Assembly: GCA_024404495.1 (NCBI GenBank)
Contig: JAKSPT010000014.1
Location: 1-63,761 of the forward strand
Reading direction: 5' to 3'
Length of the DNA stretch: 63,761 bases
From: Lachnospiraceae bacterium
Lineage (GTDB): Bacteria > Bacillota > Clostridia > Oscillospirales > CAG-272
Below the pieces are notes generated by a model, which was not told the DNA's origin, did not search any database, and worked only from the letters and a program-made list of their open reading frames with translations. Shown in pieces: positions 1 through 63,761 of the stretch (the stretch's first letter is position 1; the number at the start of each line of letters is the position of its first letter). A program made the translations under genes and the position numbers.

Positions 1-1062
1 CGTATTGCCGACGCGCCCCGGATCATGCTCGAGGGCAGCCTGCTCGATTTCAACTACGATCTGCCCTACGTCAACCTTGATAAGCCGTACTGGGATCAGA
101 GCGTCAGAGAGATGCTTTCCTTCGGCGATTCTCTCTTCCTGATGACCTCCGATACCACGATCAGCGATAAGAACGCGACCGCCGCGCTCGCTTTCAACAA
201 GGTCCTCGCTTCCGACCTCAATCTCCTCGATTTCTACGGTCTGGTCAGAAACGGCGAATGGACGATGGACGCGCTGATCGACGCGATGGAGGGCTATAAC
301 GCCGACCTGAACGGCGACGGCGAGATCGACCCCGAGGACGATATCGCGGCGTTCCTCGGCGCGGACGACGTCGTTATGGCGTTCTTCATGGGCGGCGGCG
401 GTCACTTCACCGTCAGAGACGAGTACAATTTCCCCGAGCTTGATTTCAATACCGAAGAGAACTTTGACGTTCTCGATACGATCTTCGATATCATGTATCA
501 CGAGCGCTTCATCAACTTCTACGAGCTGAGAGGCGTCATCCCGCACGGTCAGGGCTACTACTTCCTCGGCAGCCACGGCTTGTTCCAATGGCTCCGCATG
601 GAGGACGTTATCAAGATGCGCGGTCAGGAGGGCGACGACTTCGGTATCATCCCGACGCCGAAGTATTCCGAGGATCAGCCCGATTACCTCAGCCTGCTTT
701 CCAAGCACGGCTCCACCTCGCAGGGCGTGCTCCGCTGCGAAACCGACGTTGATTTCGTTTCCTTTATGCTGGAAGCGATGGCGGCGGAATCGCATTACGA
801 GCTGCAGAACGCTTATTACGACGTGACGCTGAAGACCAAGGCGACCCGTGACGACGAATCGCAGGATATGCTCGATATCATCTTCGCAAACCGCGTGATC
901 GACATCGCGGAGGTCGGCGAATTCGGCGGCTTCCCGGATTATCTCCTCCGCTTCTGCTCCAACCATCACGGCAGAGACGTCGCGTCCGCGTACGCCTCCT
1001 ACGAAACCAAGATCCAGCAGTCGATCGACGACTTCGTTGAGAAGATCGAAGAACTGATGTGA
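1..1062 (+). CDS. Extracellular solute-binding (sugar-type) lipoprotein, C-terminal part
   Basis: The reading frame is open from base 1 and the ATG at 25 is internal, because the residues before it align with the related full-length protein at 24572-26035. That paralog carries a lipoprotein signal, so roughly 135 N-terminal residues are missing here. The two share the motifs YVDLDKPYWDQ-like, GGGGxxTVxDEY and AESHYxLQxAYYDVTLKTK, which are typical of family 1 solute-binding proteins of Clostridia. Both contain a DxDGDGxI loop (about 304-345 here) that looks like an EF-hand or dockerin-type calcium site. The inferred role is capture of an oligosaccharide outside the membrane. No ABC permease or ATPase partner is visible, so the transporter may lie upstream of the window. 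Confidence 0.8.
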   Translation, partial: RIADAPRIMLEGSLLDFNYDLPYVNLDKPYWDQSVREMLSFGDSLFLMTSDTTISDKNATAALAFNKVLASDLNLLDFYGLVRNGEWTMDALIDAMEGYNADLNGDGEIDPEDDIAAFLGADDVVMAFFMGGGGHFTVRDEYNFPELDFNTEENFDVLDTIFDIMYHERFINFYELRGVIPHGQGYYFLGSHGLFQWLRMEDVIKMRGQEGDDFGIIPTPKYSEDQPDYLSLLSKHGSTSQGVLRCETDVDFVSFMLEAMAAESHYELQNAYYDVTLKTKATRDDESQDMLDIIFANRVIDIAEVGEFGGFPDYLLRFCSNHHGRDVASAYASYETKIQQSIDDFVEKIEELM

Positions 1063-1094
1063 GACTGCGGTTTTCCGCGTCCTTATGAAAAAAA

Positions 1095-1124
1095 GGGGTT
1101 GCTGCACTGACGTGCAACAGCCCC
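1095..1124. terminator. Hairpin between binding protein and permease gene
   Basis: A 12-bp imperfect stem (GGGGTTGCTGCA with its partner ending in CAGCCCC, 6-base loop) sits just after the first gene. A run of A precedes it on the plus strand and no T run follows. It would therefore be a canonical intrinsic terminator only for minus-strand transcription, and no minus-strand gene leads into it. It may reduce read-through or stabilise the upstream mRNA end. Confidence 0.4.
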
Positions 1125-1161
1125 GTCTCCGTTCTCCGGGGAACGGAGGCAAGAGGTGACT

Positions 1162-2142
1162 ATGAAAGCGTATTTTGATCTTCTGACGGCGTGCCTGCTT
1201 TTCTCGGCACAGTTCATCTTTACCAAGCTGTTTTCAAAAAAGACGAAGGGCGATCTGCAGTCGGGGCTGGTCAACGGCGCGGTGATCGCGGTCGTGATGG
1301 CGCTGTATCTGATGCCGATGAACGGCTTTTCCTATTCGTTTTCGCGTTCCGCGCTGATCTGGGCGAGCGTTTCCGGGCTCAGCTCGGTCGTTATGACCTT
1401 CATCAACGTCCGGGCGATGAAGCTCGGCGATCTTTCGATCGTGACGATCTATATGCTTCTCGGCGGGCAGATCATCCCCTTTCTTTACGGGGTTTTATGG
1501 CTGAACGAGGCGCTGACCGCGATCAAGCTGATCTCGGTCGTCATTCTGACCGTCGCGCTTTTCCCGCCGGTGATCGAGGCGCTCGCCGCGAAAAAGAAGA
1601 ACGGCGGGGCGGATAACGAAGCATCGGGCGGCGCAAAGGACGGCGGGCTCGTGTTCCACCTGCTCTGTCTGATCCTTTTCTTCGGCAACGGCATGGTCTC
1701 GGTCGCCACCAAGGCGCACGTGATCTCGCACGACGCGATCCCCGATACCGCGTTCACGATGCTCTGCGCCTCCGAACAGGCGGTGCTTCTCGTTCTGCTC
1801 CTCGTTGTCTTTGCCGTGAGAAACGCGGTAACGAAGAGGGAAAAGCCGGTCACTTCGGTCTTTACCGATATCGTGAAGGAACAGCCGGTCGGAGCGAAAA
1901 CGATGGCGGTGCTCCTCGGCATCAGCGTCTGCTATTCGGTCTGCAACGGCGTCGCGAATCTGTTTTCGCAGTCCTGCGCGCATACGATGGATTCCTCGAT
2001 CCAGTTCCCGATTTTAAGCGCCGCGATCATCGTTCTGACCGCGCTGATCGGGAAATTCGTCTTCCGTGAAAAGATCACTGCCGCCAAAGCGATCAGCATC
2101 GTGCTTTCGCTGATCGGCGTCGTGATGATGATTTTTGCCTGA
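1162..2142 (+). CDS. DMT/EamA-family membrane transporter
   Basis: About 326 residues with roughly ten hydrophobic segments arranged as two homologous halves, separated by a charged stretch near residues 130-145, as expected for a drug/metabolite transporter permease of the inner membrane. The second half ends in a helix LSLIGVVMMIFA, usual for EamA domains. I start it at the ATG at 1162, preceded at good spacing by AAGAGG; a GTG six bases upstream is less likely. The substrate cannot be told from sequence. The next gene begins within a few bases of its stop, so the two are probably cotranscribed and perhaps translationally coupled. Confidence 0.85.
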   Translation: MKAYFDLLTACLLFSAQFIFTKLFSKKTKGDLQSGLVNGAVIAVVMALYLMPMNGFSYSFSRSALIWASVSGLSSVVMTFINVRAMKLGDLSIVTIYMLLGGQIIPFLYGVLWLNEALTAIKLISVVILTVALFPPVIEALAAKKKNGGADNEASGGAKDGGLVFHLLCLILFFGNGMVSVATKAHVISHDAIPDTAFTMLCASEQAVLLVLLLVVFAVRNAVTKREKPVTSVFTDIVKEQPVGAKTMAVLLGISVCYSVCNGVANLFSQSCAHTMDSSIQFPILSAAIIVLTALIGKFVFREKITAAKAISIVLSLIGVVMMIFA

Positions 2143-2143
2143 T

Positions 2144-2986
2144 ATGATGAAACGAAAGAGAATGCTGCTCCTTCTTCCGCTCCTGCTGCTCTCCCTCCTT
2201 GCCGGATGCGTCCGGGGCGGGGAACCGGGAAAGGAAACGGTCGGTGTGCCCGGGACCGAGGCAAGGGAAACGATGCCGGAAACCGCCGCGCCGATCATCG
2301 GCGAAGCGGAGCCCGATACCGAACCCGTGACCGAACCGGAAACCGAACCCGAAACGGTTCCGGAGACCGAGCCCGAAACCGAACCGCCCGCGCCTTCGAT
2401 CCCGCTCGGCATATACGTCAAGGAAAACGGCGCGTACCAAAGAAAGACCGAATATCGTTCCTCGTGGCCGCTGAACGACGGCGACCCGAAATGGATACAG
2501 GACACTTGGACCTACGACCACATGAACCTCATCAGCGATATCGCGTATTTTGACGTGATCCCCTCGGCGGAGGAAACCGTGTGGCTCGGCGGATGGGACA
2601 CAGACTGGGTGGACCGCTGGAACGCCTCTGTCCGCGACACGCGAAAAATCGGTTTTGCCTTCGATATCGTGCTGAAGAGCGGAAATACCGTCTCCTTTCA
2701 GGTGCTTTCCCCCGCCGATACCTTCCTGCACGAGGAATATTTCGAGCTGTATCTTTACGACGCCGTGGCGCACGCGCACGATTCGTGGTACAGCCACGTG
2801 ACGAAGGACACGTTTTACGATTCCACCCGTCTGACCACGATCAAGATCACGCTCCGGAACGGGTGCTACGAGATCGACCGGATCATAATGACGGCGTTTC
2901 TCTATCTTCCGGACGAATTTGACGCCGAGGGGAATTATACCGGAGTCGAAAAAACAACCTGCGTGATCCTGCCCGGCAACCGATAA
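2144..2986 (+). CDS. Lipoprotein with TEP-rich linker, unknown function
   Basis: The N-terminus has a lysine/arginine-rich start, a leucine-rich core and a lipobox LLAGC, so it should be a lipid-anchored surface protein. A proline/glutamate/threonine linker of repeated TEPETEP units follows (about residues 35-85), then a globular domain of about 190 residues that looks all-beta (WxGGWDTDWVDRW, TIKITLRNG). The domain resembles the carbohydrate-binding-like modules of the larger lipoproteins in this window, but I cannot assign it to a family. The gene starts two bases after the permease stop. ATG at 2144 or 2147 are both possible. Confidence 0.75.
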   Translation: MMKRKRMLLLLPLLLLSLLAGCVRGGEPGKETVGVPGTEARETMPETAAPIIGEAEPDTEPVTEPETEPETVPETEPETEPPAPSIPLGIYVKENGAYQRKTEYRSSWPLNDGDPKWIQDTWTYDHMNLISDIAYFDVIPSAEETVWLGGWDTDWVDRWNASVRDTRKIGFAFDIVLKSGNTVSFQVLSPADTFLHEEYFELYLYDAVAHAHDSWYSHVTKDTFYDSTRLTTIKITLRNGCYEIDRIIMTAFLYLPDEFDAEGNYTGVEKTTCVILPGNR

Positions 2987-3007
2987 GAAATGACAACGGA
3001 GGACAAT

Positions 3008-3664
3008 ATGGACGAAAACGAAAAAACAGAATACGAAACGGCGGAGGGCGATCCGGTACAGCCCCGTTGGTCAATCATACTGCCCGTTGTATGTGCCGTC
3101 GTGACCGTTCTTTTCATGATCACAACCATGATCTGTATGAGCAAGAACATTTCCTTTTTTGCGTTTGGGCTGAAAAACGACGCCGATGATCAGATAGACC
3201 GCGTCAACGGGTATTACGTCAAGATTTACAAGATGGAGTACTGCGAATTTCAGGAGGCGGACGGTCAGACGAATTACGCGTGCGGCAGCTGTTCGGATAT
3301 CACCGCCTTCAACTGGAAGCATGAAGAAATGCTTGGGGTCGCCCCTTACAAACGCTTTTTGTGCTTTTCAAAGTATACGGAACCCGAGCATTACTTCCTG
3401 AAAAGCGAGGACGGAAGCGTGCTTTACGGCTTTATGCAGGTGGTGCGCTCTCCGAACGGGACGCTCCACTATTATTACCGGAGAGTGTGGTTTGCAAATG
3501 CTCCGACGACCGTTTCTCCGTATCAGTTTGACGAGAATATTACCTTCAACTATAACGGTGAGACCATCGAACTGGAGGATTATTACTACTTCTCTTCGGA
3601 AACCGACTTCACCGCCGGGGAAAACGTCCTGTATATGAAGGACGAGCCGATCTGCTTCAAATAA
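3008..3664 (+). CDS. Single-pass membrane protein, unknown function
   Basis: The protein is about 218 residues. It has a short acidic cytoplasmic head, one transmembrane segment (about residues 23-46, IILPVVCAVVTVLFMITT), and an aromatic-rich extracellular domain containing paired cysteines (YCEF and CGSC). The start is the ATG at 3008, spaced five bases from GGAGG; an earlier in-frame ATG at 2990 lacks a good site. It follows the lipoprotein closely and shares its strand, and a very strong terminator closes the unit. I recognise no family. Confidence 0.7.
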   Translation: MDENEKTEYETAEGDPVQPRWSIILPVVCAVVTVLFMITTMICMSKNISFFAFGLKNDADDQIDRVNGYYVKIYKMEYCEFQEADGQTNYACGSCSDITAFNWKHEEMLGVAPYKRFLCFSKYTEPEHYFLKSEDGSVLYGFMQVVRSPNGTLHYYYRRVWFANAPTTVSPYQFDENITFNYNGETIELEDYYYFSSETDFTAGENVLYMKDEPICFK

Positions 3665-3691
3665 AACCCAAAAGAATCAGAACACTTTCCG

Positions 3692-3754
3692 AAAAGAAAC
3701 CGGGCGGACGCGGAGTGTCCTTCAGAACACTCCGCGTCCGCCCGGTTTCTTTTT
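3692..3754. terminator. Strong bidirectional intrinsic terminator
   Basis: A perfect 27-bp inverted repeat with an 8-base loop, rich in G and C at its core, is bordered by an A run on the left and a T run on the right. It ends the 1162-3664 unit and isolates the next operon. Confidence 0.92.
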
Positions 3755-3785
3755 GCTGAAATAACGGATAAAATACAAAAAGCGA

Positions 3786-3814
3786 TTGACTTTTCCCGCC
3801 GATTTCTGTATAAT
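3786..3814 (+). promoter_or_regulatory. Sigma-A promoter of the lipoprotein/GRE operon
   Basis: TTGACT at 3786-3791, a 17-base spacer and a perfect TATAAT at 3809-3814. It lies about 60 bases upstream of the start at 3877 and just after the previous terminator. Confidence 0.88.
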
Positions 3815-3876
3815 GGTAACAAATAAACCCGCGTTTCCGATGATAAAATGAATCAGATGAAAAAAGGAGAACAACC

Positions 3877-6800
3877 ATGAAAAAACTGACCGCCCTCCTT
3901 CTTTTCCTTCTCTCGGTCGCCGCTGCCGTCACGCTGACCGCGTGCGACAAGCCGGGCGAGGGACCGGGAAATGAAACCGAGCCTCCGCCCGCGGAAGCCG
4001 CGAAGCTGGAGCTGATCGTGAACGGTTCGACCGGATACGTCGTCATGCGTCCCGAGCTTGCGGGCACGACGGTATCCTCTGCCGCGGCAAAGCTCCGCAC
4101 CGCGATCGCGAAGGCGTCGGGCGCCGACGTGGAGATCGCGACCGACTATTCCAAGGACGGCACCGTTCCGACCGACACGCTTGAAATTCTGGTCGGCAAT
4201 ACCAACCGTCCCGAAAGCGCCGAGGCGCTTGCCAAGCTCGGCGAGAACGAGTATTCCATCAGCGTCATCGGCAAGCGCGTCGTCATCGCCGGCGCAAACG
4301 ACGACGCCGTCGCGCTCGGCACGAGGGTTTTCATTGAAAAGGTGCTCGGCGGGCTCGACAACGGGACCCTGACCAACCTTTCGATCGAGACCGACAAAAC
4401 CCTGAAGGGCGTTTACGTGAAGCCGGAAGACCCGCACACGCCCGAAATCGAGGTGATCCCCGTGCAGAACAAACCGACGACCTCTCCCGAAAAGTACGCG
4501 GTCCCCGCGATCAAAAAGGAAAACGGTCTTTACGTGCAGACCTACGAGCCGCAGGACATTACCGGCGTCCGCACGACCTTCCAGTCCAATATGGGCTATT
4601 CCGACCTCTTCGCGATCGATTCCGACGCGGTCATGGTCTATGCCACAAATTCCGGTACCTTCCTCGGCTGGTATGAAAACGGCGATTTCGTCGTGGATAT
4701 GATGCTCGCCATCAACCGTGCCGATCAGTCCTATCTCGGACTTGACAAGTCCCACTACGAGGACATCCAGATGAACGCCTCCGGCGGCTATCTCGCCCAC
4801 GGCACGGGAGACGGCGACGGCTCCTACTATATGGTCCCGACCGAGGACTGGATCGAGTTCGCGTGGGCGAATATGATCCGCCCGATGATCGAGGCGTGCC
4901 ATCCGCAGACCATCGCGATGGAGGAACCCGAAATGTGGCTTTCCTCCGGCTATTCCGAATCCTTCAAGAGAGAATGGAAGGAATACTACGGCGAGGATTG
5001 GCAAGCGCCCAACTCGAGCGCAGAGGCGACCCTCAAATCCAACCTGCTCAAGACCTACCTCTTCGAGCGCATCATCACCGTGCTTTCCACCCGCATCAAG
5101 GACCTCTGCCCCTCGACGCAGGTCTATATCGCGACGCACAGCACGCTGAACTACACGCTCTGGAACATTGACGCCGGTCTGAACCACTACGTCGCGACCG
5201 GACTGATCGACGGCGTCATCGGTCAGACCTGGACCGATACCACCGGTTCCGCCTTCCCGTATTCGGGCAAGAGCGTCAAGGACCACTTCACCGCCGCGTA
5301 TCTCGACTACATCTCCTACGTCGGCTCCTGCGAGGGCACGAGCTTCTACGCGCTCGCCGACCCGATGTGCGACAGCAGCTCCCTCACCGAGGAAGACTGC
5401 CGCTACGCCTACCGTCAGGCGGTTTCCGCGTCCCTCCTCGTCCCCGAGATCCACCGCTTCGAGGTCCTGCCGTGGGTGCAGCGCGCCTACGCGAACGTTT
5501 CCGCCGAGTACCGCACCGTGCAGTCGCAGGTCTACGAGGTACTGAACGGCATTTCGGGCAAGGAAGTGACCCTGCGCGCCGGAACGCCGGATATCACCTA
5601 TCTCGTTTCCGACTCGCTTTCGTGGATGAACACCGGCAAGGGCTTTACCCTGAGCACGACCGACAGCCTCTTCGGCGTCTGCGCGCCCCTCGTCCGTGAC
5701 GGCATCCCGCTCAAGATGAAGGCAATGGATCAGCTCACCTCCGGCGACGATCTGAAGAACAGCGCCGTCGTCATCGTCAGCTTCGATTCCTCCGTTCCGC
5801 TCTCCGAAAAGGTCAATCAGGCGCTTGCCGAATACGTCAAGGGCGGCGGCACGCTCCTCTGCATCACCGGCTCCAACCAGTATTGGGATATTTCCGATTA
5901 CTTCTTCTGGAAGGAAGACGGTTCTCCTCTGAACAACCTCCTCGTCCACCTCGGTCTTGACAAGAAGATCAAGGTCGGTACCGTGGAAGGAAGCAAGGTC
6001 GATCTGAAGTCCGCCGTTGACGAGATCAATTCCACGATCAACGGCGTCAAGCTGACCGGCACCGCAAAGAACTTCGCGCTCTCCTTCACCGGTGCGAGTG
6101 AGGTGATCCTCTCCGCCGGCACGACTCCGATCGGCTTCGACGAAAAAGTCGGCTCCGGTTCCTTCATCTGCGTCGGTATCCCGTCCGCCTGCTGCGCGAC
6201 CGGTACCGAAGCGGGGCAGAACTTCGTCCGCGCGCTCACGGAATACGCGCTCGGCTGCACCGATTACGACTACGTCTCCGCCAATCTGATGGTCGCCGAC
6301 CGCGGCGATTACACGATCGCGCACGCCTTCAAGAAGGACGACAAGCTGACCGGCAGATATATCGATCTGTTCAGCGAATCCCTGACGGTGCTTGAGAATC
6401 CTACCGTTCCGAAGGAAGACAGCCTGATCCTCCGCGATATCACCGATTTCGATCTTTCGATCCCGCGTCTCGGCTTCACCTCCGGTGAGCTGATCTCCGA
6501 GGTCAGCGAAACGGCGGCAAAGATGACCTATAAGATCCAAAGCGCCTCCAACACCGTCATCGGCAACCGTATCCTCCTCCCGAAGGGCACGTATCCTTCC
6601 AAGGTCACGGTCGTCCGCGACGGCGCAGAAACGCAGGTCTACGATTACGTTTACGACGAAAAGACCTCCTCCTGCTTCTTCCGCTTTGAAGGAAACGTGA
6701 AGGAAAACGAGGTCACGGTCACCTTCGGCAACAAGCAGGAAACCATCGGCATCGGTGCGGTCACCTTCAGGCTTGTCGAATATCTGACCAACTCCAACGA

Positions 6801-7731
6801 AGCCGATAAGAAGTATATCTTCTCCGATACCGCGCACAAGAACGCCTCGGTCCGCTTCTGTGACTCGGGTGAGGTCGTATATAAGTTCGATCTGAACGAA
6901 TACGACAATATGTATTTCAGCTTCTTCATCTCGCAGAACTATCTGGCACAGATCTCCCCGGACGGCAAGAACTGGACGACGGTCGCGGACTATTCCGAGG
7001 GCGGCAAGGTGCCGCGTATCCAGAACGGCTCGAACGCGATCATTCTGACGATCGATCCCGTGACCTACGACTTCCTTGACGATACCCTTTACGTCAAGTT
7101 CGCGAATACCGTTTCGGGCACCGTCGGCTTCGGCTGCGCGATCACCAAGTTCACCATCCGCTATACCGTTCCCGCCGATAAGATCGAGCTCAAGGGCAGA
7201 GCGATGGGCAATAACAACACGACCGACTTCAATAACGTCGGCAACTACGTTCCCACCGTTGCGGATGAATCCAAGTATCTCGTTTCCAAGAACGAGGCGA
7301 CCGGGCTTGCCACCTACCGCCGCAGAATGGCGACCAACATCAACAACGAGGACGAGGAATTCATCGAGTTCAATACGGCGTGCGTCAACGACGGGCTCCG
7401 CTACTGTGACCAGGATCGCGTGCTGATCTACGCCTTCGACGTGACCGGCATGGAGACCGCGAAATTCAGCTTCACGCTGTTCCAGAACTACTATTTTGAG
7501 GTGTCGTGCGACGGCGAGGACTACGAACTGATCGCCGACTACTCGGAGGGCGGCACAAAGCCGCATCTGACTACCGGCAACAACAGAAAGACCTTCTATA
7601 TCGACCCGTTCGATTACTGCGCCGGCGAGACCGGAATGCTTTACGTCCGTCTCTCCAACACCGACCCGTCGCAGGGCTGGGGCGGTTCAATCACCGAAAT
7701 GACCCTCGAATACACCAGAAAAATCAAATAA
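3877..7731 (+). CDS. Large multidomain lipoprotein, putative glycoside-active enzyme
   Basis: A 1,284-residue protein with a lipobox-type N-terminus (LTAC at residues 19-22), so it is probably surface anchored. Residues about 42-180 carry a module shared with three other lipoproteins here (motif LVGNTNRPES then EYSI), reminiscent of the alpha-glucuronidase N-terminal region. Residues about 200-560 look like a TIM-barrel-type part with an EEPEMW motif around residue 350, a candidate acid/base site. About 610-790 resembles a GATase-like beta-galactosidase accessory domain (ADYVKGGGTLLCITG-like). The C-terminus has two related beta-sandwich repeats, each with a YSEGG motif, about 960-1115 and 1115-1284. 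The substrate is unknown; the RBS AAGGAG fits the start. Confidence 0.7.
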   Translation: MKKLTALLLFLLSVAAAVTLTACDKPGEGPGNETEPPPAEAAKLELIVNGSTGYVVMRPELAGTTVSSAAAKLRTAIAKASGADVEIATDYSKDGTVPTDTLEILVGNTNRPESAEALAKLGENEYSISVIGKRVVIAGANDDAVALGTRVFIEKVLGGLDNGTLTNLSIETDKTLKGVYVKPEDPHTPEIEVIPVQNKPTTSPEKYAVPAIKKENGLYVQTYEPQDITGVRTTFQSNMGYSDLFAIDSDAVMVYATNSGTFLGWYENGDFVVDMMLAINRADQSYLGLDKSHYEDIQMNASGGYLAHGTGDGDGSYYMVPTEDWIEFAWANMIRPMIEACHPQTIAMEEPEMWLSSGYSESFKREWKEYYGEDWQAPNSSAEATLKSNLLKTYLFERIITVLSTRIKDLCPSTQVYIATHSTLNYTLWNIDAGLNHYVATGLIDGVIGQTWTDTTGSAFPYSGKSVKDHFTAAYLDYISYVGSCEGTSFYALADPMCDSSSLTEEDCRYAYRQAVSASLLVPEIHRFEVLPWVQRAYANVSAEYRTVQSQVYEVLNGISGKEVTLRAGTPDITYLVSDSLSWMNTGKGFTLSTTDSLFGVCAPLVRDGIPLKMKAMDQLTSGDDLKNSAVVIVSFDSSVPLSEKVNQALAEYVKGGGTLLCITGSNQYWDISDYFFWKEDGSPLNNLLVHLGLDKKIKVGTVEGSKVDLKSAVDEINSTINGVKLTGTAKNFALSFTGASEVILSAGTTPIGFDEKVGSGSFICVGIPSACCATGTEAGQNFVRALTEYALGCTDYDYVSANLMVADRGDYTIAHAFKKDDKLTGRYIDLFSESLTVLENPTVPKEDSLILRDITDFDLSIPRLGFTSGELISEVSETAAKMTYKIQSASNTVIGNRILLPKGTYPSKVTVVRDGAETQVYDYVYDEKTSSCFFRFEGNVKENEVTVTFGNKQETIGIGAVTFRLVEYLTNSNEADKKYIFSDTAHKNASVRFCDSGEVVYKFDLNEYDNMYFSFFISQNYLAQISPDGKNWTTVADYSEGGKVPRIQNGSNAIILTIDPVTYDFLDDTLYVKFANTVSGTVGFGCAITKFTIRYTVPADKIELKGRAMGNNNTTDFNNVGNYVPTVADESKYLVSKNEATGLATYRRRMATNINNEDEEFIEFNTACVNDGLRYCDQDRVLIYAFDVTGMETAKFSFTLFQNYYFEVSCDGEDYELIADYSEGGTKPHLTTGNNRKTFYIDPFDYCAGETGMLYVRLSNTDPSQGWGGSITEMTLEYTRKIK

Positions 7732-7740
7732 TTCCGCTTT

Positions 7741-7774
7741 GCCCCCGCCTGCCGTACGGTACGGCGGGGGCTTC
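7741..7774 (+). terminator. GC-rich intercistronic hairpin
   Basis: GCCCCCGCC pairs with GGCGGGGGC around a short palindromic loop, followed only by CTTCT. It may act as a weak terminator or attenuator, or protect the 3' end, between two lipoprotein genes that otherwise look cotranscribed. Confidence 0.6.
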
Positions 7775-7797
7775 TGCACAGAAAGGATAACGGTTTT

Positions 7798-9456
7798 ATG
7801 AAACGCCCCCTTGCGATGTTCCTTCTTTCCGTGACGGTGCTTGCCTGCGTTGCCTGCGGAAAAACCGATCCCGTGCCTCCTCCCTCCGGTGATACCGGGG
7901 ATCCCGGCGACGAGATCCGGATCGTATGGGACGGGAAAACGGACTATCAGGTCCTCCGCAGCGACGTTTGCTCCAAAGAGATAACGAAGCTCTGCACCGA
8001 TCTGATCCGCGGGATCGAAGAAAAGACGGGCGTCAAGCCGCCGATCAAGTCGGACTGGGACGACAACGACCGCAGCGACTGTGAGATCCTCGTCGGAAAG
8101 AGCAAGCGCGAGGCGGCAGCGGCGGCGTTTGCCGAACTGGAAAAAGACGAATATCTGATCCGCACCGAGGGGAACACGGTGATCCTCGTCGGCGGCTCGG
8201 ACGAAATGACCGCGCTTGCCGTGGAACGCTTCCTTGCGGAATACGTCGAAAAGGGAGAAAACGGAAAGCTGTCGGTGCCGAAAGGGATCAATATGAAATC
8301 CAATCTTACCGAAGAGCAGCTCAGTGCCGACGTCAGAGGCTCGACGCTCAAGAAAATGTACAGCGATTACGACGTGAAGTGGACCGACACGCAGCTCCTT
8401 TCCTTCGATTACGAGGATATTTCCGGGCACGTCTTCTCGCAGAACGGCGAGTGGAGCCTTGACACGAAATATCAGAAGGAAGGCAAAGCCGCGCTCCGCT
8501 ATACGCTGAAAAAGGATATGACGAAGGAGCTCGACGTCGCGATCTGGCAGAACAGGTCGACCGATCCGGAGTTTTCCTTCTCGGTGAAGGACCGGAAAAA
8601 GACGACCCTCGTGCTCCGGCTCTACGTTGACGATATCGACAAGACGGCCTGCGACCACGACGCCGGCTACGGCAGACAGACCGGGCAGGGGACCTTCTTC
8701 TTCCGCGTGCTCGACAGTCATGGCAGGGTCTACTGCTGGAACCATACGATCATGGGCAGCGGCTGGCACGAGATCGAGCTGAATTTCAATATCCACAACG
8801 GCGCGGACGAGAATTTTGATTACGGTAACGTCACCGCCTTCGGTCTGCTCTTCTCGGGGCAGGCGGGGACGGTCATTGAGCTTGACGACCTGCGTGTCCG
8901 CGTTTACGAAAGCGATTATTCGGCTCCCGCGGCGCCCCATAACGGCAGACTGATCACCACCGGCGATTACGACGCCTTCGACGGCTGCGTGGTGCAGGAA
9001 TGGTACGGCGCGGAATTCGATACCGAAGACAAAATGGAAGGCAAATCGAGCTTCAAGTGCACCGGAAACAATTCCAACGCAGACTTCCGCTCGATCGTCG
9101 CCAACCTCGATCTCCCGATGGACTACGACCGGGACGTCCTCGTCATCAACGCGAAGGTGGACGACCTGACCAAGATCGGCTCGCTCTTCATCGAGCTGAA
9201 CGAGGTACAGGACGTTCACGAATACGAGAAATCCTTCTCTCTTTCGGAGCTGAAGCAGTACGGTCTGACCGAAAGCGGCAAATGGTGCGAGCTGCGCATC
9301 CCGCTTTCCGCCTTTGCGAAGAATATGCAGGGCGGCAAAGCGACCGTCACCCTTCATAATTTCCGCTACGTGATGAGCGCAAGCGGAAACGCCGATTACG
9401 TTTCCCGCATCGACCTCGTTTATCTCACGACCAAATCGGAACTCGGAATGGAATAA
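7798..9456 (+). CDS. Lipoprotein with GH67N-like module and carbohydrate-binding-like domains
   Basis: The protein is 552 residues with a clear lipobox (LACVACG). Residues about 40-180 hold the same N-terminal module as its upstream neighbour (VLRSDVCSKE, CEILVGKSKREAA, DEYLIRTEGN). Two beta-sandwich-like stretches follow, about 200-385 and 385-552, with motifs such as GWHEIELNFN that occur in carbohydrate-binding jelly rolls. No catalytic residues stand out, so a binding role on the cell surface is inferred. Only 19 bases separate it from the beta-helix gene, which suggests one operon. Confidence 0.7.
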   Translation: MKRPLAMFLLSVTVLACVACGKTDPVPPPSGDTGDPGDEIRIVWDGKTDYQVLRSDVCSKEITKLCTDLIRGIEEKTGVKPPIKSDWDDNDRSDCEILVGKSKREAAAAAFAELEKDEYLIRTEGNTVILVGGSDEMTALAVERFLAEYVEKGENGKLSVPKGINMKSNLTEEQLSADVRGSTLKKMYSDYDVKWTDTQLLSFDYEDISGHVFSQNGEWSLDTKYQKEGKAALRYTLKKDMTKELDVAIWQNRSTDPEFSFSVKDRKKTTLVLRLYVDDIDKTACDHDAGYGRQTGQGTFFFRVLDSHGRVYCWNHTIMGSGWHEIELNFNIHNGADENFDYGNVTAFGLLFSGQAGTVIELDDLRVRVYESDYSAPAAPHNGRLITTGDYDAFDGCVVQEWYGAEFDTEDKMEGKSSFKCTGNNSNADFRSIVANLDLPMDYDRDVLVINAKVDDLTKIGSLFIELNEVQDVHEYEKSFSLSELKQYGLTESGKWCELRIPLSAFAKNMQGGKATVTLHNFRYVMSASGNADYVSRIDLVYLTTKSELGME

Positions 9457-9475
9457 AGAAAGGCTGGTACCCGAT

Positions 9476-12007
9476 ATGAAACCCTATCTGCTGAAAGAAA
9501 CCTACGAGACCTACGGCGTTTCCGTGATCTCGGTCAACGCCGCCGATTACGGCGTCGATCCGACCGGTGAAAAGGACAGCGCCCCCGGCATTCAGGCGGC
9601 GCTTGACGCCGCGAGAGACCTGAAGGGCGGCACCGTTTATCTTCCCGAGGGAAAATACGCGATCCGTACCCCGGTCACCGTGCATTCTGCGGTCACGCTG
9701 CGCGGCGAATGGCTGAGCCCCGAAAAGAAGGAAAACGATCTGACGAAGGGCACCGTGCTTCTCATATACGTCGGCAAGAACGATCCCGACGGGCAGGCAG
9801 CCTTCTCGATGAAGCCCTGCTCCGGTCTGAAATGCCTGACCTTCGTCTATCCCGAGCAGAGCCTTGACGCTCCGGTCCCCTATTCGCCCGCCGTACGGCA
9901 GAACGGATGCGACAGCATGACGCTTGAAAACGTCACGATGGTCAACCCGTGGCGCGGCGTGCAGTCGGGTCCCGACGCGAACGAGCTGCATTATCTGAAA
10001 AACGTGTATATCACCCCGGTGAACGTCGGCTTCTTCATGGATATGACGACCGACATCGGCAGAATGGAAAACCTCAATATCAAGCCGGATTATTACGCCC
10101 GCTACTTCGGCGCTCCGATCGAAGCGGTGCGGGAATTCACGCTGAAAAACGCCACGGGCGTCTATATGGCGCGTTCCGACTGGGAATACGGCTACGAGAT
10201 CCACGTCGAGTGGTGCAGGGTCGGCTTCCTCATCACCTCCTTTACCAATTCCGGCCCGAACAGCCAGCTTTCCGGGCTTCGGATGTACAACTGCGATATC
10301 GGTTTTCACCTCGTGGATTCCAACCCCTACGGCGTTGCCCTTTCGGACAGCGAGATCGTCTGCGATATCCCGCTGACCGCCGCGATCAAGAGCGACGCAC
10401 GCTTCAAGACCGTGATGCAGATCAACGGCTGCACGCTCGCGGGTCCCTACCACTATACCGTCGATCAGAACGGCTCGGGGCAGATCTCCTTCGTCAACGC
10501 CTCGATCTCCGGCTGGCAGATCGCCGCCGTGAACGCGGCAACGGGCGGGCTTTCCTTCCTACAGTGTGATTTCGAGCCCGGAAAGACCCATTTCGAGACC
10601 TCTGCGGAGACCGGAGGACTGCAGATTCTCGGCTGTGAGTTCGGCGGCAAGCCGCTCTTCTCCGGAGAGGGCATCTCCTCGGTCTGCTATTCCGCGGAAA
10701 AGACCGGGCTTTCGGTCGCTTCGCGCGGCGGGCATCTCCCCTGCACGACGAAGACCTGCCCGGATAATCGCGTGCTCTATAACGCGGTCGATTTCGGCGC
10801 GGTCGGCGACGGTACGACCGACAACACCGCGGCGCTTTCGGCGGCTCTCGAAGCCGCGGGAAAGACGGGCGGCGTGGTCTACGTTCCCGGCGGTCTCTAT
10901 CTCGTCGCGGGACAGCTTTCGGTCCCTGCGGGCGTGCAGATGCGCGGCGTCTTCGAGGTCCCGAGCCACACGATGGGCACCGGAAGCGTGCTGATGACGA
11001 CGGCAAACAAGGGCACCGAGGACGGCGATCCCTTCATCACCCTCGGCGAGGGCGCGGGCCTCTTCGGTCTGTCGCTCTATTATCCCGAGCAGAGCGAGGT
11101 CACTCCCTTCGCTTATCCGTGGACGGTACAGTCGCGCGGGAAGAACTGCTATCTCGTCAATACCGTTCTCGTCAATCCGTGGCAGGGCGTCGATTTCGGC
11201 ACCTACCCGTCCGACGGGCACTATATTTCCTATATTTCGGGCGCGCCGATCAAGTGCGGCATCTTCTGCGGCAATAACGCGGGCGACGGCTGGGTAGAAA
11301 ACATCCAGTACAATCCCCATTATTACTACCGTTCCTCCCTCCCGAACCATCCGACCGCGCATTGGAACGAGTTCTGGCACAACCAGATCAAGTACCTGCA
11401 GGCGCTTGTCTTCGGCTACAACGAGAGAGAGCACCTGCTCGGCACCTTCGTCTTCGCGGCGAATCACGGTCTGAAATTCGTGATGCAGGACGGCAAGGGC
11501 TGCAGCGGCAAGTTCATCGGTCACGGCACCGACGGCGGTCAGAACGGCCTTTATATCGAGGGCTGCGGCGAGCTTGAGCTGATCAACACCGAGCTCGTTA
11601 CGATCGAAGCGCGCGACGAGCGCATCTACTTCCTCACCGCGAAGGATATGCCCGGCAAGGCAAAGGTTTACAACACGCTGATGTGGGGCGCGCCGCACCG
11701 CGCGATGGTGCTGCAGGGCGGCGACCTTGAGATCCAGCAGACCAACATCGTCGATCCCGGCAGAATGGCGATCACGGTGGACGGCGGCAGGGTCACGCTC
11801 GCGGCGACCTATTTCTATCACAACGTCGGCAGAAATCTCGCGGTGAACGGCGACGCCGAGGTCACGCTTCTCGGCAGTATGACGCCTCATTACGGCAGAG
11901 AGCCGAAGGCGGCAAAGACGGTCACCGACCCGAGAGACGGCGCTTCGATCCTTGAGATCTACGGCGACGCCGGACGGGTGACCGAAAAATACACCTACTC
12001 GAAATGA
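9476..12007 (+). CDS. Tandem pectate-lyase-3-like beta-helix protein, no signal peptide
   Basis: Its 843 residues contain two parallel beta-helix domains of the Pectate_lyase_3 (phage tailspike/epimerase-like) type. Each opens with the family signature: ADYGVDPTGEKDSAPGIQAAL near residue 25 and VDFGAVGDGTTDNTAALSAAL near residue 440. The N-terminus (MKPYLLKETYETYG) has no hydrophobic segment, so a cytoplasmic location is predicted, which is unusual for this fold. A close relative with the same two-domain plan but a lipoprotein signal is at 28242-30902. The stop codon overlaps the start of the activase gene by four bases. Lyase, hydrolase and epimerase activities all occur on this fold, so its reaction is open. 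Confidence 0.8.
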   Translation: MKPYLLKETYETYGVSVISVNAADYGVDPTGEKDSAPGIQAALDAARDLKGGTVYLPEGKYAIRTPVTVHSAVTLRGEWLSPEKKENDLTKGTVLLIYVGKNDPDGQAAFSMKPCSGLKCLTFVYPEQSLDAPVPYSPAVRQNGCDSMTLENVTMVNPWRGVQSGPDANELHYLKNVYITPVNVGFFMDMTTDIGRMENLNIKPDYYARYFGAPIEAVREFTLKNATGVYMARSDWEYGYEIHVEWCRVGFLITSFTNSGPNSQLSGLRMYNCDIGFHLVDSNPYGVALSDSEIVCDIPLTAAIKSDARFKTVMQINGCTLAGPYHYTVDQNGSGQISFVNASISGWQIAAVNAATGGLSFLQCDFEPGKTHFETSAETGGLQILGCEFGGKPLFSGEGISSVCYSAEKTGLSVASRGGHLPCTTKTCPDNRVLYNAVDFGAVGDGTTDNTAALSAALEAAGKTGGVVYVPGGLYLVAGQLSVPAGVQMRGVFEVPSHTMGTGSVLMTTANKGTEDGDPFITLGEGAGLFGLSLYYPEQSEVTPFAYPWTVQSRGKNCYLVNTVLVNPWQGVDFGTYPSDGHYISYISGAPIKCGIFCGNNAGDGWVENIQYNPHYYYRSSLPNHPTAHWNEFWHNQIKYLQALVFGYNEREHLLGTFVFAANHGLKFVMQDGKGCSGKFIGHGTDGGQNGLYIEGCGELELINTELVTIEARDERIYFLTAKDMPGKAKVYNTLMWGAPHRAMVLQGGDLEIQQTNIVDPGRMAITVDGGRVTLAATYFYHNVGRNLAVNGDAEVTLLGSMTPHYGREPKAAKTVTDPRDGASILEIYGDAGRVTEKYTYSK

Positions 12008-12936
12008 GTGAGATCAAAGAGGCGGCGGGGCGGATCACCGAGATCCAGCGGTTTTCCTACCACGACGGGCCCGGCATCCGCACCACCGTCTTCCTCAAGG
12101 GCTGCCCGCTTTCCTGCGTCTGGTGCCACAATCCCGAGTGCCGGTCCTTTGAGGCGGAGCGCGGCTGGCTCGAAAACCGCTGTGCCCGCTGCGGGCTCTG
12201 CGTTTCCTCCTGCCCCGCGGGGGCGCTCTCCCTCGGCGAACGGATGACGGTCGACAGTGACCGCTGCCTTTCCTGCGGGAAATGCGTCTCGCTCTGTCCG
12301 AACCGCGCGTGGAAGGAATACGGCAGGGAATACGCCGTTTCCGACCTTGCGAAGGAACTGAAAAAGGACCGCGCCTATTTTGAAAAAACGGGCGGCGGGG
12401 TCACGGTATCGGGCGGGGAACCGCTTTCAAGAGCGGAATTCACCCGCGCGCTTCTGACGAAGCTGAAGGAGGACGGCATCGGGACGGCGGTCGAAACCTC
12501 CGCCTTCGGGCGGGAGGAGGACCTGCTTTCCCTCCTTCCCGTGACCGATCATTTTATGATCGATATCAAAACGACCGACGACCGTCTGCACCGGGAACTG
12601 ACCGGCGTTCCGGTCGGACCGATCCTGCACAATATCGCCGCGCTCTCGGCAAAGGGCGCGGATATCCTCATCCGCATCCCGCTGATCCCCGAGGTGAACG
12701 GAAACGCGGAGAATCTGACAGCGACGGCAGCGTTCCTGCGGGAAAAAACGAAGATACGGCGGGCGGAGCTTCTTCGGTTCCACAAGCTCGCCGCCTTCAA
12801 ATACGATTCGCTTTCCCTTGCCTACGGGGCGCTCTCCTTCCGGACGCCGACCGAGGAGGAGATGGAAGCGGCGGCGGAGCTGCTGCGCGCAAACGGGATC
12901 GAAGCCTTTTACGCAAAAAAGGAGAAAACGGTATGA
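12004..12936 (+). CDS. Glycyl radical enzyme activating protein (radical SAM)
   Basis: This 310-residue radical SAM enzyme should install the glycyl radical on its partner by hydrogen abstraction. The SAM-cluster cysteines form CxxxCxxC at C34, C38 and C41 (GCPLSCVWC). An inserted ferredoxin-like segment carries two further CxxCxxCxxxC motifs, C60-C70 and C88-C98. This is the layout of activases for dehydratase-type glycyl radical enzymes rather than the simpler pyruvate formate-lyase activase. GGGVTVSGGEPL is the usual SAM-binding stretch. Four-base overlaps join it both to the upstream beta-helix gene and to the downstream radical enzyme, implying matched translation. Confidence 0.95.
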   Translation: MSEIKEAAGRITEIQRFSYHDGPGIRTTVFLKGCPLSCVWCHNPECRSFEAERGWLENRCARCGLCVSSCPAGALSLGERMTVDSDRCLSCGKCVSLCPNRAWKEYGREYAVSDLAKELKKDRAYFEKTGGGVTVSGGEPLSRAEFTRALLTKLKEDGIGTAVETSAFGREEDLLSLLPVTDHFMIDIKTTDDRLHRELTGVPVGPILHNIAALSAKGADILIRIPLIPEVNGNAENLTATAAFLREKTKIRRAELLRFHKLAAFKYDSLSLAYGALSFRTPTEEEMEAAAELLRANGIEAFYAKKEKTV

Positions 12937-15089
12937 ATATTACCGAAATCGCTGAGAATAACGTAAGAAAAGCCGAAAAACTGATCCGCGAAAAGCCGGT
13001 GAACAGCACGTGGATCGAGCGCATCTTCCTGATGGACGATGCGTGGAGGGCTTTCGAGGGGCAGCCGCAGCCGATCATGATGGGCAACGGTCTGGCTTAC
13101 GTTTTAAGCCGCTGCTCGCTTCCGGTCGACCCCGACGATCTCCTTCTCGGCAGATTTGCCGAAAAGGTGCCGGACGAGGCGGAGGAGGCGCGGTTTCTGG
13201 AACTGCTCCGGGCAAACCGGCTCCGTGAAAATCCGATCTTCTGTTACAGCGGCGGACATATCACGCTCGACTGCGCCGGATTCGTCGAAAAGGGCATTTC
13301 CGGTTATATCGATATGGCAAAGGAACGGCTCGAACGGGGCGGCGAGGACGAAAACGGCACGAATTTTCTTCGCGGCATGGTGCTGACCTATACCGCGATG
13401 CGGGATTATATTCTCCGCTACGCCGCCGCCGCGGAAAAAGCCGGAAAGCCGGACGCCGCCGCGGTCTGCCGGAATATCGCTTACGCGCCGCCGCAGACCT
13501 TCCGCGAGGCGCTGCAGCTTTTGATCCTGCTGTTCAACGTCTATATGGCGTACGGCAGCGCGATGGTCGCCTGCCTCAATTTCGGGCGGATCGACGATTT
13601 TCTGCTCCCGCTCTACGAAGCCGATCTCGCCGCCGGACGGATGACGAGGGAAGAGGCGGGTGCGTATTTCGACGATTTCTCCTGCAAATGCTCCCTCCAT
13701 CTCGGGCGCGGCGAGCATCAGATGTTCGACGGCACCGAGCCGAAGGCGACCGGATGGGACAGAAACCCCACCTTCGATTCCCCGACCTACGTCGATATCG
13801 GCGGGTACAGCTACCGCACCGATCATAAGTCCAATCCGCTGACGAGGCTTTTTGCCGAGCACATCCATCCGAAGCTGAAAAACCCCGTCTTCATCACCCG
13901 TCTGACGAAGGAGGACGATCCGGACCTTTTCCGCCTCCTCTGCGACAAGGCAAGACAAAACGCGACCATTCTCTTTTATAACGATGAGACCGAGCTTCCC
14001 GCATTCCGCTCCCTCGGGATCGACGAAAAGCACGCGCTCGACTACTCGATGCACCCCTGCAACTGGCCGGATATTTCGGGCGGCTCGGGGATCGTCGGCG
14101 GGTTCGGCGGTCCGGTTCCGATCATGCTGCTGAACCTTTTCGCGAAGCGGCGGGATTTTTCCTCGGTCGATGAGATCATAGCGGCGCTCTCCGAGCAGTT
14201 CCGCGAGGAGGTCCGCGCGGTCTGCGCCGGTTACCGGGCACGCTTCCGCGGTCCGAAACCCGCGTCTGACGGGATGCTGAACCTGAACGACGTATTCATC
14301 GAGGGCACCGTCGAGGCGGCGCGCGGCATCACGAACGGCGGCGCGCGCTATCCGGCGCTATACGGGCAGATACGGAGCGTCGCGACCGCGGTCGATATGC
14401 TCTCCTCGATCGGAACGCTCGTTTTCGACCGGAAAATATGTACCTTTGATGAGCTTGACGACGCCTGCAAGGACGACTTTGCCTCCCGTCCCGATCTGCT
14501 CGCGGCGGCGCTCCGCGCACCGAAATACGGTACCGACGACGAATACGCCGACGCGATCGCGGTGAAGCTGATGAACGCGCTGCTCGACGTGATCGACGAA
14601 GAGACGGTCAACGAAAAGGGCGAAAAGGACGTCCTTTCGCTGAACACCACGATCACCGATACGTGGTACATCGGGCAGGGCGCCGGGATGCAGGCGACCC
14701 ACGACGGAAGAAGAAAGGGTCAGCCGATCTCGGAGAACCTTTCCCCCACGCGCGGCGTCAACGACAGCGTGACGGCGCTGCTCAACTCGGTCTCGAAGCT
14801 CCCGTTCCGCCGCCTCCATTCGGGCGCATTCAACGTCCGTCTGCGGAAGGACGCCGTGGCGGGCGAGGAGGGGCTTGACCGGCTCTGCGTCCTGCTTTCG
14901 ACCTTCTTTGAGCAGGGCGGGATCCAGGCGCAGCTTACGGTCGCCGATACCGCCGAGCTTCGCGACGCGCAGCTCCATCCCGAAAATCACCGTGACCTCA
15001 CGGTCCGCATTACGGGGTACAGCGCGGTCTTCAACGATATGACGAGAAACGCCCAGTGCGAGATCATCGCGCGCGACGAAAACACGTAA
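12933..15089 (+). CDS. Glycyl radical enzyme of unassigned type (PFL/dehydratase superfamily)
   Basis: A 718-residue cytoplasmic protein. The C-terminal glycyl radical motif is RITGYSAVF with the radical glycine at residue 695. The active-site cysteine is probably C376 in the loop MHPCNWPD. Characterised diol dehydratases, choline lyase and hydroxyproline dehydratase have GCVE-type loops, and PFL has CC; neither is present, and the position of the general-base glutamate two residues after the cysteine is tryptophan. It is also shorter than the usual 760-850 residues. It shares an overlapping operon with its activase and with a beta-helix protein, so a sugar- or uronate-derived substrate is plausible but unproven. 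Confidence 0.88.
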   Translation: MNITEIAENNVRKAEKLIREKPVNSTWIERIFLMDDAWRAFEGQPQPIMMGNGLAYVLSRCSLPVDPDDLLLGRFAEKVPDEAEEARFLELLRANRLRENPIFCYSGGHITLDCAGFVEKGISGYIDMAKERLERGGEDENGTNFLRGMVLTYTAMRDYILRYAAAAEKAGKPDAAAVCRNIAYAPPQTFREALQLLILLFNVYMAYGSAMVACLNFGRIDDFLLPLYEADLAAGRMTREEAGAYFDDFSCKCSLHLGRGEHQMFDGTEPKATGWDRNPTFDSPTYVDIGGYSYRTDHKSNPLTRLFAEHIHPKLKNPVFITRLTKEDDPDLFRLLCDKARQNATILFYNDETELPAFRSLGIDEKHALDYSMHPCNWPDISGGSGIVGGFGGPVPIMLLNLFAKRRDFSSVDEIIAALSEQFREEVRAVCAGYRARFRGPKPASDGMLNLNDVFIEGTVEAARGITNGGARYPALYGQIRSVATAVDMLSSIGTLVFDRKICTFDELDDACKDDFASRPDLLAAALRAPKYGTDDEYADAIAVKLMNALLDVIDEETVNEKGEKDVLSLNTTITDTWYIGQGAGMQATHDGRRKGQPISENLSPTRGVNDSVTALLNSVSKLPFRRLHSGAFNVRLRKDAVAGEEGLDRLCVLLSTFFEQGGIQAQLTVADTAELRDAQLHPENHRDLTVRITGYSAVFNDMTRNAQCEIIARDENT

Positions 15090-15105
15090 AAAGCGTTTCC
15101 GGCGC

Positions 15106-15134
15106 TTGATTTGTTCAAATTCGTCTGATAAAAT
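15106..15134 (+). promoter_or_regulatory. Sigma-A-like promoter directly before a terminator
   Basis: TTGATT, a 17-base spacer and TAAAAT. The expected start point near 15141 coincides with the first base of the terminator hairpin that closes the radical-enzyme operon. It could drive cvpA if transcription reads through. Confidence 0.55.
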
Positions 15135-15140
15135 GAAAAC

Positions 15141-15176
15141 AGGGGCGGGATTTTCCGATCCCGCCTCTGATTTTTT
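15141..15176 (+). terminator. Intrinsic terminator after the glycyl radical enzyme
   Basis: A GC-rich 11-bp stem with one mismatch (AGGGGCGGGAT with ATCCCGCCTCT), a 5-base loop and a following run of T. Confidence 0.85.
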
Positions 15177-15200
15177 ACGGAAAGGATTCGGGTATTTGTT

Positions 15201-15950
15201 GTGGAACATCTTCTTGACCTGATTTTTATTGCGGTCATCGCCGTTTTCGTGCTCGTTTACTGGAAGCGTGGGTTTATTCAGGCGCTGTTCGGCGCGCTGA
15301 CCACGGTCGCTTCGCTGGTCCTTGCGTTTCTGTTCGGACCGAAGCTCGGCGATTTTCTCTGCGAACGGTATTTATTTGCCGATATGTCCGACCGGATCCA
15401 CGGCGTGATCTCACCGATCATCACCGAAACGGTGGAAGGACTGAATCTGAACCGCTTCATGAACGAGGCGAGCGAGGGAATCGGCAAATTCACCGAGTAT
15501 ACTGAAAAATTCGGCGTTTCTCTTTCTTCTCTGAAGGAAAAATTCGGCTCGATTACGGTCGGGACCGAGGAGGATATCCGCGCGCTTGCCGACGTGATCG
15601 CAAAGCCCGCGGCAACGACGGTCTCCCGCATCATCGGCTGCGTCGTCGTTTTCGTTGCCGCGCTGATCGTGCTCGGAATCGCAAAATTCCTGCTTTCCGC
15701 GATTTTTGAGATCCCCGGTCTGAAGCAGGTCAACGAGACCTTCGGCGCGCTGCTCGGCGCGGTGTCGGGCATCGTGATCGTGTGGCTCGTCTGCCTCGTG
15801 ATGAGCGCCATTCTCGAATACAGCCTTCTCGGCGACGGCAGCACCGGTCTTGCCGCCATGACCGGGAATTCCTTCATTTTCCGCATTCTCTGCAAGCTGT
15901 CCCCACTCGACTTTCTGAATCTGAAAGAGATCTTCCGGATCGGCGGGTGA
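15201..15950 (+). CDS. CvpA-family membrane protein
   Basis: This protein is 249 residues with about four hydrophobic segments: residues 4-20, 28-48, about 135-160 and 175-195. The N-terminal pattern FxxVLVYWKRGFIQALFG matches the CvpA (colicin V production) family of small inner-membrane proteins. The family is broadly conserved; its role in envelope homeostasis is still poorly defined. The start is a GTG. The gene is followed at short distance by the HhH-like gene on the same strand. Confidence 0.82.
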   Translation: MEHLLDLIFIAVIAVFVLVYWKRGFIQALFGALTTVASLVLAFLFGPKLGDFLCERYLFADMSDRIHGVISPIITETVEGLNLNRFMNEASEGIGKFTEYTEKFGVSLSSLKEKFGSITVGTEEDIRALADVIAKPAATTVSRIIGCVVVFVAALIVLGIAKFLLSAIFEIPGLKQVNETFGALLGAVSGIVIVWLVCLVMSAILEYSLLGDGSTGLAAMTGNSFIFRILCKLSPLDFLNLKEIFRIGG

Positions 15951-15967
15951 CCGGAAAGGACGGCTGA

Positions 15968-16489
15968 ATGATCAGCACGGATTACGGAATCGACGCGCTT
16001 GACGTTCTTCTGAAAAAAGACTGCCTGCTTGACAGATATCATCCGCTGATTGACGGAAAAGAAAAACTGATCACGGGGCTGAAAGCGCTCGGCTGTCTGA
16101 AAAAAAGCGATATCGCAGGGATTCCCGACGCCGATCTGATGCGGATCGGTCTGAAGGACCCGGATGCGATCGGTCTTTTCCGGCGGTTTCTGACGCTTTA
16201 CGATCCCGATCCCCGGAAATTCCGGGAGATCCCGGCGCTCGTCTCCGATCCGGCGGAAAGAGAGGCTTTCACCGGGCTTTACCATCTGCCGGGGGTAAAA
16301 TATTCGCGCGCGAAGCTGTATTATCTTTCCGGGTACCGGACGCTGGTAATGTTCACGGTGACTGACGCGGATGAGATCCTTTCCAAAACGGCACGGACGA
16401 TTGCGGAAAACAAACTTTCCTGCAGCGTTCCTCTGCCAAAGGAAGCCCGCACGCATATCGCGGTCGCAAGGGCGTTCTGCCTCGGCTGA
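15968..16489 (+). CDS. Hypothetical protein with helix-hairpin-helix-like repeats
   Basis: Its 173 residues lack a signal or membrane segment. Two stretches, LKALGCLKKSDIAGIPDADL near residue 38 and TGLYHLPGVKYSRAKLYYLS near residue 98, look like helix-hairpin-helix units similar to the DUF4332 type, which suggests nucleic-acid or protein binding. This assignment rests on pattern only. It follows cvpA by 17 bases and is closed by a clear terminator, so the two probably form one unit. Confidence 0.6.
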   Translation: MISTDYGIDALDVLLKKDCLLDRYHPLIDGKEKLITGLKALGCLKKSDIAGIPDADLMRIGLKDPDAIGLFRRFLTLYDPDPRKFREIPALVSDPAEREAFTGLYHLPGVKYSRAKLYYLSGYRTLVMFTVTDADEILSKTARTIAENKLSCSVPLPKEARTHIAVARAFCLG

Positions 16490-16510
16490 ACCGCTTTTCA
16501 GAACAAAAAC

Positions 16511-16542
16511 GAACCCGTCGGATCCCCTCCGACGGGTTCTTT
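16511..16542 (+). terminator. Intrinsic terminator
   Basis: GAACCCGTCGG pairs with CCGACGGGTTC and is followed by T residues; it closes the cvpA/HhH unit. Confidence 0.9.
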
Positions 16543-16572
16543 CAAATAAAGGAAAAGTTTTTTTCGTTTTAT

Positions 16573-16602
16573 GTAAGGATTTCCGCCGATTCCCGACTAT
16601 AT
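16573..16602 (+). promoter_or_regulatory. Putative ECF-sigma autoregulatory promoter
   Basis: GTAAG at 16573-16577 and TATAT at 16598-16602, 25 bases apart start to start, sit upstream of the sigma factor gene. The same two boxes at the same spacing precede the other ECF sigma gene of the window (60230-60259, minus strand). No sigma-A promoter is evident here. Self-recognition by the sigma factor is inferred. Confidence 0.5.
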
Positions 16603-16631
16603 GGGTGAAGGCTAACGAAAGGAGAGAACGT

Positions 16632-17195
16632 ATGGAAGACAGCGCAATCATTGAGCTGTACCGGCAGAGGTCGGAAAGCGCGATCACCGAAACAGAGAAG
16701 AAATACGGCGCGTACTGTTTTACCGCGGCGGATCATATCCTCGGGAACGAGGAGGACGCGAAGGAATGTGTCAATGATACGTGGCTTGCCGCGTGGAACG
16801 CCATTCCTCCTCATCGTCCGTCTGTTCTGCGGGCGTTCCTCGTGAAGATCACGCGCAATATCGCTTTGACCCGCCTCGAAAAAAACACGGCGCTGAAACG
16901 GGGCGCGGGAAAGGCGCTTACCCCCTTTGACGAGCTGGAGGAATGCGTCGGCGGCGGGACGGGAACCGAAGAAGCGGCGGAAGCGAGGATGCTTGAGGAA
17001 ACGGTGCGCCGTTTCGTGCGGGAACTGCCGAAAAGGGACGGGAATATCTTTATCCGCCGGTATTTCTTTGCCGACCCGATCCCGGAGATCGCCGGAAGAT
17101 ACGGATTGAGCGGGAACAACGTGACGGTGATCTTATCGAGAACGCGGAAAAAACTGAAAGAAAGACTGAAAAAGGAGGGACTGATCGGTGAATGA
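16632..17195 (+). CDS. ECF RNA polymerase sigma factor
   Basis: The protein is 187 residues with the two ECF regions. Region 2 contains ILGNEEDAKECVNDTWLAAWNAIP and region 4 contains PIPEIAGRYGLSGNNVTVILSRTRKKLKERL, a helix-turn-helix for the -35 box. A variable acidic linker (about 100-125) separates them. The ATG at 16632 follows AAAGGAG. The downstream gene overlaps by eight bases and encodes a membrane protein, as expected for a cognate anti-sigma factor. Such pairs in Clostridia often answer envelope stress; the signal here is unknown. Confidence 0.93.
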   Translation: MEDSAIIELYRQRSESAITETEKKYGAYCFTAADHILGNEEDAKECVNDTWLAAWNAIPPHRPSVLRAFLVKITRNIALTRLEKNTALKRGAGKALTPFDELEECVGGGTGTEEAAEARMLEETVRRFVRELPKRDGNIFIRRYFFADPIPEIAGRYGLSGNNVTVILSRTRKKLKERLKKEGLIGE

Positions 17196-18366
17196 GTTTG
17201 ATTTGTTCTCCGCCGTCGGCGCAGTGGATGACGACCTGATCGAACGGAGCGAAAAGAAGGAGCCGTCGGTCCGCTCCCGGATACGGAAGCTTTTCATCGC
17301 TGCCGCCGCGATAGCGGTCGCGGTCGGTGTGATCTTCGGCGCGCGCTGTCTGATCCTGCGCTTCGGCGCGCTGCCCGGCGTGACGATCGCCGACAGTAAT
17401 AAAGAAAATAAAGTGAAAAATCCCTTTCCGGGGCAGGAGCCGGAGATGCTTCCGCTTCCATGGGCGGGGGACTATTCCATCCGCCTTTTCTCCGGAACAG
17501 GCTCCTTTGCCCCCGGCAAGCCGGTGATCCTGAAGGCGGAACTGTCCGTGGAGGGCGACTGGCTGACCGACGGCACGGTTTTACTGACGGTGAACGGCGC
17601 GGAGAAGGACTTTTCGCTTTCCTGCACCGGCGCCGGGGCTGACGGAAACGTCCTTCGTCCGGTGATGAATGACGGAAGCGCGTCGATGGAGCTGACCTTT
17701 ACGCCGCTGTGGAACGACCACGCCTCCGGGAAAATCTCTTTCGGGCTTTCCTTCGTTCCCTCAGACCCGGACGCCTTTTTCGCGCGGCTGTCCGCTTCGT
17801 ACTCTGACGCATATCCGGAAATATGGAAGGAAAGCGGCACGGTCTCTCTTAGGACCGACGAAACGTATTACGCCGCCGACGGCGTCGAGACCCGTATCCG
17901 CGCCTCGTCCTCCGCGATGGGGCTGATGAACGATATGCTGATCGCGCATTACCGCTCCTTTGCAATCACGGGAAAGGAATTTTCACGGATCTGGTATGAG
18001 GAAGAGCTTCGCGACTGCGTCTGCGTGAGCGTTGTTTCCTATTCCGAGGCAAACGGGACGGTACGCTATCAGTATCTGAGCCCGACCGTGCGCTACGAGT
18101 CGGATTTCGTTCCCGTATGGGAAATGGTCGGGCTTTCCCACGCGATCTTAGACGCCGAATCGGCCGAAGAGGAAGAAGTGCTGACCCGCCGTCTGATGGA
18201 TATGGTCCTTTCCGATATGCGGGCGCGCGGCGTGATCTCGGATGCCGAATACGAAACCGAGCGCTCCCTTGCCGAAGTCCGCAAGGTCGGATTCTGGGAA
18301 CCGGGCTTTCCGATGGGGCTTGACGGTCTTGCCCACGTCGTGCAGAAATACCGGTACACCCATTGA
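17188..18366 (+). CDS. Membrane-anchored putative anti-sigma factor
   Basis: A 392-residue protein that starts with GTG inside the sigma gene, preceded by AAAGGAGGG. The first 30 residues are a charged cytoplasmic segment (probable sigma-binding part), followed by one transmembrane helix about 36-56 and a large extracytoplasmic domain of about 330 residues with no recognised family. Within it the region near 100-190 looks immunoglobulin-like (GKPVILKAELSV, TVLLTVNGAEK). No zinc-binding anti-sigma motif (HxxxCxxC) is present, so regulation would not use that class. The function is inferred from topology and from the overlap with the sigma gene. Confidence 0.72.
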   Translation: MNEFDLFSAVGAVDDDLIERSEKKEPSVRSRIRKLFIAAAAIAVAVGVIFGARCLILRFGALPGVTIADSNKENKVKNPFPGQEPEMLPLPWAGDYSIRLFSGTGSFAPGKPVILKAELSVEGDWLTDGTVLLTVNGAEKDFSLSCTGAGADGNVLRPVMNDGSASMELTFTPLWNDHASGKISFGLSFVPSDPDAFFARLSASYSDAYPEIWKESGTVSLRTDETYYAADGVETRIRASSSAMGLMNDMLIAHYRSFAITGKEFSRIWYEEELRDCVCVSVVSYSEANGTVRYQYLSPTVRYESDFVPVWEMVGLSHAILDAESAEEEEVLTRRLMDMVLSDMRARGVISDAEYETERSLAEVRKVGFWEPGFPMGLDGLAHVVQKYRYTH

Positions 18367-18371
18367 ATCAA

Positions 18372-18414
18372 AAATACTGCTGAAACCTCCGATACGGAAA
18401 TTTCAGCAGTATTT
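18372..18414 (+). terminator. Intrinsic terminator
   Basis: A 14-bp perfect stem (AAATACTGCTGAAA with its complement) around a 14-base loop, followed by TTTTATTTT; it ends the sigma/anti-sigma operon. Confidence 0.9.
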
Positions 18415-18491
18415 TTATTTTGGCTCTTCATATTTTTTGGTGTGTGAAGGTTTATTGTTCTCCTTGATGCCGAAGCATAGCCTGCCGCGCA

Positions 18492-18546
18492 GAAGGTTCG
18501 CCTCGTAGGGCGGGACACAAGGCCCCGCCCTACGAGGCGAACCTTC
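18492..18546. repeat. Perfect 23-bp palindromic repeat (REP-like)
   Basis: Arms at 18492-18514 and 18524-18546 are exact inverse complements, with a 9-base loop; the arm contains CGCCTCGTAGGGCGGG. There is no T run after it, and it lies between a terminator and the end of a convergent gene. A related half-site (CGCCCTACGACGGAACCTT) occurs near 46502-46520, which suggests a dispersed palindromic family. Confidence 0.7.
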
Positions 18547-18601
18547 GGTCAACGGACGAGAACGAGGATAAAACACCAATATTTATGAAGAACCGGTTTT
18601 T

Positions 18602-19345
18602 TTATTTTTGGATCACGATGCAGTCGTACCGGATCGCCTTACCCTCGATCGAGTAGTCCGGCTTTTTCCCGGCAAGGAAAGGTCCTTTCAGCGGGCGCTT
18701 GATGACGAGCTTTTTGGGGTTCGCGGCAAGCGCGGCGGAAAACAGGGCTTCCTCCTCGGAGCAGGGGCTTTCGAGCTTCTGGATGAGCTGGAGCTTTTTC
18801 CCGATCAGCCCGGATTTCTGCCGTTCGGGGAACATCGGATCGAGATAGATCAGATCGGGAGAAAAGGGCAGGGTGGGGAGGAGCGTGACGCTGTCTCCCT
18901 CGATCACCTTCATCCGTTCGGCGATCTCCCGGAGCGCGGGATCCTTTTTCGCCCTGCGTAAGGCGTCCTTGAGCAGCGCGGCGACGACCGGATCCTGCTC
19001 GAAGAGGGTCACGGTATAGCCCGCCGCGGCGAGAAGAAAGGAATCTTCCCCCATCCCGGCGGTCGCGTCAGCGGCAGTGGGCGCTTCTTCTTTCGTTTTC
19101 GCGGCGCGGACGAGCATTTCGTGCTGTAAGCGTCCCTCGGTCACGCGGCGGAGCATTTCGGAAAAGTCGCCGCGATAGGTCAGCCCGTACCCGGTCAGAG
19201 AAACGCCCGAGGCGTCGTAAAGCACGGTGAGACCCCCTCCGTCGGTTTCGGAGAGGGGAACGCCGAGGCGGGAGGCAAGCGAAAGCGCGGCGTCCTTCTG
19301 CCCGCCTTTCCCGACCCGGACGGTAATGGGATCCGTCTGTTTCAT
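18602..19345 (-). CDS. rsmJ: 16S rRNA (guanine-1516-N2)-methyltransferase RsmJ-like
   Basis: Its 247 residues form a Rossmann-type SAM methyltransferase. The SAM-binding motif is DATAGMGEDSFLLAAAG near residue 92. The family-specific catalytic stretch YLDPMFPERQKSGL near residue 170 matches the RsmJ signature, so methylation of G1516 in 16S rRNA is the likely reaction. The C-terminal KRPLKGPFLAGKKPDYSIEG is also conserved in the family. It begins immediately after the stop codon of the large lipoprotein gene upstream, implying read-through transcription of a housekeeping gene from that unit. Confidence 0.88.
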   Translation of the reverse strand: MKQTDPITVRVGKGGQKDAALSLASRLGVPLSETDGGGLTVLYDASGVSLTGYGLTYRGDFSEMLRRVTEGRLQHEMLVRAAKTKEEAPTAADATAGMGEDSFLLAAAGYTVTLFEQDPVVAALLKDALRRAKKDPALREIAERMKVIEGDSVTLLPTLPFSPDLIYLDPMFPERQKSGLIGKKLQLIQKLESPCSEEEALFSAALAANPKKLVIKRPLKGPFLAGKKPDYSIEGKAIRYDCIVIQK

Positions 19346-22300
19346 TTATTTGCCCGTATAAGCCGGACCGAAGGCGACGCCTCCGACCTCAAAACGGATG
19401 GAATAACCGCTTCCTGTTTCAATCTCGACGACGGCGGTCCCGAGGTACGGGACGTCCTCGCCGATCACGGCGCTCTTTCCACTCTTTTCGTCAACGACCG
19501 AGACCGTGCCCGCCTTCCAGAGCGAGGGGAGAGTGTTCACGACGGTGACGCGGAGAACGGTCTTTCCGTCCTTCGTGACCTTTTCGACCGCCCTTACCGC
19601 GCCGTTGACGTAACGGAGCGGGTACTTGCCGTCGGTCCCGGTACCGCCGACCGCGTATCCGGTCAGCGTATCGGCGCTTTCGCCCTGCTTCCGGTTCACG
19701 ATCTTTACGGTCTTTCCCTCGGCGTAAGCCTTTTTCAGCTCTTCCTTACAGTCGTCGAACATGGCGAAGATGCCGCGCGCGCCGTCGTCACGCTCAAGGG
19801 TGAGGGTGATATCGGCTTCCTTTCTCTCGCCCTGTCCGAGGAATTTCGGCGCGTATTCGCGCAGAAGCTCGGCGGCGGGACGGGGAGAGCCGTCGGGGTT
19901 GAAGATGCCGTAGTCGGATTTTTCGTCCACACGGTAGCCGCCCGCGTAGAACCAGCAGTACATCGCGTCCGATTCTGCGGCGAGCGCGTGGGAGAGGACC
20001 TTTTCGTAGTATTCTCTCTGCCCTTCGCACGGGTAGGAGTTCGAGCCGAAGTTCGAGCCGTACCACACCGTTTTTCCGTATTCCTTCCATACGACCGGCG
20101 CGTCGGGCTGAGCGTAGCGGGCGTAGGCATTGGCGAAGAGGACCTGAAGCATACTCGTGTCGTCAAGGATATCGAGCGCGTAGCCCTCGGGCTGCATCAG
20201 CGAGACCGAGGAGGCGAGGCTCATGAAGTCGTAGCAGTAATGGGCGGGGGAGAAATACTGCGTTTCGTAGGCGCTGCCCGCCATCGACATACGGAAGGTG
20301 AAGAGATGGTTTGTGTCAAGCGAACGGAGACAGTTGAAGGTCTTCGTGAAGTTCGCGCCGATGATATCGTCGATGAAGCGGCGGTAGGCGGCGACGAGCT
20401 TGTCGTAGGTGCCGTTTTTGTCGTTCAGCATCGCCTCGGTGACGCCGATCGCTTTCCCGCCGCTCGTCGGGCATTTCACGCCCCAGAGGGCTTCGGCGGC
20501 GGCAAGAGAGCCGTACTGCGTATCGATCCACGCGCGCCAGTCGGCGTCAAAACGCTTTCTGCCGATATAGGCGCTGTCCTCGTAGGTGCCGAGGCGGGGC
20601 TCCCACGCGATATCGAAGCAGACGATGTGGTCAAAATCGCGCAGATGGAACCCGTCCATCAGCGAGGCGAATTCCTTCGACGAGCCGTAGAAGAGGTCTT
20701 CGGTCGCCGTGCCGATATACACGTCGCAGTAAAGACCGAGATTCTCGCATTTCACGAGCAGATCGATGAAGTTGTTGGAGGAAAGCTCGCCCGCGCCGAC
20801 CGCGATGGCGACGGCGTTCATTCCGAGCGATCTGATATGGAGTAAGTCGTCCTCAATGACGGCGGGATCGTAAGCATTCCTCAGCGTATAGTGGCAGAAA
20901 CGGTTGAAATCCGGGTCGGCGATGCCGTCGGAGGGCATATAGTTGACGCCGAAGAAGCGGAGGATCTTGCCGTCCTGCCTGAAATAGCCGTCTTCTTTCG
21001 TGATATAGTGCCGTTCGCTTTCGGGCTTGGGCGACCAGAAGGTGATCTTCTGCACGATCTTATCGACCGTTTTCCCGCCGACGAGAAGCTCGGTGACGGC
21101 ACGGTCGGGACGCATGGAGCCGATCGCTTCCTTGTTTTCAAAGGACTGCACGCCGGAAGCGGAGGCGGATGCCTTTTCTTTCGTATATTCCTTCAGAAGC
21201 GTATCGCCCTCGTAGAGGGAGACCCTGACCGAAACGCGGTCGGCGGCTTTTTTGTCGTAGAGAACGAAACGCGCGCCCGCCTTCCAGTCGGTATCCTCGT
21301 TTTCCACGTAGAGGTATTCGTCGGTGCCGCCCTCCACGAGCAGGGTGGGGAGGAGCATCGCGTCGACCGTGCCGACGACAGCCGAAAGTCCTTCGCTGTT
21401 ATAGAAGGCGTTGTCGGTCGGACCGAAGGAGGCGATCACCGCGCCCTCGTAGCTGCCGTTCTGCTTTCCCTCGGAGGAGAGGACGTTCATCCACGCCGCC
21501 CAGCCGGCGTGCAGCCCGTCTTTGTCCTTCACCTCGATCAGCGGGACGAAACGGGCGGCTTTGCCGTTGCCGAAGCCGGTGCCCTGTCTGCCGGAGGTGC
21601 AGGAGACGATCCCTTCGGTCAGCTTATAGTTCAGCGCCGGAACGAAGCACTGGTCGGGGCTTGCCGCGACAGACGCGCCGTTCGTGATCGGGAAGAGCTC
21701 CCACGCGGGGGAGAGACCGTCGAGGGAGAGGGTGACGTCGTCGGACTTTTTCAGCCCGTCGTATTGAAGCAGCGTGGGCATCGAGAGATACAGCTCGTGG
21801 TGCCCGGTCGGCATCACGGCGCCGCTCTGCGCGAAGCCGAAGGAGAAGGTCTTGATATTGCCGAATTCCGGCGTGCCGTCCGCGCGGCTTCTGTCGCCGT
21901 CCCAGAATTTGAAATCAAGGGTGGAGAGAAAATAATAGTCCCATTCGGAGGTGATCTGCGGCGCGGCGTACCAGCGGGTACCGTCCTTTTCGGTGATCTC
22001 CACGTAAAAGATCGCGGTATCCTCGGCGCCCTTTGCGTAGAAGCCGATGCTGCCCCAGCCCTCGCCGCGAAGGGAGGTATTATAATTGAAGACGTCCCAC
22101 GAATCGAGATCGGAGACCTCAAGCTTCAGCTGTTTCTCGCTGCCCTCAAGACCGTAGTCGCCGACCGTGAGGACCGATCTGTGCCCCGGGGTGTTGGTCG
22201 AACGGTAGAAGGAGCCGGTGATGCCGGATCTGGAGGTGTCGAAAACGAGGAGCTTTTCCGAGTCGTCGAGACCGGAGAGGGTCTCCTTCAGAAAATCGGC

Positions 22301-23146
22301 GCGGGAGAGCCATTCGCCGCCCTCGTAATAGACCTCGGTCGTGAAAGCGGGACCGCCGAGGGTCAGCAGTCTGCCGCCCTTTTTCAGATAGGCGTCGATC
22401 GCCGTCGTCGTTCCGGCGGGAACGCAGTCGGCGCCCGCGAGGATGACGAGCTCGTATTTTTTCGCGTCAAAGACCGAGGCGGGGGCAGCCTGCGGGTCGG
22501 CAAGCACCGCCTTCGGGTATTTTGCTTTCAGGGAAGAGAGCAGGTCGTTCGTATAGGTGACGTCCCCGTTCGTGCAGAAGATCGCGACCGAGGCGGAATT
22601 GTCGATTTTCATACGTTCCTCCAAAGAACCGGGCAGGGAAAGCGATTCCGCCGCCGTGAAAACGGTTTCCGAGGTATAGCCGACGTAACGCTGTAAGAAG
22701 AGCGATACCGCCGCTTCGAGTGCTTTGTCCCCGTCGCCGACGATCACGAGCTTGTTCCCGTCGAGCTTCACGAGGTATTCGTCGGTCCCGAGAGAGGAGA
22801 TCGCCGCCACCGACGCTTCGCGGTTGGTTTTTCCGATCAGGATCTCGGGGATGGCGGCGTTGTCATCCTTGTCGTCCCAGTCGGTCACGAGGGAAGCCTC
22901 GGCACCGGTGACCGCCTTGATCGCCTTTTTGATCAGCAGCGCGGATTTCACTTCGGCGGTCTCGGGCGTACTCAGATCGCTTCTGACGATGCGGAAGCGG
23001 CATTCGCCGTTTTCGGTCAGCGGGACGCCGGGCATGGGCGGCTCGGTTTCTTTTCCCGGGTCTTTCCCGGGCTTGCAGGAAACGAGCGCGGTCAGACAAA
23101 GAAGCAGAGCAAACGGAAGAATGAACGAACGAAGAAGACGTGACAT
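19346..23146 (-). CDS. Large lipoprotein with clan GH-A-like glycosidase domain
   Basis: A 1,266-residue surface lipoprotein (LVSC lipobox, residues about 22-25). It has the shared N-terminal module (residues about 35-170, EILIGKTNREAS), a ThuA/GATase-like segment (about 185-300), beta-sandwich parts, and then a TIM-barrel of clan GH-A type from about residue 750. In the barrel E849 in FDIAWEPRLG is the expected acid/base and E1022 in VVWKEYGK the expected nucleophile, the pattern of GH5/GH42-like beta-glycosidases. The C-terminal part looks like an all-beta accessory domain. The start at 23146 follows GGAGGG. The substrate is unknown. Confidence 0.75.
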   Translation of the reverse strand: MSRLLRSFILPFALLLCLTALVSCKPGKDPGKETEPPMPGVPLTENGECRFRIVRSDLSTPETAEVKSALLIKKAIKAVTGAEASLVTDWDDKDDNAAIPEILIGKTNREASVAAISSLGTDEYLVKLDGNKLVIVGDGDKALEAAVSLFLQRYVGYTSETVFTAAESLSLPGSLEERMKIDNSASVAIFCTNGDVTYTNDLLSSLKAKYPKAVLADPQAAPASVFDAKKYELVILAGADCVPAGTTTAIDAYLKKGGRLLTLGGPAFTTEVYYEGGEWLSRADFLKETLSGLDDSEKLLVFDTSRSGITGSFYRSTNTPGHRSVLTVGDYGLEGSEKQLKLEVSDLDSWDVFNYNTSLRGEGWGSIGFYAKGAEDTAIFYVEITEKDGTRWYAAPQITSEWDYYFLSTLDFKFWDGDRSRADGTPEFGNIKTFSFGFAQSGAVMPTGHHELYLSMPTLLQYDGLKKSDDVTLSLDGLSPAWELFPITNGASVAASPDQCFVPALNYKLTEGIVSCTSGRQGTGFGNGKAARFVPLIEVKDKDGLHAGWAAWMNVLSSEGKQNGSYEGAVIASFGPTDNAFYNSEGLSAVVGTVDAMLLPTLLVEGGTDEYLYVENEDTDWKAGARFVLYDKKAADRVSVRVSLYEGDTLLKEYTKEKASASASGVQSFENKEAIGSMRPDRAVTELLVGGKTVDKIVQKITFWSPKPESERHYITKEDGYFRQDGKILRFFGVNYMPSDGIADPDFNRFCHYTLRNAYDPAVIEDDLLHIRSLGMNAVAIAVGAGELSSNNFIDLLVKCENLGLYCDVYIGTATEDLFYGSSKEFASLMDGFHLRDFDHIVCFDIAWEPRLGTYEDSAYIGRKRFDADWRAWIDTQYGSLAAAEALWGVKCPTSGGKAIGVTEAMLNDKNGTYDKLVAAYRRFIDDIIGANFTKTFNCLRSLDTNHLFTFRMSMAGSAYETQYFSPAHYCYDFMSLASSVSLMQPEGYALDILDDTSMLQVLFANAYARYAQPDAPVVWKEYGKTVWYGSNFGSNSYPCEGQREYYEKVLSHALAAESDAMYCWFYAGGYRVDEKSDYGIFNPDGSPRPAAELLREYAPKFLGQGERKEADITLTLERDDGARGIFAMFDDCKEELKKAYAEGKTVKIVNRKQGESADTLTGYAVGGTGTDGKYPLRYVNGAVRAVEKVTKDGKTVLRVTVVNTLPSLWKAGTVSVVDEKSGKSAVIGEDVPYLGTAVVEIETGSGYSIRFEVGGVAFGPAYTGK

Positions 23147-23179
23147 CGGTACCCTCCTGAATTTCATGTTTTTTCTTCT

Positions 23180-23208
23180 ATTATAGCACACTCTTTCACC
23201 GTTTGCAA
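23180..23208 (-). promoter_or_regulatory. Sigma-A promoter of the GH-A-like lipoprotein gene
   Basis: On the minus strand, TTGCAA (23203-23208), a 17-base spacer and TATAAT (23180-23185) with a TG extension. It lies about 35 bases upstream of the start codon. Confidence 0.85.
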
Positions 23209-23215
23209 CAAACGA

Positions 23216-23263
23216 AAAATGAAAACGGACCGTTCCGGCGTGAAAAAACCGTGAACGGTCCGT
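23216..23263 (-). terminator. Intrinsic terminator of the Gfo/Idh operon
   Basis: An 11-bp perfect stem (ACGGACCGTTC with its complement), T-rich on the minus strand; it separates the oxidoreductase operon from the next promoter. Confidence 0.88.
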
Positions 23264-23271
23264 ATTTCGGA

Positions 23272-24543
23272 TCAGAATCTGTATTTGATGGGGTTATCTT
23301 CCCTTAACCACTGTTTTCTGACGTTTTCATAGGTCTCGTCCGGGATTTCGGGGATCGGGAAGGAGGAGGGAGGAAGCAGGCTGTCGCCGGCGACGGAAGG
23401 TGTGCAGCAGGCGTTGTCGTAACGGTAGCGGTCGCGCTCTTCCTTTTTGCGGAAGTCCGGAATCTCCTTCGGGGTGTTGCCGTCAAGGATCGAGCGGAAC
23501 GCCATGATCCCGCACATTCCCATATTGACCGCGGTGTAGACGTCGATGGCAAGCTCGCCGTCGGGGTTGCCGAGGATCTTTTCGATGAAGCAGTGGGTGG
23601 TATAGAAGTCGCTGCCGCCGTGTCCGTCGGATTTGGACGCAATATTGCTGCCGACGTCGTTTTCGGGCATATACTTTTCCCAAGTGCCCTGACAGTATTT
23701 GTCGCCCTCCCGGTAGATATTGAATTCCGCCTCGTTATACCGCGCGGATTCCATCATGCCGGTCGTGCCGTAGACCTGATAGTTGATGCTGCCCGGCTCG
23801 CGTTTCAGCCCGCCGTGGATGCTCTTGATGACCGCGCCGTTTTCAAGCGTGATCATTTCGAGCGCCGTTCCGCCGATCATCCCGACCTCGCACTGCTTCG
23901 GGGTCGTGTTCGGGAGCGGCTCCAGACCGACGACCTTCACGGCGCGCAGCCCCGAGATGTAGATCAGCGGACCGCAGGAATGCGTGCAGTAGAAGGAGGC
24001 GAACATCCGGTTTCTCCAATGGTCCTTCTCGCCGTAGGTGATATCCGGCCAGATGGAGGAGCAGTCGTGGATGTATTCGCCCTCGGCGTAGATGATCTCC
24101 CCGATATCGCCCTTGCGGTAGCGGCGGAACATTTCAAAGGGAGCCTTCATGTAGCAGTAGTTTTCGGCGTAGGTATAGACGAGCCCGGTGCGTTCGACCG
24201 CCTCCACGAGCGCGACCGCCTGCGCGGGGGTCTCGACCGGAAGCACCTCGGACATGACGTGCTTGCCCGCTTCGAGGCAGCGGACGGAGTAAACGCCGTG
24301 CTCGTTCGCGTAGTTGGCGAGGACGACCGCGTCCATATCGTGCTTGAGGAATTCGTCGAAATCGTCGTACAGCGCGACCTCGACGCCGTAGGACTTTGCG
24401 GTCTCCCGCACTCTGTCGAGCAGAGGGGTGAACTTGTCGCAGACCGCGACAAGCTCCGCGTCGGGATGATCGAGCAGCTGACTGATCATCGTGAAGCCTC
24501 TTGCGCCGCCGAAGACGCCGATTTTTACCTTTTTCTTATCCAT
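23272..24543 (-). CDS. Gfo/Idh/MocA-family oxidoreductase
   Basis: The protein is 424 residues. The N-terminal Rossmann fold begins VKIGVFGGARGFTMISQLLDHPDAELVAVCD (residues about 5-35), binding NAD(P), and the C-terminal alpha/beta domain carries the substrate-binding EAGKHVMSEVLPVETPAQ and an AENYCYM motif that replaces the usual EKP. Such enzymes oxidise or epimerise sugars and inositols in the cytoplasm. The ATG at 24543 follows GGAAAGGAT. The gene lies 28 bases behind a solute-binding lipoprotein gene and near a close paralog, consistent with catabolism of one imported sugar. Confidence 0.9.
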   Translation of the reverse strand: MDKKKVKIGVFGGARGFTMISQLLDHPDAELVAVCDKFTPLLDRVRETAKSYGVEVALYDDFDEFLKHDMDAVVLANYANEHGVYSVRCLEAGKHVMSEVLPVETPAQAVALVEAVERTGLVYTYAENYCYMKAPFEMFRRYRKGDIGEIIYAEGEYIHDCSSIWPDITYGEKDHWRNRMFASFYCTHSCGPLIYISGLRAVKVVGLEPLPNTTPKQCEVGMIGGTALEMITLENGAVIKSIHGGLKREPGSINYQVYGTTGMMESARYNEAEFNIYREGDKYCQGTWEKYMPENDVGSNIASKSDGHGGSDFYTTHCFIEKILGNPDGELAIDVYTAVNMGMCGIMAFRSILDGNTPKEIPDFRKKEERDRYRYDNACCTPSVAGDSLLPPSSFPIPEIPDETYENVRKQWLREDNPIKYRF

Positions 24544-24571
24544 GATCTGAAATCCTTTCCCGCACGGCTGT

Positions 24572-26035
24572 TCAGTCGAGTGCGTCAATTTTATCGAGGA
24601 AGTCTTCCATCGCGGCGGTGAGGCTCTTTTCATACGAACTGTAAAGAGAAGCCATTCTTCTGCCGGTTCCGGTTGCCATATAAAGAATCTGCGAGGGGAA
24701 CGCGCCGAAATCGCAGATTTCGGCGATATCGACGACGCGGTGCGCAAAAATCAGGTCAAGCATATCCTGGCTTTCGTCGTCACGCGCGGATTTGGTCTTC
24801 AGCGTGACGTCGTAGTATGCTTCCTGCAGACCGTAATGGGATTCCGCGGTCAGCGCCTCAAGGATGAAGCCGACGGTGTCGGGCTGCGTTTCGACCGAAA
24901 GGATCGAGGTGAAGCCGGCGGTATGGCGGGAGATCGCACTCAGGTACTCTTCCTGCAGGTCGTCGTATTTGGGAGTGGGCAGAACGCCGAAATCAACGCC
25001 CTCTTCGCCGCGCATTCCGATGACATCCCCGGAACGGACCCAGCAGAAAAGTCCTTTGTTCTCGGCAAAATAGACCGAGAGGTCTTTCGGATATGTGACC
25101 ATGTGGGAGTTGGTGAAGTCGGGGCGTTCCATGATATCGAGGATCGCCGAGATCAGATCGTAGGTTTCCTCCGTGTTGAAGCAGGGGATGGGGTAATCGT
25201 ATTCGTCCTTTACGGTATAGCGTCCGCCGCCGCCCGTAAAGAAGCTCGCGGCGACGTCGTGAACGCCGAGAAAGCTGACGATATCGTTTTCCGGGTTGAT
25301 CTTTCCGTCGCCGTCGAGGTCACCGTCCACCGCGTCCATGCAGGAGGTGAGCGCATCGAGCGTCCAGCTTCCGCTGCGCACCGACTGATAGGGGTCTGGA
25401 ATCCCGTAGTCTGCGGCAAGGCGCTTGTTGAAAACAACGCAGGCGGTGGAGTTTTTATCGGTGATGTTCAGCGAACCGATCACCAGATAGAGCCGCCCGG
25501 CAAAGGTCATCTCTTTTCGTACTGCCTGGTCCCAGTACGGTTTGTCCAGATCGACGTAACCGACGTCGTGCTCAATATCGAGGAAGTCGCCCTCCAGCAT
25601 CAGCGAGGGCATATCGCAGAGACGCAGGTAGACGAGGTCGTACAGGTCCTCGTTCGCGGAGATCGAGGAGCGGATGCGGTCGAAGACATCGGTCGCGGGT
25701 TCCTCATCGTAGGAGAAGACGACGTTGTATTTTTCGGAGATCAGTGCGTTCCTGCGGTAGACCGCGTCGTTGATCGGATCGGAATTGAGTTCCTCCGTAT
25801 AGAGGTCAATTCCGTGGATCGTCCACCCCGGGATATTCCAGTGCAGCATGGAGAAGGTGTACCCTTCAAAGTCCGTTGGGGGAAGGTCGGCGTGGATCCT
25901 GCCGTCATCGGTGACGGCTTCGGTTTCCGTTCCTGTCTCGGCGGGAACATCAGGGGAAGCACAGGCGACGGCGGAGAGAAGCATGAAAAGCAGAAGCAAA
26001 AGGGACGTGATTTTTTTCGCTGCGGCTTTTTTCAT
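24572..26035 (-). CDS. Extracellular solute-binding lipoprotein
   Basis: A full-length 487-residue paralog of the truncated protein at 1-1062. Signal peptide with lipobox SAVAC (residues about 22-26), then LPPTDFEGYTFSML, common at the mature start of these Clostridial family 1 binding proteins. A calcium-loop-like DLDGDGKINPEND occurs near residue 265. It sits between two Gfo/Idh/MocA genes in one minus-strand operon, which suggests that its ligand feeds them. Permease genes are not nearby, so it may borrow a transporter encoded elsewhere or act as a sensor-type binding protein. Confidence 0.85.
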   Translation of the reverse strand: MKKAAAKKITSLLLLLFMLLSAVACASPDVPAETGTETEAVTDDGRIHADLPPTDFEGYTFSMLHWNIPGWTIHGIDLYTEELNSDPINDAVYRRNALISEKYNVVFSYDEEPATDVFDRIRSSISANEDLYDLVYLRLCDMPSLMLEGDFLDIEHDVGYVDLDKPYWDQAVRKEMTFAGRLYLVIGSLNITDKNSTACVVFNKRLAADYGIPDPYQSVRSGSWTLDALTSCMDAVDGDLDGDGKINPENDIVSFLGVHDVAASFFTGGGGRYTVKDEYDYPIPCFNTEETYDLISAILDIMERPDFTNSHMVTYPKDLSVYFAENKGLFCWVRSGDVIGMRGEEGVDFGVLPTPKYDDLQEEYLSAISRHTAGFTSILSVETQPDTVGFILEALTAESHYGLQEAYYDVTLKTKSARDDESQDMLDLIFAHRVVDIAEICDFGAFPSQILYMATGTGRRMASLYSSYEKSLTAAMEDFLDKIDALD

Positions 26036-26045
26036 AAGAACCTCC

Positions 26046-27245
26046 TTATCGGTAGATCATTTCACTTGCGTGAGAGGGAATCCTTTCGTACTGTACTGCC
26101 TTGGGGTCGGACATTTTCGTGTCGTTTCTCCATTTGTCGCGCTCTTCCTGCAGACGAAGATCCGGGATTTCCATCGGCTTTCCGCCCTCCAGCATCGAAC
26201 GGAAGGCAAAGAGACCGGGGAGGAACATATCCATCGCTTCGTAAACGTCGATCGTGTCCGCCGTCTCGTCGCCGAGAAGGGACTGCATACAGTTCCAGAG
26301 GCACCAGTAATCGGAGCCGGAATGACCGAAATTCTTGATTTCCTCAGGCAGATCGTCATAGGGACGGTATTTCATCACCTCGGTGGAGGCATAATCCCCG
26401 TTCGGACCGTGCTTTTCGATGTAAAACTGGCGCACGCCGACCGATCCCTCGACCGATTCACGGCAGGATTCCATTCTGCCGTTTTCGCAGTAGACCGAAT
26501 ACTAGATCGAGTTCTGATCGAGCCCGCCGTGGATCGACTTCGCCTTCGCTCCGTTTTCAAAGGTGACCATCTCGATCGCTGCGGTGCCGGCGACGGCTCC
26601 CATCCGCTTCATGCGGGAACCGTACGGGATTTCAAAGCCCGAGACCGAGACCGGACGGAGCCCCGAAATATGGACCAGCGGTCCCATCGAGTGCGTGCAG
26701 TAGAACGAGGTGAACATCACGTTGCGCCAGTGATCGGGCTGGTTGCCGCGGGTCAGACCCGCCCAGCCGGACTCACAGTTATGAACGTATTCGCCTTCGC
26801 AGTATTCCAGCGGACCGATCGCGCCTTCCCGGTAGAGGCGGCGCATTTCGCGGGGAGCGGGCATAAAACAGTAGTTTTCAGCGTAAAAGTATTTCATTCC
26901 GGTGCGTTCCACGCATTCAATCAGATCGACCGCTTCCTTCATGCACTGGCAGGGAAGGACTTCGGAAATGACGTTTTTGCCCTTTTCCATTGCCTTGATC
27001 GCGAAGGGAGCGTGCTCGTTTGCGTAGTTGGCAAGCATGACGACGTCCATATCATGATTCAGAAATGCGTCGTAATCGGTGTAATAGCCGATGCCGTCTT
27101 CCCCGTAATCGTGTTTCGCTGCGTTCAGCCCGTCTTCCCAGCTGTCGCAGATGGCGACGAGCTGTGCGTTCTCGGCGAGCTTGCAGAACTGGATCATCGT
27201 GCGGCCTCTGCCGACGCCGACGACCCCGACTTTTACTTTTTTCAT
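26046..27245 (-). pseudogene. Gfo/Idh/MocA oxidoreductase with in-frame amber codon
   Basis: The frame runs for 399 codons and is intact except for one TAG at codon 248 (26502-26504), inside the motif SIxYSVY where the paralog at 23272 has SINYQVY. The N-terminal Rossmann part (KVGVVGVGRGRTMIQF) and the C-terminal part (FRSMLEGGKPMEIPDLR) are both well preserved, so the change is recent, a sequencing or assembly error, or read through by amber decoding. It is the first gene of the operon divergent from the AraC regulator, and the downstream genes have their own ribosome sites. Confidence 0.8.
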
Positions 27246-27286
27246 AAGCGTTGCTCCTTTCGTCCGGAAAGAGATCCGTTACTTTC

Positions 27287-27315
27287 ATTGTATCACTTTT
27301 TCGGGAAAAGAAAAT
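27287..27315 (-). promoter_or_regulatory. Weak promoter, possibly AraC-dependent
   Basis: TACAAT at 27287-27292 on the minus strand with only a poor -35 (ATTTTC) at 17 bases. It would drive the oxidoreductase operon. A poor -35 box is common at activator-dependent promoters, and the AraC gene starts divergently next to it. Confidence 0.42.
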
Positions 27316-27356
27316 GGAATAATTCTCTGCATTTATGGAAAAATTTACGGAAAGGG

Positions 27357-27385
27357 TTGACGGGATGCCCAAAAAAGGATATAAT
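27357..27385 (+). promoter_or_regulatory. Sigma-A promoter of the AraC gene
   Basis: TTGACG at 27357-27362, a 17-base spacer and a perfect TATAAT at 27380-27385, about 33 bases before the start codon. Confidence 0.85.
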
Positions 27386-27417
27386 GAAAAAGAAAAATCA
27401 GAAAAAGGATTGTGAAT

Positions 27418-28245
27418 ATGGAACCGAACGGCAACGTCTGTAAATTTCCCATCACGCCGATCTCGGCAAGCGAGATCGTAACGTCCAATTTCGTTTTCGA
27501 GAAAAACTGGAACCCCGACACCCGGCTGATTCTCTCCTTTTTCCGGATGTATTTCGTTTCGGCGGGGGAAGGGACGCTTGTGACCGGAGAGGGAAGTTTT
27601 TCTCTGTCGCCGGGGGACGTTTTCTTTACCTTCCCGGCAAAAGAATTTGAAATCGTCAATTCCGGAGGGCTGAAAACGATCTACATCAGTTTTTCGGGAC
27701 GCCGGGCGCAGCCGCTCTGTGACCGCCTTCGTCTGACTTCCCAGTCCCCGATCCGGCACGGATACGGGGAACTGGAGGGCTTTCTTACCGATATGCTTGA
27801 CCGGACGAACCTTGCCAACGGCGACCTTGTGACCGAGGCGGCGCTTCTTTACGTCCTTTCTCTCGTCGAACCTTTTCCGGTCACGACCGAGGAGGGAAAG
27901 GGGACGGAAGATTCCGATATTATCGTCCGGGTGAAAAAATACGCGGACGAGCACTTTACCGAGAAGGATCTGACGCTCGAAAAAGTGTCCCGCGGGTTCG
28001 GTTATTCGTCGCACTATCTGAGCGCACGTTTCGTAACGGCTGTCGGCGTCTCCTTCCGCGAGTATCTGACGGGGCTCCGGATGCACTACGCCGGGAACCT
28101 GATTGAGGGAGGCGCTTCCGTGGTCTCCGAGGTCGCGGATGCCTGCGGCTACGCCGATCCGCTCTATTTTTCCAAGGTCTTCCGGAAACGGTACGGCTGT
28201 ACCGCGAAGGAAATGATCGGCAAGCGGAAAGGAGAGCGGAAATGA
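27418..28245 (+). CDS. AraC-family transcriptional regulator
   Basis: A 275-residue protein with an N-terminal cupin-like ligand domain (YFVSAGEGTLVTGEGSFSLSPGDVFFTFP, residues about 40-75) and a C-terminal pair of helix-turn-helix motifs (LTLEKVSRGFGYSSHYLSARF and VSEVADACGYADPLYFSKVFRKRYG). It probably senses a sugar and activates both flanking carbohydrate units. The ATG at 27418 is spaced better from AAAGGA than the GTG at 27412. It overlaps the next lipoprotein gene by four bases, so regulator and surface protein are made together. Confidence 0.92.
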   Translation: MEPNGNVCKFPITPISASEIVTSNFVFEKNWNPDTRLILSFFRMYFVSAGEGTLVTGEGSFSLSPGDVFFTFPAKEFEIVNSGGLKTIYISFSGRRAQPLCDRLRLTSQSPIRHGYGELEGFLTDMLDRTNLANGDLVTEAALLYVLSLVEPFPVTTEEGKGTEDSDIIVRVKKYADEHFTEKDLTLEKVSRGFGYSSHYLSARFVTAVGVSFREYLTGLRMHYAGNLIEGGASVVSEVADACGYADPLYFSKVFRKRYGCTAKEMIGKRKGERK

Positions 28246-30902
28246 AAAGAACGGCGTCTCTGGTGCTTGCGGTTCTGACGGCACTATCCGCAGTTTCCTG
28301 CGGCACGGGAAAAACGGACCTCGCGGAGACTTCCGACAATACCGAAGCCGGAATCACGCTCCCGGAAACGGCGGCGCCTGCGGTCGAGGGATGGCCGGAA
28401 ACCCGCCCCTGTATCGTGCATACCCGGTTTCCCTCGTCCGGACCCGTGATCGCCGACGTGATCGCGTCGGACGATTACGGCGCCGATCCGGAGGGGCTGA
28501 CCGACAGCACAGAAGCGATCCGGCTGGCGCTTTCGGACTGCGCGGAAAAGGGCGGGGGAACGGTATTCCTCCCTGCCGGGACCTATCTCGTCTCGGGCGG
28601 GATCACGGTCCCCTCCGGCGTCGTTCTGCGCGGCGATTACCGCGACCCGGACGGCGGGGAAACCTCCGATCCGGGGACGGTCATCCTCGCCTACCCGGAT
28701 ATCCTTTCGGGTGGGGAGAGCAAGGCGGCGTCCGATCCGCTCTTTACCGTCTCTTCCAACGCGGGGCTGATCGGGCTGACCGTGTTTTATCCCGAGCAGA
28801 GCGCCGTTTCTCCGGTTCCCTATCCCTATACCGTCCGTGTCGGGGACGGGAGCGGGAGGGTACTGACGGCGACGCTCCGTGACCTGACGCTGATCAATTC
28901 CTATTACGGCATTTTCGCCGGAAGCGATCACGAAATGCTTGAGACCGGGGGACTCCGCGTCTGCGCGCTGAAAAAGGGAATGGTGACCGACCGCTCCTCC
29001 GACGTCGGCTTCTCGGACGATCTTTCGTTTTCTCCCCGCTATTGGGAAAACGCGGGCGGGGAATACCGCTGTTCCGCCCCCGACGCCCTTCGTGCCCTTC
29101 TGAAAAAAGGCGGGAGCGCACTTGAACTCGGGCAGACAGACGACGAGACGTATTCCCGCGTCCGGATCGAGGGATATCAGACCGGGATCACGGTCTTCGC
29201 GCCCTTCTGGGGGATGATACGGGAGATCGGGATCGAAGACTGCACGACCGGGATCGACGTGCGGTATCTCAATTCCTACGCGGGCATTCTGATCGCGGAC
29301 GGCTTCGTCGAAGCGGAAACTGCGGTCTCCTCCGCTGCCGCGGCGGGCGCGGTCCGGCTTTACGGTGTCGATCTGACCGGGGAGGTCAGGGGAAAGAACA
29401 TCTCGGTCGGACAGGGAACGGAAGCGCTCCCCGCGTTCCCCGATCCCGAGCCGCCGATGCCCTCGGGTGAGCTGATTGCGCTTTCCCCGTCCGGCTATGC
29501 CGGAGAAAAGAAGGATTTTTCGGAGCCTTTGCAGAAAGCGCTCGACGAGGCGGGAAAAACCGGAGGGACGGTTCTGATCCCGGCGGGGATTTACAGCCTG
29601 TATCATCCGGTGACCGTGCCGGAGGGCGTTCTGCTCTGCGGCAGCGTGCCGATCTTCCTTCGCGACGGGACCGACACGGCACCCGGTACGGTGCTCCTTT
29701 CCTACGTTTCGGATCAAAGCACGGTCACGCTTTCGGAAAACGCCGGGATGCGGGGACTGCGGCTTTTCTTCCCGGCTTTTGATTCGGTTTCCGCGCTTCG
29801 GCTGATCGAAAAGGACGATCCGAAGACGAAGATCGCCGCGGTGAAGGGAACCGGGAAAAACGTGTATCTGACCGACGTCGGGATCACTGCCGCCTTCATC
29901 GGCGCCGATTTTTCGGGCTGTGACGGGCATCTGCTGAAGGGCGTTTTCGGCTGTTGCTACCTGACGCAGGCGATCGTCGGCGGGAAGGGCGGAACGGTGA
30001 CCGGCTGTCTCCAGAATATGACTTTTACCCAGCGCCACGCGCTGTCAAAGTATTTCGATCCGGATCACGCCTCCCCCTCGCTTGACTGGATGGGACTCGG
30101 GGCGCACGTCCGGGATCTCGTTCTCCGTCCTTACTGCACGATGCTGACCGTCAGGAACGCGGAAAATGAGCACGTCGGCAATCTTTTCGCCTATGCTGCG
30201 AACCATCTGATCGCGGTCACGGATTCCTCCGCCGTGATCGGGAACGCCTCCGCCGATTTTCTGTACGGCGGCCAGTTCGTCTTTGAAAACAGCAGGGGGA
30301 CCGTGATCAACGCCCTGCATTCCTGCGGAGGCTCCGTGACCGCGGTCGGTTCGGAGGTGAAGATCCGGAACCGGATCGCGATCGGAAGGCTTTACGAACC
30401 CGATTTCGATTCCTCGTCCGATCCCGAAGACCTGATAACGTGGACCGAAAAGAGGACCGTCACCGGCTGTGAGACAGCGGAAGGGTTGAAATACGCCGCC
30501 CTGAATACCGATCCGAAGCTGATCGCCGAGGGTAAGGGATCGTGGACGCTGACCCACAGACCGCACGAGGCGAACACGCTGCTTGAGGCTTCCTTCTCCC
30601 CGGTCAGCGTCGAGGGCTTTACTGACGGATATCTGCACGTTTCGGTCTATGTGAGCGAATACGTGAACCTGCTCTGGGGCGGCGATATCACGCTGTACGG
30701 CGAGGGCGGCGGCGCGCTTTCGTGGTCGTTCCCTGCGTATCTGACGCGGACAGGATGGAACGACGTTTATCTCCCGTTCGACAGCGCGCTTCCCTCCGGC
30801 AATTTCCGCGCGGATCGGGTGAACGGCTTCCGGGTCAGATCGGAATTCGGCGCCGATTTTGAAAACGTCTTTGCCTTTGACGATATTTTCGTGTGCAAAT
30901 AA
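28242..30902 (+). CDS. Lipoprotein with tandem pectate-lyase-3-like beta-helices
   Basis: This 886-residue surface lipoprotein (lipobox AVSC) has two beta-helix domains with family signatures (DDYGADPEGLTDSTEAIRLAL near 82, and KDFSEPLQKALDEAGKTGGTVLIPAG near 423). About 140 C-terminal residues form a beta-sandwich-like module (GWNDVYLPFDSALPSGNF). The plan repeats that of the signal-less protein at 9476-12007, including YPEQS motifs. It is likely to act on cell-wall or dietary acidic glycans, but catalytic residues cannot be assigned. It is cotranscribed with the AraC gene and 16 bases before the next lipoprotein. Confidence 0.8.
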   Translation: MKRTASLVLAVLTALSAVSCGTGKTDLAETSDNTEAGITLPETAAPAVEGWPETRPCIVHTRFPSSGPVIADVIASDDYGADPEGLTDSTEAIRLALSDCAEKGGGTVFLPAGTYLVSGGITVPSGVVLRGDYRDPDGGETSDPGTVILAYPDILSGGESKAASDPLFTVSSNAGLIGLTVFYPEQSAVSPVPYPYTVRVGDGSGRVLTATLRDLTLINSYYGIFAGSDHEMLETGGLRVCALKKGMVTDRSSDVGFSDDLSFSPRYWENAGGEYRCSAPDALRALLKKGGSALELGQTDDETYSRVRIEGYQTGITVFAPFWGMIREIGIEDCTTGIDVRYLNSYAGILIADGFVEAETAVSSAAAAGAVRLYGVDLTGEVRGKNISVGQGTEALPAFPDPEPPMPSGELIALSPSGYAGEKKDFSEPLQKALDEAGKTGGTVLIPAGIYSLYHPVTVPEGVLLCGSVPIFLRDGTDTAPGTVLLSYVSDQSTVTLSENAGMRGLRLFFPAFDSVSALRLIEKDDPKTKIAAVKGTGKNVYLTDVGITAAFIGADFSGCDGHLLKGVFGCCYLTQAIVGGKGGTVTGCLQNMTFTQRHALSKYFDPDHASPSLDWMGLGAHVRDLVLRPYCTMLTVRNAENEHVGNLFAYAANHLIAVTDSSAVIGNASADFLYGGQFVFENSRGTVINALHSCGGSVTAVGSEVKIRNRIAIGRLYEPDFDSSSDPEDLITWTEKRTVTGCETAEGLKYAALNTDPKLIAEGKGSWTLTHRPHEANTLLEASFSPVSVEGFTDGYLHVSVYVSEYVNLLWGGDITLYGEGGGALSWSFPAYLTRTGWNDVYLPFDSALPSGNFRADRVNGFRVRSEFGADFENVFAFDDIFVCK

Positions 30903-30918
30903 ATAACCGAGGTGCAAT

Positions 30919-33900
30919 ATGAAAAACGGAATGAAAAAAATACTTGCCGTTCTGCTCGCCGCGCTGACGCTGCTTTCGGTGTTCGGCTGTGACGGAGGGG
31001 AGACGCCCGCGGAAACGGCGGGCGAGACCGGAGAAGAAACGGTTCCCGCGACCGAACCGCAGACCGAACCTGTCACCGAGGAACCGCAGCCCGATCCGGT
31101 GGAGATCTCCTTCACGGTCTACGCGGACGAGGAGGAGAAAACCTATATTTACGACGACCACGAGTCGGTCAAGTCTGCGGGCGACGACCGCTTCTGCGAC
31201 GGCTACCGCTATATCGTCTACCGTTTCCCGACCGGGGGCAATAACTCTGCCTCGATCTCGATGCGGCTCGAAAACCAATACGAGCTTTCCGCCTCGTCGG
31301 ACGGCAAAAACTATACCGTGCTCGCCTCGACGCTGACCTTTTCGCAGGGCGGGCGCCTGACCGACTACGATCTGACGCCCTTCGCCGGCGGCAAGTATAT
31401 TTACGTCAAAATCGCCGACGCCGATCCCTCGGACGGCTGGGGCGGGCTGATTTCCAAGATGAATCCCGTGACCTTCACCGCGGGGATGAAGGAACCGGTC
31501 AGTACGGAGGCGGATATGATCGCTGTCAGAGGAAACGCGACGATGAAAACGTGGAACCTCGCTCCGGCGTCGGATGCCGAGGCAAGGTATCTTTACGAGG
31601 ATCACAGTACCCTGAAGGATTTCGGCGATACCGTTTTCCGTCTCTGCGACTCGAAAATGACCGCCGTTTACCGTTTTCAGGGCGTAAAAGGGCAGAGCGC
31701 ATTCGTGACCTTCGACCTCAGCGCGGAATATCAGATCGGGCTTTCGGCTGACGGAAAGACCTACGACGAGGTGCTCGATTTCACGACCTCCGGGCGCTTC
31801 CGCGACCTGCGCGGCGTCGATCTGACCGGATACTTTGCAGAATCCGACACCGTCTTTATGAAGGTCTCGGACAAGACACCGGACGACGGCTGGGGTCCGC
31901 AGATCAAAGCGATGTCCTATACCGAGATCACCGGCGGCAAGGGCGACGCGCGGATCAGTATCAACGACGGCTGGAAGGCGGACGGCAAGGACTACACCGT
32001 CGGAAAGAGCCTCACCGTATCGGCGGGAAAAACCGTCACCTTCGAACGGAGCGTGACCCTGCCCGACAGCATGGTGACCGGGCTCGGCGTATCCTTCGGC
32101 TTTATTTCCTCGGCTTCCGACCCGGTCGTGAAGATCGACGGGAAGGAAGCGGCGCTCCTCTCCTCTTCGGGCGGTATTCTCGCCGTGAAGATCCCGGAGG
32201 ACGCGGTGAAGAAGGGAAGCTTTACCGTTACCGTGACCGCAAAAGCGGACAAGGACGGAAAGGTCGGGCTCGCGGAGAATATCCGCCTCGGCTACGAGGG
32301 TCTGGTTTCTTATCCCGAGCCCTCCTATACGCTCGACGGCAAAACGACGCCTCTCACCTTTGCCTTCGTTCCCTACGACACCGTAAAGCTGAACGCGCTC
32401 GCGGGCAACTATCTTGCCTCGCTTTACAACAAGGAGCTCGGCATCAACTCGTTCGGCTCCTCGGTCATGCTGCAGGACCTCTATTACGTCGGCGATACGG
32501 CGCGCGCGCTGATCGCTCTGGCATACGAAGAAATCTACTCTCCCGTCGTCCGTCTTGATTACGCGATGGGGATCTACAAAATGCTTCGCGGGGCGATCGT
32601 TCCGACGACGGTCAACCGCGTCTTCCTGAAATACGACAACCGTCCCAAGCGTATCCGCGCCGAAGGCGGCAGTCTGGTCTGGACGAACGCGCAGGACGTG
32701 CTCGAGCCCTTTGCCGATATGGGGCTGATCCCCGAGGGGGACGATACTGCCAAGCTGACCTCGGTCCTCCGTGAGGAGAAGGACAATAACGGCGGGATGG
32801 ACGCCTCCTTCAAGGGTACGAAGGGCACCGTGAAGGCGGCGATCGACTGGTACGACGGTACCTCCGACCGCGCGACGACGGCGGCGCTCTCCTCCGACTG
32901 CGCGTACCGCGTGGAAATCTCGTTTGAAAAATACGTCACCTATCCGAGCGTCGCCGTGGACGACGAAAAGACGGTGCTTTCGGCAAAGAGCGGTGAGATC
33001 GAGACCTCCGACCGCTATTTCTTCCTCTCCGGGCAGTACTGGCATACCGACGGCGTCCTCGTGACGACCGATCTGATTCCCGCCGATGCCGAGACCGTCG
33101 CGGAGGGCGGCAAGATCACGAAGCTGATCCTGTATTTCGACAAGGGCGATGAACCGATCATCAGCCTCGTCGGCATTCAGGCGGCGGATACCGATCTGAA
33201 ATACCCCTTCTATCTTGCCGATCATATCCTTACCGACGGCAGCTACGGCTGTTCCGGCTACGACCCGACCTATATCTGCGACCACAGCCTCGGCGGGCTC
33301 GCCGCGGGCGCCTATCTGATGAAGAAATACGGCGTCGAGGGCTGGGAGGAAGCGGTGGAATTCGCCGCCGCCGCGCTGAAGGAATGCGACCGGGAGATCG
33401 AAAAGGATCATTATATCCCCGACTTCTGGGAAAGCCCGATCGCCGGATGCGACTTTATGATCCGGTGCGGCAAGGACCCGCTGACCTTCAGGAAATACGC
33501 CGGGAAATGGGCGGACCGCGTCGTTGCCGATCAGAAGGCTGACGGAAGCTACCTCTGGCTCGATACCCGCAATACCGTCGCCGTACTGATCGCCTACGAT
33601 CTGACCGGGAACGAAAAGTATCTGAACTCGGTGAAAAAGTTCGTTGCCTCCAATCAGTATGCCGATAACGGCGTCACCTACGGCGGAAAGTTCTATTCCG
33701 AGCTTTCCTTCACCGGCGCCGGGGACGCGGTGCTTCTGACCCGTCTCGGCAGGGAGGACGCGATTGACATCGTATTGAAGATCGCGGGTATGCGGATCGA
33801 CGACAGCGCCTTCTTCGCCTGCTCCGACCTCAATCCCTATTTCCTCGGGCTTTCGCTGAACGGTTCGATGAAAAAGACCTACGGAGCCGACGAAAAGAAG

Positions 33901-34002
33901 CAGATCCTCCGTCTCGGTGAATACTGCCTCTACGACGAAAACGGCGCCGTCACGGTCACGAATCAGCCGACCTGCTATATCAATAATCCGTATAATCACT
34001 GA
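30919..34002 (+). CDS. Large lipoprotein with discoidin-like repeats and alpha-toroid-like C-terminus
   Basis: A 1,027-residue protein with a lipobox (SVFGC, residues 22-26) and a TEP-rich linker. Two homologous beta-sandwich repeats follow (about 50-195 and 195-345), each with YxLSASSDGKNY/YQIGLSADGKTY and DGWGxxIxxM motifs, related to the C-terminal repeats of the protein at 3877. A middle region with an SG-rich beta part precedes residues about 745-1027, which are helical with the patterns of an alpha/alpha toroid (GLAAGAYLMKKYG, DLTGNEKYLNSVKKFV), as in unsaturated glucuronyl hydrolases or polysaccharide lyases. The enzyme role is inferred. Confidence 0.65.
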   Translation: MKNGMKKILAVLLAALTLLSVFGCDGGETPAETAGETGEETVPATEPQTEPVTEEPQPDPVEISFTVYADEEEKTYIYDDHESVKSAGDDRFCDGYRYIVYRFPTGGNNSASISMRLENQYELSASSDGKNYTVLASTLTFSQGGRLTDYDLTPFAGGKYIYVKIADADPSDGWGGLISKMNPVTFTAGMKEPVSTEADMIAVRGNATMKTWNLAPASDAEARYLYEDHSTLKDFGDTVFRLCDSKMTAVYRFQGVKGQSAFVTFDLSAEYQIGLSADGKTYDEVLDFTTSGRFRDLRGVDLTGYFAESDTVFMKVSDKTPDDGWGPQIKAMSYTEITGGKGDARISINDGWKADGKDYTVGKSLTVSAGKTVTFERSVTLPDSMVTGLGVSFGFISSASDPVVKIDGKEAALLSSSGGILAVKIPEDAVKKGSFTVTVTAKADKDGKVGLAENIRLGYEGLVSYPEPSYTLDGKTTPLTFAFVPYDTVKLNALAGNYLASLYNKELGINSFGSSVMLQDLYYVGDTARALIALAYEEIYSPVVRLDYAMGIYKMLRGAIVPTTVNRVFLKYDNRPKRIRAEGGSLVWTNAQDVLEPFADMGLIPEGDDTAKLTSVLREEKDNNGGMDASFKGTKGTVKAAIDWYDGTSDRATTAALSSDCAYRVEISFEKYVTYPSVAVDDEKTVLSAKSGEIETSDRYFFLSGQYWHTDGVLVTTDLIPADAETVAEGGKITKLILYFDKGDEPIISLVGIQAADTDLKYPFYLADHILTDGSYGCSGYDPTYICDHSLGGLAAGAYLMKKYGVEGWEEAVEFAAAALKECDREIEKDHYIPDFWESPIAGCDFMIRCGKDPLTFRKYAGKWADRVVADQKADGSYLWLDTRNTVAVLIAYDLTGNEKYLNSVKKFVASNQYADNGVTYGGKFYSELSFTGAGDAVLLTRLGREDAIDIVLKIAGMRIDDSAFFACSDLNPYFLGLSLNGSMKKTYGADEKKQILRLGEYCLYDENGAVTVTNQPTCYINNPYNH

Positions 34003-34048
34003 CAAACATAAAGTCCCGTCCGTTTTTTCACAAATATCAGGAAAAAAA

Positions 34049-34078
34049 GTCATAACGATCTGCTATAATCGTTATGAC
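34049..34078 (+). promoter_or_regulatory. Extended -10 promoter overlapped by an 11-bp inverted repeat
   Basis: TGCTATAAT at 34061-34069 is an extended -10 element without a clear -35. It is enclosed by GTCATAACGAT (34049-34059) and ATCGTTATGAC (34068-34078), a perfect 11-bp inverted repeat with an 8-base gap. A repressor bound to this repeat would block the promoter. It lies 60 bases upstream of the hemolysin III gene. Confidence 0.7.
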
Positions 34079-34137
34079 GATTGAAATGCGTCTGTTTATG
34101 GCAGACGGCACTGACAATGTGAAAGGAAAGCGGAAAC

Positions 34138-34833
34138 GTGGGAAGAACGAAACTGGCAGACCGTGTGCTGCCCGACTATACAAGAGGAGAGGAGATTGCC
34201 AATACGGTCACGCACGCGCTCGGCGCGGTGTTCGGAGTGACCGCTCTGGTGCTGTGTGTACTGCTTGCCGCCGGGAGCGGAGATCCGTTCCGCATCGTCG
34301 GAGCGTCAATATACGGCGCTTCGCTTACGGTGCTTTATGCAATGTCAAGCGTTTATCACGGATTAAGACCCGGCATGGCAAAAAGGGTGATGCAGGTGAT
34401 CGATCACTGTACGATTTATCTGCTGATCGCGGGAACGTATACGCCCATCGTACTCGGACCGCTCCGTGAGATATCGGCGGCGATCGGATGGACCGTTTTC
34501 GGTATCGTATGGGGGCTCAGCGTATTCGGGTCGGTTTTTACCGCAATAGATCACAATCGATACGAAAAACTGTCAATGGCTTGTTATATCGGAATCGGAT
34601 GGGTGATCGTCTTTGCTCTGAAGCCGACGGTGCAGGCAATCACACTGAAAGGTTTTCTTTATCTTCTTGCGGGCGGGATCGCGTATACCGTGGGGGCGGT
34701 CTTTTACGGCATCGGCGGGAAAAAAGGAATCCGGTATATGCATTCCGTTTTCCACGTGTTCGTTCTGATCGGTTCAGCTTTGCAGTTTGTCGCGATTTAC
34801 GGGTACTGTATCGTCCTGTTCTTGGCGAGCTGA
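34138..34833 (+). CDS. Hemolysin III / PAQR-family membrane protein
   Basis: The protein is 231 residues with seven hydrophobic segments. The family signatures are EEIANTVTHALGAVFG near residue 18, SSVYHG near 69, DHCTIYLLIAGTYTP near 88 and the C-terminal HSVFHVFVLIG near 202, whose histidines and aspartate would bind a metal. Bacterial members act in membrane-lipid homeostasis and are only named hemolysins. The start is the GTG at 34138 after AAAGGAAAG. It is a single gene with its own operator-like promoter. Confidence 0.9.
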   Translation: MGRTKLADRVLPDYTRGEEIANTVTHALGAVFGVTALVLCVLLAAGSGDPFRIVGASIYGASLTVLYAMSSVYHGLRPGMAKRVMQVIDHCTIYLLIAGTYTPIVLGPLREISAAIGWTVFGIVWGLSVFGSVFTAIDHNRYEKLSMACYIGIGWVIVFALKPTVQAITLKGFLYLLAGGIAYTVGAVFYGIGGKKGIRYMHSVFHVFVLIGSALQFVAIYGYCIVLFLAS

Positions 34834-35457
34834 AAACTATAATCGGCGATCTTAGAAAAGCGACGGTCGTCAATATTTCCGAGGCTCTTAAGGTTTCATT
34901 TGACGATGGCTTTTCTCACGAAAACACCCACGGATGGCTTGACAAAAATGGATGGGTGACAAAAAAGTGTTATGTTATGTCTGACGATGTGATATATTCT
35001 GCGTTTCTCCGAATTGCAGTTTCTGACGGGCGAAATATTCTCTATGCAGTAAATGTAGACAAAAAAAGCGGAATCCGGCATGACAAGGAGCGTACATCAA
35101 ATCTTGATGCCGCAGTCAAAGCACGGATTCCGTCTGAAAATGATAATACCACAACTTCCACAGAAAGTCAAGAGGGTACGATAAAGAATCTTCTCGCGAC
35201 AAATCGGAAAGTGACCTGCTTGACAGTATCGGCGAAATCAGACCGAGAATGTACGAGCTCCGCGAGGAAGTCAGGAAGACCGAGAAGTCCGCAGAATACA
35301 ATGATAGTCTCTATGAAGTCGTAAACAGCAAAGCCGATCCTGATGTTTTGAAAAGATACAAAGCGTGGGAGGAAAGCAGCGGATATGTCCGTGTGAACAA
35401 CCGACTGCAATCAAAAAAAGAGGATGATAAGTTTTTGGACTTCACATCCTCTTTTTT
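34834..35457 (+). pseudogene. Decayed mobile-element polyvalent-protein remnant
   Basis: Translation of 34834 to about 35170 gives a continuous sequence with motifs KVSFDDG, HGWLDKNGWVTKKCYVMSDDVIYSAFL and GRNILYAVNVDKK. I recognise these as typical of large polyvalent or MuF-like proteins of conjugative elements and phages in Clostridia. The frame then breaks near 35150-35180 and continues in another frame as RDKSESDLLDSIGEIRPRMY and onward to about 35460. There is no start, no RBS and no intact length, and base composition is more AT-rich than the neighbours. The terminator at its end probably came with it. Confidence 0.6.
35413..35457. terminator. Bidirectional intrinsic terminator
   Basis: A 13-bp perfect stem, AAAAAAGAGGATG with CATCCTCTTTTTT, around an 18-base loop. 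It can end transcription of the plus-strand remnant and of the minus-strand GH43-like gene. Confidence 0.82.
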
Positions 35458-35485
35458 GACGGAAGAAGAGAAGGCGGTGCTTTCC

Positions 35486-36508
35486 TTATCCGAGCTTCAT
35501 ACAGACGACGTAGGTGGTGCCGTCAAAGGTATAGGGCGCGCCGCCGTCCCCGGCGGCGCAGAAGAGATGGGTCGGGGTGCCGGTTTCGTCGAAGAGAAGG
35601 GAAGGGCGCTCCAGATTGCAGGGGACGCTCTTCGTGCCGTCTTCGTAGGTCAGGTCGCGGGTATAGACGAGCGGGTCCTCCGGGATCTCAAAATGCACGC
35701 AGTCGTCCGATTCGGCGTAGAAGCCGCTGCCCCAATGCCCGGTGAAGCAGTTTTCGGGGTGATCGGTGCAGCCGCAGTCCTTCGCGATGATGCAGAATTT
35801 TTTCCGCTTTTCGTCGTACCACAGGAAGGGGTCCTCGATCTGCTGTCCGCCCGGGAAGCGTAAAATCGGCTCGTCCGAAAGGCGGGTGAAGGGACCGTCC
35901 GGTTTCTCCGCGACAGCGACGCCGAGCTCCATCGGCGCGTCTGCGGCGGAACGGGATTTGTAGATCAGATAGGTCTTTCCCGACGGCAGGACGGCGACCG
36001 TGGGATTGGTCGTGATCGTGCAGTCGAAGAAACGGGGATCGCGCGGTTCGAGGAGGGGCGTGTCCCGTCTGACGAAGGGACCCTCCGGATGATCGGCAAC
36101 GGCAACGCCGACGCGCTTGCGGTTCCACGTCTCCTGCACGACCGTGCCCGGGATCGGTCGGCCCCCGCGGTCGGGATAGGTCGTTCCGAAATAGTAAAGA
36201 TAATACTTCCCGTTCCAATACCGGATGCAGGTGTTGTGGGTGTTCATCCCGTCGAAATACTCCCTGCCGCGGCGGGGCAGGACGACGCTTTCAAAGGTAT
36301 AGGGACCCTCCGGCTTGTCTGCGACGGCGTGGCAGATCGCGCTCTCGAAGAGCCAGCTGTGCCCGAAGCCGAAGCGGTCCTCCCACGCGGAGGAATACAG
36401 ATGGTATTTCCCCTCCGCATAAATCACCGCGCTGTCCCAGACGTAGTGCCCGGGGAAGGAAAACGCGCGGTACGCGGTCGTGACTTTCTTGCCGAACGGA
36501 TTTTTCAT
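35486..36508 (-). CDS. GH43-like five-bladed beta-propeller glycosidase
   Basis: A 340-residue enzyme without signal peptide, so presumably cytoplasmic and acting on imported oligosaccharides. Blade motifs repeat (DSAVIYAEGKYHLYSSAW, RYWNGKYYLYYFGT, FLWYDEKRKKFCII). The aspartate of VWDSAV and the acidic residues of QQIEDPF and NLERPSLLFDE are the likely catalytic set, as in GH43 and GH117-type arabinosidases or galactosidases. The second ATG (36508) is chosen because it is eight bases from AAGGAG, the first only two. It is transcribed alone from a recognisable promoter. Confidence 0.82.
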   Translation of the reverse strand: MKNPFGKKVTTAYRAFSFPGHYVWDSAVIYAEGKYHLYSSAWEDRFGFGHSWLFESAICHAVADKPEGPYTFESVVLPRRGREYFDGMNTHNTCIRYWNGKYYLYYFGTTYPDRGGRPIPGTVVQETWNRKRVGVAVADHPEGPFVRRDTPLLEPRDPRFFDCTITTNPTVAVLPSGKTYLIYKSRSAADAPMELGVAVAEKPDGPFTRLSDEPILRFPGGQQIEDPFLWYDEKRKKFCIIAKDCGCTDHPENCFTGHWGSGFYAESDDCVHFEIPEDPLVYTRDLTYEDGTKSVPCNLERPSLLFDETGTPTHLFCAAGDGGAPYTFDGTTYVVCMKLG

Positions 36509-36588
36509 CGTCATTTCTCCTTTTCATCCTCCCCCGCGGCGGGGGAAGCATACGGGTTTACTTGTTGGGGGAGCGCCCCTTTTTCTCT

Positions 36589-36617
36589 ATTGTACACCCA
36601 TTCTCCCCTCCCGTCAA
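36589..36617 (-). promoter_or_regulatory. Sigma-A promoter of the GH43-like gene
   Basis: On the minus strand TTGACG (36612-36617), 17 bases, TACAAT (36589-36594). The leader that follows contains a GC-rich palindrome near 36532-36548. Confidence 0.75.
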
Positions 36618-36650
36618 GCGGTTCCGGCAGACCTTTTTTGCTCCCGCGGG

Positions 36651-36679
36651 TTGACAACGGCGCGGCTTCGTAGTATTAT
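36651..36679 (+). promoter_or_regulatory. Sigma-A promoter of the MBL-fold protein gene
   Basis: A perfect TTGACA at 36651-36656, 17 bases, and TATTAT at 36674-36679. It starts divergently from the GH43-like promoter with about 34 bases between the two -35 boxes. Confidence 0.85.
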
Positions 36680-36715
36680 GAGAATAACCAATGACAGAAA
36701 GGACTTTGCCGTACG

Positions 36716-39097
36716 ATGAAAAAACGTCAATCGGGTATCCGGCTTCTTTCCGCGCTGTTCAGCGCGTCGCTTCTTTTCGGTTCTCTCACTGCATTCCCCG
36801 CCGCAGCGGACGAGCGGCAGATCACGCAGCTTTCCGACCTCAGCGGCTACGCCTCGGTGACGGACGCCGTTTCCTGCACGCCGGAGGGCCTTCCGGGGTA
36901 CCGCGGCGGGAAGCTCGCCTCCTCTATTGCCGGGCTGTACGGCCTCGTGACCACGACGGTGCAGCAGACGAACCCCTCCCAGTACGTTTCCTACCTCAAA
37001 TCGCTGGAGGAGGACGGCTGGAAGCAGTATTCCAACAATATCATCGGGGACGACAGTCTGTTTGCGACCTATACGAAGGGAACGGGCAGCGCGTACGTCT
37101 ACTATATCGGCGCAAAGAAGACCGCGTATATCGCCGTTTCCCCGACGCAGAACCTTGAAAACAGAAAGCAGGAAAATACGTACGAGAAGATCACGACGCC
37201 CCAGCTGACGCAGATCAAGATGCTCAGCAAGGAAGTGGTCGAGGGGATGTCCTATTTCATCCGCCTGTCGGACGGCAGATTCATCGTCGTCGACGGCGGC
37301 TGGAACGAGGCGAACGATTACGAGGCGAAGAAGCTCTACGAGCGCCTCAGCGCGCAGAACGAGCTCGACACGGTGACGATCGCCGCGTGGTTCGTCACGC
37401 ATCCGCACGGGGATCACCTCGGCACGATCAACGACTTCCTCCGGGTCTATGCCGGAAAGGTGAAGATCGAGGAAATGATCTTCCATTTCCCGACCGACGA
37501 GATCTACGCAAAGTCGAACGAGGCGTACCTCGTGACCGATATGTCGAGCGCGAGAGTACAGACCTTCTTCATCAACCTGAAAAAATACTGGCCCGATCTG
37601 AAGATCGTGACCTCGCACACCGGGCAGAAATACTATATCGCGGACGCCGAGATCGAGATCCTGCACACGCTGGAGGACTATTTCCCCCGCACCATCGACC
37701 AGAACGGCGATTTCTCGATCAACTCGATCTCGAATCTGTTCACCGTGACGATCGCGGGACAGCGCATCCTCTTCACCGGCGACCTCGACCCCACCGGCTC
37801 CGCGGACGCCGTGAAGATGTGGGGCTCTTACCTGAAGAGCGATATCGTGCAGATGAACCACCACGGGCTGACGGGCGCGACGGTCGATTTCTACAAGGCG
37901 GTCTCTCCCACGGTCGCGATGATGCCGGCGGCGATGCCGCACTACGAGGCGTCGTACGGGCAGGAGGCGTCGAGGTACCTTCTCGACGGTAAGTGCCCGA
38001 CGCTGAAGGAGATCATCGTCTCCGGTTTTCTGGAGCGGACGCTCGCCCTTCCTTACGAGAGCGACAGCGACGTGCTGATCCCGAACATCCCGAAAAAGAC
38101 CTATACCTACGACGAGCCGAAGCGCAATTCCGCCGAGGTCCCCGAACCCTATATGGATCTTGCGTTTGACGGCGACGACGTGACCGACGCCGCCGGGAAC
38201 ACCGAGATGACGATGAGGGGCGGCTCCATCGACGTGAACGAGGTCGTCTACCGCGACAAGACCTATCGGATCAACTCGTACCGCGCCGAGGAAAGCGGCG
38301 AATACGTCGACGTGAAGCTGAGAGACATCGGCTCCGCCGACGAGCTCGGGGATTTCCTGCTGAGCGGATGCACCTTCGAGATGTTCGTCGCGCTCGACAA
38401 ACGTCCGAATTCGACGACCGGCTTCCTGACCTCCTGCTATTCGGGCGGCGTGTCTCTGTATCTGCGCGGCGCGGGCGGTCTCGGCTTCCAGATCGGCAAC
38501 GCCGTCGGGGACGGCAGGTTCCCCGGCTCCGGCTACTCCTACGTGACGAATGACACCACGACCTACCGCATTTTTGACGAAGGGAACGTCACGCACGTGA
38601 CCGGAACCTACGATCCCACGGACAATACGCTGAATCTGTACCTCAACGGGATGCGCATCTACAAGACCGATTACGGCACGAAAAAGTTCAATCTCGGCAA
38701 TGCGGCCTTCGACCGCCTCGGCATCGGGCTGAACGTCTCCTACACGAGCGAATCTCTCGCCGCGCAGACGCCTTATACCGTCATCCGCAGCCGCGTCTAC
38801 GACACCTGCCTGACCGATGAGCAGGTCGCGGCGGAATACTGGAACTGCATCGATCTGCTCCTCGCGACCGAGCCCGCGCCCGAGACCGCGGCACCGGAAA
38901 CCGCCGCTCCGGAAACTGCCGTTCCGGGAACGGAGGCAGTCGGGACCGGGGAACCGACGGAGACCAAAGCCGGGGACGAAAAACCGGCGGAGGAAAAAGG
39001 GCTCCCGAAGGCGGTCCTCTATATCGGCGGCGCGGTGCTTCTTGCCGCCGTGTTCGCTGCCGGCGTGATCTTCGGCGGACGCAAAAAGAAAAACTGA
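36716..39097 (+). CDS. Membrane-anchored metallo-beta-lactamase-fold protein with LamG-like domain
   Basis: A 793-residue exported protein with a signal peptide ending near PAAADE. The metallo-beta-lactamase-fold domain (about 170-470) has the zinc motif HPHGDH at 229-234, then DxTGD-like TGDLD and MNHHGL. Its closest general type is the ComEC/Rec2-like hydrolase domain, but here it is extracytoplasmic. A concanavalin-like LamG region (about 480-690) follows, with YLNGMRIYKTDYG. A PET-rich linker and a C-terminal transmembrane segment with RKKK tail anchor it. The substrate is unknown; phosphodiesters or esters are candidates. Confidence 0.8.
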   Translation: MKKRQSGIRLLSALFSASLLFGSLTAFPAAADERQITQLSDLSGYASVTDAVSCTPEGLPGYRGGKLASSIAGLYGLVTTTVQQTNPSQYVSYLKSLEEDGWKQYSNNIIGDDSLFATYTKGTGSAYVYYIGAKKTAYIAVSPTQNLENRKQENTYEKITTPQLTQIKMLSKEVVEGMSYFIRLSDGRFIVVDGGWNEANDYEAKKLYERLSAQNELDTVTIAAWFVTHPHGDHLGTINDFLRVYAGKVKIEEMIFHFPTDEIYAKSNEAYLVTDMSSARVQTFFINLKKYWPDLKIVTSHTGQKYYIADAEIEILHTLEDYFPRTIDQNGDFSINSISNLFTVTIAGQRILFTGDLDPTGSADAVKMWGSYLKSDIVQMNHHGLTGATVDFYKAVSPTVAMMPAAMPHYEASYGQEASRYLLDGKCPTLKEIIVSGFLERTLALPYESDSDVLIPNIPKKTYTYDEPKRNSAEVPEPYMDLAFDGDDVTDAAGNTEMTMRGGSIDVNEVVYRDKTYRINSYRAEESGEYVDVKLRDIGSADELGDFLLSGCTFEMFVALDKRPNSTTGFLTSCYSGGVSLYLRGAGGLGFQIGNAVGDGRFPGSGYSYVTNDTTTYRIFDEGNVTHVTGTYDPTDNTLNLYLNGMRIYKTDYGTKKFNLGNAAFDRLGIGLNVSYTSESLAAQTPYTVIRSRVYDTCLTDEQVAAEYWNCIDLLLATEPAPETAAPETAAPETAVPGTEAVGTGEPTETKAGDEKPAEEKGLPKAVLYIGGAVLLAAVFAAGVIFGGRKKKN

Positions 39098-39172
39098 CGG
39101 AAATTCTCAAGGGAACGCGGCGGCAAAATGCCGCGTCCCGGCGGAAAAACCAAAATGACAGGAGGAACGGTC

Positions 39173-39454
39173 ATGTTTCGTTTATTCGGACGCGGAAAAC
39201 GGAAATATCAGGTATCCTTTGACAGCCGCGTCTTCCATGCGGAGAAGACCTCGTACATTGCGGGCGAGACCGTCAGGGTGACCTTCGGCCCGATCGCCAC
39301 GGATACGAGTTACGACTTCTTTACCGACGTGCAGGGCGTGGATATTTCCCTCGGTTTCGACCGGGAAAAAGGATACGTCCTCACGTTTCCCATGCCCGCG
39401 CAGGACGTGAAGCTGTCCTTCCGGAGTCACAATACGATGGTGGTGAAGCAATAG
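39173..39454 (+). CDS. Small InlB-repeat-like hypothetical protein
   Basis: Its 93 residues start at the ATG at 39173 after AGGAGG. Most of the length looks like one beta-rich unit ending in FPMPAQDVKLSF, which resembles the MPAxDV end of Listeria-Bacteroides (InlB B) repeats. There is no signal peptide, so it is probably a cytoplasmic single-domain version. It follows the MBL protein gene by 75 bases without a promoter I can see. The function is unknown. Confidence 0.65.
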   Translation: MFRLFGRGKRKYQVSFDSRVFHAEKTSYIAGETVRVTFGPIATDTSYDFFTDVQGVDISLGFDREKGYVLTFPMPAQDVKLSFRSHNTMVVKQ

Positions 39455-39525
39455 CCGCAGCGGGCCGGGATCCGGGCTTCTTATGCCGGGACCGACGAAA
39501 AAATCCGAACGTCGGTTGGATTCTC

Positions 39526-39554
39526 TTGACAAATCGCGTTTTTTGTGCTATGCT
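39526..39554 (+). promoter_or_regulatory. Sigma-A promoter of the attenuator leader
   Basis: Perfect TTGACA at 39526-39531, 17 bases, TATGCT at 39549-39554. It is immediately upstream of the 23-codon leader ORF. Confidence 0.85.
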
Positions 39555-39585
39555 GTTAAAAAATCAAAAGAAAGGAGTTACCGCT

Positions 39586-39657
39586 ATGTCTCTCAATCGA
39601 AAATATCACGAAAAAAACTGCCGGGTGCGGTCATTCCTTTCGGGGCTCGTCTTCTGA
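39586..39657 (+). CDS. Leader peptide in a transcription attenuator
   Basis: A 23-codon ORF, MSLNRKYHEKNCRVRSF followed by LSGLVF, begins 7 bases after AAAGGAG and 32 bases after the -10 box. Its codons 12-15 (CRVR) lie on CCGGGTGC (39621-39628). That segment can pair with GCACCCGG (39679-39686), which otherwise forms the left arm of the following terminator. Ribosome position on this ORF would thus decide between antitermination and termination. No amino-acid run points to a specific starvation signal. Arrest-type control, as for antibiotic-inducible leaders, is possible. Confidence 0.65.
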   Translation: MSLNRKYHEKNCRVRSFLSGLVF

Positions 39658-39678
39658 GGCTCTGAACCGCCGCAATTC

Positions 39679-39732
39679 GCACCCGGAACGCACGCGATCC
39701 GAAAGGATCATGCGCAGTCGGGTGCTTTTTTT
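39679..39732 (+). terminator. Attenuator terminator with mutually exclusive antiterminator
   Basis: GCACCCG (39679-39685) pairs with CGGGTGC (39719-39725), enclosing a stable inner GATCC-GAAA-GGATC hairpin and followed by seven T. The left arm is also complementary to 39621-39628 within the leader ORF, so the two structures exclude each other. Confidence 0.82.
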
Positions 39733-39834
39733 GCGGGTTTTTCCGGAGGATTCCGGGATCCGCCGCATCCGTCGGCGCAGTACGCCTTACGGGCAGCCTC
39801 CCCGGCTGCCGCAACTATGGAGGACGAAAATTAT

Positions 39835-40044
39835 ATGGAAGTCATGATCGGCAGGGTCATCCGTGACCTGAGACGCCGGGATCATCTGACGCAGAAGGAG
39901 CTCGCCGACCGTATCGGCGTGACCGAGCAGGCGGTTTCCAAGTGGGAGACCGACCGCGCCTGCCCCGACGTGTCGCTGATGGTGCCCCTCGCACGCCAGT
40001 TCGGCGTGAGCCTCGACCAGCTTTTCGGCGTTGAGGCGATATGA
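39835..40044 (+). CDS. Small XRE-family transcriptional regulator
   Basis: A 69-residue protein made almost entirely of a Cro/CI-type helix-turn-helix: VIRDLRRRDHLTQKELADRI, then GVTEQAVSKWETDRACPDVS and a C-terminal LARQFGVSLDQLFG. I prefer the ATG at 39835 because GGAGG lies 12 bases before it; an in-frame ATG at 39817 has no ribosome site. It is the only gene downstream of the attenuator and before a terminator, so its level is presumably the regulated output. The DNA target is unknown. Confidence 0.88.
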   Translation: MEVMIGRVIRDLRRRDHLTQKELADRIGVTEQAVSKWETDRACPDVSLMVPLARQFGVSLDQLFGVEAI

Positions 40045-40054
40045 TGAAAAACAG

Positions 40055-40086
40055 AAAACCGCTCCGGGTTGACCGGAGCGGTTTTT
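40055..40086. terminator. Bidirectional intrinsic terminator
   Basis: AAAACCGCTCCGG pairs with CCGGAGCGGTTTT around a 5-base loop; it closes the XRE gene on the plus strand and the aminotransferase remnant on the minus strand. Confidence 0.9.
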
Positions 40087-40091
40087 CACAT

Positions 40092-40196
40092 TCAGTCTTC
40101 CGCGCAGACCTCTTTGATGATCGCGGCTGCCTTTTTCAGCACGTCGGTCGGGATGTTCAATGCGGGAAGGAGACGCACTTTGTCCTTATATTCCGT
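40092..40196 (-). pseudogene. 3' remnant of a class-III aminotransferase gene
   Basis: The last 34 codons read TEYKDKVRLLPALNIPTDVL and then a helical tail, ending in TGA. KVRLLPALN is the usual C-terminal strand of acetylornithine/ornithine aminotransferases. Nothing upstream in the frame continues the family, and the neighbouring bases carry a terminator, so only the gene end survived, probably after a deletion. Confidence 0.55.
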
Positions 40197-40216
40197 AAAT
40201 ATACAATCCCGGGAAC

Positions 40217-40252
40217 AAAAAATCCCCGTTCCGCGGGCTGCGCTGAACGGGG
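40217..40252 (-). terminator. Intrinsic terminator of the GH10-like gene
   Basis: CCCCGTTC pairs with GAACGGGG across a 13-base loop; on the minus strand a T run follows. Confidence 0.82.
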
Positions 40253-40294
40253 AAGCGGAAAAACGCGGAGGAACGCCGGAGGAGAGCGGAAGGA

Positions 40295-42007
40295 TCAGGC
40301 TTCGGGCTTCAGATAATCGAGCGCGGCGAGGTTTTTCCGTTCGAGAGAGGTCGCGCCGTTCGGCGTGCCGGTGACCGGATCGAAGCAGTACTGATAGCAG
40401 AAGAAGGAGATACCGGTGATCTTTTTCTGCTTTTCCGCGTAGGAAACGCAGCGGGAAAGGATATCCTTGTGCTCGCTCCATTCGTCTCTGCCGGAGCCGG
40501 CGTAGGCGTCGCCTCCCGCGACCGCTTTTCCGAAGGTCATACCGATCACGAGCCGTACCGAATCGGACTTTGCGATCGTGATCCATTTCCGGCACATCTG
40601 ATCGAAGGCACAGGTATCGTGCTCAAAGCCCCAGTAGATCTGCGGGCAGAGATAATCGACGTATCCTTTTTCGGCGCCCCACGTGTAAATATCGGCGCAG
40701 TGATCGTAATAGACGCGGTCGGTCTCGCCCGCGGGACTGATGCCGAAGAGGGCGGAGGGGCAGATCTCTTCTTTCAGGCTCCATAGCCCGGAAACGAGGA
40801 GATTGAGCTGTTCGCGGCGGAACGCGCCGAGCTCCTTGCCTTTTCCGTTTTTGCGGTAGGCGGCGCTGTCGAAGGAGGGGTCGGTCGTCGGATAGAAATA
40901 GTCATCCATGTGGAGCCCGTCCACGTCGTAATTGGCGAGAATTTCCGCTGCGCCGTCGAATATCAGTTCACGGACGTCCTCGTAGGCGGGATTGAGATAG
41001 ACGTTTCCGTCCACCGTGACGAGATAGGTCCCGTTTTTGGACTTGTCCCGGTACCATTCGCCGAGGCGGAAGGAGGTGCTGACCTTCGTGATCTTTTCCG
41101 CCGACATCGCGCGGAGGGGATTGATCCAGCCGTGAACAGAAAGGGAGAGCGCGTGCGCTTCCTCGATCAGGATCTTCAGCGGATCGTACTTGAAATCCAC
41201 GTTATAGCCGCCGGTCACGTAGGCGGAGGGCGGCGCGACCTCCGAGGGGTACATACTGTCGGCATCGGGGCGGAGCTGAACGATCACGGTGTTCAGTCCC
41301 ATTCCCCTGACGTCGGTCAGGACGCGGCGGATCAGCGTCCGGTAGCTCTTTTCGCTTCTCTGCCTTCCGCCGTCGGTATAGACCGGGTTCAGATCGTACT
41401 GGGAGAGCCACATCGCCTTCATTTCGGGATAGTTGAGCGCTTCGTAGTCCTTTCTGTGATAGAAGGATTCGCCCTCGGCGCGGAAAAGCGCAAGGTCTGC
41501 GGGAACGGTGATCTGCCCGGACGCCGCCTGCGGCGCGATCGTTTCAAAAAAGGCGTCAAGCGCGGCGTTCATTCCCTTTTCGTCGGGCGCGACGATCACG
41601 ACGCGCTGTCCCGCCGCAAAAACACGGTACCCGCCGCGGGAAAGCTCGTCCCGCTTCGGGTCGTATTCGTCCTCGCGGTTGGTCTTCCCGATCACGATCT
41701 CCTTTTCGGTCCGCTCCGAGACTCCCTCTCTTTCCCAGTCGTCGCCAAAGGGAAGCACGGTCCCGGTCAGCTCTTCAAAGCGTTTCCGGAACGCGATCGC
41801 CGCGTCGATCTCATACTCCTCGGCGAGGTCGCCGCGGATGACGCGATAGCCGGAATCCCCCTGCGGCGGAACGAGCGTCAGAACGTCCGTCAAAACGTCC
41901 GTCGGAACGTCCGAGTCGGCGGGGGCGGAGGCTTCTTCGGCACAGGAGACCGGGAGGAGCAGGCAGAAAGCGCAGAGAAGCATGAGAAGCGGGAATTTTC
42001 TTTTCAT
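40295..42007 (-). CDS. Family 10-like glycosylhydrolase (DUF187/GHL10) lipoprotein
   Basis: A 570-residue lipoprotein (LPVSC lipobox). Residues about 55-180 are the shared N-terminal module (GYRVIRGDLAEEYE, EIVIGKTNREDEYD). The rest, from EMKAMWLSQYDLNPVY, is a TIM-barrel of the GHL10/DUF187 type, with NTVIVQLRPDADSMYPSEV, HGWINPLRAMS, DGLHMDDYFYP and CPQIYWGFEHD. Known members cleave cell-wall or exopolysaccharide glycans, including de-N-acetylated ones. A terminator of the preceding CapD-like gene sits just upstream, and no separate promoter is evident. Confidence 0.87.
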   Translation of the reverse strand: MKRKFPLLMLLCAFCLLLPVSCAEEASAPADSDVPTDVLTDVLTLVPPQGDSGYRVIRGDLAEEYEIDAAIAFRKRFEELTGTVLPFGDDWEREGVSERTEKEIVIGKTNREDEYDPKRDELSRGGYRVFAAGQRVVIVAPDEKGMNAALDAFFETIAPQAASGQITVPADLALFRAEGESFYHRKDYEALNYPEMKAMWLSQYDLNPVYTDGGRQRSEKSYRTLIRRVLTDVRGMGLNTVIVQLRPDADSMYPSEVAPPSAYVTGGYNVDFKYDPLKILIEEAHALSLSVHGWINPLRAMSAEKITKVSTSFRLGEWYRDKSKNGTYLVTVDGNVYLNPAYEDVRELIFDGAAEILANYDVDGLHMDDYFYPTTDPSFDSAAYRKNGKGKELGAFRREQLNLLVSGLWSLKEEICPSALFGISPAGETDRVYYDHCADIYTWGAEKGYVDYLCPQIYWGFEHDTCAFDQMCRKWITIAKSDSVRLVIGMTFGKAVAGGDAYAGSGRDEWSEHKDILSRCVSYAEKQKKITGISFFCYQYCFDPVTGTPNGATSLERKNLAALDYLKPEA

Positions 42008-42037
42008 TTCCGTGGTCCTTTTTTGATATTGAAATAC

Positions 42038-42082
42038 AAAAAGGGGACCGCAAACCGGCATACGGTCGGTTTTACAGTCCCC
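42038..42082 (-). terminator. Intrinsic terminator of the CapD-like gene
   Basis: GGGGACTG and GCGGTCCCC arms with an inner AAAACCG/CGGTTT stem, then a T run on the minus strand. Confidence 0.82.
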
Positions 42083-42105
42083 GTAGTGAGTGCGGGTCGG
42101 ACGGG

Positions 42106-44028
42106 TCAGAGAACGGGGACTTCCGCGGTATCCGTTTCTTCGGGCGCGGAGAGGTCGGGTTCGTGGTAGCCGGGCACCAGCTTGCGGATGAAGGATCTGA
42201 CGTCGGCGTTTTCGTCGCGGATCAGATACTCCAGCGTGTGGAGGTCGGAGATAAAGGTCTTGTCGTCGAAATCAAGCGCTTTTCCGATGTAGATCAGCTT
42301 GTTCTGCGTCCTCGTCATACCCTCCTCGGACATCAGAAGCTCCTCGTAGAGCTTTTCGCCCGAGCGGAGCCCGGTGAAGGTGATGTCGATATCGCGGTAG
42401 GGCTCTTTGCCGGAGAGGCGGATCATATTCTCCGCCATTTCGAGGATGCGGACCGGCTTGCCCATATCAAGGACGAAGATCTCGCCGCCCTTTGCGAACG
42501 CGGAAGCGGTCAGGATCAGGGAGACCGCCTCGGGGATGGTCATGAAGTAGCGCGTGATGCGCGGGTCGGTGACCGTGACCGGACCGCCCTCCGCGATCTG
42601 CTTTTCAAAAAGCGGGATGACCGATCCGTTCGACCCGAGGACGTTGCCGAAGCGGACGGCGACGTATTCGGTCGTGGAGTAGCGGTTGTAATACTGCACG
42701 ATCATTTCGCAGATGCGCTTGGTGGCGCCCATCACGTTCGTGGGGTTGACCGCCTTGTCGGTCGAGACCTGAACGAAGCGCTTCACGCCGTAATGGTCGG
42801 CGGCGGCGACGACGTTGAAGGTGCCGAAGACGTTGTTCTTGATCGCTTCAAGGGGGCTGTCCTCCATCAGCGGGACGTGCTTGTGCGCCGCGGCGTGGAA
42901 TACGTATTCGGGACGGTAGGTCTCAAAGACCGAATTGACGCGGCTGACGTCGCGGACCGAGCCGATGAGGGTCACGACGCTGACCTCCGGACAGTTCCGT
43001 TTCAGCTCGTTCTGGATATCGTAGGCGTTGTTTTCGTAAATATCGAAGATGATCAGCTTTCCGGGTGCGCAGGAAGCGATCTGACGGCAGAGCTCGCTGC
43101 CGATCGAACCGCCGCCTCCGGTGACGAGAACGGTCTTTCCTTCCAAAGATTCCTTCATCACGGTGAGGTCGAGCTTGATCGGCTCTCTGCCGAGGAGGTC
43201 GTTGATGTTGACCTTGCGGACGTCCTTCGACGTGATGTTTTCCGCCTGCTCGGTAAGGGAAGGCAGACATTTCAGCACGCATCCGGTCTTCGAGCAGCGG
43301 CGGAGGATCGCGGTGCGCTTTTCGAGGTCGAGGGAGGGGATCGCAAGGATGATGGTGTTGATCTCGTAGCTTTTGACGGCCTCCTCCAGCTTGTCAAAGG
43401 AGCCGACGATCGGCACGCCGAGGATCTTTCTGCCGATTTTTTCCGGGTTGTTGTCGATCACGCAGCGGACGGTGCAGTCCTGCATCGAGGGGTTGTTCAG
43501 AACGTCCTGCAGCAGGATATAGCCGCCCTGACCGCCGCCGATGACGAGGATGTTGCCGTCGTTCACGATCGAGGAGCGTTCCTCGCGCTTGTGCTTATAA
43601 ACGTAGATCTCACGCAGGACGCCGCGGTACGCGATCTGGAACAGAACCGACAGACAGAGACCGATCGGATAGACCGAAAGCGGGAGGAAATTATCGGTAC
43701 CGCTGTTCAGCGCCGTGCAGAAAGCAAACGTGATCAGAAAAGAGAACGCGGTGATGACGCACATCTTGATGTAATCGATCCCGGAAGCGTAATGCCACAG
43801 AATGAGGTGCATCCGGCAGGCAAAATACGCGACGGCGTAAACGATACACTCCGCGCCGCAGAAGATGACGAGGTTGAGCAGATAGCGGTGAAGATCGGCA
43901 AAATTGAATTCCATCTGCAAAAGAGCCGCAAGAAACGTCGCGGCGCTGATCAGCAGGACGTCGATCAGCATCGGAACGGCGGCCTTCAGCTGTCCCGAGA
44001 TCGGAAGATCGTGATTGATATGATTCAT
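42106..44028 (-). CDS. CapD/WbpM-type UDP-sugar 4,6-dehydratase, membrane-bound
   Basis: This 640-residue protein has four N-terminal transmembrane helices (about 15-135) followed by two Rossmann regions. A CoA-binding-like one has ILVIGGGQGGYILLQDVLN near residue 165, and the catalytic short-chain dehydrogenase domain has VLVTGGGGSIGSELCRQI near 300. The family makes UDP-4-keto-6-deoxy sugars for capsule, O-antigen or glycosylation. In this family the usual tyrosine of YxxxK is replaced by methionine; here the stretch VSTDKAVNPTNVMGATKR fits MxxxK. The start at 44028 follows AAGGG. No other polysaccharide genes are adjacent. Confidence 0.93.
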   Translation of the reverse strand: MNHINHDLPISGQLKAAVPMLIDVLLISAATFLAALLQMEFNFADLHRYLLNLVIFCGAECIVYAVAYFACRMHLILWHYASGIDYIKMCVITAFSFLITFAFCTALNSGTDNFLPLSVYPIGLCLSVLFQIAYRGVLREIYVYKHKREERSSIVNDGNILVIGGGQGGYILLQDVLNNPSMQDCTVRCVIDNNPEKIGRKILGVPIVGSFDKLEEAVKSYEINTIILAIPSLDLEKRTAILRRCSKTGCVLKCLPSLTEQAENITSKDVRKVNINDLLGREPIKLDLTVMKESLEGKTVLVTGGGGSIGSELCRQIASCAPGKLIIFDIYENNAYDIQNELKRNCPEVSVVTLIGSVRDVSRVNSVFETYRPEYVFHAAAHKHVPLMEDSPLEAIKNNVFGTFNVVAAADHYGVKRFVQVSTDKAVNPTNVMGATKRICEMIVQYYNRYSTTEYVAVRFGNVLGSNGSVIPLFEKQIAEGGPVTVTDPRITRYFMTIPEAVSLILTASAFAKGGEIFVLDMGKPVRILEMAENMIRLSGKEPYRDIDITFTGLRSGEKLYEELLMSEEGMTRTQNKLIYIGKALDFDDKTFISDLHTLEYLIRDENADVRSFIRKLVPGYHEPDLSAPEETDTAEVPVL

Positions 44029-44096
44029 TATGAAAACCCTTCTCTTCGGACGCCGCGCCAATGGATCAAAAAGCAAAGACAGGCTATCCTTGTTTC

Positions 44097-44125
44097 AGTA
44101 TAGCACGGAACGGGAGAAAAATCAA
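44097..44125 (-). promoter_or_regulatory. Sigma-A promoter of the CapD-like gene
   Basis: On the minus strand TTGATT (44120-44125), 17 bases, TATACT (44097-44102). Confidence 0.8.
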
Positions 44126-44164
44126 GCCCCGTGCCGCTTTTTGCCGAAAAATGGGAGAGCGGGT

Positions 44165-44842
44165 TCAGATTTCCTCCGTCAGCCGCAGTCCCGCGGTATC
44201 GGTGACCGGGAGAGAGAAGACGATCGCTTTCGCAACGGTCGTTTTTCCCGCGTTTTCCATCACCGAGCGCATAATGGCGTTCTTCTTCGCGGTGGGCGTG
44301 ACGATGAAGATGATGTCCTTTTCGTCGGCAAGCGAAATGCCGAGGAAGCGCTCCGCCTGCTCCTGCCCGGTCCCCTTGGCGTGGATGACCGTGCCGCCCG
44401 AGGCGCCCGCCTTTTTCGCGGCGTCCATAACGAGGTCGCTCGTGCCCTGCGCGGCGATCGAGATCAGCAGCTCGTGTTCGGTACCCTTCATTTCGGATTC
44501 TTCTCCTTTTTCATAGTTCTGTCCTTCGGTGAGGAAGGCAAGCTCCCGCTTTCCTCCGATCGAGGAGAGGGGAACGGTAAACGCGATCCCGGTGCCGGGA
44601 ACGTCGATGCGGAGCTCCCGGCGGAGCGAACGGCTGACCGCCGCCCACGTTTCTCCGGTGACGAACGAAAAGACGATCGCTTTTGCGATGCCGCTGTTTC
44701 CGATCGCGGAGAGCAGATCGGTTCCGGCGGTCCCTCTGCCGATCGTGATATAGTGGACCGGGACGCCGGCGTCCTTGTAGAGCGAAACGAAATCGGTCAG
44801 ACGCTGTTTATCGGTGATCGTGACCATCAGATAGAGTTCCAT
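44165..44842 (-). CDS. Tandem PII-like (GlnB-fold) signalling protein
   Basis: Its 225 residues hold two ferredoxin-like PII-type domains, about 1-110 and 118-225. Each shows the beta1 LYLMVTI/ELLISIA, a glycine-rich loop after beta2 (YITIGRGTAGTDLLSAIG; GGTVIHAKGTGQEQAERFLG) and the beta strand KAIVFSF/KAIVFSL. True nitrogen PII proteins are single 112-residue domains that trimerise; this duplication suggests a divergent PII-like class. It sits 15 bases downstream of a DUF1538 permease gene on the same strand, so it may gate that permease in response to nucleotide or metabolite binding. Confidence 0.8.
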   Translation of the reverse strand: MELYLMVTITDKQRLTDFVSLYKDAGVPVHYITIGRGTAGTDLLSAIGNSGIAKAIVFSFVTGETWAAVSRSLRRELRIDVPGTGIAFTVPLSSIGGKRELAFLTEGQNYEKGEESEMKGTEHELLISIAAQGTSDLVMDAAKKAGASGGTVIHAKGTGQEQAERFLGISLADEKDIIFIVTPTAKKNAIMRSVMENAGKTTVAKAIVFSLPVTDTAGLRLTEEI

Positions 44843-44857
44843 TTCCGGTTCCTTTCT

Positions 44858-46390
44858 TTACAGCTCGATGACGTCATAGTCGCCGTACGCGGCAAGCGTC
44901 CCCTGCAGAACGGGCGGCGCTTCTTCGGTCTTTTTCCGCCCGAAGCGGTAGACGACGCCGAGGATCTGCACGGTGATGATCGGCGTCAGCGCGACCATCG
45001 CGACCACGCCGAAGGCGTCGGTGATGATATTGCCGCCGACCGCCGCGCACGCCCCGACCGCGAAGGGGAGGAGGAACGCCGCCGTCATCGGACCCGAGGC
45101 GACGCCGCCCGAGTCGAAGGCGATGGCGGTGAACATCTTCGGGGTGACAAAGGAGAGGGCGATCGCGATGAGGTACCCGGGGACGAGGAAGAAGAGCAGG
45201 GAAATTCCTGTGAGGACGCGGAGCATCGCGATCCCGATCGAGAGCGCGACGCCGACAGAAAGCCCGGTCTTCAGCGATTTTCCGGAGATCGCACCGTCGG
45301 TCAGCTCCTCGACCTGCTTCATCAGGACGTAAACGGCGGGCTCCGCGCGGACGATGAAGTATCCGATCAGCATTCCGAGCGGGATGATGACGTATTTACG
45401 GTTCCCCTCCATCGAGGCAAGGGTCTGACCGAGGACGGATCCCGCCGGCATAAAGCCGACGTTCGCGCCGGTCAGAAAGACGACGAGCCCGATATAGGTG
45501 AAGAGGACGCCGACGAGCATCGGGGAGAGCTGCTTTTTATTCAGCCGCAAAAACGCGATCTGACAGACCGCGAAAAGCACGACGATGGGGAGGAGGGAAA
45601 GAGCGATCTCGCCGAGATAGGTGGGGATCGCCTCAACGAAAAGACGGCTCATATCGGTCGAGAGGGTGAGCGCGGGGATCTCCGCCGCCGTATATTCGAC
45701 CGAATCCGGGCGATAGATCATTCCGAGGAGCAGCACGGCGAGGATCGGACCGACCGAGCAGAGCGCGACCAGACCGAAGCTGTCCTCCGCCGCCCTGCTG
45801 TCCGAGCGGATCGCCGAGATGCCGAGACCGAACGCCATGATGAAGGGAACGGTCATCGGTCCGGTCGTGACGCCGCCCGAGTCGAACGCCACCGCGATGA
45901 AATCGCCGGGGGTGAAGAAGCAGAGCAGAAAAACGAGGGCGTAGGAGGCGATCAGCAGGGCGTTGAGCGGGACCGAAAAGAGGATGCGCGCGAGGGCGAC
46001 CGTGAGGAAGAATCCGACGCCGATCCCGACCGCGAGGATCAGGACGGTGTTCGGGATCGACTGTACCTGATTCGCCAGCACCTGTAAATCGGGCTCGGAG
46101 ACCGTGACGACGACGCCGATCAGCAGACCGAGAAAGAGGATGAGGGAGAGCTTTTTCGTTTTCGTGACGCCCGCGCCGAGCTTCTCTCCCATCGGCGCCA
46201 TCGCCATTTCGGCGCCGAGCGAGAAGAACATCATCCCGACGAGCAGCATCGCGGTGCCGCACAAAAACGCAAGAAGGACCCCGGGCGGCATCGGGGCAAC
46301 GGTGAAGGAAAGGATCAGCACGATCGCCGCGACCGGCGTGACCGCGCCGAACGCCTCTTCCCATTTGGATCGAAGACCGGCAAGCAGCAT
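44858..46390 (-). CDS. DUF1538 tandem membrane protein, putative transporter
   Basis: A 510-residue integral membrane protein with about 12-14 hydrophobic segments in two homologous halves. The repeat marker is IAVAFDSGGVTTGPMT near residue 170 and TAIAFDSGGVASGPMT near 420, the signature of DUF1538. The repeats suggest an inverted or parallel two-fold transporter. The substrate is not known; the linked PII-like protein hints at regulation by energy or nitrogen status. The ATG at 46390 follows GGAG. Confidence 0.88.
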   Translation of the reverse strand: MLLAGLRSKWEEAFGAVTPVAAIVLILSFTVAPMPPGVLLAFLCGTAMLLVGMMFFSLGAEMAMAPMGEKLGAGVTKTKKLSLILFLGLLIGVVVTVSEPDLQVLANQVQSIPNTVLILAVGIGVGFFLTVALARILFSVPLNALLIASYALVFLLCFFTPGDFIAVAFDSGGVTTGPMTVPFIMAFGLGISAIRSDSRAAEDSFGLVALCSVGPILAVLLLGMIYRPDSVEYTAAEIPALTLSTDMSRLFVEAIPTYLGEIALSLLPIVVLFAVCQIAFLRLNKKQLSPMLVGVLFTYIGLVVFLTGANVGFMPAGSVLGQTLASMEGNRKYVIIPLGMLIGYFIVRAEPAVYVLMKQVEELTDGAISGKSLKTGLSVGVALSIGIAMLRVLTGISLLFFLVPGYLIAIALSFVTPKMFTAIAFDSGGVASGPMTAAFLLPFAVGACAAVGGNIITDAFGVVAMVALTPIITVQILGVVYRFGRKKTEEAPPVLQGTLAAYGDYDVIEL

Positions 46391-46528
46391 AATGAATCTC
46401 CAATGTCAGAATTTATACCTATATATAATTATAACTCCTGTTTTCCGGATGTGTTGAACATTCTGTAAAATAATCGGAATGAAAAAGGATTCGGTTTCTG
46501 CCGCCCTACGACGGAACCTTATGCTTTC

Positions 46529-46759
46529 CGGACGACAACGCGGTACAATCCCTCAGTCAGCCTCCGGCTGACAGCTCCCTTTACACAAGGGAGCCTTGGA
46601 CTCGCCGAAATCGCTCACGCAGTTGAAAGGGCAATGATTGCAGAAAATCTTGTCTGCTTTCGAAAAGCGAACGGCACTATAGGCTCCCTTGGTTTCGGAT
46701 CCTTCGGATCTGCGGGAGTCCCGCGCAGCGGGTGAGGGATCGTATTTCGTTGTCGTCCG
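46529..46759. repeat. MITE-like element with 27-bp imperfect terminal inverted repeats
   Basis: The left end (46529-46555, CGGACGACAACG..TAC.ATCCCTCA) and the right end (46733-46759) are inverse complements with about four mismatches. The interior carries hairpins with AGCTCCCTT/AAGGGAGC arms and no reading frame of note. Together it is a 231-bp non-autonomous element in an otherwise gene-free gap (46391-46835). The bases left of it (46391-46528) contain only weak AT-rich promoter-like sequence for the DUF1538 gene. Confidence 0.72.
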
Positions 46760-46798
46760 CTTTTCTTTGGGCGGCGAATAAATAAGCACAAATCAAAG

Positions 46799-46834
46799 AC
46801 ACGGGACTGCGGAAACCTTCCGCAGTCCCGTGTT
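46799..46834 (-). terminator. Intrinsic terminator of the nucleoside hydrolase gene
   Basis: ACACGGGACTGCGG pairs perfectly with its complement across a 7-base loop, a few bases after the stop codon; a short T-rich tail follows on the minus strand. Confidence 0.82.
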
Positions 46835-46835
46835 T

Positions 46836-47687
46836 TCAGCGTATCAGTTCGTCGATCCGCGCGGCGTAATACGAATCCGGCTTCGCCTTGACGACGAAGC
46901 GGTGCCTGCCGTCCGGGGAGCGCAAAAACGTGTTCGCCCCGGTCAGGGGATCGACCGACGCTTTTCCCGTGACCGCCGTATAACCGCCCGCTTCGGGAGA
47001 ACCGTCGAGGGCGAGAAGGACGAGCATCGGGTCCCACGAGCATCTGCCGCTTCCGGAGCCGTGGTCGGCAAGCACCTGACGGAGCAGGTCGCCCTCTTTC
47101 AGCTTTCCGCCCGTGATCACGCTGACGCCGACCTCGAAGCCGAGAAAGGTGACCGGCGCGGGGCAGAACCGGCAGAAATACGCTCCCGCTTCTCTGGAGC
47201 GCGGCGCGCGGGTGAAATTGTTCTCTCTTCCGGTCGCCTCGTCCCATTTTCCCGCCATCATCCACACGGCGCGGACCTTTTCCCGAAAGAGATCGGGGTC
47301 CCGTTTCAATACCTCCGCGAGCACCTGCGGATAGCCGATCTCAAGGATCTCAAGCGGTTCTTCCGCTTCCCGGAGCAGGGAAAGGTACAGGTCGGCGGCA
47401 TCCGGAAGGTCAGCGTCGTTCATCGGTTCCCTCGCGGCAAGCCGCTTCTGATACGGGGGATTTCCGCCGAAATCGGAAGCCGCGCGGTCGATGCCGACAG
47501 GAATGCCGAAAACGCCCTCCGCGTGCATAAAAGCAAGCAGGGAGGCGGCGGAATCGGGCATATACGCGTTGATCCCGATCCCCGAAAGCGTGATCTCGCC
47601 GCGTTGATGCGCCCTGAGCAGGATGCGGAGCGCGACCGCGTCGTCGCAGTCGGTCCACCAGTCGGTGCCGAGAATGAATTTTCTCAT
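46836..47687 (-). CDS. Inosine-uridine-type nucleoside hydrolase
   Basis: The protein is 283 residues. The N-terminal GTDWWTDCDDAVAL contains the metal-binding aspartate cluster (DxxxDxDD) of the nucleoside hydrolase family, slightly different from the usual DTDPGIDDA. EILEIGYPQVLAEVL and FLGFEVGVSVITG also match. It would split ribonucleosides into base and ribose in the cytoplasm, though some family members act on other N-ribosides. It follows pduL on the minus strand, separated by a hairpin. No promoter is obvious between them. Confidence 0.85.
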   Translation of the reverse strand: MRKFILGTDWWTDCDDAVALRILLRAHQRGEITLSGIGINAYMPDSAASLLAFMHAEGVFGIPVGIDRAASDFGGNPPYQKRLAAREPMNDADLPDAADLYLSLLREAEEPLEILEIGYPQVLAEVLKRDPDLFREKVRAVWMMAGKWDEATGRENNFTRAPRSREAGAYFCRFCPAPVTFLGFEVGVSVITGGKLKEGDLLRQVLADHGSGSGRCSWDPMLVLLALDGSPEAGGYTAVTGKASVDPLTGANTFLRSPDGRHRFVVKAKPDSYYAARIDELIR

Positions 47688-47704
47688 TTCGTTCCTTTAT
47701 AACC

Positions 47705-47746
47705 AAACGCCGGGCATCCCGAAAGGTGCCCGGCGCTGATTTTTTT
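47705..47746. terminator. Hairpin between pduL and nucleoside hydrolase
   Basis: CGCCGGGCA pairs with TGCCCGGCG (loop 9). A seven-T run lies on the plus-strand side and only TTTGGTT on the minus side. On the pduL transcript it may be a partial terminator. Confidence 0.7.
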
Positions 47747-47751
47747 GTAAA

Positions 47752-48330
47752 TTACTTTTTGATGACTTCGCCGTAGCATTCGCCGAATGCGCAGGCAGCG
47801 TTGGACTCGTCGGTGTCGATGTGCATCGCGAGCGCGTACTTGGGGCTGACGCGGACGATGACATCGTCGTAAACGGTGGTTCTCTCGGAGTTGATCTTGA
47901 CCTGAACGATCTCCTTGTCGGCAACGCCGAACGCCTCTGCGTCGGCGGGAGTCATGTGGATATGACGCTTTGCGACGATGACGCCTTCGGTCAGCTCGAG
48001 CTCACCGGCAGTACCGATCAGCTTGCAGCCGGGGGTGCCGGCAACGTCGCCCGACTCACGGACGGGAACGTTCTTGATACCGAGGGTGCGGGTATCGGAG
48101 AGGGAAACCTCGACCTGGCAGGCGGAACGCGCCGGCCCGAGGATGATGACGTTTGCGATCTGGTTCTTCGGTCCGACGATCGTGACGCGCTCTTCGCACG
48201 CGAACTGACCGGGCTGGCTCAGATCCTTCTTGTGGGTGAGGGTCGCGCCCTTACCGAAGAGGATTTCGATCGCTTCCTCGGTGAGGTGAATGTGTCTTGC
48301 GGAAGTTTCAACGAGAACTTTGTTTTCCAT
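47752..48330 (-). CDS. pduL: Phosphate propanoyltransferase / phosphotransacylase PduL
   Basis: A 192-residue protein with two PduL beta-barrel halves. Each carries a zinc-binding histidine motif (SARHIHLT near residue 11, AKRHIHMTP near 121), and CGGG-like loops are replaced by TPGCKLIGT. It converts acyl-CoA and phosphate to acyl phosphate, for fermentative ATP formation with an acetate/propionate kinase. No microcompartment shell genes are near, so it is probably the housekeeping fermentative version. It has its own promoter and an AAGGAG site. Confidence 0.94.
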   Translation of the reverse strand: MENKVLVETSARHIHLTEEAIEILFGKGATLTHKKDLSQPGQFACEERVTIVGPKNQIANVIILGPARSACQVEVSLSDTRTLGIKNVPVRESGDVAGTPGCKLIGTAGELELTEGVIVAKRHIHMTPADAEAFGVADKEIVQVKINSERTTVYDDVIVRVSPKYALAMHIDTDESNAACAFGECYGEVIKK

Positions 48331-48378
48331 TGGCGTATATCTCCTTTAACATTGAATACATAATGATCTGCGATTCTT

Positions 48379-48407
48379 ATTATACTATAACTGCGGAAAA
48401 AAAGCAA
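48379..48407 (-). promoter_or_regulatory. Sigma-A promoter of pduL
   Basis: On the minus strand TTGCTT (48402-48407), 17 bases and TATAAT (48379-48384). Confidence 0.8.
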
Positions 48408-48420
48408 TACGATATTTATG

Positions 48421-48445
48421 AACGCTGAAAAATTCAGCGTTTTTT
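48421..48445 (+). terminator. Small terminator-like hairpin before the TepA-like gene
   Basis: AACGCTGAA pairs with TTCAGCGTT across AAA and is followed by T. It ends about ten bases before the ribosome site of the gene at 48466. It may be an attenuator. Confidence 0.6.
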
Positions 48446-48465
48446 CGGGAACCGGAGGTGAGAAA

Positions 48466-49173
48466 ATGGAAGAAATACCGCTTGTCCGGGCGGAAACCGG
48501 AAAACGGGAGGAGGAGGGCACGCGGCTTGCGGGCAGCGTGCTGACCCTGAACGTGATCGGTCTGATCGAGGGGCATTACGCCTCCCCCGACGGGCAGAAG
48601 GTCACGCGGTATGAGGAGCTTCTTCCGGCGCTTGCCGACGCGGAACAGAACGAGCGGATCTCGGGCGTTCTGCTTCTTCTCAATACGGTCGGCGGGGACG
48701 TGGAGGCGGGGCTCGCCATCGCGGAGGCGGTGGCGTCGATGGAAAAACCGACGGCGTCGCTCGTGCTCGGCGGCGGGCATTCGATCGGGATCCCCCTCGC
48801 CGTCTCGGCAAAACGGTCCTTCATCGTGCCGTCGGCGACGATGACGCTTCATCCGGTGCGTTACAGCGGGCTCGTGATCGGCGCGGAGCAGACCTATAAA
48901 ACGCTTGCGAAAATGCAGGACCGCATCCTCGACTTCACGGTCACTCATTCGCACGCCGACAGAGAAACCCTGAAACGGCTGATGGTCGCGACCGACGAGC
49001 TCGCATCCGATCTCGGAACGGTTTTAAGCGGAGAGGAAGCGGTCTCGGTCGGACTGATCGACAGGGTGGGCGGGCTGAAGGAGGCGCTCTCCGCGCTGCG
49101 GCTTATGGCTGAGCGCCGCGGAGAATGTCGCCCGGACGGACCGGGAACGGGACCTCCATCGAAAAGATCATAA
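48466..49173 (+). CDS. ClpP-class (TepA/YmfB-like) protease
   Basis: The protein is 235 residues. Features of the ClpP/crotonase fold are GVLLLLNTVGGDVEAGLAIAEAV and the serine nucleophile S106 in GGGHSIGIP, with H129 in TMTLHPVRYSG as the likely second catalytic residue. The type matches the translocation-enhancing TepA of Bacillus rather than true ClpP. It starts at ATG 48466 after GGAGG. Its 3' end overlaps the convergent U32 peptidase gene by about 71 bases, so the last 24 codons serve both strands. Confidence 0.85.
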   Translation: MEEIPLVRAETGKREEEGTRLAGSVLTLNVIGLIEGHYASPDGQKVTRYEELLPALADAEQNERISGVLLLLNTVGGDVEAGLAIAEAVASMEKPTASLVLGGGHSIGIPLAVSAKRSFIVPSATMTLHPVRYSGLVIGAEQTYKTLAKMQDRILDFTVTHSHADRETLKRLMVATDELASDLGTVLSGEEAVSVGLIDRVGGLKEALSALRLMAERRGECRPDGPGTGPPSKRS

Positions 49174-50335
49174 GCGGATGGGGCGCAGAGGCGATCTCCT
49201 CCCCGTCGGCATTTTTCAGCCCCCTGACGGTCAGCGGGACGCCGAATTTTCCGGGCGAGACGAGCTCGACCGTTTCTCCCTCCGAGAGCTTGTTGCGCTG
49301 CTCGAAGACGGCGCGTCCGGTGCTTTCGTCGTAGGAAAGGGCGGCGGCGAGGTAAGCCTTGTCGCGCAGATATCCGAGGGTATCGACGAGCTTCGCGTCG
49401 CCGGGCTCCATTCCGAAAAAGAATCCGGTGCCGTAATCGCGGTGGGAGACCGATTCCAGTTCGTCGCGCAGGCGGGTGTCAAAGACGTAGCCCGCGGGAT
49501 CGCGGCGGTAGGCGTCGATCGCCATCCGGTAGGCGTTGGCGGTGACGGCGGTGTAATAGACGCTCTTCATCCGCCCCTCGATCTTGAAGCTGTCGATGCC
49601 GGCTTCGATCAGGGCGGGGATATGCTCGATCATACAGAGGTCGCGGCTCGAAAGGATGAAGCTCCCCTCGGGGTGCTCCTCGACGGTATAGCGCTGACCG
49701 GGGCGTTTTTCTTCCTCGATCTCACAGGTTTTGAAATTCCAGCGGCAGGGCTGTGTGCAGGCACCGCGGTTGGCGTCTCTTCCTGTCATCTGCGCCGAGA
49801 TCAGACAGCGGCCGCTGTACGAAACGCACATCGCGCCGTGGACGAAGACCTCAAGCTCCAGTTCGGGAGAGACCTTTCTCCGGATCTCACGGATCTCGTC
49901 GAGCGAAAGCTCTCTCGCGAGGACGACGCGCTTCGCGCCGAGAAGGCGGTACTGCTCCGCCGCCTCCGCGCTCATGATGCTCGTCTGCGTGGAAACGTGC
50001 AGCTCGACTCCGGGCAGGTATTCCTTCGCGAGCGCCATCACGCCGAGGTCGGCGCAGATCACGGCGTCAAGCCCCGCGTCCCGGACCGAAAGGAGAAAGG
50101 CACGCAGGTCGTCGTATTCGTAGCCGTGCGGCAGGGTATTGAGCGTCAGAAACGCCCGTTTGCCCCGTTCGTGCGCGTAGGAAACGGCGGAATACAGCTC
50201 TTCAAGCGTGAAGTTATCGGCGGCGGAGCGCATCCCGAAGCGCTTCGCGGCAAAATAGACCGCGTCGGCGCCGTAGGCGAACGCCGCCTTCATTTTTTCA
50301 TAATTCCCGGCGGGACAGAGCAGTTCAGGCTTCAT
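49103..50335 (-). CDS. U32-family peptidase
   Basis: Its 410 residues begin KPELLCPAGNYEKMKAAFAYGADAVYFA and contain the family core ELEVFVHGAMCVSYSGRCLIS near residue 165 and RGACTQPCRWNF near residue 190, a probable metal or iron-sulfur cysteine set. Many members are not proteases but act in tRNA or ubiquinone hydroxylation, so the name is formal. The C-terminal beta-barrel ends at the overlap with the TepA-like gene. Its start overlaps the phosphodiesterase gene by 11 bases, so these two form one minus-strand operon. Confidence 0.9.
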   Translation of the reverse strand: MKPELLCPAGNYEKMKAAFAYGADAVYFAAKRFGMRSAADNFTLEELYSAVSYAHERGKRAFLTLNTLPHGYEYDDLRAFLLSVRDAGLDAVICADLGVMALAKEYLPGVELHVSTQTSIMSAEAAEQYRLLGAKRVVLARELSLDEIREIRRKVSPELELEVFVHGAMCVSYSGRCLISAQMTGRDANRGACTQPCRWNFKTCEIEEEKRPGQRYTVEEHPEGSFILSSRDLCMIEHIPALIEAGIDSFKIEGRMKSVYYTAVTANAYRMAIDAYRRDPAGYVFDTRLRDELESVSHRDYGTGFFFGMEPGDAKLVDTLGYLRDKAYLAAALSYDESTGRAVFEQRNKLSEGETVELVSPGKFGVPLTVRGLKNADGEEIASAPHPLMIFSMEVPFPVRPGDILRGAQP

Positions 50336-51098
50336 TTCTGACTTTCAGCGCGATATCGGGGACGTTCGTGATCACCGAATCGCAGTTTCTCGCCCAAAGG
50401 CGTTTCATATCCTCGACGCCGTCCACCGTCCAGACGTTGACCATCACGCCGTACTTGTGGCAGTTTTCGCAGTAATCCGGCGTATTGTCCACCGTCGAAA
50501 ACTGCGGATGAAGCGCGAGGTCGCCGCGGGTGGCGGCGTAATTCCACGGGTTTCCGATCCCGGCACCGTAAAGAGGCGCGGTGTAGGAATCGGGCTTGAT
50601 CGAACGGAGGATATCCAGATATCCGTGGTTGAAGGAGGAATAGAGCACGAAGCCGTCCATACCGCAGGAAAGCTCGGTCTCCACCGCCTTGCGGATCAGC
50701 TCCTCGCCGCCGCCGTCCTTCAGCTCGACGTTGACGATCATCCCGGTGCCCCGGATGAGCTCAAAGACCTCGTGCAGCTCGGGCAGACGGGTGCCCTTGT
50801 ATTTGTCGCCGAATTTCGCGGCGTAGCCCATGTCGACGGTCAGCAGCTCCTCCATCGTCTTGTCGCGGATATTCACGTCCACGCCGCCGCAGCGGTTCAG
50901 ATTGCCGTCGTGATTGACGGCGAGCTTACCGTCGGCGGTGAGATGGATATCCAGCTCGATGGCGTCGGCGCCCATTTCGAGGGCGAGGGCAAAGGAGGGG
51001 ATCGTGTTCTCGGGAGCGTAAGCGGAAGCGCCGCGGTGCGCCTGCACGATCAGCCCCTTTTCTCTTTTCAGCTTCAGCATTCTTTCATATATTGTCAT
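50325..51098 (-). CDS. Glycerophosphodiester phosphodiesterase
   Basis: A 257-residue TIM-barrel enzyme of the GDPD family. QAHRGASAYAPENT near residue 19 and ELDIHLTADGKLAVNHD near residue 48 carry the catalytic histidines and the metal-binding glutamate/aspartate. It hydrolyses glycerophosphodiesters from lipid turnover into glycerol-3-phosphate and an alcohol. No signal peptide is present. It is likely cotranscribed with the U32 gene downstream and with the LRR lipoprotein gene upstream. Confidence 0.92.
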   Translation of the reverse strand: MTIYERMLKLKREKGLIVQAHRGASAYAPENTIPSFALALEMGADAIELDIHLTADGKLAVNHDGNLNRCGGVDVNIRDKTMEELLTVDMGYAAKFGDKYKGTRLPELHEVFELIRGTGMIVNVELKDGGGEELIRKAVETELSCGMDGFVLYSSFNHGYLDILRSIKPDSYTAPLYGAGIGNPWNYAATRGDLALHPQFSTVDNTPDYCENCHKYGVMVNVWTVDGVEDMKRLWARNCDSVITNVPDIALKVRNEA

Positions 51099-51129
51099 GG
51101 TCGTATTCCTTTCAAAGACGGAACGCCGC

Positions 51130-52020
51130 TTATGCGGCGTTGTCCGATGATGCGGTGTAGTAGGCGGCGAGCTCTTCCTCGGTGACGATCTGCATCGGGT
51201 AGCTGTTCCGCTTGGCGAATTTTTCCGCCGCGGAGCCCGCGGTCGTGATCACGGTCGCCTTCGGGGAGGAGGAAAGCAGCCCGTCGCGGATGTTGACCGT
51301 CTCCGGCGGGATGACGACCGTTTCGAGCGCGTCGCACGCGGAAAAGGCGTAATCGTTGATATCGGTGACCGTGCGCGGGACGATCGCCTTCGTCATGGAA
51401 TCGCAGTTGGTGTAGAGACGGTCGCCGAGCGAGGTGACGCGGAGCGGGATGACCGCCTCGGTCAGCTTCGTGCCCGAAAAGGCGTATTTGCCGTAGAAGG
51501 AGCAGGAGTCCGGCACGGTGACCGACGCGAGAGGGGTATCCTGAAAGGCGTACTTGCCGATGCTGTAAAGCCCGTCGGCAAAGACGGCGGAGGTGATGCC
51601 GCTCGCCCGGAAGGAGAAGTCGCCGACGACCTCGAGGGAATCGGGGAAGACGACGGTCTTCAGGTTTTTGCATTTGTCAAACGCGGATTGTCCGATGACG
51701 ATCAGCCCCTCAGAGAGGGTGATCTTTTCGAGCGTTTCGTTATAGGCGAAGGCTTCCTTTCCGATCTTCAGAACGGGAAGTCCGCCGACGCGGGCGGGGA
51801 GGGATACTTCTTTTTCGGTCCCGATATAATCGGTAAGCTCAGCGTAGGTCTTGTAGAGGGTGTAGGTACCGCCGCCCTCCGTTACGCTGCCGCTTTCCTT
51901 TTCCTCGGCGATATAGGTGGTTTCGGTCGGGGGGATCTCCACCTCCTTTTCGCCGCAGGCGGCGCAGGAAAGGCAGAAGAGAAGGACAAGAACAAGGATT
52001 GGCGCTTTGTTCGTTTTCAA
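51130..52020 (-). CDS. BspA-type leucine-rich repeat lipoprotein
   Basis: This 296-residue lipoprotein (SCAAC lipobox) has about seven LRR_5 (BspA-like) repeats from residue about 75, with recurring IxxxAFxxCxxLxxVxxPxxxxxIGxxAF units such as IGQSAFDKCKNLKTVVFPDS. These surface proteins typically mediate adhesion or interaction with host or other bacteria. It has a near-perfect promoter. A GC-rich hairpin (AACGCCGC/GCGGCGTT) lies across the stop codon, without a T run. Confidence 0.88.
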   Translation of the reverse strand: MKTNKAPILVLVLLFCLSCAACGEKEVEIPPTETTYIAEEKESGSVTEGGGTYTLYKTYAELTDYIGTEKEVSLPARVGGLPVLKIGKEAFAYNETLEKITLSEGLIVIGQSAFDKCKNLKTVVFPDSLEVVGDFSFRASGITSAVFADGLYSIGKYAFQDTPLASVTVPDSCSFYGKYAFSGTKLTEAVIPLRVTSLGDRLYTNCDSMTKAIVPRTVTDINDYAFSACDALETVVIPPETVNIRDGLLSSSPKATVITTAGSAAEKFAKRNSYPMQIVTEEELAAYYTASSDNAA

Positions 52021-52070
52021 TTCGGATATCTCCTTTTTACGGTCGGGGAATCGTGATTCTTATCCTCATT

Positions 52071-52099
52071 ATTATAGCATCGGACGCCTTTTCTGTCAA
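52071..52099 (-). promoter_or_regulatory. Consensus promoter of the LRR lipoprotein gene
   Basis: On the minus strand perfect TTGACA (52094-52099), 17 bases and perfect TATAAT (52071-52076). Confidence 0.9.
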
Positions 52100-52212
52100 G
52101 AAGCAATCGGGGGAAGGGAAACCGCGCGGGGCGGACAGACGGCAAAAACCGACCGGAAAGGAAAAAACGATGAATAAATTGCGATATTTCGGGAAAAAAT
52201 CCGCAAATAGAC

Positions 52213-52241
52213 TTGATTTTTCCGGGGAACTATTGTAAAAT
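52213..52241 (+). promoter_or_regulatory. Sigma-A promoter of pfkA
   Basis: TTGATT at 52213-52218, 17 bases and TAAAAT at 52236-52241, about 70 bases before the start codon. Confidence 0.82.
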
Positions 52242-52313
52242 AATAAGGTATTTGGAACGCGATATCCGGCAGGGAAGATTATGCCGGTCGGCGCGGAAAG
52301 GAAATAAATCATT

Positions 52314-53423
52314 ATGGTCAAACAGTTCAAGAAAATCGGTATCCTGACTTCCGGCGGTGACGCACCCGGCATGAACGCCGCGGTCCGTGCGGTCACCCGT
52401 TACGCGATCCGCCGCGGCATCGAGGTCATGGGTATTTACGAGGGCTATCAGGGTCTGATCGACGGCGGCGATTCCGTGAAGGAATTCGACGCGCATTCGG
52501 TCGCAAACATCATCACCAAGGGCGGCACGATGCTCTACTCGGCACGCTGCCTCGCCTTCAAGGAAGAAGAGGGTATGCAGCAGGCGATCGCCACCTGCCG
52601 CCGCCTCGGCATCGACGGTCTGATCACCATCGGCGGTGACGGTACCTTCCGCGGCGCCTCCGACCTCTGCAAGCGCGGGATTCCCTGCATCGGTATCCCC
52701 GCCTCCATCGACAACGATATCACCGCTTCCGATTACTCGATCGGCTTCGATACCGCGCTGAACACCACCCAGCAGATGGTGGACCGTCTCCGCGACACCT
52801 GCGAATCCCACGCGCGCTGCAACGTCGTTGAGGTCATGGGCAGAAACGCCGGCTATATCGCGATGAACTCCGCGATCGCCGTCGGCGCGACCGCCGTCGC
52901 CGTTCTTGAGCGTCCCTTCGACGAAGCCGCCTGCATGCAGAAGATCCGCGAGGAGCGCGCACTCGGCAAGCGCAACTTCATCGTCATCGTCGCCGAGGGT
53001 CTCGTTGGTTATTCCGAGGGACTCGCAAAGCGCATCGAGGCAGAGACCGGCGTCGAGACCAAGTTTGCCCGTCTGGCGCACGTCGTCCGCGGCGGTTCCC
53101 CCACCCAGAGAGACCGTCTGACCGCGGCGAGAATGGGCGTTGCCGCCGTTGACCTGCTCCTTTCCGGTATCGAGAACGTCTACGTCTGCGAGAGAAACGG
53201 CAGGATCACCTGCGTCGATATCGCGGAGGCGATCACGATGGACCGCGCGTACAAATCGACCTTCACGCCCGGGCATTCCTTCAAGCCCGAGGAGATCGAG
53301 AAGTATCCGGAGCACGTTCAGCAGAGAATCAGAGATTTCGTTCACACCAGAAACGAAGAATTCACCGAGCTTCTCCGCACGTTTGACGGTATCTCCAGTT
53401 ATACCGAAACCGTAGAGAAATAA
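52314..53423 (+). CDS. pfkA: ATP-dependent 6-phosphofructokinase
   Basis: The protein is 369 residues. The nucleotide motif is ITIGGDGTFRGA near residue 102; glycine in GGDG points to ATP, since PPi-dependent enzymes have aspartate there. The catalytic loop reads PASIDNDI instead of the common PGTIDND, retaining the aspartate. EVMGRNAGYIA and the C-terminal VVRGGSPTQRDR complete the fold. It phosphorylates fructose 6-phosphate in glycolysis. At about 50 residues longer than the short bacterial form (320), it has a C-terminal helical tail. Codon use is strongly biased, as expected for a highly expressed gene. Confidence 0.96.
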   Translation: MVKQFKKIGILTSGGDAPGMNAAVRAVTRYAIRRGIEVMGIYEGYQGLIDGGDSVKEFDAHSVANIITKGGTMLYSARCLAFKEEEGMQQAIATCRRLGIDGLITIGGDGTFRGASDLCKRGIPCIGIPASIDNDITASDYSIGFDTALNTTQQMVDRLRDTCESHARCNVVEVMGRNAGYIAMNSAIAVGATAVAVLERPFDEAACMQKIREERALGKRNFIVIVAEGLVGYSEGLAKRIEAETGVETKFARLAHVVRGGSPTQRDRLTAARMGVAAVDLLLSGIENVYVCERNGRITCVDIAEAITMDRAYKSTFTPGHSFKPEEIEKYPEHVQQRIRDFVHTRNEEFTELLRTFDGISSYTETVEK

Positions 53424-53433
53424 AACGGACATT

Positions 53434-53471
53434 GCGGCGGAAACTCCGATCGGGCGTTTCCGCCGTTTTTC
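53434..53471 (+). terminator. Intrinsic terminator of pfkA
   Basis: CGGCGGAAAC pairs with GTTTCCGCCG and is followed by TTTTT. Confidence 0.9.
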
Positions 53472-53522
53472 ATTCGGAAGAGAATCGCGTACCGAAACGC
53501 GGGAAAGGATGAAAGAATTTCT

Positions 53523-54611
53523 ATGGCAAAACAGATCCGCAGATACAGACAGAACAAAAAAGCCGCGAGCGGCACGGCGATCCTCGCCTGCGTTCTCGCG
53601 GTCATCGTGGTGATCGCGGCGGCGCTCCTCGTGCTGACGCTGACCGGACGGCTTGATAAGCTGTTCGGGAAAAAGCCGGTCGAGACCGATCCGCCCGGCA
53701 CCGAGCCTCCCGTGACCGAAGCCCAGGATACCGACGCGCCCGGCACCGACCCCGTCGTTACCGAGCCGGAGACCGAACCCGCGACCGAGCCCGTGACCGA
53801 GCCGCCCGAAACGCTGCCCGGGAAGGACACCTACGTCGACCTGACGTTTGAGGACATCCCGAACGGCATCCTCGTGATGATCGACGCCGACCGGGAGTAC
53901 GTCTTCCCCGATAAGAGCAACGTGACCGAGATCTACGGCAAGAAGAACGACTGCTACGGGCTGATCAATTCGACCGTGACCCTCAACATCGAGGCGATCG
54001 ACGCGCTGAACCGGATGATGGAGGATTTCTATAACGCCACCGTCGGCAAGGGACCCGAGGGAAGAGGGATCAGCGACGTGATCGTTTCGGGCGCGTACCG
54101 CTCCTATGAGGATCAGAAAGCACTCTTCGACCAGTACGGCGCCTCGAACACCTTCGCGCCCGGGCATACCGATTACCACAGCGGTTATTCCTTCTATCTG
54201 AAGGCGTATAATAAGGAAGCCGGCACGAGAGAGCTCGACAAGGCGGGCGAGGCATACGCGTGGATCGCGGAGAACGCGTGGAAATACGGCTTCATCTGCC
54301 GCTATCCGGCGGCAAAGAAGGCGACCATCGGCGGTCTGATGGACGGTACCGGACATTACCGCTACGTCGGCAAGGCACACGCCGCCGCGATGTACCAGAA
54401 CAACTGGTGCCTTGAAGAGTATCTTGAATACGTCAAGGACTACACCTACCAGTCGCCGCTGAAGGTTACCGACGGCAGCGGCACGAAGTACGAGATCTTC
54501 TACGCCGCCTGCGACCTGAACGCCACCGTCCGTATTCCCGTGAACGACAAGGTGCCCTGTACCATTTCGGGCAACAACTACGACGGCTTTGTCGTCTGCT
54601 ATCAGCGATAA
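53523..54611 (+). CDS. VanY-like (M15) cell-wall protein with degenerate active site
   Basis: A 362-residue membrane-anchored protein: one transmembrane helix (about 20-42), a TEP-rich linker (50-100) and a VanY-type D,D-carboxypeptidase domain (about 165-345). The fold markers VSGAYRSYEDQKALF and ENAWKYGFICRYP are intact. However, SxHxxGxAxD is here TDYHSGYSFY, so the zinc histidine and aspartate are Y218 and Y225, and ExWHxRYVG is GTGHYRYVG, so the catalytic glutamate is G275; only H278 remains. It should bind peptidoglycan stems but not cleave them. The gene follows pfkA without a visible promoter of its own. Confidence 0.8.
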   Translation: MAKQIRRYRQNKKAASGTAILACVLAVIVVIAAALLVLTLTGRLDKLFGKKPVETDPPGTEPPVTEAQDTDAPGTDPVVTEPETEPATEPVTEPPETLPGKDTYVDLTFEDIPNGILVMIDADREYVFPDKSNVTEIYGKKNDCYGLINSTVTLNIEAIDALNRMMEDFYNATVGKGPEGRGISDVIVSGAYRSYEDQKALFDQYGASNTFAPGHTDYHSGYSFYLKAYNKEAGTRELDKAGEAYAWIAENAWKYGFICRYPAAKKATIGGLMDGTGHYRYVGKAHAAAMYQNNWCLEEYLEYVKDYTYQSPLKVTDGSGTKYEIFYAACDLNATVRIPVNDKVPCTISGNNYDGFVVCYQR

Positions 54612-54616
54612 AAACG

Positions 54617-54646
54617 GAAAAGGGCTCCTTCGGGAGTCCTTTTTTC
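54617..54646 (+). terminator. Intrinsic terminator
   Basis: AAGGGCTCC and GGAGTCCTT with a TTCG loop and a T run close the VanY-like gene. Confidence 0.85.
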
Positions 54647-54710
54647 GTGATTGCGCACCCGCTATGGGCAATTTTGGTATTTATATATGTAAATCTGTGC
54701 GGATTGAAGA

Positions 54711-54739
54711 TTGACAAATCTTGATTATTTAGTTATAAT
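54711..54739 (+). promoter_or_regulatory. Perfect-consensus promoter of the ABC transporter
   Basis: TTGACA at 54711-54716, 17 bases and TATAAT at 54734-54739, in AT-rich DNA, about 117 bases before the start. Confidence 0.9.
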
Positions 54740-54855
54740 TCATTCGACAGATAGTGATTATTATGGCTCTTTTTTATTTAAGGGAAAGGTTTCCCTTGAA
54801 TAAAAATGAATTTTTGATATTTGGTATTGAATTTTTTCCGTGAATGGAGAACAAG

Positions 54856-57180
54856 ATGATAGAAATAAAAAACATCTCGAAACAATATACAACCGTAAAC
54901 GGCTGTTTTACGGCTTTATCTGATATTTCAATAAAGTTTCCGAATAAGGGTCTCATTGCTCTGTACGGTGAAAACGGATGCGGGAAAACAACACTTTTAA
55001 ATCTGATTTCAACATTAGATACACAATATGAGGGCGATATTTTTTATAACGATCATAACTTGCGCTCCATAACCGAAAAGTACAGAAGGAATATTGTTTC
55101 CGTTGTGCTTCAGGAAAATTCCTTTGTCCCTTATTTGAACGTTTACGATAATATCAGCCTTTTTGCTGATGAAACGGAACGGACAAGGATCAATAATCGA
55201 TTAATGGATTTTGATATTCCCGAAAAAAGCGAGGAAAATCCCTCTTGTCTGAGCGGTGGTCAGAAGCAGCGCGTTTCAATCATTCGCGGACTGTCCAAAC
55301 CCGCAAAAGTTCTCCTTGTCGATGAACCGACGAGCAGTCTGAACGAACAGATGGAAAAAGAAGTGTTTGAAACTCTGAAAAAGCAGGCAAAGGACAAGCT
55401 TGTTATTCTTGTGTCTCATCGTATTTCCTTGATACGTCAATATGCTGATATGATCGTATGTATGGATAAAGGTACAATCCGTTCGGCGGAAAAAAACGAG
55501 TGTCCTGCCGTTATGTACAGCGGCAGTCAGATCGTAATTCCGGAAACACTTTCCGGTTCTGTTACGCTTGATGCGGATCGTATCAGAAGAATGATGGGAA
55601 ATGAGGATCAAATTACCATTCGTATGGGAACGGAAACCGAAGATCAATTTGAACCTGACTTTTCCGTTTGTTCCGAAGAAACAGCAGACAGAAATATTCA
55701 GTTTCCGGGAACATTAAAACGAAAAAGTGTTTTTGCATCTTTATCCTATTCCAAACGCGGTTGGATAGGGTTGTCCGTGCTGATCGTTGTTTTTGCTGCT
55801 TTTCTCGGCTTGCTGTGTTCATTTTCGAGTTTTAATAAATATTCATTTGCTGCAAGGTGTATTCGTGAAAATGTTTCTGGCTTAATAAACTATAAGGGAA
55901 CGCACATTTCAGATGATGTTCTCGGTCCATTTGATTATGAGAGATACGAGGACATGAAGAACCGACTTCATTCAAAAATGCTGATCCGAAAAGAATTCGA
56001 ATCACCTTTATGCTTGGATTTTGAGGAGGGCGCATTCTACTCAAATATTATACTTGGTTTAGCATATTGCCGCACAGAGGATATATCAATAATATATGGA
56101 CAATTTGCAGATGATTCTTCTGTAATGATTACTGATTATCTTGCCGACGGTTTGGTTTGTCTTGATAATGATTACGATTCTTATGATTCGATTTTAACGA
56201 TTGGTATTTCAATCGCCGGTGTGCATATGAATGTTCAGGGAATTGTTGATACTGATTACGAACAATATAAAACCATATATGATTCCGATGAATTCACAAT
56301 GACACAGAGATATATCGATTATCAGCAAGGTCAGTGGATTTACAAATCGATTTTTCTTCCGATACCGTCCGCAAATAGTGAAAAACCAATACCGTTTTTG
56401 ACAAGCGGTTATGGAGAAGAGCTTTTTTCGCTTAGGTTATTGGATCAAACAGATCCGTACTACGAAAAGGTTTCCACGATTGAAAACGGTTGTTTGGTAA
56501 GCCCCGCATTGTTTAGAACCTATTCGGAAGGAGAGTATATAAAGTATTTAGATGGATACTTAAATGTTGCCGGCTGCAAAGAAACAGAGGACGAAACGCA
56601 TGCAGTGTATATTTCTCCTGAAATATATGCATCAGTAATACAATCCCTCTTTGAAAACATTGATTGTATCTCTATTGACCTGAAGAACTCGGAAGAAGAA
56701 AAAACGCTTGAGCAATACGGAATGATGCACAACACATCGATGAGCGGCTATATCAATATTTGCGTAGACGTTATTACCGTATTACAGAGTATTTTTTACG
56801 TATTGTTACTTGTCTTACTTTTTGGCATAATAATATGTGCGGTGTCCTTAAATGGGAATTTGCTTTCGAGGGATAAGCATCTTATCGGGTTTATGCGAAT
56901 CGCAGGCTATGAAAAGAAGACAATCTTTTCAATCGATTTGTTGAAAATTGCTTTCATATCCGGTGCTGTACTTATTCTATCCGAAGGCGTGTTTTGGGGT
57001 TCTGTGTGGGGCATTAATTCTTTGCTTTCTCATTCAATAGGATATTCGATGGTGTTGTGTGAAATGAATGTGCTGTCGGTTGCCGTCATTATTGCCGTCG
57101 TTGTTTCGGCGTTTTCAATATCGTTATTACAAAACAATAAGTGCTTCAAGGCGCAAATTGTTGATTTGGTAAATAACTGA
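54856..57180 (+). CDS. Fused ABC transporter (ATPase-permease), antimicrobial-peptide type
   Basis: A single 774-residue chain. The N-terminal ATPase (about 1-225) has Walker A GENGCGKTT (38-46), signature LSGGQKQR and Walker B VLLVDEPTSSLNE. The C-terminal half is a MacB/FtsX-type permease with one helix near 300-322, a large extracellular loop and three helices near 635-760. Such proteins export or sense bacteriocins and lantibiotics. I start at ATG 54856 because GGAG is six bases before it, and not at 54844. The base composition is markedly more AT-rich than both neighbours, so recent transfer is likely. Confidence 0.85.
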   Translation: MIEIKNISKQYTTVNGCFTALSDISIKFPNKGLIALYGENGCGKTTLLNLISTLDTQYEGDIFYNDHNLRSITEKYRRNIVSVVLQENSFVPYLNVYDNISLFADETERTRINNRLMDFDIPEKSEENPSCLSGGQKQRVSIIRGLSKPAKVLLVDEPTSSLNEQMEKEVFETLKKQAKDKLVILVSHRISLIRQYADMIVCMDKGTIRSAEKNECPAVMYSGSQIVIPETLSGSVTLDADRIRRMMGNEDQITIRMGTETEDQFEPDFSVCSEETADRNIQFPGTLKRKSVFASLSYSKRGWIGLSVLIVVFAAFLGLLCSFSSFNKYSFAARCIRENVSGLINYKGTHISDDVLGPFDYERYEDMKNRLHSKMLIRKEFESPLCLDFEEGAFYSNIILGLAYCRTEDISIIYGQFADDSSVMITDYLADGLVCLDNDYDSYDSILTIGISIAGVHMNVQGIVDTDYEQYKTIYDSDEFTMTQRYIDYQQGQWIYKSIFLPIPSANSEKPIPFLTSGYGEELFSLRLLDQTDPYYEKVSTIENGCLVSPALFRTYSEGEYIKYLDGYLNVAGCKETEDETHAVYISPEIYASVIQSLFENIDCISIDLKNSEEEKTLEQYGMMHNTSMSGYINICVDVITVLQSIFYVLLLVLLFGIIICAVSLNGNLLSRDKHLIGFMRIAGYEKKTIFSIDLLKIAFISGAVLILSEGVFWGSVWGINSLLSHSIGYSMVLCEMNVLSVAVIIAVVVSAFSISLLQNNKCFKAQIVDLVNN

Positions 57181-57200
57181 ATGAAAACGGAGGAAAAGAA

Positions 57201-58040
57201 ATGGACGGCTTTTATCAGATCAAAGAAAACGAACTGCGGCTTCCGGGCGTGACCGGGGAGCACGTTTTTCTACATATCAGCGATACGCACGTCTCGGTCT
57301 GGGACGAACTATCGACCGGGGAGGAAAGGGAAAAAGCCGAAAAGCAGGAGGAGAGCTGGCAGAGGCAGAGAAGATCCTTTGCCGAGGCGTTTCACGAGCC
57401 CTTCAACCCGGAACATACGATATCTTCCCGAGAGGCGCTTCATAAGCTCTTTGCCTACGCGAAGGAGGTCCGCCCCGAATGCTTCCTGCTCTCCGGGGAT
57501 ATCCTCGATTACCGCCATCCGGCGGGGTTCCGGCTCCTTGAAAAAGAGCTTGCCGATTACGGCGGGGAATATCTTTTCGCCCCCGGCAATCACGAGGGGG
57601 ACTACGAAAGCCACCCCGAGCTGACCGCCTTCAACCGGGGAAGCGCGGGCGTGACGGTATATCGCGGGGGCGGGTTTCTTGTCGCCGCCCTTGATGACAG
57701 TAAAAAGACGGTTTCCGACCGTCAGCTCGAAGAGCTCCGCGCGATCGCGGCGGGGAGCGTTCCGGCGGTGCTTCTGACGCATATCCCGATCGCGACCGCT
57801 GAAAACGAAGCGGAAATGAAGCGCTTCGGCGACTATTTTTCCATCAGTGAAAAATCGGAGGACGGAAACGCCCGCGAACTGGTGCGGATCCTTTCCGCCC
57901 CGGACTCCGCCGTGTGCGGTATCCTCTGCGGGCACGTTCACGGGTACCATTCCTCGGTGTACGCAGGCGAAAAACGGCAGATCTGCGCTTCGAGCGGGCT
58001 TGTCGGCTTCGTGCATCGGTTTACGGTCAGAGGGGCCTGA
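57201..58040 (+). CDS. Calcineurin-like metallophosphoesterase
   Basis: This 279-residue enzyme has all five metal-binding blocks: HISDTH (residues about 25-30), LSGDILD (98), APGNHEGD (124), LTHIP (194) and CGHVHG (239). It hydrolyses phosphomonoesters or diesters; the substrate is unspecified. It has no signal peptide. GC content returns to the genome norm, while the ABC gene just 20 bases upstream is AT-rich, so the promoter it originally used may have been displaced by insertion of that gene. Confidence 0.9.
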   Translation: MDGFYQIKENELRLPGVTGEHVFLHISDTHVSVWDELSTGEEREKAEKQEESWQRQRRSFAEAFHEPFNPEHTISSREALHKLFAYAKEVRPECFLLSGDILDYRHPAGFRLLEKELADYGGEYLFAPGNHEGDYESHPELTAFNRGSAGVTVYRGGGFLVAALDDSKKTVSDRQLEELRAIAAGSVPAVLLTHIPIATAENEAEMKRFGDYFSISEKSEDGNARELVRILSAPDSAVCGILCGHVHGYHSSVYAGEKRQICASSGLVGFVHRFTVRGA

Positions 58041-58044
58041 ACAG

Positions 58045-58096
58045 CAAAAAACTCCCGCAGTTTGCATCATATCGTGCAGACTGCGGGAATTCTTGT
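58045..58096. terminator. Bidirectional intrinsic terminator
   Basis: CTCCCGCAGT pairs with ACTGCGGGA, with inner TGCA/TGCA pairing; T runs on both sides serve the convergent phosphoesterase and anti-sigma genes. Confidence 0.85.
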
Positions 58097-58100
58097 TTAT

Positions 58101-59651
58101 TCAGGGTTCCGGCGTTTCGGGCTCGGGAAGCACGATCCCGTCGGACTTGCCGGAGGCGGGATCGCAGACGAAAAAGTTACAGTAGTTTTCAAGCGCGCCG
58201 GACTCCTTCAGCCGGTCGAAGAGGTCACGGAGCTGTTCCTTCGTGACCGTGATCAGTCCGGTTTCGGGATCGGGTTCGATGCCGTTCTCTTTCAGAAATT
58301 CTTCCATGGGGTGCGCTTCGTACCATTCCCTGGCGCGGTCGATCGCTTCCTTCGCTTTTTCCAGCTCCTCGCGGGCGGCGTCCACCGCTTCCTTCAGCGT
58401 GGAATGCTCTTCCGGATATTCGTTGAAGCGATCCTCGTCACCGACGATCTCAAGGAACCGCTTGCGGTATTCCGCGAGCGCGTCGTTATCGACACAATCC
58501 CAAAGCGCCGAGAATTTATCCCATTCCTGCCTTGCCTGATCGAGGAGCGCTTTGAGCTCTTCTTCGGTCATGCCGTCGATCCTGATCTCTCCGCCGGTCC
58601 ATTCACGGAGCTGATCCTCGTACGCTTTTTTCGCTTCCTCGTATTTCTTCTCCCATTCGTCGCAGGATTTTTCGTAATTCTCGATGATCTCATCCGCTCT
58701 TTCGCCGTCAACGAAGAATTTGAGGATGCGTTCGCCCCACTCGGAAACGAGCGCGGCAAGCTTTTCAAGGCTGAAGTCTTCGCCGAGAGAACGGACGGCG
58801 TCCATCATCGAACGGAACGATTTTGCTTCTTCGGACTGATCCCGGTATGCGGAAAGCGGTTTTCCCTGATAAAGGAAGCTGTCCTCGTTTCCGGGGCGTG
58901 CGGTCGAAAGAAGGTCATTCCAGAGCGCTTTCACGCGATCGTATTCTTTTTCCGCGGCGAGATACGCCTCGTGCAGGGCGGCCTCGTCGATTTTTCCGTC
59001 GGGCAGGAAGAAATTGCAGCGTTCCGCTTCGTCGGGGAAGTATTTTTCAAAGAGGTACATCATTTCCCCGTCTTCCGGTGTATCGGCGGCGATCGCGTTT
59101 GAAAGATCGGTCAGCTCGGCGAGCTTTGCGGTGATATTGCGGTCGGAAAGATCCGCCGTTTTTCCTGCCGTGATGGTCACGGGGAAAACGTCGTCGTCTT
59201 TTGCTTCGTCGAGCGCCGCCGCAAGGGATTTCCGGACGTACAGACCGTTCCAGGAAACGTAATCCACCTCGGGGACCTGTGCATCCGGCTCCCGCTCGGT
59301 CGGGGTGCTTTCGGTCACGGGGGCGGAGGGCTCCGTCGCTTCGGCTTTGCTCCCGGGATCGACGGCGGGATCGGCGGGGGTCTTTTTGCCGAAGGCACCG
59401 AAGCCGATCAGCACGGGAACGAGGATCACGACGCCGAGGCAGGCGGCAAGGAGCGCGGCGAGGCGTTTGCCCTTCAGCGCGCGCGGCTTTTCGGCGGGGG
59501 CGGCGTTCAGACCGAGCGCCGGCAGTACTCTGTCCGCGACGCGGTCGGCGGAAAGGTCGTCCGACGCCTTGACTTCGGACACGCCGGAGAGCAGGGAATC
59601 CAGCTTTTCGGCGGGGATCCCGTCCAGTTCACGGTTCATTTTTTCATTCAT
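58101..59651 (-). CDS. Membrane-anchored putative anti-sigma factor with coiled-coil ectodomain
   Basis: A 516-residue protein with a cytoplasmic part (about 1-60), one transmembrane helix (about 65-85), an acidic TEP-type linker and a long helical, lysine/glutamate-rich ectodomain with probable coiled coils (about 305-365, EEKKYEEAKKAYEDQL-like, and 410-440). The ATG at 59651 follows AGAGGTG, and the gene overlaps the sigma gene by eight bases. A sensory extracytoplasmic rod is inferred. No known anti-sigma zinc motif is seen. Its ectodomain is unrelated to that of the other anti-sigma protein at 17188. Confidence 0.72.
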   Translation of the reverse strand: MNEKMNRELDGIPAEKLDSLLSGVSEVKASDDLSADRVADRVLPALGLNAAPAEKPRALKGKRLAALLAACLGVVILVPVLIGFGAFGKKTPADPAVDPGSKAEATEPSAPVTESTPTEREPDAQVPEVDYVSWNGLYVRKSLAAALDEAKDDDVFPVTITAGKTADLSDRNITAKLAELTDLSNAIAADTPEDGEMMYLFEKYFPDEAERCNFFLPDGKIDEAALHEAYLAAEKEYDRVKALWNDLLSTARPGNEDSFLYQGKPLSAYRDQSEEAKSFRSMMDAVRSLGEDFSLEKLAALVSEWGERILKFFVDGERADEIIENYEKSCDEWEKKYEEAKKAYEDQLREWTGGEIRIDGMTEEELKALLDQARQEWDKFSALWDCVDNDALAEYRKRFLEIVGDEDRFNEYPEEHSTLKEAVDAAREELEKAKEAIDRAREWYEAHPMEEFLKENGIEPDPETGLITVTKEQLRDLFDRLKESGALENYCNFFVCDPASGKSDGIVLPEPETPEP

Positions 59652-60204
59652 CTGATTCACCTCTGAATATCGTTTTCAGTTTTTCGATCGCCCTGTGGGC
59701 GCGTGTGTCAACGTTCCCCGCGGTCAGCCCGAGCACCTCCGCGATCTCCTTCGAGGTCTGACCGAGGTAGTATTTCCGCGTCAGGATCTCGGAATCGGGC
59801 TTGCCGAGCTTTTTGATCTCGCCGAGAACGGCGTCGAGCGTTTCTTTCTCCTCGATCCGGGCGGAGAAGGAATCGTCCGGGATCTCGATCGGGTTTTCCC
59901 CGTCGTCGATCGGCACGGCGGGATGAAGGGAGCGGGTCAGGTTTGCCGCCGTGTTCCGCGCGATCACGCAGAGATAGGTGCGGACCGACGACAGCTTCGG
60001 ATCGAAGGCGTCGAGCGCGGAATAGAATCTGACGAAGGTTTCCGCCACGCAGTCCTCCACGTCGGCGGAGCCGTGCGGAAAACCGGTCAGCCTGCCCTTT
60101 ACGGCGGCGGTCACGATACCGGTATAGAGCCCGATGACCGTTTTCATGCCTTCGTTCGGGTCTTTTTTCAGGAGCCGGAGCAGTTTTTTGTCTTCCGTGG
60201 TCAA
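59644..60204 (-). CDS. ECF RNA polymerase sigma factor
   Basis: The protein is 186 residues: region 2 with DVEDCVAETFVRFYSALDAFDPKLSSVRTYLCVIARN near residue 48, a short linker, and region 4 with KYYLGQTSKEIAEVLGLTAGNVDTRAHRAIEKLK near residue 143. It would redirect RNA polymerase to its own and a few other promoters. The overlapping downstream gene encodes the presumed anti-sigma factor. Upstream lies the same GTAAG/TATAT arrangement as before the other ECF gene in this window. Confidence 0.93.
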   Translation of the reverse strand: MTTEDKKLLRLLKKDPNEGMKTVIGLYTGIVTAAVKGRLTGFPHGSADVEDCVAETFVRFYSALDAFDPKLSSVRTYLCVIARNTAANLTRSLHPAVPIDDGENPIEIPDDSFSARIEEKETLDAVLGEIKKLGKPDSEILTRKYYLGQTSKEIAEVLGLTAGNVDTRAHRAIEKLKTIFRGESDE

Positions 60205-60229
60205 GCCCCCTTTCTGAAACGTTTCACTG

Positions 60230-60259
60230 ATATATACACGAAAAAAGAGGGAATCTTAC
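60230..60259 (-). promoter_or_regulatory. Putative ECF-sigma autoregulatory promoter
   Basis: On the minus strand GTAAG (60255-60259) and TATAT (60230-60234), 25 bases start to start, exactly the spacing seen at 16573-16602. Confidence 0.5.
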
Positions 60260-60312
60260 GTTTTTTGAAAAAAATCGTGTTCCGGCGGTCCGGGACACGA
60301 TTTTTCGTTTGA

Positions 60313-61272
60313 TTATTCCTCAAAAAGGACCCGAAGCAGTTCTTCTGCGGAGAGGGAAGAAAGCCCTTCTTCGTCGGAGAGGACCTCATCCGACCAGCGG
60401 AAGAGGGTCACCGCGTCCGAAAGATAGGAGGAGGCGGAGCGGGTCACCGCCGGGTATTTCGCGTACCATGCGGGGAAATACCGCTCGGTGTATTCTCTCG
60501 CAAGCTTTGACGCCGTGCTTTCCTCGCCGTCCTTCACGGTGCCGCAGAGGATGACGCCGTTCGGCGAGCAGTGCAGGATGACGACCGAGCCGTCGGCGCA
60601 GGTACCGAGCGAGATCCAGACGTGACCGGACATACTGACGATATCGCCGGGGCGGAATTCCTTCCCGGGTCCGGCATCGGTAAAGGAACCGAGCCCGCGG
60701 TCGGCAAAGGCTTTTGCCATCTTGGTGGACGGGGTGACGTAGCCCTCATGCCCGTTTTCGCTTTGGAGCGTATTGTAGACCGCCCATCCGACGAAGCCCG
60801 AGCAGTCGAGACCGTTATGGATCTCGTAGCGGTGGTCGTCGGTATTGTAGGAGGCGTCCTGCTTCGCGGTGAATGCCTCCCACGCGGGGGAAAGCCCGAT
60901 CGAGGTCGCCTCGACGCCTGCGCCGTCGTCAGCCTCGTTCCAGCCGCCGCCGAAGACGTACATCACCTTTCCGAGCGGGGAAAGCGCGGTGCAGAGGAAA
61001 TTCCGCAGGGTCTTTTCACCGGGGATCGGGTTCAGACGGGTCGGGAGGACGGGCGTCGTGGGCTCGGTCTGCGGCTCGGTCACGGGAACCGTTTCGGGTT
61101 CCGTTTCCGGTTCTGTCACCGGATCGGTCACGGGATCGGTATCGGGCAGAGTGTCCGGATCGGTATCGGGGAGGGGCTTTTCGGTCGTTTCTCCCGACGT
61201 CGGGCGGAGCAGGGCGCAGGAGGTAAGGAGAAGGCAGCACGCAAGGAGCGCCGCCGGAATCTTGAATCGCAT
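60313..61272 (-). CDS. NlpC/P60-type cell-wall hydrolase lipoprotein
   Basis: A 319-residue lipoprotein (LTSC lipobox) with a long TDP/TEP linker (about 35-75). The C-terminal domain has the cysteine C157 in LDCSGFVGW and H217 in SGHVWISLG, followed by ILHCSPNGV, the catalytic arrangement of NlpC/P60 peptidases, which cleave peptidoglycan stem peptides. GGGWNEADDGAGV near residue 112 is an insertion that I do not recognise. The ATG at 61272 is preferred over a GTG six codons upstream because AAAGG lies between them. Confidence 0.85.
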   Translation of the reverse strand: MRFKIPAALLACCLLLTSCALLRPTSGETTEKPLPDTDPDTLPDTDPVTDPVTEPETEPETVPVTEPQTEPTTPVLPTRLNPIPGEKTLRNFLCTALSPLGKVMYVFGGGWNEADDGAGVEATSIGLSPAWEAFTAKQDASYNTDDHRYEIHNGLDCSGFVGWAVYNTLQSENGHEGYVTPSTKMAKAFADRGLGSFTDAGPGKEFRPGDIVSMSGHVWISLGTCADGSVVILHCSPNGVILCGTVKDGEESTASKLAREYTERYFPAWYAKYPAVTRSASSYLSDAVTLFRWSDEVLSDEEGLSSLSAEELLRVLFEE

Positions 61273-61317
61273 AAAAAACCTTTCTGTCACAAATCGGAGT
61301 GGATCGGAATACTCTAC

Positions 61318-61346
61318 ATTATAGCAGAACCTGACGGTTCTGTCAA
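61318..61346 (-). promoter_or_regulatory. Perfect promoter with palindromic spacer
   Basis: On the minus strand TTGACA (61341-61346), 17 bases and TATAAT (61318-61323). The spacer contains CAGAACC-TGAC-GGTTCTG, a 7-bp inverted repeat that could bind a repressor. Confidence 0.88.
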
Positions 61347-61418
61347 CGGGACAATATAAGAAAGGGATCTTCCCCGGAAAAACTTTACGAACCTTTTTCG
61401 GGAGGATGGGATCATACG

Positions 61419-61934
61419 ATGAAAGAACCGTTCAAGGGGCTGATCGCCGCCGCTGCCGCGGCGTTTATCGGCTATTCCGGAAAACTGCTTTTCCCCGTTG
61501 TCGTTCTCTGCGTTGTGATCTGCGTGGATTATATCACGGGAATGATCCGCGCTTATTACGAGGCGACGCTCTGCTCGAAAAGGGGCTTTCGCGGGATTTT
61601 CAAAAAACTCTGCTATTTTCTGGTGATCATCTGCGGGATGGTGTGCGACTTCCTGCTTTCCAAAGGACTTTCCGCGGTAGGGATCGGAACCGCGATGGAG
61701 GGGTTCGTGGCGGTGCTCGTGACCGTGTGGCTGACGATCAACGAGCTGCTCTCGATCCTCGAGAATCTGACGCTTGTCGGCGTTCCTCTGCCCGGTTTTC
61801 TGAAAAAAACCGTGAAGCGGATGCTCGTTTCGACCGAGCGCCGCGCCGATCCGGACGCGGAGGATGCCGAAGAACAGAAAAAAGATCCGCAGCTCCCGCC
61901 TGAACAAAAGGAGGAAGAACCGCGTGACTTATGA
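61419..61934 (+). CDS. Phage-type holin (Holin_4/TcdE-like)
   Basis: A 171-residue protein with three to four hydrophobic segments (about 8-50, 64-82, 92-115). CVDYITGMIRAYYE is the conserved stretch of the toxin-secretion/phage-lysis holin family, and the tail is acidic and charged. Holins form membrane pores that release endolysins or large toxins. The gene overlaps the next by 11 bases, a typical holin-endolysin pair. No capsid, tail or integrase genes are near, so this is a domesticated lysis cassette or part of a larger element beyond the window. Confidence 0.88.
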   Translation: MKEPFKGLIAAAAAAFIGYSGKLLFPVVVLCVVICVDYITGMIRAYYEATLCSKRGFRGIFKKLCYFLVIICGMVCDFLLSKGLSAVGIGTAMEGFVAVLVTVWLTINELLSILENLTLVGVPLPGFLKKTVKRMLVSTERRADPDAEDAEEQKKDPQLPPEQKEEEPRDL

Positions 61935-62727
61935 AAAAAACGCCGTCGCTTTCGCAGCGGCGGCAGGAAAGATCGCTTCGGAGTATGAAACCGTCTATGC
62001 CCTCGGAATGTTCGGCAGCCCGCTTTCTCTTTCCGCGATCGAGGGAAAGGCGCGGCAGTATCCGAAATGGTACACGGCGGAAAAGGTCGGCTTTCTGAAA
62101 GAACGGATGAACGCTTCTTCCCGCCCGGTCTTCGGGTTTGACTGCGTCTGCTTTCTGAAAGCGCTCTTCTGGGGGTGGAACGGGGATGCCGGAAAGGAAC
62201 ACGGCGGCGCGGTTTATCTCTCGAACGGCGTGGAGGATCTTGACGAATCGACCCTCTTTTCCCGGTGTGGTGCGGTCGGCAGTGACTTTTCCGACGTCGC
62301 GGTCGGGGAAGCGCTCTGGATGCCGGGGCATATCGGGCTGTATCTCGGCGATTCGCTCGCGGTCGAATGTACGCCTGCCTGGGAAAACGGCGTTCAGATC
62401 ACTTCGGTACGCAAAACCGTTTCCGGGTATTTCCGCCGTGACTGGCATAAGCACGGAAAACTGCCCTATCTTGACTATTCCACCGCCGCGGCAGCAGGAA
62501 CGGAAAGCGTCCGCATTGATCTTCCGATCCTGCAGAAGGGTGCCGTCGGCTATCCGGTCAGAACGCTCCAGCGCCTGCTCAACGCGCTCCTTTCCGCCGG
62601 TCTCGAAACCGACGGCAGCTTCGGCCCCGCTACCGAGGCGGTTCTCCGCGCCTATCAGGTGTCCGTCTCTCTCGAACCCGATGCCTCCTGCGGTCCCGCC
62701 ACCTGGGCAAGGCTGCTGAAGGGGTGA
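61924..62727 (+). CDS. Endolysin: NlpC/P60-like peptidase with peptidoglycan-binding domain
   Basis: The protein has 267 residues starting at GTG 61924 after AAAGGAGG. The N-terminal catalytic part has C74 in FGFDCVCFLK, H136 in WMPGHIGLYLG and ECTP following, consistent with a cysteine peptidase/amidase of the NlpC/CHAP class. The C-terminal half (about 195-267) is a PG_binding_1 domain (LQKGAVGYPVRTLQRLLNAL). There is no signal peptide, as expected for a holin-dependent enzyme. It ends about 190 bases before the inverted-repeat region and the ubiquitin-like gene. Confidence 0.87.
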   Translation: MTYEKNAVAFAAAAGKIASEYETVYALGMFGSPLSLSAIEGKARQYPKWYTAEKVGFLKERMNASSRPVFGFDCVCFLKALFWGWNGDAGKEHGGAVYLSNGVEDLDESTLFSRCGAVGSDFSDVAVGEALWMPGHIGLYLGDSLAVECTPAWENGVQITSVRKTVSGYFRRDWHKHGKLPYLDYSTAAAAGTESVRIDLPILQKGAVGYPVRTLQRLLNALLSAGLETDGSFGPATEAVLRAYQVSVSLEPDASCGPATWARLLKG

Positions 62728-62914
62728 GGAAGCGGGAAAAAGAAGAGAGGGCGTAAAAAAGTCCGACTTTTTGGACGGTGCTCTAAAGGACAGTCCTATG
62801 TAGGATACGGCGCAATCCGTTTGGGTTGTCTCATCTGGCAGCGAGCACAGAAAACTGATGGAAACGTTGCGGCTTGTAATCTGAAACAAAATCAGCCGGA
62901 AGCAGCGGCTGCAG
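62728..62914. other. Intergenic segment, partly repeat-like
   Basis: No gene is supported here. AAAAAGT-CCG-ACTTTTT at about 62755-62771 is a small hairpin and may act as a weak terminator for the endolysin gene. The stretch from about 62780 to 62890 looks like sequence that I associate with dispersed intergenic repeats of gut Clostridia, but I cannot verify this. Confidence 0.3.
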
Positions 62915-63190
62915 CGTAATTCTCATTATGTTGCAATTATCGGCGGTCTGACAATAAACAGTGTCCCGACAGATAAAAACGGGCGCGGTAAAAGAAGCCT
63001 TTGCTGATTTTCTGAAAAAGGGATCGGGAAAGGCTTTTTCGTGCTGATTTCATGAAGACAAAACCATGGGATTTCCGGCTTTTCACGGAAAAGTTCTTGA
63101 TTTTCTGCGCTTTCTGTGCTATAATACTTACGTATATTTGTATCATAGGCGTATTGTCGGGATATGATATACAACATAATGAGAATTACG
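62915..63190. repeat. 276-bp segment bounded by 19-bp perfect inverted repeats (candidate inverton)
   Basis: The left arm CGTAATTCTCATTATGTTG (62915-62933) and the right arm (63172-63190) are exact inverse complements. No flanking target duplication is visible outside them, and no transposase fits inside. The segment encloses a strong promoter (63097-63125) oriented toward the ubiquitin-like gene and a weak AAGCCTTT/AAAGGCTT hairpin. This is the layout of invertible promoter switches such as those of Clostridioides difficile. A MITE is the alternative. Confidence 0.72.
63097..63125 (+). promoter_or_regulatory. Sigma-A promoter inside the inverted-repeat segment
   Basis: TTGATT at 63097-63102, 17 bases and a perfect TATAAT at 63120-63125. 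Transcription would leave through the right repeat and produce a leader of about 200 bases before the gene at 63329. In the opposite orientation it would point at the endolysin gene in antisense. Confidence 0.88.
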
Positions 63191-63328
63191 TCGCAATAGA
63201 AGGAAGGTCGATGTCAGCTTTATGAGGATCATTAAATATAAATATTGCTGGGCATCGCCCGACCCTGCACCACCGATGATAACAAACTTATCGAACGGTT
63301 TCAAATATATTGTTTGGAGGAATGTAGA

Positions 63329-63761
63329 ATGAAAAAGAGAATCCTTAGTTTACTTCTCTGTTTCGTGCTGTGTCTTTCGCTGATGCCGATCAAGGCATTC
63401 GCGATGCAGGTTTTTGTCAAGGTTACGATTGCATCCGATAATAAAACAATTACTCTTGAAGTTGAGCCATCTGACACGATTGAAAACGTCAAAGCTAAGA
63501 TTCAGGATAAAGAGGGTATCCCTCCCGAAAGCCAGACTCTGACCTTTGACGGGAAAACACTGGAAGACAACAGGACATTAGCTGACTATAATATCCAGAA
63601 AGAAGCCACTCTGTTTTTGCAGATCAATGAACCCACCGGCTATTTCTTTTACATAGAGATAGACGGTCTGAGCAGCACGTCGGGCACGGACGCCGGTTCC
63701 GTGACCAAAGTCCCGTCGGATACACCGTCCTGCTTGCTTGAGAAGCCCGCAAACCTGACTA
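63329..63761 (+). CDS. Secreted ubiquitin-domain protein, 5' part
   Basis: The ATG at 63329 follows GGAGG by eight bases, and the frame is open to the window end (144 codons). Residues 1-25 are a signal peptide ([13 protein letters not shown], then ending KAFA), with predicted cleavage exactly before M26. Residues 26-100 read MQVFVKV, an insertion of three residues, then [20 protein letters not shown] and onward. By hand alignment about 54 of the first 72 ubiquitin residues are identical, including one block of 28. All seven lysines align. Isoleucine-44 is threonine, valine-70 glutamine, and the chain continues as INEPTGYFF instead of ending in diglycine. The last visible part (LLEKPANLT) may begin an InlB-type repeat. 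Eukaryote-derived transfer is likely. Confidence 0.9.

Follow-up and report, generated by a model that had tools for sequence, protein, structure and literature searches.

The stretch of DNA analysed here (the window) is a whole contig of 63,761 bases, and the gene of interest is cut by its right-hand end, so that the 3′ end of the gene lies beyond it (Table 1). The reading frame encodes a predicted signal peptide, ending in KAFA, that is joined directly to MQVFVK, the first residues of a ubiquitin domain; 119 residues follow the joint with the frame still open, so there is no free 76-residue mature form. Signal peptides were called by a hydrophobicity window and the A-x-A rule, and cleavage and export are predictions throughout. 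The 51-residue tail had no significant relative among the loci compared, and a search of 59 related genomes returned nothing significant besides the tail itself. A search of the window's own genome with the tail of the nearest long relative (L007) came back empty at E up to 10, which is uninformative by itself. Given the truncated gene and the lack of significant relatives for its tail, surface display is attributed to the window protein by extrapolation from relatives. The gene fragment has a GC content of 0.463 vs 0.573 for the window, which would suit a newcomer, though also the AT-rich beginning of a gene for an exported protein.

Upstream lie a phage-type holin gene and an overlapping gene for a peptidoglycan-binding protein, a lysis-cassette-like pair (61419-62727) that adjoins the exported-ubiquitin gene. 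Some 600 bases without a clear gene separate the peptidoglycan-binding gene from the ubiquitin gene and contain an inverted repeat, possibly a small mobile element or a regulatory structure; Rfam found nothing at the contig end. Elsewhere in the window, an ABC transporter gene with a GC content of 0.385 is possibly a recent arrival.

Table 1. Coordinates of the features discussed, in the window unless a locus is named
Feature	Position	Strand	Basis or remark
ABC transporter gene	54844-57180		GC 0.385 in 0.573 window
Phage-type holin gene (PF05105)	61419-61934		upstream of ubiquitin gene
Peptidoglycan-binding protein gene	61864-62727		upstream of ubiquitin gene; overlaps holin gene
24-nt inverted repeat, 92 percent complementary, 238 nt apart	62910-62933 and 63172-63195		upstream of ubiquitin gene
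Ribosome-binding site GGAGG, 8 nt before ATG	63316..63320	+	sequence
Open reading frame, ATG at 63329, open to contig end	63329-63760	+	sequence
Predicted Sec signal peptide, 25 residues, ends AFA	63329..63403	+	sequence; hydrophobic core and A-x-A heuristic
Ubiquitin domain from native Met1, 3-residue insertion in first hairpin	63404..63628	+	Pfam PF00240, alignment, AlphaFold2 model, PDB fold match
Start of C-terminal region, open at contig end, without diglycine	63629..63761	+	sequence; no significant relative
Small anchored protein, Clostridial surface operon	L008 14226-14771; L018 7440-7892; L022 5119-5742; L036 7455-7877; also L126-L133
Predicted exported ubiquitin protein, Ruminococcus albus 7 plasmid pRUMAL01	L109 5923-6663

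The ubiquitin domain

The window domain is a true eukaryotic-type ubiquitin. Its alignment with human ubiquitin has 54 identities over 69 aligned positions plus the hairpin insertion, includes an unbroken identical block of 28 residues and retains all seven lysines, and its score of 258 compares with a maximum of 53 in 2000 shuffles. The domain matches PF00240 with an E value of 6e-25 and 87.3 bits against a curated cut-off of 25.4, the first-ranked of 15 Pfam families matched at E up to 1, among which there was no ThiS or MoaD family; at E up to 0.001 it is the single PF00240 match in its own 2.7 Mb genome. The AlphaFold2 model of the protein has the ubiquitin beta-grasp fold, with mean pLDDT per ten residues of 88-95 over residues 1-70 (77.4 for the whole model, pTM 0.56), and superposes on 5ydr_A at 0.8 A with a TM of 0.94 by target length; the TM by query length is 0.60 because the tail is floppy. 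Apart from the query itself, the best 120 of 7960 protein-database matches to the 144-residue fragment look like polyubiquitins, and the named ones are eukaryotic. Changed residues are R42T, I44T, H68F, V70Q and R72N; the diglycine is absent and the chain goes on past ubiquitin, leaving no conjugation end.

A preliminary description of this DNA had counted about 54 ubiquitin matches by hand and had pointed out the A-x-A site exactly before MQVFVK, the perfect 28-residue block, the seven lysines, the I44T and V70Q changes, the hairpin insertion and the lack of a diglycine tail in a continuing chain. The alignment, the sequence and the signal-peptide heuristic bear it out on each of these points, with cleavage as a prediction, and the modelling that it proposed returned the ubiquitin fold.

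Bacteria have ubiquitin-like conjugation and defence systems of their own, known as BIL and Bub. None of the window protein, L025 and L047 matched a model in PADLOC 2.0.0 (2023), a set that may lack BIL/Bub models. The E2 profile PF00179 matched nothing in the window's genome or in any control genome, and the one ThiF-family E1-like protein in the window's genome belongs to a family also matched in 12 of 14 controls.

Related loci in other genomes

Searches with the PF00240 profile matched 4 of 146 relatives, 7 of 295 genomes of the same family, a thin distribution, 5 of 394 genomes of the same order and 5 of 398 genomes of a phylum sample, all in samples that overlap and each of which counts the window's own genome. 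In the phylum sample four of the five matches lay over the cut-off and two were left after the hits were read; L098, L099 and L100 were not exported ubiquitins on reading, and L137, a weak second match under the cut-off, did not read as one either. A signal-peptide-like stretch stands directly before the ubiquitin, as judged by eye, in L003, L004, L005, L055, L097, L134, L135, L136, L138, L139, L140 and L141. Identity to the window falls to 42-44 percent over some 60 residues in the most diverged of these copies, L004 and L005. Met1 has become Ile in L138 and is lost in L004 and L005, and the joint still falls within about one residue; the feature that has been kept is thus the position of the joint, not the methionine. 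L004 and L005 lie on separate contigs of one genome (G066), each of these two strongly diverged exported-type ubiquitins being fused to a YTVTIP/YTVTVP-type subunit, and the pair is a possible local expansion.

A scan of named prokaryote genomes with a ubiquitin-only alignment query, which held no signal peptide, yielded 183 loci via two conserved words covering sites 23-38, and the best-scoring 80 were examined. By a strict heuristic, a signal peptide ends exactly before ubiquitin Met1 in 70 of these best 80; in L024 and L048 the last residue before Met1 is threonine and the cut likely falls one residue earlier. The same predicted layout is present in 72 of the best 80 of 183 loci, from 16 phyla as counted from record titles and the origins listed with the tree. 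One of these phyla is archaeal, represented by two Methanotrichaceae bins. Many of the 72 are bins, whose labels can be wrong; isolates among the carriers include Pseudomonas protegens, Dyella, Saccharibacillus, Algibacter, Neptunomonas and Ruminococcus albus. Judging by names and record titles, the carriers include free-living organisms, and many come from guts and rumens. Among the remaining eight of the best 80, L081, a tandem polyubiquitin on a 4 kb contig of a Nitrospinota bin, is very likely eukaryotic DNA, and L037, L038, L046, L053, L060, L087 and L089 may be contaminants, truncations or non-exported forms. The one NCBIfam family matched by all 72 (of the best 80 of 183) is a eukaryotic Rad23 model, below its cut-off where shown, and no exported-ubiquitin model stands among the 25 of 51 matched families listed.

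No match was found in 50,697 phage records, and three of 72,556 plasmid records carry the gene. A viral collection gave seven loci, five of them of the signal-peptide form by eye. Pfam found bacterial-type anchors in three of the seven (L010, L012 and L016), and L011 shares their sequence end and hence the anchor type. Neighbour families common to loci of different phyla were all common ones and nothing specific, with an ABC-transporter-type cluster in eight loci and an SDR-type cluster in five (named by eye).

Tails and proposed modes of display

Pfam was run on the 72 proteins (of the best 80 of 183), counted from Met1. Their tails matched Autotransporter in 13 cases, SLH in 7, the T9SS sorting domain in 4 and IPTL-CTERM in 3, with InlB-type repeats in 7 and GLUG in 6. 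The first four are anchor families and account for at most 27 of the 72 tails, so that in most of the set the signal peptide is the sole basis for proposing display; any anchor in the remainder is of an unrecognised kind, and a few of the proteins are cut by contig ends. LPXTG-like ends were seen by eye in L018, L020 and L082. The full-length relative L007, from the window's own family, has InlB-type repeats and no recognised anchor, and on Pseudoalteromonas megaplasmids ubiquitin fronts proteins annotated as Ig-like or tandem-95 repeat proteins, in CDSs of 8.2 and 9.3 kb.

At the short end, 13 of the 72 proteins (of the best 80 of 183) measure 128 residues or less from Met1 to their end. L025, L058, L068 and L075 are ubiquitin alone; the other short forms have a tail of up to some 56 residues, hydrophobic by eye in seven (L023, L045, L054, L067, L078, L080 and L094). 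Because these 13 proteins hold little more than ubiquitin, ubiquitin itself is likely the cargo, and the tail would be a local means of display.

In the Clostridial loci L008, L018, L022 and L036 a gene for a small anchored protein (Table 1) stands upstream of the ubiquitin gene, with an adhesin gene between the two in L008. The anchored protein ends in a PMNGANVET- or PLNGAD-like motif and is found near secreted subunits, often of the YTVTIP type, with or without an N-terminal ubiquitin. These anchored proteins had no Pfam match over the cut-off, and two of their neighbours show weak similarity to spore coat protein U. Homologues were matched in 13 of 146 relatives, the query genome included; eight of their regions were examined, the homologue was located in seven, and in all seven the next gene on the same strand encodes a secreted-looking protein without N-terminal ubiquitin. 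Since homologues of the anchored protein elsewhere precede secreted-looking proteins that lack ubiquitin, ubiquitin appears in some Clostridia to be an optional front piece on an existing surface system.

Constraint on the domain and its faces

The ubiquitin domain is under purifying selection in the relatives. In 16 of 17 pairs, which are not all independent, the tail had a higher dN than the ubiquitin, and ubiquitin dN/dS was 0 to 0.24 in 14 of 17 pairs with computable dS. The exception is the Pseudomonas pair L077/L088, in which the dN of ubiquitin (0.103) exceeds that of the autotransporter tail (0.044); the tail of L077 is also shorter.

We grouped sites into the core, the Ile44 face and the F4 face by assignments that follow the ubiquitin structure literature. 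In the 72 loci (of the best 80 of 183) identity to human ubiquitin was 0.72 on the Ile44/E1 face, 0.86 on the general surface and 0.95 in the F4 patch; in the 13 Bacillota loci found by profile, window included, the values were 0.43, 0.63 and 0.77. The lower identity of the Ile44/E1 face persists when the search-word sites 23-38 are left out (p 0.019 and 0.0035). Among 16 disjoint pairs, hand-chosen and not all close, with gaps counted as differences, 57 of 192 cells differ on this face vs 69 of 640 elsewhere on the surface (p 0.00015 by permutation of sites, with sites from 71 onward excluded). The Ile44/E1 face is the fastest-changing surface in the bacterial copies. Both glycines are kept in 7 of the 72 (of the best 80 of 183), leaving 65 without the diglycine, and in none of the 13 found by profile; all seven lysines are kept in 53 of the 72 and in 4 of the 13.

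Over sites 1-69 of eight eukaryotic ubiquitins we counted no change on the Ile44/E1 face, two in the core and 19 elsewhere on the surface. The bacterial pattern of constraint is therefore the reverse of the eukaryotic one, as the Ile44/E1 face and the diglycine move in bacteria whereas the face is unchanged in the eight eukaryotic ubiquitins. The F4 patch, tried as a new binding face, gave p 0.02 to 0.07 for identity and p 0.09 and 0.15 for pair differences, which is suggestive only, and we make no claim for it.

Discussion

The secreted ubiquitin of Bacteroides fragilis, BfUbb (PMC3352274, PMC5705921), can act as a toxin on other bacteria, and the paper on this activity treats true ubiquitin in bacteria as a rarity, B. 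fragilis being called 'one of a few bacteria' (PMC5705921). Sensitivity to BfUbb is said, in a second-hand account (PMC12396204), to be decided by a tyrosine of a peptidyl-prolyl isomerase.

We favor, at a probability of about 0.5, a reading in which the window protein is exported, starts with ubiquitin and works as a displayed extracellular protein-binding module and not as a tag. The predicted sequence of events is export, cleavage at Met1 and folding outside the cell, by which ubiquitin would come to form the exposed, free N-terminus of a surface or secreted protein. Prokaryotes would have acquired eukaryotic ubiquitin through one or more transfers and retained the very stable fold at the N-terminus of such proteins, as their outermost unit; the face that the eukaryotic machinery uses would have been freed or re-tuned to fit a new partner. 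That partner would be something other than the eukaryotic machinery and, by the precedent of BfUbb, perhaps a protein of another bacterium rather than the ubiquitin enzymes of a host. The stable adhesin tip that the preliminary description had named as an alternative fits many of the relatives; for the window protein display is an extrapolation. As to the transfers, the preliminary description had proposed a tree as a check on its account, and the tree settled nothing either way: eukaryotic rows are mixed among the bacterial ones and 5 of 85 inner branches are starred. Because it is so poorly resolved and mixed, the number and direction of transfers cannot be read from it.

More tentatively, and at well under even odds, the proposal may be widened. 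In at least 16 prokaryotic phyla the tag function would have been removed and ubiquitin shown outside the cell on nearly every anchoring system, with the former recognition face serving as a specificity surface in cell-cell contacts, be it competition, kin sorting or adhesion, and with the B. fragilis toxin as one offshoot.

Ubiquitin could also be an inert scaffold that binds nothing, a small, soluble and very stable cap that helps secreted proteins to fold or protects their exposed N-terminus, and we regard this as unlikely. The domain does stand first in mature proteins whose tails are unrelated, its fold core is conserved while the eukaryotic recognition face is relaxed, and the Clostridial secreted subunits that follow anchored-protein homologues without ubiquitin make it look like an optional add-on; mere relaxation would account for the fast Ile44 face as well as a new binding role would. 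However, the 13 short forms among the 72 (of the best 80 of 183) leave next to nothing to cap (although L059, among these, may be a longer protein with a broken frame), and conservation of the surface outside the Ile44 face (0.86 in the 72, 0.63 in the 13) arguably goes beyond what a fold alone would need.

It is unlikely, in our estimate, that these proteins serve bacterial antagonism in the manner of BfUbb, as exported ubiquitins that inhibit competitors via an essential extracytoplasmic protein. They share with BfUbb the signal-peptide joint at Met1 and the lost conjugation end, ubiquitin-alone forms exist among them (the four listed above), and a fast-evolving face could be the outcome of a race between toxin and target; synthetic mature BfUbb inhibits sensitive strains (PMC5705921, in the part available). 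Yet many copies, unlike a diffusible toxin of 76 residues, are anchored or form part of long proteins, the dN/dS of the domain is well below 1, and no specific shared neighbour stood out as a candidate immunity gene.

The main proposal of the preliminary description, a host decoy that accepts chains on its lysines, fares worse, and we consider it very unlikely that the domain engages ubiquitin readers or enzymes of a host or protist. Its near-identity to eukaryotic ubiquitin, the gut and rumen origin of many carriers by their titles and the inhibition of in vitro ubiquitination by BfUbb (PMC3352274, in the part available) would suit such a role. The same architecture is found, however, in bacteria that look free-living by name and in two archaeal bins; the lysines meant to accept the chains are often lost in the more diverged copies; the Ile44 face and the diglycine are the least-held parts, with I44T, V70Q, R42T and R72N in the window domain itself; and being displayed on the outside is not in itself a route into the host cytosol. 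A face that eukaryotic readers use and that changes fastest in bacterial copies, together with the lost diglycine, therefore argues against a decoy for the host machinery and for a repurposed extracellular binding module.

That eukaryotic DNA was joined to a bacterial contig end, an artefact that the preliminary description had named as fatal to its account, is ruled out to within the slimmest of chances. For it one could cite the position at a contig end, the lower GC and the occurrence of contamination in such data, as in L081, the tandem polyubiquitin from a bacterial bin that is one of the best 80 of 183 hits. Against it stand the continuity of the window's ribosome site, signal peptide and tail with the ubiquitin, the presence of the same joint, followed by bacterial tails, in six further genomes of the family, and isolate or complete records that carry the layout, such as Pseudomonas protegens FD6 and the Ruminococcus albus 7 plasmid pRUMAL01.

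Should the class prove functional, extracellular ubiquitin would count among the surface parts that recur in bacteria, and the value of the ubiquitin sequence once conjugation is removed would become testable. The literature covered, with subscription papers and preprints mostly outside its scope, gave no account of a wider exported-ubiquitin class, only the BfUbb papers and papers that cite them, and the accessible parts of PMC4378268, PMC11354881, PMC1949818 and PMC12853789 hold no description of one; this silence is weak evidence of novelty.

Among known systems, eukaryotic ubiquitin (PF00240) shares with the window domain its sequence family, fold, seven lysines and Met1; the window domain differs in its predicted export, its N-terminal place in a longer protein, the hairpin insertion, the altered Ile44 face and the missing diglycine. 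The secreted ubiquitin of the nematode Globodera rostochiensis likewise consists of a signal peptide, ubiquitin and a C-terminal extension, but it is a eukaryotic effector with a 12-residue extension and, in the part of PMC5705921 available, no surface anchor described. WP_013483628.1 of Ruminococcus albus 7, a 'Ubiquitin family protein' encoded on plasmid pRUMAL01, has a signal-peptide-like start, ubiquitin and a tail of the secreted-subunit type; its tail is different from that of the window protein, and it is annotated with protein-ubiquitination GO terms that are likely wrong, so that at least one such protein can now be flagged as probably misannotated. Closest in kind is BfUbb, an exported eukaryotic-type ubiquitin whose mature form, like the one predicted here, starts at ubiquitin residue 1 and has no usable diglycine end. 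BfUbb is complete at 76 residues and occurs in the medium, whereas the window chain continues and many of its relatives have anchors or long repeat tails; if the class is functional, BfUbb gains a possible evolutionary setting among them.
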